The position numbers and the translations under genes were made by a program. DNA of 21,428 bases from the IMG/VR virus record IMGVR_UViG_3300048597_000112, positions 1 to 21,428 of that record. The stretch is one strand, 5' to 3'. The notes under the pieces are model-generated. The model made no database searches. It saw nothing but the letters and a program-made list of their open reading frames with translations, and was not told the DNA's origin. This document shows positions 1 through 21,428 of this stretch, piece after piece. The stretch's first letter is position 1; each line of letters starts with the position of its first letter. The stretch is from a virus.

Positions 1-1
1 C

Positions 2-412
2 GCGAACCTCACGGGTGCGAACCTCAGGGGCGCGAAGGGAATCGCACCGGAGCGTTTCAATGATCTGCGGCTGCTTCTTGACCAAGTGGGTAAGATCCGC
101 GCCTACAAGCTGGTCAGGGCGGACCTCACCAGCCCGATCCAGACCGACACCCCGATCACCTACGAGATCGGCAGTACGGTCGAAGCCGAAGCCGACACTG
201 ACTCCAATAGGGACTGCGGGGCGGGAATCAACCTGGCAACTCTCCCCTGGTGCCTCCGGGAATGGCGACCGGGCCAACGCATTCTGCTCTGCGAGTTCAC
301 CGCGAAGGACATAGCGGCGATTCCGCATAGCGGGGGCAAGTTCCGCGTTCACAGGGCAAAGGTGGTTCGGGAGGTTGACCTCGAAGCCATCTTCGAGAAG
401 GAGAGATCGTGA
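2..412 (+). CDS. Pentapeptide-repeat protein with C-terminal phage domain, 5' end missing
   Basis: The frame is open from the first bases, so the start lies before the window. The first visible residues, ANLTGANLRGAKG, follow the A(N/D)LxG pattern of pentapeptide repeats, which fold into a right-handed beta helix. After a short helical linker comes a region of about 85 residues with the patterns GAGINLATLPW and GGKFRVHRAKVVREVD. I know this as a domain attached to the end of many phage pentapeptide or leucine-rich proteins, where it has no proven role. An internal ATG at 86 would give 108 aa but would cut the repeats off, so I prefer the open 5' end. The stop overlaps the next gene. Function is unknown; some pentapeptide proteins mimic DNA and bind gyrase, but nothing here shows that. 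Confidence 0.75.
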   Translation, partial: ANLTGANLRGAKGIAPERFNDLRLLLDQVGKIRAYKLVRADLTSPIQTDTPITYEIGSTVEAEADTDSNRDCGAGINLATLPWCLREWRPGQRILLCEFTAKDIAAIPHSGGKFRVHRAKVVREVDLEAIFEKERS

Positions 413-573
413 TGCTCGGCACCTACCCAGGCACCCGTGAAGCCGAACTGCTGCGGCAGATCAAGTCCATCGCGGAGAACCTGGACTACACCGCGCCTGA
501 ACTCAAAGCCGAGCGGCGGAAGATGGCCCTCATCGCCATCCGCCGGCTGATCCGCGAATGGGAGCAGTCGTGA
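412..573 (+). CDS. Small hypothetical protein (53 aa)
   Basis: The reading frame runs from ATG 412, or GTG 409 in the same frame, to TGA 571-573. AAGGAG at 398-403 is a good ribosome binding site for either start. The product begins MLGTYPGTREAEL and is rich in charged helix formers (LLRQIKSIAENL, AERRKMALIAIRRLI), so it is probably a small all-helical protein. It overlaps the stop of the gene before it and the GTG start of the gene after it, as expected in a coupled phage operon. I do not recognise a family. The overlaps and binding site are the main evidence that it is real. Confidence 0.6.
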   Translation: MLGTYPGTREAELLRQIKSIAENLDYTAPELKAERRKMALIAIRRLIREWEQS

Positions 574-749
574 TCGACCGAGGCGACATCCTCACCGACC
601 CCCGGGGCGAGAAGTGGAAAGTCCTGCGGGTCAAGCGCGACGTGGCAGATTTGGCACACCTCGAGCGGTTCACGCTCGAGCCCCGGATCAGCGGCATCAA
701 CGCAACGGTCAAGCGGAAGGAACTGGACAAGTGGAGGAAGGAAGCATGA
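570..749 (+). CDS. Small hypothetical protein (59 aa)
   Basis: The start chosen is GTG 570, which overlaps the previous stop as GTGA and has GGGAG at 560-564. ATG 558 is in the same frame but inside the upstream gene. The product has a beta-rich N-terminal half (DILTDPRGEKWKVLRVKRDV) and a basic C-terminal end (VKRKELDKWRKEA). The pattern of a short strand, a turn with PRG and then KWKVLRV resembles small SH3-like beta barrels of phage accessory proteins, but that is a weak impression. Its stop overlaps the next ATG. Function is unknown. Confidence 0.6.
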   Translation: MIDRGDILTDPRGEKWKVLRVKRDVADLAHLERFTLEPRISGINATVKRKELDKWRKEA

Positions 750-1393
750 GCAACGCAAAGACAGTGAAACTGGAATCCGGCGTACACGGGCCCGGAGAAG
801 GCAAAGCCTGCGTCATGGAAGTAGTTTCGATGCTGGCCGGTGAATCGTTCACCGACAGCCCCGAATGCGCCTGCCCGGTTCTGAGCGAGTTCGCCCGCCA
901 AACCAACGACTGGATGAAAGACGACGAGCGCCATCTGCTCTGGCCGTTCACGACCCGGCTGGCAGGATCGAAGGCCGACCGGGAAACCGAGCAGAAGCGG
1001 ACCTACCGCATGGCAGATTGGGCGTGTCGGGAAGTCACACCGCTGGCACTTGAAGCAGCGAGCAAGGATGAGGCAGCCCGATCCCTGCGAGAACTTGCGC
1101 CCGTCACGGATAGGGAAAGCGCCGCCGCCGCCCACGCCTACGCCGCCCACGCCGCCTACGCCGCCCACGGCGCCTACGCCGCCCGCACCGCCGCCGCCCA
1201 CGCCGCCTACGCCGCCCGCACCGCCGCCGCCCACGCCGCCTACGCCGCCCACGCCGCCGCAGCCGACTACGCCTACCGCCCAACGATCCTCCAAATGAGG
1301 CTCGACCTACTGGACGAACTCTGCCCCCCAGCACCGCTACCCAGCGATGTGGTCACGGCACAGATCGCCCGAGAGTTGGAGGCGGCAGCATGA
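746..1393 (+). CDS. Conserved phage protein with Ala/His/Tyr-rich repeat tract (215 aa)
   Basis: ATG 746 overlaps the previous stop and follows GGAAGGAAG at 735-743. The N-terminal part, about residues 1-120, carries the pattern CVMEVVSMLAGESFTDSPEC and then NDWMKDDERHLLWPF. I recognise this as a recurring but uncharacterised protein of actinobacterial phages and their hosts. Residues of about 126-177 are almost only Ala, His, Tyr and Arg in units such as AYAAH and AARTAAAH, encoded by GCC repeats with an exact 33-base tandem copy. The C-terminal part (LQMRLDLLDELC) looks helical. The repeat tract may vary in length between relatives. No function is known to me. Confidence 0.8.
   Translation: MSNAKTVKLESGVHGPGEGKACVMEVVSMLAGESFTDSPECACPVLSEFARQTNDWMKDDERHLLWPFTTRLAGSKADRETEQKRTYRMADWACREVTPLALEAASKDEAARSLRELAPVTDRESAAAAHAYAAHAAYAAHGAYAARTAAAHAAYAARTAAAHAAYAAHAAAADYAYRPTILQMRLDLLDELCPPAPLPSDVVTAQIARELEAAA
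1172..1237 (+). repeat. 33-bp tandem direct repeat, two copies, inside the Ala-rich gene
   Basis: Bases 1172-1204 and 1205-1237 are identical 33-base units. Each encodes the 11 residues AYAARTAAAHA. They sit in a longer imperfect tract (about 1120-1270) built from GCC with CAC, TAC and CGC codons. The unit is a multiple of three, so loss or gain of a copy would keep the frame. This is a likely site of slippage or unequal recombination. Confidence 0.9.
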
Positions 1394-1632
1394 GCCGGTT
1401 CGACCCCGAGAAGGTGGAGGGAATCGTGTTCGCGGAATCGAGCCTCATCCCCGGCAAGGCGACCAGCAACCCCGTGTGCGACCGTTTCGTGAACGCCGAC
1501 ACCTACCGCGAACTCTACGCCCACGCCGAGGCTATGGCGAAGGCGATTGAGGCCCGGAAGGAAGGCCGCGTACTGGACGCTGGCTACAACTTAGACCGCG
1601 CCCTAGCCGCCTACAGGGAGGGGGAGGAATGA
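1390..1632 (+). CDS. Hypothetical protein (80 aa)
   Basis: ATG 1390 overlaps the previous stop as ATGA. The product has an N-terminal part with SRFDPEKVEGIVFAESS and a helical C-terminal half (ADTYRELYAHAEAMAKAIEA and then LDRALAAYREGEE). I do not recognise a family. The helical repeat-like spacing of the second half could support a small helical hairpin. It is part of the coupled early-type operon, and its stop overlaps the next start. Confidence 0.65.
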   Translation: MSRFDPEKVEGIVFAESSLIPGKATSNPVCDRFVNADTYRELYAHAEAMAKAIEARKEGRVLDAGYNLDRALAAYREGEE

Positions 1633-1844
1633 GGGAGCGAACGACAGGAATGAAGTTTCGACCAACAAGGGTGCGAGTAGTGCCGTCTGCCGAAGGGCCA
1701 AAGGCCACGCTACCGACCGGGCCAATAGCCGGGAAGCCAACCATTCAACATTCACTTTCAGCCGCCGACCGCGCAAGGCTGAAACGCATGGTCGGGCCGT
1801 GGCAAGATCACCTTGTCAGGGAAGGGGTAGACAATGCCGAGTGA
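1629..1844 (+). CDS. Small basic hypothetical protein (71 aa)
   Basis: ATG 1629 overlaps the previous stop as ATGA, and AGGGGGAGG at 1618-1626 provides a strong binding site close to it. An in-frame ATG at 1650 gives a shorter form beginning MKFRPTRVRVVPSAEG. The product is basic and rich in Pro and Arg in the first half. It ends in a short amphipathic segment, LSAADRARLKRMVGPWQDHL, that may be a helix. Function is unknown. Confidence 0.55.
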   Translation: MRERTTGMKFRPTRVRVVPSAEGPKATLPTGPIAGKPTIQHSLSAADRARLKRMVGPWQDHLVREGVDNAE

Positions 1845-1959
1845 AGATGAGCAAGTGGAGATAGATCGCCTCTTGGAAGCCGCAAGGGAACTTCACCACG
1901 AATATGGCTGGACGCTGCAACACATCATGGAGGAAATCCAGTTGGGAGGGGTTCAGTAA
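1834..1959 (+). CDS. Small acidic hypothetical protein (41 aa)
   Basis: This short frame starts at ATG 1834, inside the end of the previous gene, and stops at TAA 1957-1959, which overlaps the next ATG as TAATG. GGGAAGGGG at 1819-1827 can serve as binding site. The product MPSEDEQVEIDRLLEAAREL continues with HHEYGWTLQHIMEEI and is likely one or two helices. Its first six residues, MPSEDE, are the same as those of the next gene, and the bases before the two starts are also alike. That suggests a local duplication of the start region. Confidence 0.55.
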   Translation: MPSEDEQVEIDRLLEAARELHHEYGWTLQHIMEEIQLGGVQ

Positions 1960-2729
1960 TGCCGAGTGAAGACGAGATAGAAGCCCGGCCCCAGGAAGTC
2001 CACTCCTGCCACACCGACTGTCCCTGCCAGTCAGGAGGCGAGCCGGTGTCTGACTTTGTGGAAGCCCGGACTGAGCCGACTCAAGTATCGAAACATGAAA
2101 CCGGGCAACCCTGTTGCGGTCCCTTAGAGTGCGCCGACTCCGAGTGCTGGCAACCGGAGTCACCGAACGGTGACATTTCTGGCGGAAACGCAACCAGTCT
2201 CCCGCCAAGTAACCGAACGGTGACACCCATCCCCGACGAGGCTGTGCAACCCCGCCGCTGCGAACCCTGCGACGTAGAGGGATACGACGAGTGCCGGTGT
2301 GGGCGAGGCGAACAACCGCAAGATAAGGAGGCCCGGAACATGGCCGAAGTGGAAGAAGTGCGGGTTAGCAACGAGGCCCGGCTGCCGTGGGAAGCAACCC
2401 ACGCCGCGTATACCGCACTGCTTGGCAAGGCGAAGGCCGAGTTCGTAGAAATGAACCACACGGCGAACTTCGACGAGCAGATCAACCGGGCCAAGACCAT
2501 TCTGCTCGCCGCCCTCCCCCATCTACACCGAGAATGGGCGAGAGGCCGCACGTTCTACGACCGTGAAGCCGCAATCCGGGCCGACACTCTGGCGAAGGTA
2601 CGGGAGCGGGTGGAGGCAGAGATAGCCCGGATCAGGGGAGCGAGCAACGAACTGGCTCCGTCGCTGAACTCCTACATGGACGTTTTCGGGCCGCGAATCC
2701 TCGCCGCCATAGACAAGGCCGAGGCATGA
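1959..2729 (+). CDS. Two-part hypothetical protein: Cys-rich N-terminus, helical C-terminus (256 aa)
   Basis: ATG 1959 overlaps the stop before it. Residues 1-127 are rich in Cys, Pro and acidic residues (CHTDCPCQSGGE, CCGPLECADSECW, CEPCDVEGYDECRCG). They may bind metal or be poorly folded. Residues 128-256 look like a compact helical domain (EATHAAYTALLGKAKAEFVE, EQINRAKTILLAALPHLHRE and a C-terminal amphipathic helix). An in-frame ATG at 2340 begins exactly at the second part and has AAGGAGG at 2325-2331. The gene may therefore make both a long and a 129-aa form, or the N-terminal part may be a secondary addition. No family is recognised. Confidence 0.6.
   Translation: MPSEDEIEARPQEVHSCHTDCPCQSGGEPVSDFVEARTEPTQVSKHETGQPCCGPLECADSECWQPESPNGDISGGNATSLPPSNRTVTPIPDEAVQPRRCEPCDVEGYDECRCGRGEQPQDKEARNMAEVEEVRVSNEARLPWEATHAAYTALLGKAKAEFVEMNHTANFDEQINRAKTILLAALPHLHREWARGRTFYDREAAIRADTLAKVRERVEAEIARIRGASNELAPSLNSYMDVFGPRILAAIDKAEA
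2159..2174. promoter_or_regulatory. Perfect 16-bp dyad, possible protein binding site (copy 1)
   Basis: GTCACCGAACGGTGAC has 7-base perfect inverted arms around AA. A nearly identical copy lies 50 bases downstream at 2209-2224. Centres 50 bases apart would place both on the same face of the helix (about five turns). They lie in the odd Cys-rich half of a coding region, upstream of an internal start at 2340. An operator or phage repressor binding site is possible; chance plus coding constraint is the alternative. Confidence 0.3.
2209..2224. promoter_or_regulatory. 16-bp dyad, possible protein binding site (copy 2)
   Basis: GTAACCGAACGGTGAC matches the site at 2159-2174 at 15 of 16 bases. The single change breaks one base pair of the dyad. 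The shared core ACCGAACGGTGACA is 14 bases. The repeat has the same orientation and a spacing of exactly 50 bases. The second copy keeps the right half-site intact. Confidence 0.3.
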
Positions 2730-2926
2730 CCGACACCACCAACCTCGTCAAGAAGGCAGAGGCCCACGCAGAAGCCCGGCTCAGGCTCCGGCTCGTGCGG
2801 AAGGTGGACGCCCTGCGCATCAGCACCAGCGACCGGGCGCTCTCGCCGGCCACTCGAAGGGCGGCAGACCGGGCGCATAACGCCGCACTAGACGACGTAC
2901 TCGCCGCGATCCGGGAGGACGGATGA
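2726..2926 (+). CDS. Hypothetical helical protein (66 aa)
   Basis: ATG 2726 overlaps the previous stop as ATGA. The product is very rich in Ala and Arg and almost all helix formers (KKAEAHAEARLRLRLVRKVD, then LSPATRRAADRAHNAALDDV). The heptad-like spacing suggests a short coiled coil or helical hairpin. Its stop overlaps the next ATG. Function is unknown. Confidence 0.6.
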   Translation: MTDTTNLVKKAEAHAEARLRLRLVRKVDALRISTSDRALSPATRRAADRAHNAALDDVLAAIREDG

Positions 2927-3129
2927 GCAAGTGGCAGCGCATGACCCCGGAACAACGGCGAGCGGCGCGGCGGAAGTCGGCGCGGGCCAAGTTCGGATGG
3001 GAGGTGGGCCGGATCGAGATCCGCGAGGTGCCATCAGCCGACCAACGCTTGCTGGTCTATCTGTGGTGGGCGGGCCTGGCAGGCATGTGCTTTGTCCTCG
3101 TCATCCTCGCGATTCTGGAGCTGCCGTGA
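2923..3129 (+). CDS. Small protein with C-terminal membrane segment (68 aa)
   Basis: ATG 2923 overlaps the previous stop and has GGGAGG at 2912-2917. Residues 1-30 are strongly basic (MTPEQRRAARRKSARAKFGW). Residues of about 43-66 form one hydrophobic segment (LLVYLWWAGLAGMCFVLVIL and on). This would be a tail-anchored protein with a basic cytoplasmic head. The next gene is also a tiny membrane protein, so the two may act together. A holin-type role is conceivable, but no endolysin gene lies in the window, so I do not call it that. Confidence 0.65.
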   Translation: MSKWQRMTPEQRRAARRKSARAKFGWEVGRIEIREVPSADQRLLVYLWWAGLAGMCFVLVILAILELP

Positions 3130-3272
3130 GCACCCGAATCGTAGACGCCATGTTCGGCACCGCGTTCCTCGTGCTGGGTGGCTACAACGCAGCGAGCGGG
3201 ATGTACCTCCTTGCCTTTGCGCTGATTGTCACCGGCATCATCTTCTGGGAACTCCCGAGGGAGCCGCGATGA
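3126..3272 (+). CDS. Very small membrane protein (48 aa)
   Basis: GTG 3126 overlaps the previous stop as GTGA, and TGA 3270-3272 overlaps the next ATG. The product, beginning MSTRIVDAMFGTAFLVLGGY, has two hydrophobic stretches at about residues 9-20 and 25-41 (MYLLAFALIVTGIIFW). It ends in the charged tail ELPREPR. It may form a membrane hairpin, though the first stretch is short. A longer reading of the same frame from ATG 2931 would overlap the upstream gene almost fully and is unlikely. Coupling to the single-span protein before it suggests a shared role. Confidence 0.55.
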   Translation: MSTRIVDAMFGTAFLVLGGYNAASGMYLLAFALIVTGIIFWELPREPR

Positions 3273-3517
3273 GCACCACCACCGAACTATGGAAGGCCCA
3301 GGGCAAGCTCGAGCAGCTCCGAGCCGAACACGCCAACGCCCTGATGCGAGCAACCGCAGAAGCCGAACTCAGCCGAGACCAGGCATGGCGTAAGCGCATC
3401 ATCGAGAAGGCCGCAAGCTGGGACCGGGCAGCACTAGGCCGCGACGATCAGGCGCAGATCAACCTCTGCCGGGCATTCGCACGGGAGCTGCGGGCGCTGG
3501 GGAGTCCTGAGACGTGA
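3269..3517 (+). CDS. Hypothetical coiled-coil-like protein (82 aa)
   Basis: ATG 3269 overlaps the previous stop. The first half (STTTELWKAQGKLEQLRAEH and ANALMRATAEAELSRDQAW) is a good candidate for a long amphipathic helix. The second half (LGRDDQAQINLCRAFARELR) is probably another. No family is recognised. The stop overlaps the GTG start of the next gene. Confidence 0.6.
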   Translation: MSTTTELWKAQGKLEQLRAEHANALMRATAEAELSRDQAWRKRIIEKAASWDRAALGRDDQAQINLCRAFARELRALGSPET

Positions 3518-4104
3518 AAGACCCGCTGGCCGGCTACCGCAAGGCAATCAACGAGCGCAAGGTGTCCGTCCTGCGCTACCCGGCATCAGAGCCCTGCCCC
3601 GTAGGTGAAGGGCAGTTCTACAAGCTCCAGTCCTGCGTTATCGAGATTGAACGCCCCCACCGCAAGATCGTCAAGGGCAAGCCCGCCGAATGGCACGTCA
3701 CGTTCATCCGCCACGAGCAGGACCGGGTGAACCTCCTGCGGCAGTCACCGCCGGTCCATGCCACGGGCGAACAGGACGCCAGCCTGAACATGACCCAGGC
3801 CGAACGGGCACGGCGCGACGGCAACTACACGTCCACGACCTACGCGGCCATGCCGCATGAGCCCGAGTCGGTCGGCCCTGACTGGCAGGACAAGGGCGCA
3901 GCCGAGCGCGAGCTGAAGCGGCAGGAGAGCAGGCGGGCGCTAAGGGCCGAACGGGACGCGCGTGACGCTGCCCGATTGGTCAAGGCCCAGGGCGCAAGGG
4001 TCATCCTCGAATCGGCCAAGATGGGCCGCGACATTACCCCGCTGCTGGCCGACATATTCGCGCGCCTCAAGCGCGAAGCCGACGAATTAGACAAAGCCGC
4101 TTGA
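3514..4104 (+). CDS. Hypothetical protein with helical C-terminal tail (196 aa)
   Basis: GTG 3514 overlaps the previous stop as GTGA. Residues 1-85 look like a mixed alpha/beta domain (KVSVLRYPASEPCPVGEGQF, WHVTFIRHEQDRVNLLRQSP). The pattern VGEGQFYKLQSCVIEIERPH suggests a small beta domain. Residues 130-196 are a long charged helix (ERELKRQESRRALRAERDAR) ending in GRDITPLLADIFARLKREAD. That last motif reappears in the small gene at 4283-4426. The TGA stop sits inside the candidate -35 of the downstream promoter. No function can be given. Confidence 0.7.
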   Translation: MKDPLAGYRKAINERKVSVLRYPASEPCPVGEGQFYKLQSCVIEIERPHRKIVKGKPAEWHVTFIRHEQDRVNLLRQSPPVHATGEQDASLNMTQAERARRDGNYTSTTYAAMPHEPESVGPDWQDKGAAERELKRQESRRALRAERDARDAARLVKAQGARVILESAKMGRDITPLLADIFARLKREADELDKAA

Positions 4105-4132
4105 ATTTTTCCGTCCGCTCAGAGCATATAAT
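4101..4132 (+). promoter_or_regulatory. Candidate promoter for the structured RNA
   Basis: A perfect -10 hexamer, TATAAT, lies at 4127-4132 in an AT-rich patch that stands out in this GC-rich genome. The best -35-like hexamer is TTGAAT at 4101-4106, but the 20-base spacer is longer than the ideal 17. A start about 7 bases after the -10 falls at 4139. It would lead straight into the hairpin-rich segment that ends in a strong terminator. Confidence 0.5.
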
Positions 4133-4138
4133 GTAATC

Positions 4139-4260
4139 ATGCCTCATTGCCCACCGCGAGATAGCGGTGGTCCGGGGTCACCCGTCGCGGACGGTTTGAC
4201 CATGTGATCCCGGAAACAGAATACCCGGCCCCATCAGCCCGCCCTTCGGCGGGTTTTCTT
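4139..4260 (+). ncRNA. Putative structured small RNA (or 5' leader), about 120 nt
   Basis: Between a TATAAT box and a rho-independent terminator lie three strong helices. (a) CCACCGC 4151-4157 pairs with GCGGTGG 4164-4170. (b) TCCGGGGTCA 4171-4180 pairs with TGATCCCGGA 4205-4214, 10 pairs with one G-U. (c) Inside it, CCGTC 4182-4186 pairs with GACGG 4190-4194. GGTCA 4176-4180 could instead pair with TGACC 4197-4201, so two folds compete. An unstructured linker then leads to the terminator. It could be a free-standing phage small RNA, or an attenuator leader for the gene at 4283. An ATG lies at the predicted transcription start and would encode only 22 aa. I know no named family that matches. 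Confidence 0.5.
4238..4260 (+). terminator. Rho-independent terminator
   Basis: CCCGCC at 4238-4243, loop CTTC, then GGCGGG at 4248-4253, followed by TTTTCTT at 4254-4260. The stem is perfect, the tetraloop compact and the T tract good. It would end transcripts from the upstream operon and from the candidate promoter at 4101-4132. Confidence 0.88.
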
Positions 4261-4282
4261 GTTCTAGATGCGGGAGGGTTTC

Positions 4283-4426
4283 ATGCGAAGTGCCGAGGAT
4301 GCCGTGCGGGCTTTCCGCAAGCAGGCCGACAATGTAATGCTCGCCTCAGCGCGAGCCGGTAGGGACATTCGCCCCCTTGTGGCCGACCTGCTGGCGATTT
4401 TCCACAAGGAGTCAGGGCGTGAGTAG
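4283..4426 (+). CDS. Small protein sharing a motif with the gene at 3514 (47 aa)
   Basis: ATG 4283 has GGGAGG at 4272-4277 with 5 bases between. ATG 4268 is in frame but has no binding site. The product starts MRSAEDAVRAFRKQADNV. Residues of about 21-43, ASARAGRDIRPLVADLLAIF, closely follow the tail of the 3514-4104 product, which has ESAKMGRDITPLLADIFARL. It therefore looks like a stand-alone copy of that C-terminal segment. It is the first gene after the terminator at 4238-4260, so its expression needs readthrough or a separate promoter. The stop region overlaps the next gene start at 4419. Confidence 0.6.
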   Translation: MRSAEDAVRAFRKQADNVMLASARAGRDIRPLVADLLAIFHKESGRE

Positions 4427-4703
4427 TCAGCCGTATTTGACCCTCTGGGGCCGCCGGGCATTAAGTGCCCTGCGCGGAGAAGATGACTTCGAGCTGGGCG
4501 ATTGCCTCGCAAAGCTAACCGAGGCAGACTTTCGGTGCCTAGTGGACATCGCCGCCGATATGAACGGAGCGGGCGACCTGGCCGCGCTTCGTGAGTCGGC
4601 CAAGCAGTCGGCCCGTGAAAAGTGGGAGGAGGAGATGAACCGCACGGAAAGCTTCAGCCGGGTCATTCCCACGCGGGCCACCCTAGACCTGATCGGCTAC
4701 TAA
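4419..4703 (+). CDS. Hypothetical acidic protein (94 aa)
   Basis: GTG 4419 is preceded by AAGGAG at 4406-4411 with 7 bases of spacing. It overlaps the end of the gene before it, and no better in-frame start follows nearby. The product (MSSQPYLTLWGRRALSALRG, then LGDCLAKLTEADFRCLVDIA) is mostly helical. It ends with a charged helix (SAREKWEEEMNRTESFS) and a short tail, IPTRATLDLIGY. I recognise no family. It is the last gene before the noncoding island. Confidence 0.65.
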   Translation: MSSQPYLTLWGRRALSALRGEDDFELGDCLAKLTEADFRCLVDIAADMNGAGDLAALRESAKQSAREKWEEEMNRTESFSRVIPTRATLDLIGY

Positions 4704-4778
4704 TTAGCGTCCGACCCACCCCGTAATGTTCCGCATGCTGTTTGGGTTGTTCATGTGGTTCCTTTCATGGTGAGGTCA

Positions 4779-4830
4779 GAGGCGCCGCCGGTCTGCAGAG
4801 GTACCAAAGCCGGCGGCGCTTCACTTTTCT
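4779..4830 (+). terminator. Long GC hairpin with T-rich tail, terminator-like
   Basis: GAGGCGCCGCCGG at 4779-4791 pairs with CCGGCGGCGCTTC at 4810-4822: 13 pairs with one G-U. The 18-base loop contains the small palindromes TCTGCAGA and GGTACC. CTTTTCT at 4824-4830 follows. The stem is very stable but the loop is large, so it may work as a terminator or as a processing signal. It separates the gene ending at 4703 from the tRNA-like element that begins at 4833. Confidence 0.55.
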
Positions 4831-4832
4831 CC

Positions 4833-4910
4833 GGGGCCGATAGGCCGAGACAGACGGTAAAGCCGAAGCGCCCTGTCTGCACGTGGGTTCGACTCCCACC
4901 GGCTCCACCA
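4833..4910 (+). ncRNA. tRNA-like RNA resembling the tRNA-like domain of tmRNA, no anticodon arm
   Basis: GGGGCCG 4833-4839 pairs with CGGCTCC 4900-4906 as a 7-bp acceptor stem, followed by A73 and an encoded CCA (4908-4910). The third pair is G-U (G3-U70), the classic alanyl-tRNA synthetase signal, also found in tmRNA. The T arm is perfect: GTGGG 4883-4887, loop TTCGACT, CCCAC 4895-4899. No anticodon arm with a 7-base loop can be drawn in between. Instead CAGACGG 4851-4857 pairs with CTGTCTG 4873-4879 around a 15-base loop, and the D region has no stem. This is the layout of tmRNA (5' GGGGCYGAT, helix P2, T arm) but with the tag-coding body missing. Alternatives are a decayed tRNA, or an ssrA-derived attachment site. 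Confidence 0.6.
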
Positions 4911-4911
4911 C

Positions 4912-5053
4912 TTCACCAGCCGCTCCCTCCCGTGGCTACTGGTGAACACGCCGCCCGTGACGATGGCATCTACGGCCTAGCGAGGCGGCGAATCTTCCGA
5001 GCGTGGGCCTGCGCGGTCACGCTTCACACTTGAGAGTTGCGAGACGGGCTCAC
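4912..5053. other. Noncoding stretch with consecutive inverted repeats
   Basis: No credible gene is visible between 4911 and 5070. Three inverted repeats follow each other: TTCACCAG 4912-4919 with CTGGTGAA 4939-4946 (8 bp, perfect), CGCCGCC 4949-4955 with GGCGGCG 4984-4990 (7 bp, perfect), and GTGGGCC 5003-5009 with GGCTCAC 5047-5053 (7 bp, one G-U). They fill the space between the tRNA-like element and the three-way junction without overlapping each other. The whole span may be one long structured transcript. Short GC-rich arms arise easily by chance, so each alone is weak. Confidence 0.35.
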
Positions 5054-5070
5054 CACTAGGCGACTCCAAC

Positions 5071-5146
5071 GGCTAGGGCGCAGGGCCGCTCAGTCCGAGG
5101 GGCTGAGATGTGGGTCGTGGACCCACGCGGCCCTGCGCTTCTAGCC
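5071..5146. ncRNA. Three-way-junction fold (structured RNA or DNA element)
   Basis: Closing stem: GGCTAGGGCGCAGGGCCGC at 5071-5089 pairs with 5127-5146 over 19 pairs, with one G-U and a single bulged T at 5140. Inside are two hairpins: TCAGTCC 5090-5096, loop GAG, GGGCTGA 5100-5106 (7 pairs, one G-U); and GTGGGTC 5110-5116, loop GTG, GACCCAC 5120-5126 (7 perfect pairs). Only 3 bases join them. Almost every base in 76 is paired. No open frame is convincing here. The fold can be drawn on either strand, so transcription direction is not settled; the + strand fits its neighbours. Possible roles are a small RNA, a processing or packaging signal, or a replication site. Confidence 0.6.
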
Positions 5147-5154
5147 GCCCCACT

Positions 5155-5188
5155 TGCCCCGTCGCCCCATAGCTGACGGCGCGGGGCA
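5155..5188. repeat. Inverted repeat upstream of the gene at 5233
   Basis: TGCCCCG at 5155-5161 and CGGGGCA at 5182-5188 form 7 perfect pairs. The inner bases offer a competing helix of CCGTC 5159-5163 with GACGG 5175-5179. It lies 45 bases before the gene start, so it could belong to its 5' leader. There is no T tract, so it is not a terminator. Confidence 0.4.
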
Positions 5189-5232
5189 GGACTTACCGCA
5201 TCGCCCAACACACCCACCCACAAGGAGACACC

Positions 5233-5574
5233 ATGAGCAAGCCCAAATGGGGAACCCTGATAATGCTGCGCGGCAATCACACCTCGTTCGTGTCTGGCCG
5301 AACCGTATCCGAACTCGCAGACGAGATAGATGCGGTCGAGAACCCCCATGGCTTCTATTTCGTGCAAAGCAGCTACGTTGCGCCGGAAAACTGCAATCAC
5401 CTGGCCGTTCGCCCCGTAGATGTGGTTGCGCTCGTGGCCGTAGGCACACCGAACGAGCCCCAGGGTCACCCGACACGAGAGCAAGCCCACAATTCGACCG
5501 AGGCCGTCGCGTTGCTGAAGGACATGGTTGAGGGGGACATCGTTAGGCGACGGCCACAGAGGCTGCGCTACTAG
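5233..5574 (+). CDS. Conserved-looking hypothetical protein (113 aa)
   Basis: ATG 5233 follows AAGGAG at 5222-5227 with ideal spacing and is the first gene after the noncoding island. The product has an alpha/beta look: WGTLIMLRGNHTSFVSGRTV, a helix with ELADEIDAVEN, then GFYFVQSSYVAPENCNHLAV and a strand VVALVAVGTPNE. The last third is helical and basic (EAVALLKDMVEGDIVRRRPQ). I cannot name a family. Its position may link it to the RNA elements just upstream, but nothing in its sequence is a known RNA-binding motif. Confidence 0.7.
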   Translation: MSKPKWGTLIMLRGNHTSFVSGRTVSELADEIDAVENPHGFYFVQSSYVAPENCNHLAVRPVDVVALVAVGTPNEPQGHPTREQAHNSTEAVALLKDMVEGDIVRRRPQRLRY

Positions 5575-5657
5575 GACGACCTTCGGCCCCACCGTCCCGC
5601 CAGGGTCGCTACGCCGACACACCGCGCAAAGGGTGGGATAGCGCGGTCCTACTTCAC

Positions 5658-5873
5658 ATGGCAATCGAGCAGATACCCACACACCTGCTTCCAGAGCGTA
5701 ACCCAGGTCCGTACCCCGCCGGTCGGACCTGTAGCCATGCCCGCTGCCAGACGGTCCTCAACAGGAACAACGCAGGGCCACGCTGTGAGGCTCACAAGCT
5801 GGCAGCCATGCCCGAGGCCGAGCTGATAGCGGAGACGATAGACCGCATCGAGCAGTACCCACCAGCGGCATGA
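5658..5873 (+). CDS. Small zinc-finger-like protein (71 aa)
   Basis: The frame starts at ATG 5658 and has no clear ribosome binding site. The 83 bases before it carry an inverted repeat, ACCGCGC 5621-5627 with GCGCGGT 5641-5647. The product contains CSHARCQTVLNRNNAGPRCE followed by AH, a C-x4-C, C-x2-H pattern that fits a small zinc knuckle. Similar short Cys/His proteins are frequent in actinobacterial phages. The C-terminal half (AAMPEAELIAETIDRIEQYP) is a helix. It is coupled to the next gene by an ATGA overlap. A nucleic-acid-binding role is plausible but unproven. Confidence 0.6.
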   Translation: MAIEQIPTHLLPERNPGPYPAGRTCSHARCQTVLNRNNAGPRCEAHKLAAMPEAELIAETIDRIEQYPPAA

Positions 5874-6154
5874 CCTACACACCGCGAAGGATAGGCAGGC
5901 CCGAGGGCTACCCCTTCACGGTGATGGACCCGAAAGACGCAACAGAGCGCAGGCGCTCACTCGCTGCCCTTGAACCCGAACCCCGTGCGGCCATGACCAT
6001 CAGCCTCCTGACGGGGCACACCCTGGACCAGACGCTATGGCAACTCAGGCAGCTCGAGATCCGGGGGCAAGTCAGGCACACCACGGACGAGGGCGGTGTC
6101 ATGCGGTGGGAGAGGCTGCCTGAGAACGGGTGGGAAGAGGACGCGCCGTTCTGA
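5870..6154 (+). CDS. Hypothetical protein, possible winged helix (94 aa)
   Basis: ATG 5870 overlaps the previous stop. After an N-terminal segment (TPRRIGRPEGYPFTVMDPKD) comes a helical region. The pattern MTISLLTGHTLDQTLWQLRQ is then followed by LEIRGQVRHTTDEGGVMRWE. The order helix, turn, helix and beta hairpin with a basic and charged wing resembles a winged helix-turn-helix DNA-binding domain. It could be a small regulator or a DNA-binding helper of the HNH protein encoded right after it. The stop overlaps the next ATG as TGATG. The fold is inferred from pattern only. Confidence 0.6.
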   Translation: MTYTPRRIGRPEGYPFTVMDPKDATERRRSLAALEPEPRAAMTISLLTGHTLDQTLWQLRQLEIRGQVRHTTDEGGVMRWERLPENGWEEDAPF

Positions 6155-6477
6155 TGCGAGCGCCGAAGGTCTGTAGCGACCCGCTCTGCCCCAACTCGCA
6201 GCCATGCCCCGACCACGAGCGCAAACCGTGGCAAGGCAGCAAGCGCAGGGAGCGGACGAAGCTCAGTGGGTACAAGCAGCAGAAGCGGGCGAAGTACGTC
6301 CTGCGGAGGCACGACACCATCTGCCATGTCTGCGGATACCCCGGCGCAACCGAGGCCGATCACGTCATCCCCCTGGCAGAGGGCGGGCCGGACACGCTGG
6401 GAAACCTGCGACCGATTCACCACGACTGCCACGTTCAGAAGACGGCAGAGGAGGCGGCGCGAGGTCGTCAACGGTGA
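6154..6477 (+). CDS. HNH endonuclease next to terminase (107 aa)
   Basis: ATG 6154 overlaps the previous stop. The HNH core is clear: CHVCG at 57-61, ADHVIPLAEGG with H70, GNLRPIHHDCH with N84 and H93. HNH proteins cut DNA using one metal ion held by these His and Asn residues. The N-terminal CSDPLCPNSQPCPDH (C7, C12, C18, H21) looks like an extra zinc site, which many HNH proteins of actinobacterial phages have. Phage HNH proteins next to terminase genes (HK97 gp74 is the studied case) work with terminase in cutting cos DNA. The gene order here, HNH then small and large terminase, fits that role. Confidence 0.9.
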   Translation: MRAPKVCSDPLCPNSQPCPDHERKPWQGSKRRERTKLSGYKQQKRAKYVLRRHDTICHVCGYPGATEADHVIPLAEGGPDTLGNLRPIHHDCHVQKTAEEAARGRQR

Positions 6478-6617
6478 CCGGGGAGGGGTACCCCCCCTTG
6501 ACTTTCACGCGCAGGACCGAAGGCGGCAGGCGATCGCAGTGTGTACGGGTTGGGAAAAACTTTCAGGGAGACACAACGTATGGCCGCAACGCTACGGCCT
6601 GACCAAAGGAGGGCGCG
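6478..6617. other. Gap between HNH and terminase genes, candidate cos region
   Basis: No strong gene fits in these 140 bases. A GTG frame from 6474 to 6602 (42 aa) is open but has no recognisable content. The gap holds a GC-rich palindrome, GGGGTACCCC at 6485-6494, inside a G run followed by a C run, and a short AT-rich patch near 6553-6562. The ribosome binding site for the next gene is AAGGAGG at 6606-6612. In cos phages with an HNH-terminase cluster, the cohesive-end site is usually in or near this interval. The exact cut cannot be read from sequence alone. Confidence 0.35.
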
Positions 6618-7031
6618 ATGCCCGGACCAGCACCAGCAGAAAACAGAAGGCGGCGCAATGAGCCCGCCCGTGGCGATTGGGTAGACCTCCCGCCGATTGA
6701 CAAGCCCTACCTGCCCGAGCTCCCCGACCGGGAAGAGGGCTGGAAGCAGACCACCCGCGACACCTGGGATCTGTGGCGGCAAGACCCTGCCACCTCGCAA
6801 TACACCCCCGGCGAGATCGCTTACGCGCTTGACACCATCCGCCTCTACGACGCCATGACCTCATCGGGCGCAAACGAGGTCCGGCTGCGCATGGACGGCC
6901 TCGGCCTCACGCCGAAGGGCAAGCGCGACCTGCGCTACCGCGTTTCAGCCGACGATCAGCCCGCAGCACCCGAGGTCAAGCGGCGTAACCGGACGCACGG
7001 CCGGCGTAGTCGCCTCAGCGTCGTGAAGTAA
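6618..7031 (+). CDS. Terminase small subunit
   Basis: ATG 6618 has AAGGAGG at 6606-6612. The N-terminal motif MPGPAPAENRRRRNEPARGD, followed by a Pro-rich stretch with LPELPDREEGWKQTTRDTWD, matches the usual opening of small terminase subunits in actinobacterial phages. There, a basic PLP-type arm is followed by a helical core. Residues 55-115 are helical (EIAYALDTIRLYDAMTSSGA, LRMDGLGLTPKGKRDLRYRV). The C-terminal tail is basic (KRRNRTHGRRSRLSV). The subunit recognises the packaging site and loads the large subunit. Its stop overlaps the large-subunit start as TAATG, which supports the call. The length of 137 aa is typical. Confidence 0.82.
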   Translation: MPGPAPAENRRRRNEPARGDWVDLPPIDKPYLPELPDREEGWKQTTRDTWDLWRQDPATSQYTPGEIAYALDTIRLYDAMTSSGANEVRLRMDGLGLTPKGKRDLRYRVSADDQPAAPEVKRRNRTHGRRSRLSVVK

Positions 7032-8731
7032 TGCCCCTGCCGACTTCCCCGCTGCCCGAGGTGGACTTTCCCACGCTCGGCTGGCAGGTGGCCGACTGGA
7101 TTGAGACCTTTCTCTGTCACGGCCCCGGCGACGTCGAGGGCGATGACTTCGAGGTGGACGACGAAATCGCCACCTTCCTTGCCTGGTGTTACCGCGTTCA
7201 CCCGCAGGGATCGCCCAACGAAGGCAGGCGGCAGGTTCAGCGGGCGGTCTTCTCAAGGCCAAAGGGCCGCGCCAAGTCCGAAATTGCCGGTGCCGTTGTC
7301 TGTGCTGAGGCTTTGGGCCCGGTTCGGTTTGACCATTGGGCCGAAGAGGGCGAAGTCTCCGAATGGGGCTATGAGTTTCAGCCGGGAGAGCCCGTCGGCG
7401 TGTCCGTACGGTCGCCGTACATCCGTTGCCTTGCGACCGAAGAGGATCAGTCCGGCAACACCTACGACAACGTGGTGGTGATGCTCACGCAGGGCGCAAT
7501 TGCCGACCACCTGGGCCTGAAGATGGGCAAAGAGGTCGGCATCACCCGCGTCTTCCTGCCCGATGGCGGCGAGATCACCCCGTCCACGTCCTCGAGCGCG
7601 GCAAAGGATGGCGGCAAGGAAACCTTTGCGGTGGCAGACGAGACACACCTGTACACCACCGACCAGCTCCGCAAGATGTATCGCACCGTGGCCCGCAACA
7701 CCGGCAAGCGGAAAGAAGGCGAGCCGTGGATGCTGGACACCACGACCGCATGGCAGCCGGGGGAGCGGTCAATCGCAGAGCAGGCGTCCGACAAGTACCA
7801 GGGCAAGCCCGTTGCCGAGGCGGTCGAGAAGCTCGGCGTCCTGTACGACCACCGGCAGGCACCGGAGCCTAAGAAGTTCGGCATGGACACCTCGCTCATC
7901 AAGGCAATGCGGGAGGGCTACGGCCCCGCCGCCGACTGGATGGACTTTCCCCGGATCGTGCGCATCATCCGCGACGCGGAAGACCCGGAGGCCGAGGCGT
8001 ACCGCTACTGGCTGAACCGCCCCCGCCTGGCCGGTACTCAATGGCTCGGGCCGGATGAAATCGCCGCAGCGGTCGAGGAGCGCGACATTGCCACCGGCAC
8101 GGCCATCACCCTCGGTATTGACGCCTCCGAATACGACGACCACACGGCGCTCATCGGCTGTACCGAGGACGGGCACCTGTTTCCGGTCGGCATCTGGGGC
8201 AGGCCGGAGCATTGGCCGAAAGAGGAGCCGTGGTCGGTGCCGATGAATGAGGTTGACGGCGCGGTCCGCTTCGCATTCGACCAGTTCAACGTGGTCAGGC
8301 TGTACGCCGATCCGCCGATTCTGAACAACTCCCTGCTGCCGCATTGGGCCAGGGACTTCGGTGAGGCGCGGGTCAAAGAGTTCTGGACGAACGCCGACAC
8401 AAAGATGGCGGTGTCCACGGGCGCACTTCGCACGGCAATCCGGCAAGGCGCGGCCACACTCGGCCCGCAGGAGATTCGCACCACTAACGAGCCACGAAAC
8501 GGCTCCCCGCTGTTCCTCTGGCACCTCGAAAACGCCCGCACCCGCAAGGTGAAGGTTCGGCTAGAGGACAAAGCCGAAGAGGCGTACATCGTGACCAAAG
8601 AGCGTCCCGGCTCCCAAAAGAAGATCGACTCCGCAGCCGCAGCGGTGCTCGCATTCAGGGCCAGAAACGACGCGCTCGCCACGGGCGAGTTCAAGCGTAA
8701 GAAGAAGGGCCGACTGGTCACCTTCTCATAA
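7031..8731 (+). CDS. terL: Terminase large subunit
   Basis: This 566-aa protein is the ATP-driven motor and nuclease of DNA packaging. The ATPase half has a Walker A-like motif, SRPKGRAKSE, at 75-84, in the R-x-x-G-x-x-KS form common in phage terminases. Walker B is TFAVADETHLY with D203-E204. The C-terminal RNase H-like nuclease half has LGIDASEYDDHTAL with D364, RLYADPP with D427, and KIDSAAAAVLAF with D533, which would bind metal. The start overlaps the small-subunit stop, and the portal gene follows after 14 bases. Length and motif order are normal, so the gene looks intact. Confidence 0.95.
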   Translation: MPLPTSPLPEVDFPTLGWQVADWIETFLCHGPGDVEGDDFEVDDEIATFLAWCYRVHPQGSPNEGRRQVQRAVFSRPKGRAKSEIAGAVVCAEALGPVRFDHWAEEGEVSEWGYEFQPGEPVGVSVRSPYIRCLATEEDQSGNTYDNVVVMLTQGAIADHLGLKMGKEVGITRVFLPDGGEITPSTSSSAAKDGGKETFAVADETHLYTTDQLRKMYRTVARNTGKRKEGEPWMLDTTTAWQPGERSIAEQASDKYQGKPVAEAVEKLGVLYDHRQAPEPKKFGMDTSLIKAMREGYGPAADWMDFPRIVRIIRDAEDPEAEAYRYWLNRPRLAGTQWLGPDEIAAAVEERDIATGTAITLGIDASEYDDHTALIGCTEDGHLFPVGIWGRPEHWPKEEPWSVPMNEVDGAVRFAFDQFNVVRLYADPPILNNSLLPHWARDFGEARVKEFWTNADTKMAVSTGALRTAIRQGAATLGPQEIRTTNEPRNGSPLFLWHLENARTRKVKVRLEDKAEEAYIVTKERPGSQKKIDSAAAAVLAFRARNDALATGEFKRKKKGRLVTFS

Positions 8732-8745
8732 GGAAAGGAGCGGGC

Positions 8746-10260
8746 ATGTCGCAACTCGTACCGCCTAGTCAGACCGTGCCCGTTCGCCTCCCGGTGAACT
8801 CAAACAAGCCCTACGGAACCCCGCTGTGGTGGGTCGAGAGCCTGACACACGAGATGGATGTCCGGCAGTCGCTCATCTACCTTTACGAGGACTACTTCGC
8901 CGGACGCCACAAGATGACCTTTGCGTCCTCGGCCTTCCGCGAGGCGTTCGGGCAGATGCTCGCCGCCGTTTCCGACAACTGGCTTCCGCTGGTGGTGAAT
9001 GCGTCGGTCGAAAGGCTGAAGCCGCAGGGCTTCCGCTTTGGCGACAGCCAGCGGGGCGACGAAGAGGCTTGGCGGATATGGCAGGACAACTCCCTGGACG
9101 CCGACGCGCCGCTCGGATTCACGGAGGCCGTCAAGCACGGTGAGTCTTACCTGCTGGTTTGGCCGGATTCGGTCGAGAGCAAGGGCGTCTTCGGGCGATT
9201 CTTCACGCGGCAGTCCGAGATCATGCCCCGGATCACCGTTGAGCACCCGTCGCAGATGATCGTGCGGCGCGAGGCCGGCGACCGCCGCCGCAGGGCCGCT
9301 GCGTTGAAGCGGTGGGAGGACGACGACGGCACGGTCTGCGCCACCCTCTACCTGCCCAACGAAATCCACTACTTCAAGGAAGGCAAGGGCGGATGGGAGG
9401 AGCGCCGCCCTGCCGCCGCAAACCGCTTGGGCATAGTTCCGGTCGTGCCGCTCGTGAACGAGCCGCAGATGCTCCCCTCGCGCCCCCCAGCGTCGCTCAC
9501 GGGCCTCCCCCACAGCGTCAATCAGGGCGCGTACGTCGGTTTGGGCCGATCCGACCAGGCGGACGTAATCTCGACCGTTGACCAGATCAACAAGCTGCTT
9601 TGCGACATGCTGGTCGCCTCCGAGGTGGCCGCGTTCAAGCAGCGGTGGGCAACCGGGCTCGAGATCCCCGAGGACGATGACGGGCAGCCCATCCAGCCGT
9701 TCAAGGCGGCGGTTGACCGCGTGTGGATGTCCGACGCGGCAGACGCCAAGTTCGGTGAGTTCAGCGCGACGGACCTAAGTAACTACACGGGCGCGGTAGA
9801 GCAGCGCATTCAGTCACTCGCGGCCCGGACTCGAACCCCGCCGCACTACCTGCTTGGCAGCATCGTCAACGCATCCGGCGACGCGCTGAAGGCCGCTGAG
9901 GCCGGACTGGCGTCAAAGGTCAACGGCAAGAAAATGGCCTTCGGAGAGGCGATAGAGGAGGCGATCCGCCTTGCCTTCGCATGGAAGGGTGACGAGCGCG
10001 CCAACGATCTGTCCGCCGAGGTGGATTGGGCACCGTCCGAAACCCGCTCCGAGTCGGAGTACGTCGATTCGCTTGTCAAGAAAATGGCGATTGGCGTCCC
10101 GAAGGAGCAACTTTGGGCGGACGCCGGCTACTCGCCGCAGCAGATCAGCCGATTCAAGGCGATGCTGCTCGAAGAGGGCGTCCGAGACGACATCTTCGGC
10201 CCGGTCGCGCCTCCGGTAGACGACCAGGAGCCCGAGCCGGATGGCGTCGAGGCTGGCTGA
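8746..10260 (+). CDS. Portal protein (SPP1 gp6-like)
   Basis: ATG 8746 follows AAGGAAAGGAG at 8731-8741. The 504-aa product has the layout of SPP1 gp6-type portals, which form the ring at one head vertex through which DNA passes. It has an N-terminal helix-rich wing (QSLIYLYEDYFAGRHKMTFA), a mixed region with DNWLPLVVNASVERLKPQGF, and the conserved middle (VPLVNEPQMLPSRPPASLTG, then VISTVDQINKLLCDMLVASE). The stem and clip part follows (SLAARTRTPPHYLLGSIVNA and SGDALKAAEAGLASKVNGKK). The acidic tail DDQEPEPDGVEAG is common. It sits between terminase and the MuF gene, as expected, and its last 20 bases overlap the next gene. Confidence 0.92.
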   Translation: MSQLVPPSQTVPVRLPVNSNKPYGTPLWWVESLTHEMDVRQSLIYLYEDYFAGRHKMTFASSAFREAFGQMLAAVSDNWLPLVVNASVERLKPQGFRFGDSQRGDEEAWRIWQDNSLDADAPLGFTEAVKHGESYLLVWPDSVESKGVFGRFFTRQSEIMPRITVEHPSQMIVRREAGDRRRRAAALKRWEDDDGTVCATLYLPNEIHYFKEGKGGWEERRPAAANRLGIVPVVPLVNEPQMLPSRPPASLTGLPHSVNQGAYVGLGRSDQADVISTVDQINKLLCDMLVASEVAAFKQRWATGLEIPEDDDGQPIQPFKAAVDRVWMSDAADAKFGEFSATDLSNYTGAVEQRIQSLAARTRTPPHYLLGSIVNASGDALKAAEAGLASKVNGKKMAFGEAIEEAIRLAFAWKGDERANDLSAEVDWAPSETRSESEYVDSLVKKMAIGVPKEQLWADAGYSPQQISRFKAMLLEEGVRDDIFGPVAPPVDDQEPEPDGVEAG

Positions 10261-10954
10261 GCGTCATATCGTCCTGAACGCCGAGCTGCGGGCGCGAACC
10301 GTCAAGCAGCTAGAGCGCGTGTGGCGGTCGCTACCAAACCACCGCGATGAAACCCTCCCGGCGTGGCTGAGCGTGGCTGTACCGCTAGCACAGGCCGCAC
10401 AGCGGGCAGAAATAGCCATCACTCAGGCGTACCTGGCCCGCGCAATAGACCGCCCCGTGGCCGGTGTGGATGCTGACCGCCTCATTGCCGAGTCCCGCAA
10501 CGGCGCTGACCCTAACGAGGTCTATTCCCGGCCCTTCAACACCGTTTGGACCGCGCTTGGCAACGGCACACCCTATGACGCGGCGGCGGAGCAGGGTCTT
10601 GCCCGCGCAACGCAGACGATAGCCACCGACATTCAACTCGCCATGCGGGACACCCTTACGGCGGTCGGTGAATCCGAGGAGATCGTCTGGGGTTACCAGC
10701 GGGTAACAGACGGTGCCGCCTGTGACTTCTGCCTCCTGCTCAACGGGGCGCAATTCCGCACCGAAGACCCCATGCCGATCCACCCGAACTGCGGTTGTGG
10801 CGTAGAGCCCATCGTTTATACGCGGGGCTTCTCGAACCGAAACAACCTTGAGCGGTTCAACGCAACCGCCACCCCCGAGGGCGTGGCGATCAGCCCGCAC
10901 GGCGAACTTGGCCCGGTCGTGGGCGACCCGGCACACAACTTCTCCCTCGTTTGA
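10241..10954 (+). CDS. MuF-like minor head protein
   Basis: ATG 10241 lies inside the end of the portal gene, with AGGAG at 10226-10230. The 237-aa product has a helical N-terminal part and the hallmark end of the Mu gpF / SPP1 gp7 family: GAACDFCLLLNGAQF with C161 and C164, followed by IHPNCGCGVEPI with H181, C184 and C186. The Cys and His probably hold zinc. Such proteins bind the portal and are packaged in small numbers in the head. Some relatives carry toxin domains at the C-terminus; this one does not and ends about 50 residues after the zinc motif. Confidence 0.88.
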   Translation: MASRLAERHIVLNAELRARTVKQLERVWRSLPNHRDETLPAWLSVAVPLAQAAQRAEIAITQAYLARAIDRPVAGVDADRLIAESRNGADPNEVYSRPFNTVWTALGNGTPYDAAAEQGLARATQTIATDIQLAMRDTLTAVGESEEIVWGYQRVTDGAACDFCLLLNGAQFRTEDPMPIHPNCGCGVEPIVYTRGFSNRNNLERFNATATPEGVAISPHGELGPVVGDPAHNFSLV

Positions 10955-10964
10955 CCATGTAACC

Positions 10965-10979
10965 GGCGTCCGTGACGCC
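10965..10979 (+). promoter_or_regulatory. Small hairpin before the scaffold gene
   Basis: GGCGTC 10965-10970, loop CGT, GACGCC 10974-10979: six perfect pairs in the 42-base gap between the MuF-like gene and the scaffold start. No T tract follows, so it is not a simple terminator. It ends just before the ribosome binding site AAAGGA at 10985-10990 and could affect RNA stability or translation of the scaffold. Confidence 0.45.
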
Positions 10980-10996
10980 TGATGAAAGGAAGCCTC

Positions 10997-11581
10997 GTGG
11001 CTGATGAAACACCCTCCCCGGAGGAGATCGAAGTACCTGAACCCCCGATCAACGCGGACAACGACGTTGACGAGATCGCAGCGCAGGCAGAGAAGCCGGA
11101 CGCCGTGAGCAAGGCCATCAAGGCAGAGCGTGAGGCCGCGAAAGAGGCCCGTCGCCGCGCCGAAGAGGCCGAGGCGAAGGTGAAGGAGTACGAAGACGCC
11201 CAAAAGTCCGAGCAGCAGAAGCTCGAAGAGGCGGCGGCGGCGGCCAAGGAAGAAGCTGACGCCCTTCGCAAGCAGATCACAGAACTTGAGGTGAGGCAGC
11301 GTCGCAGCGACGTGGCTCTCGCCAAGAATCTTCCCCCGAAGTTGGCCGAAAGGCTGCGGGGTGAGACTGTCGAGGAGATCGAGGCAGACGCCGACGCCCT
11401 CCTCGAAGACCTGGGAACGATCCCAGGCGAAACGCCCCCTCCCGGCGATGGCGGCGCTCGTACCCCTGTTCAGCCAAAGGGTCTCGCAGACGAGATCGCA
11501 GAGGCCGAAGCAGCGGGCGACTACCGCAAAGCAATGAGCCTGAAGAACCAGCAACTCCTGTCGCTGGGGCGGACGGCCTAA
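10997..11581 (+). CDS. Head scaffold protein
   Basis: I choose GTG 10997 because AAAGGA at 10985-10990 sits 6 bases before it. ATG 10982 is in frame but has no binding site and would place that AAAGGA inside the coding region. The product, about 194 aa, has an acidic start (MADETPSPEEIEVPEPP) and then a long charged coiled coil (KAIKAEREAAKEARRRAEEA, AKVKEYEDAQKSEQQKLEEA, ITELEVRQRRSDVALAKNLP). It ends with a short basic helix near MSLKNQQLLSL. This composition, and the position directly before the capsid gene, are typical of scaffolds, which shape the empty procapsid and then leave. The C-terminal helix probably touches the capsid protein. Confidence 0.85.
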   Translation: MADETPSPEEIEVPEPPINADNDVDEIAAQAEKPDAVSKAIKAEREAAKEARRRAEEAEAKVKEYEDAQKSEQQKLEEAAAAAKEEADALRKQITELEVRQRRSDVALAKNLPPKLAERLRGETVEEIEADADALLEDLGTIPGETPPPGDGGARTPVQPKGLADEIAEAEAAGDYRKAMSLKNQQLLSLGRTA

Positions 11582-11600
11582 CCCATAAAGGAGGCCAATC

Positions 11601-12584
11601 ATGGCCGGAATTACCGGGCAGGGCACCACTTTCAACCTGCCGAACTACACGGGTGAGCTGTTCAGCGTCACCCCCCAGGACACCCCCCTGCTTTCCGCTA
11701 TCGGCGGACTGACCGGCGGCGAGAGCGTCAGCTCTACCGTTTTCAGTTGGCAGACCTACGACCTCCGCGACGCGGCTGACGACCGGCAGCGGTTGGAAGG
11801 TGCGAACGCGCCGACCGCCGAGTCCAGGGTCCGCGCCAACGTCCGCAACGTGCTTGAGATCCATCAGGAAGCACTCGAGGTCTCGTACACGAAGCAGGCA
11901 GCCATCGGCCAGATCGCGGCCAACGGTTCCAGCCACCCGTACGGCGAAGCCGGCACCGGCACGAACCCGGTCACGAACGAGGTTGACTGGCAGGTCCGTC
12001 AGCACCTCGTGCAGATCGCCCGCGACGTGGAAAAGTCGTTCATCACCGGCACCTTCCAGGAGCCCGCGAACAACTCGACCGCCCGCAAGACCCGTGGCCT
12101 GATCGACGCCATCGACACGAACCTCGTCAATGCGGGTGACACCCCGCTGACGAAGACCGACGTGCTCGACGCCATGCAGGAGGCGTACGACAACGGCGGC
12201 CTGATGGAGGACGAGACCCGCACCATCGTGGTCGGCTCGACCCAGAAGCGCGCTCTGACCGAGCAGTTCATCAACGCGACGGACGGCTACAGGTTCGAGA
12301 CCCGCAACATCGCCGGCGTCAACGTTCAGAGCATCGAGACCGACTTCGGTCGCCTCAATGTCATGCTGAACCGCCACGTCCCGAGCGACGTTGCCCTGAT
12401 CCTCTCGCTGGAGGATCTGGCCCCGTGCTTCCTCGAGGTGCCCGACAAGGGTCACTTCTTCGTGGAGCCCATCGCCAAGACCGGAGCTGCTGACAAGTTC
12501 CAGATCTACGGCGAGATTGGCCTGAAGTACGGCAACGAGAAGAAGCACGCCTGCATCTACAACCTCGGCGGCTACTCCTCGTAA
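11601..12584 (+). CDS. Major capsid protein (SU10 / DUF5309-like)
   Basis: ATG 11601 follows a near-perfect AAAGGAGG at 11587-11594, fitting very high expression. The 327-aa product starts MAGITGQGTTFNLPNYTGEL and continues FSVTPQDTPLLSAIGG, the opening I know from the SU10-type major capsid family. These have the HK97 fold. Other family-like segments are LEIHQEALEVSYTKQAAIGQ, the helix WQVRQHLVQIARDVEKSFIT, and the C-terminal IYGEIGLKYGNEKKHACIYN. There is no long N-terminal delta domain, which agrees with a separate scaffold gene. A stable hairpin follows the stop. Confidence 0.92.
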   Translation: MAGITGQGTTFNLPNYTGELFSVTPQDTPLLSAIGGLTGGESVSSTVFSWQTYDLRDAADDRQRLEGANAPTAESRVRANVRNVLEIHQEALEVSYTKQAAIGQIAANGSSHPYGEAGTGTNPVTNEVDWQVRQHLVQIARDVEKSFITGTFQEPANNSTARKTRGLIDAIDTNLVNAGDTPLTKTDVLDAMQEAYDNGGLMEDETRTIVVGSTQKRALTEQFINATDGYRFETRNIAGVNVQSIETDFGRLNVMLNRHVPSDVALILSLEDLAPCFLEVPDKGHFFVEPIAKTGAADKFQIYGEIGLKYGNEKKHACIYNLGGYSS

Positions 12585-12590
12585 TCGGTA

Positions 12591-12618
12591 GGCGGGGTCG
12601 GCTACGGTCGGCCCCGCC
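12591..12618 (+). terminator. Stable hairpin after the capsid gene, weak terminator or RNA stabiliser
   Basis: GGCGGGGTCG 12591-12600 pairs with CGGCCCCGCC 12609-12618 (10 pairs, one G-U) around an 8-base loop. Only a weak T-rich stretch, TGATTCACTT, follows. A hairpin here could partly end transcription or protect the abundant capsid mRNA from decay. The genes downstream are still needed for the virion, so full termination is unlikely. Confidence 0.55.
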
Positions 12619-12630
12619 GCTGATTCACTT

Positions 12631-12909
12631 ATGACCGACGTAAACGCAGACCTGATCGTTGACGACGGTAACGGCGGCACCCGCCAGTTGTCCGTAAACG
12701 ACTTCGGCTCCGCGCTGTCGCTTCGCATGGACGAGGCAAGCGCGACCGTGACCTATGTAGGTGAGGCGCAGCCGGGAACCGCCACCTCCGCGCCCGCATG
12801 GCGCATCAAGAAACTTGACACCGCATCTGGCACTTCAGTCAAGTGGGCAGACGGCGACACCCTATTCAACAACGTCTGGGACAACCGGGCCGGACTGACC
12901 TACAGCTAA
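12631..12909 (+). CDS. Small virion-associated hypothetical protein (92 aa)
   Basis: ATG 12631 has no clear binding site but lies right after the capsid hairpin; ATG 12727 would be too short. The product starts MTDVNADLIVDDGNGG, is beta-rich, and ends IKKLDTASGTSVKWADGDTL followed by FNNVWDNRAGLTYS. This ending, a Gly/Asp-rich turn and an NVWDNR motif before a short tail, recurs in small proteins next to capsid genes in many phages. Their function is not established to my knowledge. A head accessory or decoration role is a fair guess from position. Confidence 0.7.
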   Translation: MTDVNADLIVDDGNGGTRQLSVNDFGSALSLRMDEASATVTYVGEAQPGTATSAPAWRIKKLDTASGTSVKWADGDTLFNNVWDNRAGLTYS

Positions 12910-12918
12910 GGAGCAACC

Positions 12919-13329
12919 GTGAGCAAGAGCAACACAACCGAAACAGACATCCTGGCGAAGGTCTTTCAGGCCACCGAGCTTTCGTGGGATTCCAACACAA
13001 GCCTTTACGTCAGTCTCCACACCGCCGACCCCGGCGACGGTGGATCGCAGACGACCTCCGAAGCCACCTACGGCTCGTATGCCCGCGTGGCTGTCGCCCG
13101 TGACGCAACCGGCTGGGACGTGTCCGGTGACACCGCCTCCAACGATGACCTGCTCCAGTTCCCGCAGGCGACCTCGGGCAGCAACGTCATTACCCACGTC
13201 GCCATCGGCACCGCCGCATCGGGCGCGGGCCAGATCATCTACAGCGGCGCACTCAACTCGTCGCTGACCGTCTCCACCGGCATCCAGCCGCAGTTCGCCC
13301 CCAACGCCCTGACGACCACCGAGGACTAG
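12919..13329 (+). CDS. Small virion structural protein of the SLHTADPG type (136 aa)
   Basis: GTG 12919 has AAGGAG at 12908-12913 with ideal spacing. The product has the pattern LYVSLHTADPGDGGSQTTSE, then YGSYARVAVARDATGWDVSG, then VITHVAIGTAASGAGQIIYS. This belongs to a widespread small phage protein family with a beta-sandwich look, often labelled tail fibre or minor structural protein. The label is not well founded. Here it lies between capsid and head-associated genes, so an accessory head protein is just as possible. It is complete by comparison with relatives I recall. Confidence 0.72.
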   Translation: MSKSNTTETDILAKVFQATELSWDSNTSLYVSLHTADPGDGGSQTTSEATYGSYARVAVARDATGWDVSGDTASNDDLLQFPQATSGSNVITHVAIGTAASGAGQIIYSGALNSSLTVSTGIQPQFAPNALTTTED

Positions 13330-13330
13330 G

Positions 13331-14191
13331 GTGGCGGGCTTCTCCTCCACCCGCGACTACGTTGATTCGATAGAGGCCGGCCAGATCACGCAGGCGACCT
13401 GGAGGAAGTCGCCCTCACAGCCTTCGGTGCTGGGGGTGTGGTTCGACCTTTCAATGTCACCCGGCAACCCGGTCCCGCAGTATTACGCTTCCGCCCCCGG
13501 CGTCTCCGCAACCCTCCCCGGTGCGGAGGGCATCAACGCAGGCGGCGCAGTCGCCCCGCAGACCAAGCACGTCAAGTCAGTCACGGTGCTGGCGAACGCG
13601 GTCACGGCGCTCCCGGCTCAGTTCATGCTCTGTGACTACCTTCTGTACTACCCGTTTTTGGACATGGGTAGCAACGACGAGCAGCCGCTCGTCAACACCG
13701 TCACCCTCCCCCGCTACGCAGACGGCGATGGCGTTCAGGTCATGGCAGTCATGGTCGGCGCTCAGGTCACGGGCGGGGCTACCTTCCAGATGAACTACAC
13801 GAACCAGAGCGGTGAGTCAGGGCGGCTTTCGCAGATCGCCACCTGTAACACCGCCACGGCCACCGGCTCGATCATCAGCGCCGACCGCGCCGGAGCAGGT
13901 AAGGGCGGCCCGTTCATCCCGTTACAGGAAGGGGATACGGGCGTCCGCTCAATTGAGGGCTTCCAGATGGTGTCGGGCACAGACGTTGGCCTCATCACGC
14001 TGGTGCTGGTTCGCCCCCTTTGCGACCTCCCGCTGTACGAGCTGACGGCACCCTCAGAGGTTGACTTCCTGCTCGACTCACCTTCGCTGCCGGTCATTCA
14101 GGACGGCGCATATCTCAATTTCATCGTCCACCCAAACGGGAGCCTTGCGGCTACGGCGATACACGGAATCCTCGAAACGGTCTGGAGCTAG
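13331..14191 (+). CDS. Virion structural protein, first of two tandem paralogues (286 aa)
   Basis: GTG 13331 follows the previous stop by one base. No cleavable signal is seen. The product shares an ordered set of motifs with the next gene: TLPRYADGDGVQ, GKGGPFIPLQEGDTGVRSIE, a segment ending LVRPLCDLPLYEL, and then SLPVIQDGAYLNFIVHPNGS. These appear in the same order and spacing in the 14195-15094 product. The protein is beta-rich, with many Gly, Thr and Asn, as in phage fibres or surface proteins. It likely assembles on the head or neck. I cannot tell which. Confidence 0.72.
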   Translation: MAGFSSTRDYVDSIEAGQITQATWRKSPSQPSVLGVWFDLSMSPGNPVPQYYASAPGVSATLPGAEGINAGGAVAPQTKHVKSVTVLANAVTALPAQFMLCDYLLYYPFLDMGSNDEQPLVNTVTLPRYADGDGVQVMAVMVGAQVTGGATFQMNYTNQSGESGRLSQIATCNTATATGSIISADRAGAGKGGPFIPLQEGDTGVRSIEGFQMVSGTDVGLITLVLVRPLCDLPLYELTAPSEVDFLLDSPSLPVIQDGAYLNFIVHPNGSLAATAIHGILETVWS

Positions 14192-14194
14192 AAC

Positions 14195-15094
14195 ATGGGC
14201 TTTTCTTCAATGGATGATCTGGTCAGTGAAACGACCGTCAACGGCAAGTTCCTTCGCACGGACTTCAACAAGCTGACCGCCGCAGTCGGCACACAGGCCG
14301 CAGGCACCTGGTACTCCCTGTTCCAGGGCGCGGGCAACCCGGCAGCCAACACCCTGCTCGGCACGGGAACCAACGCCGCGTTTCAGGCGGTATTGGACTC
14401 GACCACAGGTAACGGCGGCATCCCCCACGGCGGCGACGTTTCCCCGGACACCAAGCACATCCTGAACGCATCGTCATTCTCAGCCGGTGCGACCTCCATG
14501 CCCGCAATCTTCATGCTCGTCGACCTGCTCGGCTTCTACCCGCTGACGAACGCGACGATCACCACAGCTCAGACGCTTGACAACACCGTCACGCTTCCCC
14601 GCTACACGGACGGCAAGGGCGTACAGGCATTCCTCACCCCCTCGACCGCAATGGGCGCAGGCACTCCGACCGTCACCCTGAACTACACACGCGCCGACAC
14701 GGGCGGCACGGACACCGGGCGCACCACGCCGACCCCGCTGCCGACCCTGAACGCGACCTCTCCAATCGGGCAGATCAGCTACAGCGGCACAGGCTCCGGC
14801 AAGTACGGCCCGTTCATCCCGCTGCAAGCGGGCGACCAGGGCATCGAGTCGGTCCAGCAGATCACATTTAGCGCGACCCGCACCTCGGGCGTCCTGAACC
14901 TCTGCCTCTGCAAGCCGCTGCTCACGCTGCCCATGACTACGATTGGCGTAGCCGCCGAGCGCGACCTGCTCAATCAGGTTCCGTCGCTCCCCCGCGTTCA
15001 TGACGGAGCCTGCCTCGGCTGGCTGATGTACGCAGGAGCCGCCACCCCCGTTTCAACGCCGTTCTTCGGGCACCTCGACTTTGCCTGGGGCTAA
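14195..15094 (+). CDS. Virion structural protein, second tandem paralogue (299 aa)
   Basis: ATG 14195 starts 3 bases after the previous stop. Motifs matching its neighbour are TLPRYTDGKGVQ, GKYGPFIPLQAGDQGIESVQ, a segment ending LCKPLLTLPMTTI, and SLPRVHDGACLGWLMYAGAA. Both end in a short aromatic tail (ETVWS against DFAWG). The level of change suggests an old duplication followed by divergence, so the two may form a hetero-oligomer or have taken different jobs. Composition is beta-rich. Exact location in the virion is unknown. Confidence 0.72.
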   Translation: MGFSSMDDLVSETTVNGKFLRTDFNKLTAAVGTQAAGTWYSLFQGAGNPAANTLLGTGTNAAFQAVLDSTTGNGGIPHGGDVSPDTKHILNASSFSAGATSMPAIFMLVDLLGFYPLTNATITTAQTLDNTVTLPRYTDGKGVQAFLTPSTAMGAGTPTVTLNYTRADTGGTDTGRTTPTPLPTLNATSPIGQISYSGTGSGKYGPFIPLQAGDQGIESVQQITFSATRTSGVLNLCLCKPLLTLPMTTIGVAAERDLLNQVPSLPRVHDGACLGWLMYAGAATPVSTPFFGHLDFAWG

Positions 15095-15097
15095 CCC

Positions 15098-15889
15098 GTG
15101 GCCCTGCTCGGGAACCAGTCAGTCCTGAACAAGGGGCCGGGCCGTAACCTCGGCGGCAACAGCGCCACTACCGTACTGCTGGGCGGTCCCGGCGCACTCG
15201 GTGGTCTGACACAGCTCCGGCCAAACTTCTACAAGTCCGGCCCCGCTCGCGCCCGTTTCACGGGAGAGGGCGGCTGGTACGCGCAGTCCGCCGTACCAGA
15301 CGGCTACCGCCCGCCCTACACCTACAACATCGCGGTCAAGGACGGCGCGATGGCTCGCTTCACATACAGGCAGGACGCCGCCTCTGACGTTTCCGGTCTG
15401 ATCGCAGGCGGACTCAACGCAGCCGCCGAACTCGCCGGCACCGGCACCATCAGCTCTGCCGACCTGGCGCTAGTCGTATCTGCCGCCGCCACGATCACCG
15501 CAGGCGGTTCGCTGACCGGCAACGTGGTCGGCAAGCTGGAGCTGATCGCCGCACTCGCCGGATCGGCAGACCTCACCGCAGGTATCGGCGCAATCGCCCA
15601 TGCCTCTGCTGACATTGAGGGCACGGGCAACATGTCGGCAACCGTTCGCGCAACTGGAGAGCTGACCGCCGACATTCAGCCCTTCACGGAACTTTCACCG
15701 GAATCCCTCGCCCGCGCCGTCTGGACGCTTCAGCAGGCGGGGTTCACCGACCCCGGCACCTTCGGGGCCAACCTTGACGCGCCGATCAGCACCATCGGCG
15801 GCGGCTCGATCACAGAGGAAGGCATTGCCGAAGTCCTGATGACAGACCCCCGCTTCCTGTCGGTTGCGAAGTTCCTGGGGCTGAAGTGA
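15098..15889 (+). CDS. Repeat-rich virion structural protein (263 aa)
   Basis: GTG 15098 starts 3 bases after the previous stop. Residues 1-90 are Gly-rich with aromatic spots (MALLGNQSVLNKGPGRNLGG, YRPPYTYNIAVKDGAMARFT). Residues of about 100-190 are an Ala/Gly/Thr repeat with units such as AAELAGTGTISSADL, AATITAGGSLTGNV and AADIEGTGNMSATV-like turns, likely a beta solenoid or fibrous shaft. The C-terminal part, FTELSPESLARAVWTLQQAG followed by FTDPGTFG, recurs in many phage head or neck region proteins. The protein may be a thin fibre or collar component. Confidence in the role is low; in the gene, high. Confidence 0.75.
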   Translation: MALLGNQSVLNKGPGRNLGGNSATTVLLGGPGALGGLTQLRPNFYKSGPARARFTGEGGWYAQSAVPDGYRPPYTYNIAVKDGAMARFTYRQDAASDVSGLIAGGLNAAAELAGTGTISSADLALVVSAAATITAGGSLTGNVVGKLELIAALAGSADLTAGIGAIAHASADIEGTGNMSATVRATGELTADIQPFTELSPESLARAVWTLQQAGFTDPGTFGANLDAPISTIGGGSITEEGIAEVLMTDPRFLSVAKFLGLK

Positions 15890-16095
15890 AGGGCGACGTA
15901 AGCCTCACCTTTGAGATCGAGACCGGGGCAGCCGCCACCGTGTTCGTCTCGCATCCCCGCACCGGACGCGCTGTAGACGACCAGGACGGACGAGTACCCC
16001 GCACCACCGGCACCGCAGCCCGGGAGCGCACAGGCGGCGACGTACAGGAATCAAACGGCAACCTCGGCAGGGGCCGCACCGGAAAGGTCAACTAG
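15886..16095 (+). CDS. Small hypothetical protein (69 aa)
   Basis: GTG 15886 overlaps the previous stop as GTGA, and the TAG stop touches the next ATG. The product has a short beta-type start (KGDVSLTFEIETGAAATVFV). It then has a disordered-looking, Arg/Gly/Thr-rich tail (RTTGTAARERTGGDVQESNG, NLGRGRTGKVN). Position within the virion operon suggests a structural or assembly helper. I do not recognise a family. Confidence 0.6.
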   Translation: MKGDVSLTFEIETGAAATVFVSHPRTGRAVDDQDGRVPRTTGTAARERTGGDVQESNGNLGRGRTGKVN

Positions 16096-16806
16096 ATGCC
16101 ATTCACCCGCAGCTTTGAGTCCTACTCGCCGCCCCGCCGCTACGACGGTGCGCCTTTTACCTCGGCGCAGATCCGCGAGGCCGCGACCGAGACGGGCAGC
16201 TACACGACCATAGAGACGATCAACCTGTTTCCGGTTGACGCCGACCCCTCTAGTCCGGCGACCCGGAACTTCACGACTACCGCCGCAACCCTGACGGACG
16301 GCTGGTATGTCATCCGGTGGGTGGACGGCACGGGCTCGTCTTTCGACTCCGACCCGGTTCACTACATAACGGGCAGCGGAACGCCAGCACAGTTCGCAAC
16401 CGTCGAAGACGTAGCAACCCGGCAGGGTAAGACCCTCACCGAGGCCGAAGAGGAGTCGGTGGACTTTCTGCTAACGGTTGCCACCGCCGTCATCGCAGAC
16501 GCCGCAGGGAAAGACGACGCATGGGCCGCAGCACTTGACCCGGTGCCCACGATCCTCAAGGGGCTAACGGTGGAGCTGGTGGGTCGCGCATTCGCCAACC
16601 CGTCCGGCCTGACCAGCCTTCAGGAGCAGGTCGGCTCCTACCAGTACATGCAGAGCTTCAACCGCGACCTCCCCGCCGCCTTCGTCCTGACTGACATTGA
16701 GCGGCGCATCATTCGCAGGACGGTGGGCACGTTGAACTACGAGGTGAGGACTCCCACCAGCGCAGAGGAGTTCCTGGAGGAAGTGCTTGAAACTGAAGGG
16801 TCATAA
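16096..16806 (+). CDS. Head-tail connector (adaptor) with extra N-terminal beta domain (236 aa)
   Basis: ATG 16096 follows the previous stop directly. Residues of about 95-236 look like the helical adaptor that sits under the portal. They have the pattern ATVEDVATRQGKTLTEAEEE, then helices with VDFLLTVATAVIADAAG and ILKGLTVELVGRAFANPSG, and a C-terminal helix with LTDIERRIIRRTVGTLNYEV. This matches the gp6/gp15-like connector fold seen in actinobacterial phages. Residues 1-92 form a separate domain (FTSAQIREAATETGSYTTIE, then DGWYVIRWVDGTGSSFDSDP) that looks like a small beta sandwich. The combination suggests a decorated connector. The last 20 bases overlap the first sugar gene. Confidence 0.8.
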   Translation: MPFTRSFESYSPPRRYDGAPFTSAQIREAATETGSYTTIETINLFPVDADPSSPATRNFTTTAATLTDGWYVIRWVDGTGSSFDSDPVHYITGSGTPAQFATVEDVATRQGKTLTEAEEESVDFLLTVATAVIADAAGKDDAWAAALDPVPTILKGLTVELVGRAFANPSGLTSLQEQVGSYQYMQSFNRDLPAAFVLTDIERRIIRRTVGTLNYEVRTPTSAEEFLEEVLETEGS

Positions 16807-17449
16807 CCTTTCGATCCTCGTCCCGGTGCTGAACCGTCCGCACCGGGTCCAGCCGATCATCGACTCGGCCCGTGCTGCCACGGCAGGCGCGGAAGTCCTG
16901 TTCATTGCGGACCCCGACGACTACCCGGAGATTGAGGCGCTGGAAGACGCAGGCGCGGACTTCGTGACGTACTCGGGCGGCTACGCGGGCAAGATCAACT
17001 ACGGCGTCCGGCAGACTAATCGCCCGCTGATCTTCACGGGGGCAGACGACCTCCACTTTCACCCCGGCTGGTTTGAGATCGCCTGCGACCGGCTGACCCC
17101 GGAGATTCAGGTGGTCGGCACTAACGACCTTTGTTCTGGGCGCGTTCGCATGGGCCACCACGCCACGCACCTGCTTATGACCAGGGAGTATGCGCTTCGA
17201 CCCACCGCAGACGGGCAGGACGGGCCGTTCTGTACGGCCTACCACCACTGGTACTGCGACGACGAGCTCGTGGAGACGGCGGTTTCGCGCAAGGCAATCG
17301 CCTTCGCCACAGACTCCATTGTGGAGCACTACCACCCGATGGTTGGCAAGGCCGTTGACGACGCCACCTACCGCAAGGGGCAGTCAAGGCGCACCGAGGA
17401 CAAGCGGCTGTTCCTGCGCCGAAGGAAGTTTTGGAAGTCACGGTCGTAG
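16787..17449 (+). CDS. Glycosyltransferase, GT-A fold (family 2-like) (220 aa)
   Basis: TTG 16787 is chosen because GGAGGA at 16776-16781 sits 5 bases before it and the frame then enters the first beta strand at once (LSILVPVLNRPHRVQPIIDS). The nucleotide-sugar motif is FTGADDLHFHPGW with D87-D88, in place of a classic DxD. A second acidic site is HHWYCDDEL. The basic tail (RRTEDKRLFLRRRKFW) may touch membrane or nucleic acid. It would move a sugar from a nucleotide donor to an unknown acceptor. It opens the sugar island and overlaps the connector gene by 20 bases. Confidence 0.82.
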   Translation: MKLKGHNLSILVPVLNRPHRVQPIIDSARAATAGAEVLFIADPDDYPEIEALEDAGADFVTYSGGYAGKINYGVRQTNRPLIFTGADDLHFHPGWFEIACDRLTPEIQVVGTNDLCSGRVRMGHHATHLLMTREYALRPTADGQDGPFCTAYHHWYCDDELVETAVSRKAIAFATDSIVEHYHPMVGKAVDDATYRKGQSRRTEDKRLFLRRRKFWKSRS

Positions 17450-18033
17450 TCGGCACCTTTGGCGACGAGCAGTACCGGCGATGGGCAGAGGATAGGGCCA
17501 TCCCGTCCGTACCCGAGGGCATACCCGTAGTCCACGTCCACGGCGGCACCCTGGCCGAGTCACGAAACGCAGGGCTGGCGCAGGTGAAAACCGAGTGGGT
17601 CGTCTTCCTTGACGCCGACGACGAACTGGCACCGGGCTACATGGACGCAATGGCGACCGGCTCCGCAGACCTTCGAGCGCCGTCTGTCAGATACGTCAAG
17701 GGCAGGCGGACTCAAGACCCTTACGTCCCGAGGGTGGCCGGGCATGACCACGACTGTACGGGCGAATGCTTGCCGGAGGGCAACTGGCTGGTGATCGGTG
17801 CCGCCGCCCGGGCCGACCTCCTGCGAAGCGTTGGCGGGTTCCGTGAATGGGACTGCTACGAGGATTGGGACTTGTGGCTCCGGTGCTGGCTGGCCGGCGC
17901 GACCGTCGAGGCCATCCCCGCCGCCGAGTACATCGCCCACGTTCGGCCCGACTCTCGCAACCGCTCCAACTCCATGCGGTTCCGCAACCGGGTTCACGTC
18001 CAAATCATCGAGTCCGTAAAGGATCAACTGTGA
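17431..18033 (+). CDS. Glycosyltransferase family 2 (200 aa)
   Basis: TTG 17431 follows GAAGGAAG at 17421-17428 and lies inside the end of the gene before it. The product is a compact classic family 2 domain: VTVVVGTFGDEQYRRWAEDR, then GGTLAESRNAGLAQVKTEWV, then the DxD-type motif VFLDADDELAPGY with D61 and D63, and the catalytic-base region CYEDWDLWLRCWLAGATVEA. A CTGECLPEG loop with two Cys lies before the base. No membrane segment is seen, so it is soluble. Acceptor and donor cannot be read from sequence. Its stop overlaps the next start as GTGA. Confidence 0.9.
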   Translation: MEVTVVVGTFGDEQYRRWAEDRAIPSVPEGIPVVHVHGGTLAESRNAGLAQVKTEWVVFLDADDELAPGYMDAMATGSADLRAPSVRYVKGRRTQDPYVPRVAGHDHDCTGECLPEGNWLVIGAAARADLLRSVGGFREWDCYEDWDLWLRCWLAGATVEAIPAAEYIAHVRPDSRNRSNSMRFRNRVHVQIIESVKDQL

Positions 18034-18794
18034 ACGTCTACGTCACCGGCATAGCGGGCTTCATTGGCTCCACCGTTGCCGTCCAGCTCCGCGACCGGGG
18101 CCACAGCGTCACCGGATGCGACGACCTTTCGATGGGCCGGGTGTCTAACGTGCCCACGAGCATCTGGTGGAACGTCGAGGACATGCGGCGGCTGACCCAC
18201 ATTGACGCCGACGTGGTGCTTCACCTTGCGGCCATGTCATGCGCCCGATGGCCCGACGATAACGAGGTATGGCAGCGCAACCTCGCCGCCACCGCACACC
18301 TCGCGTCCATCTTCAAGGGCCGCGTCGTGTTCGCATCCACCTGCGTCGCGCCAAACCCGCTCCTTGGCGCATACGCCGGGTCGAAGTGGGCCTGCGAGAA
18401 GATTCTGCCCGCCGCCACCATCTGCCGATTCGCCAACGTCTACGGCCCACGGCAGCGCGATTGGGGGCCGGAGCCCGGCGTCCTGGCCGCGTGGAGGAGG
18501 GCCGAGCAGGCAGGGGAGCCGATCCGCATAGACGGCGACGGCTCACAGACCCGCGACTTCATTCACGTTGACGATGTTGCCCGCGCCCTTTGCCTTGCCG
18601 TTGAGTCCGACGCGGCAGACGGCCACACAATCGACATCTGTACCGGCGTTCAGACGCCTGTGATTGAGCTGGCCGACAGGTTTGATGCGCCCCGCACCTA
18701 CGCACCGCGCAACCCCGTAGACCCCGACTCCATGCCGCAAGACCCGGAACCAGCCAAGCGGCTGCTCGGGTTCGAGAGCGAGATCGCGCTGTGA
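18030..18794 (+). CDS. NAD-dependent sugar epimerase/dehydratase (extended SDR) (254 aa)
   Basis: GTG 18030 overlaps the previous stop and gives a start exactly at the first strand, VNVYVTGIAGFIGSTVAVQL. The glycine motif TGIAGFIG (residues 6-13) binds NAD. VVLHLAAMSCARWPD and RVVFASTCVAP follow, and the catalytic YAGSK has Y115 and K119. FANVYGPRQRDWGP and DGSQTRDFIHVDDVARALCL are typical of GalE-like epimerases and related dehydratases. The protein is shorter than usual GalE (about 330 aa), mainly at the C-terminus. It would make or alter a nucleotide sugar for the glycosyltransferases around it. An upstream extension in frame is open but would overlap the previous gene. Confidence 0.9.
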   Translation: MNVYVTGIAGFIGSTVAVQLRDRGHSVTGCDDLSMGRVSNVPTSIWWNVEDMRRLTHIDADVVLHLAAMSCARWPDDNEVWQRNLAATAHLASIFKGRVVFASTCVAPNPLLGAYAGSKWACEKILPAATICRFANVYGPRQRDWGPEPGVLAAWRRAEQAGEPIRIDGDGSQTRDFIHVDDVARALCLAVESDAADGHTIDICTGVQTPVIELADRFDAPRTYAPRNPVDPDSMPQDPEPAKRLLGFESEIAL

Positions 18795-19408
18795 GGTACA
18801 CGCTCCTGCTGATAACGGACGGGCGCGACGACTACCTGACCCGGACGCTCTGCTCGGCAATGGTGAACCTGCCCCGCCCCGAGGAGGTGGTGCTGGTCGA
18901 TGACCGGGCGCACCTGCTCGGGTTCGCCGGGGCCATTCAGTCCGGCTGGGATCGCATCCTTGAGACGGACGCAAAGTGGATCTTCCACCTTGAGGCCGAC
19001 TTCACCTTCAATGAGCCGGTGAACCTCGAGGGGATGGCTGAGCTGGCAGCAAACGAACACGTTGCCCAGGTTGCCCTGAAGCGGCAGCCGTGGTCGCCGC
19101 ACGAGATAGATGCCGGCGGGATCATCGAGACCGACCCGGATGCCTACGAAGAGGGGCGCTTCAATAGCGACAAGCGATTCGGCCACCGCTACACCTACAC
19201 GGCGCACCGCAAGTTCTTCACGACGAACCCGTGTCTCTACCGCCGCGACATTGCCGAGCGCGGCTGGCCGCAGGAGGCGGAGTCCGAGGGCAAGTTCGGC
19301 ATCCGCCTGTTTCAAGACCCGGCAATCGTTTCGACCTTCTGGGGCGGCAAGGCTGACCCGCCGAAGGTTCACCACATCGGAGACACACGCGCCGGGAGGG
19401 GCTACTGA
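18791..19408 (+). CDS. Glycosyltransferase-like protein (205 aa)
   Basis: GTG 18791 overlaps the previous stop as GTGA. The product has a GT-A style start (YTLLLITDGRDDYLTRTLCS), VVLVDDRAHLLGFAGAIQSG and the acidic site KWIFHLEADFTFNEPV with E68 and D70. Later segments (FTTNPCLYRRDIAERGWPQE, VHHIGDTRAGRGY) are what I recall from glycosyltransferase-like proteins of actinobacterial phages. The DxD-like site is LEAD, a variant. The end, HHIGDTRAGRGY, is a strong family-like tail. It may transfer a sugar or be an inactive helper. The stop overlaps the next ATG as TGATG. Confidence 0.75.
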   Translation: MRYTLLLITDGRDDYLTRTLCSAMVNLPRPEEVVLVDDRAHLLGFAGAIQSGWDRILETDAKWIFHLEADFTFNEPVNLEGMAELAANEHVAQVALKRQPWSPHEIDAGGIIETDPDAYEEGRFNSDKRFGHRYTYTAHRKFFTTNPCLYRRDIAERGWPQEAESEGKFGIRLFQDPAIVSTFWGGKADPPKVHHIGDTRAGRGY

Positions 19409-20202
19409 TGGTCTACGCAGTCGCGATGGTCAAGGATGAGGCCGACATCATTGCCGAGAGCGTCGGCTGGATGCTGACGCAGGTGGACAAGGTGGTCGTC
19501 ATGGACAACGGCTCCACGGATGGCACCCGTGAAATCCTGGCCGACCTTGACGTGACCCTGATTGACGACCCCGAGGTGGGCTATTACCAGTCGCGGAAGA
19601 TGTCCCGCCTTGCCGAGCTTTGCCGGGATGCCGGTGCGGAGTGGGTCGTGCCGTTCGACGCCGACGAGATCCACCGGGCCAACACACACAGCACCTTGCG
19701 CGCCGCGCTCCTTTCGCTACCGGAGGACGTGCTGGTCTGCGAGTCGCGGCTGTTCGACCACGTTGCCACCGGGCTAGACGGCGAAGGTGCGCCGGTTGAG
19801 CGGATGAAGTACCGCCGCGCCGAATGCTCCCCGCTTCGCAAGGTGGCGGTCAGGGCCGTAGAGGGCGTTCAGATTCACCAGGGCAATCATTCCGCGACCT
19901 TCCCCGACCGTCCGCACCCAAAGGCGGTCACAAGTCTGACAGAAGTCAGACATTTCCCGTATCGCTCAGTCGGGCAGTTCGTTAGCAAGGTCCGAAACGG
20001 CGCGGCAGCCTACGCGGCCTCCGACCTCCCCGAGTCCGCCGGTTCACACTGGCGGCAGTACGGCAAGATCCTTGACGAGCGGGGCGAGGACGGCATTGCC
20101 GAAATCTTCCATACATGGTTTTACCGGGAGAACCCGAACGGTGAATACACCGTTGGCGCGGAGGTTCAGCCCGGCCTTGTGTTCGATCCGTGTCGTCTGT
20201 AG
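19408..20202 (+). CDS. Glycosyltransferase family 2 (264 aa)
   Basis: ATG 19408 overlaps the previous stop, with GGGAGGGG at 19394-19401. It is a clear family 2 enzyme: MVYAVAMVKDEADIIAESVG, then VVVMDNGSTDGTREILADL with D33 to T40, then WVVPFDADEIHRANTHSTLR with D84 and D86. The C-terminal half (HQGNHSATFPDRPHPKAVTS, RHFPYRSVGQFVSKVRNGAA) is typical of enzymes annotated as Glyco_tranf_2_4. It should use a nucleotide sugar and a metal ion. Acceptor unknown. It ends 13 bases inside the next gene. Confidence 0.9.
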   Translation: MVYAVAMVKDEADIIAESVGWMLTQVDKVVVMDNGSTDGTREILADLDVTLIDDPEVGYYQSRKMSRLAELCRDAGAEWVVPFDADEIHRANTHSTLRAALLSLPEDVLVCESRLFDHVATGLDGEGAPVERMKYRRAECSPLRKVAVRAVEGVQIHQGNHSATFPDRPHPKAVTSLTEVRHFPYRSVGQFVSKVRNGAAAYAASDLPESAGSHWRQYGKILDERGEDGIAEIFHTWFYRENPNGEYTVGAEVQPGLVFDPCRL

Positions 20203-20630
20203 AGATAGTAATTCCCTGGCTGCCCGGTTGTATCCACCGCACCCGCGCCCTCGGATATATCACGACCCGCCACACTCACCCGCTTACGGTGGCGCACGGT
20301 TCTTCACCGTGGGTAAAGGCCAACGCGGTTATGCCCGCAGTCGCCCGCTCGACCGCAGACATCGTGGTCGTTTCCGACGCGGACGTGTGGTGTGATCTGA
20401 CCGAAGCCATCGAGGCCGTCAAGTGCGGCGCACCGTGGGCCAAGCCACACCGGGACGTGTATCGCCTGAGCGAGGCCGGGACGGAAGCCTTCTACAGCGG
20501 CGCTGACTACCGCGACCTGCCGCTCGACCGCGAGGTATATCGCGGTGTTGCGGGCGGTGGCGTGGTGGTCGCTCGAAGGGAGGTGATCCTTTCCATCCCG
20601 CTTGATTCGCGCTTTACGGGATGGGGCTAG
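20190..20630 (+). CDS. Glycosyltransferase, N-terminal part of a split gene (146 aa)
   Basis: GTG 20190 is the only reasonable start, overlapping the gene before. The product has VEIVIPWLPGCIHRTRALGY, TADIVVVSDADVWCDLTEAI with D63 and D65, and VYRGVAGGGVVVARREVILS. It ends abruptly at SRFTGWG followed by TAG. Family members continue here with GGEDESWAF-like residues for the catalytic base. Those residues appear in the next frame (20621-20860). Removing the five bases TAGTT at 20628-20632 joins both into one frame reading FTGWGGQEDESWAF. So this is either a broken gene, two chains made separately, or a frameshifted product. Confidence 0.8.
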   Translation: MSSVEIVIPWLPGCIHRTRALGYITTRHTHPLTVAHGSSPWVKANAVMPAVARSTADIVVVSDADVWCDLTEAIEAVKCGAPWAKPHRDVYRLSEAGTEAFYSGADYRDLPLDREVYRGVAGGGVVVARREVILSIPLDSRFTGWG

Positions 20631-20860
20631 TTGGTCAAGAGGATGAATCGTGGGCGTTCGCACTTCACGCGCTGGCTGGCCCGGCGTACCTCGGATCGGA
20701 AGACCTCATTCACCTTTGGCACCCGCCGCAGCCGAGATTGAGCCAGAGAAAAGGATCGTCGGAGTCGTGGAACCTTATGCGGCGATACCTCGCAGCGCGG
20801 CGAGACCCGGCGGCAATGCGAAGTTTGATTGAGGAGGGGCGTTGTTCAAGTTCAAGTTGA
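20621..20860 (+). CDS. Glycosyltransferase, C-terminal part of a split gene (79 aa)
   Basis: ATG 20621 overlaps the stop of the N-terminal half, within ATGGGGCTAG. The product MGLVGQEDESWAFALHALAG, then PAYLGSEDLIHLWHPPQPRL, then SWNLMRRYLAARRDPAAMRS, carries the QEDESWAF acidic motif and the HLWHP segment. These normally end this glycosyltransferase family and supply the catalytic base and acceptor site. The piece cannot work alone. Restart of ribosomes at the overlapping ATG could make it in trans. The conserved ending argues against long-term decay, so the split is recent, still functional, or a sequencing error. Confidence 0.75.
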   Translation: MGLVGQEDESWAFALHALAGPAYLGSEDLIHLWHPPQPRLSQRKGSSESWNLMRRYLAARRDPAAMRSLIEEGRCSSSS

Positions 20861-21428
20861 CCTGCTGCGACTGCGGCACAGAATGGTCCTACGAACGAAA
20901 CGTGAAAGCCGGGAATCTTCCGGCGCGTTGCTCGGAGTGCAAGTCCGAGCACAACCGGCAGTACCACCGCCGCTGGCGACGCAGGAACCCGGAAAGCAGC
21001 CGAGCGTCCAAGAAGAAGTGGATTGAAGCCAACCCGGAAAAGATGGCAGCCGCCAGGGCAAAGTGGGAGCGCGAGAACCCCGAGGCAAGGCGCGAGTTTC
21101 GCAGGGCGCGAAAGCGGCTTGACCCCGTGGCAAACAGGGCATATGTAAGCGCCCGGAAGGCTCGGCTGAGGGCGGCCACCACTATCCCTGTGCCAGCGGA
21201 GGCGATACGTCAACGCTTTGAGGTTTTCGGCCACCGCTGCTGGATATGTGGCGAGGAGGGAACCACGCTCGATCACGTCAAGCCAATCAGCAAGGGCGGA
21301 GCACACCTTCCATGCAACATCCGCCCCGCCTGCACGACCTGTAACAGCAAAAAGGGTGCCACCTGGCCTTTCCGACCACTGGAGATACATGCTCTCGAAC
21401 CTACTCAATCGCCCGTGTCAGATCGTGA
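20842..21428 (+). CDS. HNH-type endonuclease with N-terminal zinc site, 3' end cut off
   Basis: TTG 20842 follows GAGGAGGGG at 20831-20839 and overlaps the gene before. The frame stays open for 195 codons to the window end. Residues 1-40 hold LTCCDCGTEW and ARCSECKSEH (C8/C11 and C30/C33), a probable zinc ribbon. Residues 40-110 are a basic linker (RQYHRRWRRRNPESSRASKK). The HNH core is HRCWICGEEG with C133/C136, LDHVKPISKGG with H145, CNIRPACTTCNSKKG with N159, C164, C167 and N168 in the last position, an HNN form. This is typical of phage homing or accessory nucleases. It borders the sugar island and may have helped it move. Confidence 0.85.
   Translation, partial: MFKFKLTCCDCGTEWSYERNVKAGNLPARCSECKSEHNRQYHRRWRRRNPESSRASKKKWIEANPEKMAAARAKWERENPEARREFRRARKRLDPVANRAYVSARKARLRAATTIPVPAEAIRQRFEVFGHRCWICGEEGTTLDHVKPISKGGAHLPCNIRPACTTCNSKKGATWPFRPLEIHALEPTQSPVSDR

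What the first reader, a model, noticed from the sequence alone, without database searches (positions are those of the whole stretch)
4101..4260. Promoter, structured RNA and terminator in a row: a candidate phage small RNA
A perfect TATAAT, a chain of helices including a 10-pair helix and alternative pairings, and a textbook rho-independent terminator span only 160 bases with no convincing gene. The order matches an independent small-RNA unit. The competing pairings of bases 4171-4180 (with 4205-4214 or with 4197-4201) would also allow a switch or attenuator for the gene at 4283.
Basis: partly seen in the sequence, partly recalled or inferred. Interest (0 to 1): 0.7.

Follow-up and report, generated by a model that had tools for sequence, protein, structure and literature searches.

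The report
Short phage RNA gene or leader
A small stretch of an uncultured phage genome, probably infecting an actinobacterium, carries the only recognisable promoter and the only strong stop signal on its coding strand, framing about 120 bases of folded non-coding RNA just ahead of a small gene; it is probably a real short transcript that limits the genes behind it, but nothing shows that it is expressed, conserved or a switch.

Summary
TATAAT (4127-4132) is the only perfect copy on either strand; at 5/6 or better the + strand has one other, inside a gene. Two adjacent stem-loops (4151-4214, z -4.4) and an intrinsic terminator (4236-4255) follow, the window's only strong one. TATAAT 60-250 nt before such a terminator occurs in 0.25% of shuffled windows. 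The gap is non-coding by codon usage. A promoter - ~120-nt RNA - terminator unit is therefore credible.

The 'switch' is not supported: one fold dominates, and the terminator forms whatever upstream part is masked. The competing 5-bp pairing appears only in truncated transcripts.

No Rfam match and no homologue of the RNA was found (phages, plasmids, one exact 18-nt pattern in IMG/VR, 396 actinobacterial genomes), so covariation could not be tested.

The ribosome-binding site of a 47-aa gene (a paralogue of the upstream gene's C-terminus) begins 16 nt after the terminator hairpin. My best reading is a terminated leader gating that operon, with the short RNA as main product. Precedents: lambda pR'/tR' and the L5/D29 Pleft RNA. 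A trans-acting sRNA and a plain gene-boundary terminator remain rivals.

The parts
3514..4104 (+). Upstream gene P0001 (196 aa, unknown function), ends 22 nt before the -10 box
   Evidence: Coding by codon usage; distant homologue in L004 (42% over 78 aa)
4101..4106 (+). Weak -35 candidate TTGAAT, 20-nt spacer
   Evidence: poor fit to sigma-70 consensus spacing
4127..4132 (+). -10 box TATAAT
   Evidence: Only perfect copy on either strand; the one other + strand hit at 5/6 or better, 5259, is inside a gene
4139..4207 (+). 22-codon frame (MPHCPPRDSGGPGSPVADGLTM) whose ATG is at the predicted +1 (leaderless); probably not a real gene
   Evidence: Sequence; TATAAT-N5-7-RTG expected 0.019 per strand; codon usage like shuffled
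4139..4260 (+). Predicted short RNA, about 120 nt
   Evidence: MFE -56 kcal/mol, z -3.7; predicted ends only, no transcript data
4151..4170 (+). Stem-loop P2, 7 bp, loop GAGATA
   Evidence: pair probabilities 0.97-1.0
4171..4214 (+). Stem-loop P3 (4171-4181/4204-4214, 11 bp) with nested P4 (4182-4186/4190-4194)
   Evidence: pair probabilities 0.86-1.0 and 0.92-0.93; P2+P3 z -4.4
4219..4235 (+). C-rich single-stranded linker; in read-through RNA predicted to pair with 4267-4282 and bury the ribosome-binding site of the next gene
   Evidence: 6% of shuffled linkers do as well, so weak
4236..4265 (+). Intrinsic terminator hairpin (4236-4255) and T-rich tail (4256-4265)
   Evidence: Only strong terminator on either strand
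4272..4278 (+). Shine-Dalgarno GGGAGGG of P0002
   Evidence: Sequence, 4 nt before ATG 4283
4283..4426 (+). Downstream gene P0002 (47 aa), paralogue of the P0001 C-terminus
   Evidence: local score 95 versus shuffled mean 28, maximum 55 in 2000; coding by codon usage
4419..4703 (+). Gene P0003 (94 aa), overlaps P0002
   Evidence: coding by codon usage; no family match

Best explanation
The stretch is a short transcription unit and terminated leader. Host RNA polymerase starts at about 4139 from the TATAAT box, makes an RNA with two stacked stem-loops and stops at the intrinsic terminator at about 4256-4265, giving a folded RNA of roughly 120 nt. The ribosome-binding site of P0002 begins only 16 nt after the terminator hairpin, which leaves no room for another promoter, so P0002, P0003 and perhaps the following operon toward HNH-TerS-TerL can be transcribed across this point only by read-through. 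The unit would therefore keep downstream expression low unless polymerase is allowed through. Shown: the sequence features, their rarity, the non-coding character. Inferred: promoter activity, the RNA's existence, the gating, and any antitermination factor.
For: Only perfect TATAAT on either strand and only strong terminator, about 100 nt apart; the combination occurs in 0.25% of shuffles. Stable, well-defined fold. The gap is non-coding by codon usage while both flanking genes are coding. The downstream gene is real (paralogy score 95 versus maximum 55 shuffled). All assigned packaging and structural genes lie downstream on the same strand. A -10-like box followed by a strong hairpin occurs in the 600 nt before HNH/TerL in 4 of 113 related loci against 1 of 878 control stretches (Fisher p 0.0007), though the controls lie mostly in coding DNA. 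Precedent: mycobacteriophages L5/D29 make abundant stable non-coding RNA between Pleft and the first gene, with about 90% of transcripts ending before the genes (PMC5712189).
Against: No transcript data. The -35 is poor. No homologue of the RNA, so no covariation. The relatives that reach this region (L003, L004, L007) have no comparable terminator, and HNH lies 1.9 kb downstream here, unlike the adjacent arrangement in the other loci. No antiterminator was identified. Phage-encoded promoters unlike sigma-70 would be invisible to these scans.
Confidence: 0.45

Rival explanations
1. An ordinary gene boundary: the terminator ends transcripts of the upstream operon (last gene P0001), the TATAAT is chance or a weak internal promoter, and the stems are incidental GC-rich folding.
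For: TATAAT is expected 0.47 times per window by chance; the -35 is poor; some coding stretches reach similar folding z; the terminator lies directly after the P0001 operon.
Against: TATAAT plus terminator at this spacing is rare (0.25%); most neighbouring genes abut or overlap, so a 178-nt gap needs a reason; P2+P3 fold at z -4.4.
Confidence: 0.27
2. A stand-alone trans-acting phage small RNA: the same transcript, but its role is pairing (through the C-rich linker 4215-4235 or the loops) with phage or host messages.
For: Order promoter-structured RNA-terminator and 120-nt size; the C-rich linker can pair with G-rich ribosome-binding sites, best with that of P0001 at 3514 (-20.6 kcal/mol) and P0002 (-17.4); actinophages make abundant non-coding RNAs (PMC5712189).
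Against: Pairing energies with ribosome-binding sites form a continuum (-20.6, -17.4, -17.2, -17.2, -16.6) with no outstanding target; no conservation; no expression data.
Confidence: 0.2
3. A leaderless 22-codon frame starting at +1 (4139) acts as a leader peptide, so that translation controls the RNA fold or the downstream genes.
For: TATAAT-N6-ATG at the leaderless spacing, expected 0.019 per strand; [quoted passage not shown] contig L042 shows a similar -10-N6-ATG before an 84-codon frame.
Against: Codon usage of the frame is like shuffled sequence; the terminator forms whatever part of the frame is covered; host not established.
Confidence: 0.06
4. A conditional riboswitch-like attenuator for the gene at 4283.
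For: Competing pairing 4176-4180/4197-4201 in truncated transcripts.
Against: One dominant fold at full length; the terminator stem shares no sequence with the competing helices and forms in all partial folds; no Rfam match.
Confidence: 0.02

Closest known systems
Lambda late promoter pR' with its terminated leader (6S RNA) and tR' (own knowledge; Q antitermination: PMC7171158, abstract seen)
   Same: Promoter, short leader, intrinsic terminator, then genes reached only by read-through
   Different: No Q-like protein or Q-binding site identified; leader about 120 nt, not 194; no sequence relation
Mycobacteriophage L5/D29 Pleft non-coding RNA (PMC5712189)
   Same: Probably also an actinobacterial phage; non-coding RNA between a promoter and the next gene, with most transcripts ending before it
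   Different: [quoted passage not shown] no similarity of the window stretch to any phage record
Type III toxin-antitoxin RNA units (ToxIN-like; own knowledge)
   Same: Order promoter, RNA, terminator, then a downstream gene
   Different: No tandem RNA repeats seen, and the downstream gene is a 47-aa paralogue of the neighbouring gene, not a ToxN endoribonuclease
HK022 put antitermination RNA (own knowledge)
   Same: Two adjacent stem-loops, about 65 nt, near a promoter
   Different: No sequence relation known; terminator bypass untested

Membership tests
Independent bacterial/phage small RNA gene | Own promoter and own terminator in an intergenic region | tested here: met
   Predicted features only: TATAAT 4127 and terminator 4236-4255, rare in shuffles; -35 weak
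Independent bacterial/phage small RNA gene | Conserved structure with covariation | not testable with these tools
   No homologous sequence found in phages, plasmids, an IMG/VR exact pattern search or 396 actinobacterial genomes; only short 22-39 nt matches scattered over different parts of the query
Independent bacterial/phage small RNA gene | A discrete short transcript is made | not testable with these tools
   Uncultured virus record; no RNA data
Known RNA family (Rfam 15) | Covariance-model match | tested here: not met
   No match at gathering score, or at E up to 5, in 4101-4260
Transcription attenuator / riboswitch | Mutually exclusive terminator and antiterminator folds | tested here: not met
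   Terminator forms in all partial and masked folds
Lambda-type terminated late leader | Promoter, terminated leader and downstream late genes on the same strand | tested here: met
   Layout only
Lambda-type terminated late leader | Antiterminator protein and its binding site at the promoter | not tested
   No Q homologue sought systematically; the record is probably only part of the genome
Type III toxin-antitoxin | Downstream ToxN-family gene | tested here: not met
   P0002 has no family match and is a P0001 paralogue
Type III toxin-antitoxin | Tandem repeats in the RNA | tested here: not met
   None seen on reading 4139-4260 directly; no repeat program was run

The most novel reading that the evidence does not exclude
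The two adjacent stem-loops (4151-4214) act on RNA polymerase in cis to let it pass the terminator: a put-like antitermination RNA controlling the late operon of a phage of actinobacteria.
Probability: 0.04. Interest if true: 0.65.

Novelty: new member of a known kind. Interest (0 to 1): 0.3.

Why it matters
If transcribed, it would be a compact, testable candidate for how phages of little-studied actinobacteria hold back a gene block with a terminated leader, or a new phage small RNA. As it stands it is a single-genome prediction without conservation.

Tried and rejected
Homologue searches with the RNA: phage and plasmid collections, an exact 18-nt pattern in IMG/VR and 396 actinobacterial genomes (only scattered 22-39 nt matches) gave nothing usable. 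Searches with flanking genes: P0001, P0003 (16, 78), gene 5233 (33) and the P0001/P0002 C-terminal pair (72) gave no relatives; the one distant P0001 homologue, in L004, came through the TerL search. A shared TCCGTCCG directly after a stop codon in the window, L003 and L004 looked like a conserved element: the L003-L004 similarity is significant (0.4% of shuffles) but the window's share is not (25% and 41%), and a wider pattern found only those two contigs. Terminator density upstream of HNH/TerL was only modestly raised (0.053 versus 0.021 per kb, 9 and 12 hits). Shine-Dalgarno burial by the linker is predicted but only at the 6% shuffle level. Attenuator model rejected on fold tests. A cos site was considered and set aside: the likely cos lies between HNH and TerS at about 6480-6600, judged by eye from resemblance to L003/L004, not tested.

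Full report
Setting. The window is an entire virus record of 21,428 bases. It carries HNH endonuclease (6154-6477) and TerS (6618-7031) (Pfam), TerL (7031-8731), portal (8746-10260) and major head protein (11601-12584) (PHROGs), all on the + strand. TerL relatives are in phages of Mycobacterium, Gordonia, Streptomyces and Arthrobacter and in genomes that are almost all actinobacterial, with a 55%-identical segment in a Solirubrobacteraceae MAG. The host is therefore probably an actinobacterium but is not established.

Observation. TATAAT at 4127-4132 is the only perfect copy on either strand where 0.47 are expected. At 5 of 6 or better the + strand has one other, inside the gene at 5233. The -35 is weak (TTGAAT, 20-nt spacer), and the strict scan finds no sigma-70 promoter. 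The terminator 4236-4255 is the only one in the window passing strict criteria on either strand. TATAAT followed within 60-250 nt by such a terminator occurs in 0.25% of dinucleotide shuffles. This figure was computed after seeing the feature and should be read as a guide.

Fold. 4139-4260 folds at -56 kcal/mol, z -3.7; the two stem-loops 4151-4214 at -38.3, z -4.4. The centroid equals the minimum-energy fold and most pair probabilities exceed 0.9. In a 120-nt scan a handful of coding stretches are equally or more stable relative to shuffles, so the fold is supporting rather than decisive. The competing helix 4176-4180/4197-4201 is seen only when the RNA ends at about 4205-4210 and is replaced once 4215 is made. 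The terminator forms regardless of which upstream part is hidden, so I find no antiterminator and the switch proposal fails.

Coding. The gap 4105-4282 lacks the codon-position GC pattern of its neighbours, and the codons after ATG 4139 score like shuffled sequence, whereas P0001, P0002, P0003 and other neighbours score clearly above shuffles. Leaderless ATG/GTG starts work in mycobacteria and many short ones exist (PMC4633059), so a leader peptide remains possible at low probability.

Neighbourhood. P0002 (4283-4426) is a paralogue of the C-terminus of P0001 (score 95 versus shuffled mean 28 and maximum 55). Its Shine-Dalgarno starts at 4272, 16 nt after the terminator hairpin and 6 nt after its T-rich tail. 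No promoter fits between them, so P0002 and P0003 must be reached through the terminator, from here or from upstream. In read-through RNA the linker 4219-4235 is predicted to bury this site, but 6% of shuffled linkers do as well.

Relatives. No homologue of the RNA was found in the phage and plasmid collections, by an exact 18-nt pattern in IMG/VR, or in 396 actinobacterial genomes. Loci reached through TerL and HNH show no similarity to it. A -10-like box followed by a strong hairpin within 600 nt upstream of HNH/TerL was found in 4 of 113 loci against 1 of 878 control stretches. The controls are mostly coding, so this may partly reflect intergenic versus coding DNA. L042 has a -10-N6-ATG before an 84-codon frame about 840 nt upstream of HNH.

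Mechanism. The anatomy best fits a terminated leader: a promoter makes a short folded RNA and a terminator limits the operon behind it. Lambda pR'/tR' (own knowledge) and the L5/D29 Pleft RNA, where about 90% of transcripts end before the genes (PMC5712189), work this way in outline. Promoter activity, the RNA and the gating are inferred. A trans-acting sRNA is compatible with the same transcript, but no target stands out. A plain gene boundary with a chance TATAAT is the main sober rival.

Verdict. It is a new candidate of a known kind, of moderate-to-low interest without conservation or expression. The strongest structure nearby is not this one but the T-shaped inverted repeat at 5070-5147 (z -8.7), listed under things noticed.

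Noticed in passing
window 5070-5147 (+): A 78-nt, almost perfectly paired T-shaped (three-way) inverted repeat, -62.3 kcal/mol, z -8.7, in the 530-nt non-coding gap 4704-5232; no match for 5060-5232 in the phage collection. The strongest fold of those tested here; RNA or DNA cruciform role unknown.
   Followed up: partly
window 4833-4910 (+): tRNA-Ala/tmRNA-like element: 7-bp acceptor with G3-U70, T arm and encoded CCA, but no D arm and a long middle stem; Rfam tmRNA 47.9 bits against a cut-off of 47, ARAGORN finds nothing. Its 3' 32 nt match the tmRNA 3' end of the genome holding L082 (Patulibacter) at 88%. Attachment site, decayed gene or tag-less tmRNA mimic.
   Followed up: partly
window 4781-4831 (+): GC-rich hairpin with an 11-12 bp stem followed by TTCACTTTTCT, a possible second terminator with a long loop, just before the tRNA-like element.
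   Followed up: no
window 3946-4101 and 4283-4423 (+): Partial gene duplication: 47-aa P0002 is 43% identical to the C-terminus of P0001, with the RNA unit between the two copies.
   Followed up: partly
L044, L046, L047, L048, upstream of HNH: Shared non-coding block around GGTGCTCCCCTC..CGGGGAGCATACC...GTCAAGGACTC roughly 100 nt before the HNH gene in several contigs; unlike the window's sequence.
   Followed up: no
L050 about 4840-4950: TATAAT, about 80 nt, then a strong terminator immediately upstream of the HNH gene: the same order as in the window.
   Followed up: partly

Follow-up and report, generated by a model that had tools for sequence, protein, structure and literature searches.

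The 78-nt element at positions 4833-4910 (+) of the window, by which we mean the whole 21,428-nucleotide stretch of viral DNA analysed here, is most likely a phage-encoded tmRNA that has been reduced to its tRNA-like domain (TLD), with a short capped hairpin in place of the body. On balance, we think that such an RNA would act as an alanine-charged, SmpB-binding competitor of the host tmRNA, one that enters stalled ribosomes and cannot tag. Genes for terminase and major head proteins are present in the IMG/VR virus record that contains the element. As far as pattern matches indicate, the same kind of RNA is present in at least 100 distinct phage sequences, and this mini-RNA family is nearly restricted to phages.

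In the open-access journal literature searched, a message-less phage tmRNA is known from a single published precedent, the TLD-only tmRNA of Mycobacterium phage DS6A (Mao et al. 2009; PMC4131195; PMC11915505). By its anatomy, the window element is likewise a phage TLD-only tmRNA, and its likeness to the DS6A molecule is at the level of published description. Whereas DS6A is reported there as a single case, the mini-RNAs described here form a large and diverse phage family. The breadth of this family, the strict alanine signal and the conserved capped hairpin are absent from the same searched literature.

Structure of the 78-nt element

Read directly, 4833-4910 (+) has the layout GGGGCCG-ATAGGCCGAGA-CAGACGG-TAAAGCCGAAGCGCC-CTGTCTG-CAC-GTGGG-TTCGACT-CCCAC-CGGCTCC-A-CCA. 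Reading and folding give a 7-bp acceptor stem (GGGGCCG/CGGCTCC), a perfect 5-bp T arm, one 7-bp inner helix and a 15-base loop, while a D stem and an anticodon arm are both absent from the fold. All of the parts named in the first-pass annotation (the acceptor stem with G3-U70, A73, CCA, the T arm, the 7-bp helix and the 15-base loop) are present, including the alanine identity elements G3-U70 and A73, and its statement that the D stem and the anticodon arm are missing agrees with the fold and with the lack of a tRNA call by ARAGORN. The features referred to below are as follows.

4833-4910 (+): TLD-only (message-less) tmRNA, whole element with encoded CCA; RF00023, 47.9 bits, E 2.4e-16; family model R1, 71.2 bits (the element is itself one of the 32 seed sequences of R1)
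4833-4839 (+): 5' strand of the acceptor stem, GGGGCCG, with G3 at 4835; paired with 4900-4906; G3-U70
4840-4850 (+): D-loop-like single strand ATAGGCCGAGA, with the equivalents of tmRNA G13G14 and G19 (family alignment)
4851-4857 (+): 5' strand of the inner (H2-like) helix, CAGACGG; double changes relative to contig L089 and family covariation
4858-4872 (+): A-rich internal loop and short cap hairpin TAAAGCCGAAGCGCC; family consensus AAAG-CCG-tetraloop-CGG-AA
4873-4879 (+): 3' strand of the inner helix, CTGTCTG; paired with 4851-4857
4880-4882 (+): linker CAC, with the invariant A at 4881 equivalent to A334 of E. coli tmRNA; A in 32/32 aligned members
4883-4899 (+): T arm, GTGGG-TTCGACT-CCCAC (sequence reading, fold and alignment)
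4900-4907 (+): 3' strand of the acceptor stem, CGGCTCC, and A73 (sequence reading and fold)
4908-4910 (+): encoded CCA (direct reading)
6130-6477 (+): HNH endonuclease (PHROG 144), the next recognisable gene downstream of the RNA
7031-8731 (+): terminase large subunit (PHROG 9), used for placement of the phage and for relatives

The match to the Rfam tmRNA model RF00023 (47.9 bits; gathering score, 47) is aligned over model positions 1-374, from first to last, with the body deleted. This agrees with the earlier proposal that the tag-coding body is missing from between tmRNA ends, and the run of tmRNA models that had been suggested as a check gave a score above the curated Rfam threshold. The mini-RNA shares the G3-U70 acceptor, A73, the T arm, the D-loop-like GG...G19-A-C and the A334 linker with bacterial tmRNA (ssrA, RF00023). 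However, it has no mRNA-like domain, tag reading frame, resume codon or pseudoknots, a 15-nt loop is found at the place of the body, and its total length is 78 nt compared with ~350.

A canonical tRNA fold with an anticodon was looked for and not found, as ARAGORN called neither a tRNA nor a tmRNA anywhere in the window. A canonical or D-armless tRNA was ruled out on this basis, together with the lack of a 7-nt anticodon loop and a covariation pattern that corresponds to one capped hairpin. A two-piece (permuted) tmRNA was also ruled out, because a single short molecule holds both acceptor halves and the score with RF04321 was no more than 19.9 bits. Among organellar RNAs, mitochondrial RF02544 and two ~65-bp plastid tmRNAs of Mallomonadaceae also consist of the tRNA-like part only or have no tag frame (PMC11915505). 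However, these are not phage RNAs, and the capped inner hairpin is a feature of the phage RNAs described here.

The element had been placed outside any gene. A 92-codon open reading frame (4755-5033) does overlap it, but nothing was found in support of this reading frame as a gene. Immediately upstream of the mini-RNA, a sigma-70-like promoter was looked for and not found. Strong GC hairpins lie directly upstream, at 4779-4822 (+) (z -4.2), and directly downstream, at 4912-4946 (+) (z -2.8); the former is followed by a T-rich stretch, and a consensus scan gives no terminator call for it. The same non-coding island contains a very stable three-way-junction RNA at 5070-5147 (+) (-63.4 kcal/mol, z -6.5), for which no relatives came up when 4700-5240 was compared with named phages in a distant search.

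Single-sequence folding of the window element is unremarkable (z -1.2, not significant alone), and comparative evidence was therefore needed. In a first set of 32 sequences, the acceptor of which was partly selected by the search pattern, changes on both sides are seen at 8/8 inner pairs, and pairing over the structure as a whole stands at 91.1%, compared with 46-58% when partners are slid by 1-3 columns. In a second set, the 81 listed relatives described below, the first inner pair (C-G) was fixed by the pattern and left uncounted, and the other pairs were free; each of inner pairs 1-6 is formed by 66-80 of the 81, against shuffled-partner means of 34-39. In the consensus inner hairpin, a stem of ~8 bp is followed by an A-rich internal loop (AAAG) and by a CCG/CGG cap that carries a tetraloop; the 3' side has A(A/G). 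The RNA of a 6.4-kb IMG/VR contig (L089) aligns to the window RNA without gaps and differs at 18/78 positions, 11 of which are in the arms of the inner helix. Among the seven inner pairs, five carry changes in both partners and a sixth in one partner only, and pairing persists in all seven. The single-sequence minimum-energy fold of the L089 RNA departs from the shared fold, and the window RNA cannot form the complete alternative helix. The inner helix is selected as a structure. Compensatory changes, which the first-pass annotation had suggested looking for in relatives, are found in both family sets and in L089, and the loss of pairing among relatives that it had named as counterevidence was tested for, with pairing found to be conserved. 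Its alternative of a decayed ssrA copy is rejected, as compensatory change maintains the inner helix, including in the syntenic relative L089.

The mini-RNA family and its alanine signal

A first pattern, with tmRNA-type ends and GGGG...CTCC forced, identified 12 loci in viral contigs. One (L045) was rejected as a chance match inside a full tmRNA and another (L048) is an uncertain member; the remaining loci have the same architecture and perfect acceptor complementarity and all score at or above the Rfam tmRNA threshold. The pattern with a slightly narrower gap gave one match in 257 Gb of prokaryote genomes (L161, JAHEYD010000013.1). This contig, from a metagenome-assembled genome, was binned with the archaeon Candidatus Nitrosotalea, and its genes include a GH108 endolysin and an RNA ligase, for which reason it is probably misbinned phage DNA.

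Among the matches listed for a relaxed pattern, further members were found along with genuine tRNA-Ala genes. Phage tRNA-Ala (anticodon TGC) has the same acceptor and T-arm signature but has an anticodon arm, whereas the mini-RNA has neither a D stem nor an anticodon. At ten loci (L055, L067, L074, L086, L096, L102, L103, L109, L112 and L153), phage genes resembling tRNA-Ala(TGC) have an unusual D-arm region (GGGGNNCATGTACCAAGG...), and some of these receive no ARAGORN call when cut out.

Since the first patterns forced GGGG...CTCC, a second pattern with a free acceptor was used for the alanine signal. Only the D-loop TCGAC, the GGA linker and a portion of the T arm are set in this pattern, so that the acceptor and almost all of the inner helix can vary freely. 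Applied virus-wide, this pattern gave at least 99 distinct matches, and a perfect 7-bp acceptor is present in 82 of the 99 listed, compared with a rough chance estimate of ~2 in 100 at the 21 offsets tried. After removal of one tRNA, 81 relatives were analysed. With the acceptor unconstrained, pair 3 is G-U in 81/81 of these relatives among the matches listed, and pair 4 varies among the same listed relatives (GC in 47, CG in 23, TA in 5, AT in 4 and GT in 2). A73 is kept in 80 of the 81 listed, and CCA is encoded in only 18. G3-U70 is an identity element for alanyl-tRNA synthetase (AlaRS), as stated for tmRNA (PMC8363625), and in view of this role and its occurrence in every listed relative, alanine charging of the mini-RNAs appears to be under selection. 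The RF00023 cut-off is exceeded by 33 of 37 carrier records. Counts are of distinct sequences, IMG/VR contigs can be redundant, and all totals are to be read as "at least".

Proposed function and rival explanations

In cryo-EM studies of tmRNA, Trp122 of SmpB occupies a pocket of A15, U17 and A334, and G19 is required for SmpB binding; a structure of truncated tmRNA with SmpB and EF-Tu has also been solved on the ribosome (PMC8363625). The equivalent of A334 is kept in 32/32 aligned members and that of G19 in 27/32, and neither was forced by the search patterns of this 32-sequence set. The window element has a G at the U17 position. At the sequence level, an SmpB-contact elbow (G13G14, G19 and A334) is present without a D stem, and most of what charging, SmpB binding and delivery need would appear to be kept, with all tagging parts gone. 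Together with G3-U70 in 81/81 listed relatives, these contact positions support the initial suggestion of a minimal tmRNA-like RNA that may accept alanine or bind SmpB or EF-Tu.

If the mini-RNA is a competitor of tmRNA, the phage transcript would be trimmed at both ends by host tRNA-processing enzymes, and host AlaRS would charge the RNA with alanine via G3-U70. Host SmpB would then bind at the D-loop/linker elbow, and EF-Tu would carry the RNA to ribosomes stalled without an A-site codon, where it would compete with host tmRNA. Without a message, it would supply neither a tag nor a stop codon, and trans-translation (tagging and degradation) would be blocked during infection. A search of 39 phage records, 37 of which are carriers and many of which may be incomplete, found no SmpB gene, so that the SmpB used would be that of the host. 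For the window phage, transcription, charging, SmpB binding and the effect are what we infer from these features. In E. coli, inhibition of the cell's own tmRNA has been reported for a DS6A-like molecule (PMC4131195; PMC11915505). Together with the retention of tmRNA features without a message, this makes competition with host tmRNA the most likely function. Weighing against it are the lack of a sigma-70-like promoter close upstream, the differing neighbours of the carriers, none pointing to trans-translation, the absence of the RNA from the closest terminase relatives with upstream DNA, and the divergent single-sequence fold of the L089 RNA. If this mechanism is true, interference with or reprogramming of ribosome rescue would be a common phage strategy.

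The reported inhibition did not depend on the ability of the DS6A-like molecule to be charged (PMC4131195). The strict G3-U70, by contrast, points to charging as important, and titration of SmpB alone thus leaves part of the picture unexplained. Such strictness argues for an RNA that in nature is charged and gets into ribosomes, which leaves room for a role in tagless rescue. Here, the charged mini-RNA with SmpB would replace trans-translation, accept the stalled peptide on its alanine and free the ribosome with the peptide untagged. It is conceivable, though we would put it forward only tentatively, that the whole phage family consists of such alanine-charged, SmpB-guided rescue RNAs, so that an RNA of 78 bases would let phages reprogram rescue rather than merely block it. 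Phage proteins would then escape degradation, the cost of translating the tag would be saved, and successive rounds could append untemplated alanines. The strict charging signal fits alanine as an acceptor better than it fits simple SmpB titration, and for message-less mitochondrial tmRNAs found together with SmpB, the presumed role is to help with incomplete mRNAs (PMC11915505). Moreover, one 123.6-kb contig (L188, G047) carries both a mini-RNA (46486-46567) and a full-length tmRNA called by ARAGORN (77588-77979, with an adjoining tRNA-Ile), so the roles of the two may differ. However, transfer of the peptide is a putative step, and the sole reported test, with the DS6A-like molecule in E. 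coli, pointed to inhibition of tmRNA for which charging was unneeded (PMC4131195).

Alternatively, the element might be mainly a processing signal at which host tRNA-processing enzymes cut the phage transcript, setting mRNA ends and stability, and members are indeed found in many transcription units, including the gap between protease and capsid genes and tRNA arrays. To our knowledge, these enzymes have no need for G3-U70. An ordinary tRNA would do equally well as a cutting signal, and the conservation of G3-U70 in 81/81 listed relatives, along with the tmRNA D-loop-like motif and the linker A, makes this explanation unlikely. Less probable still is an alanine-charged decoy outside trans-translation, serving for instance as a substrate or bait for enzymes that use Ala-tRNA or for a host defence against tRNAs. 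Some members do lie within phage tRNA arrays, a role in evading tRNA-targeting defences has been proposed for phage tRNAs (PMC10264068), and anticodon nucleases could not cut a mini-RNA without an anticodon. However, other members occur without a tRNA array, there is no tRNA in the window, and the retention of tmRNA-specific SmpB-contact bases would be left unexplained. We give hardly any credence to an integration scar or a decayed host ssrA copy. Some phages do carry a 28-35-nt piece that matches the 3' end of ssrA, in some cases at integrase genes or annotated att sites, but such pieces are of the 3' end only, whereas the window element has both acceptor halves, and compensatory evolution of the inner helix excludes decay. 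Of 37 carriers, many of whose records may be incomplete, only 5 have a tyrosine integrase, and DS6A itself integrates at tRNA-Lys and not at tmRNA (PMC10865867). An attP copy of the ssrA 3' end was ruled out on the same grounds of both acceptor halves, a co-evolving inner helix and the scarcity of integrases.

Carriers and the lineage of the window phage

Cultivated Streptomyces phages are among the carriers, and the RNA is unannotated there. Streptomyces phages LuckySocke, GiJojo, Shaeky and Alone3 have members found with model R1, Microbacterium phage Franklin22 has a weak R1 match, and Streptomyces phages pSt2308 and BRock have RF00023 matches. Members in named phages lie in gaps of tRNA arrays, the copy in GiJojo being under a hypothetical-protein call. 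Acceptor pair 4 is U-A in LuckySocke, GiJojo and Alone3 and C-G in Franklin22, with G3-U70 kept. As annotation tools seek tRNAs or tag-bearing tmRNAs, mini-RNAs are overlooked. Carrier isolates allow direct testing of the idea, and mini-RNAs are natural minimal substrates for studies of SmpB, AlaRS and EF-Tu.

In one related group (L218, L179, L197, L228 and ~14 more loci), the RNA has the head-maturation protease gene on one side and the major capsid gene on the other, and in other carriers it is near primase/helicase genes, terminase genes or tRNAs. The neighbours differ between carriers, and no conserved neighbouring protein gene pointing to trans-translation was found.

A subtype search for RNAs resembling that of the window returned L089 only. 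The order RNA, HNH, phrog_226 and terminase is common to both; in L089 it continues to a portal gene (HNH [phrog_144], phrog_226 protein, terminase, portal). L089 differs by an extra HNH gene in between, and its terminase is 30% identical to that of the window. The conserved position of the RNA despite this low terminase identity indicates that the RNA has long been retained in place in the lineage. The mini-RNA is absent from the closest terminase relatives with upstream DNA, a comparison outside which L002 falls (terminase 92% identical), as its contig ends short of the RNA region upstream. The RNA is therefore dispensable in the window lineage. In L004, homologues of the window genes at 3514-4104 and 6130-6477 are ~550 bases apart compared with ~2 kb, and the RNA-bearing segment thus behaves like an optional cassette.

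Elsewhere in the window, 16224-16269 (+) has a weak resemblance to an actinobacterial L31 ribosomal-protein leader (27.7 bits, under the 35-bit threshold), and 86-412 (+) encodes a small protein with a match to the end of profiles for RIIB lysis inhibitors (PHROG 609, E 1.8e-6).
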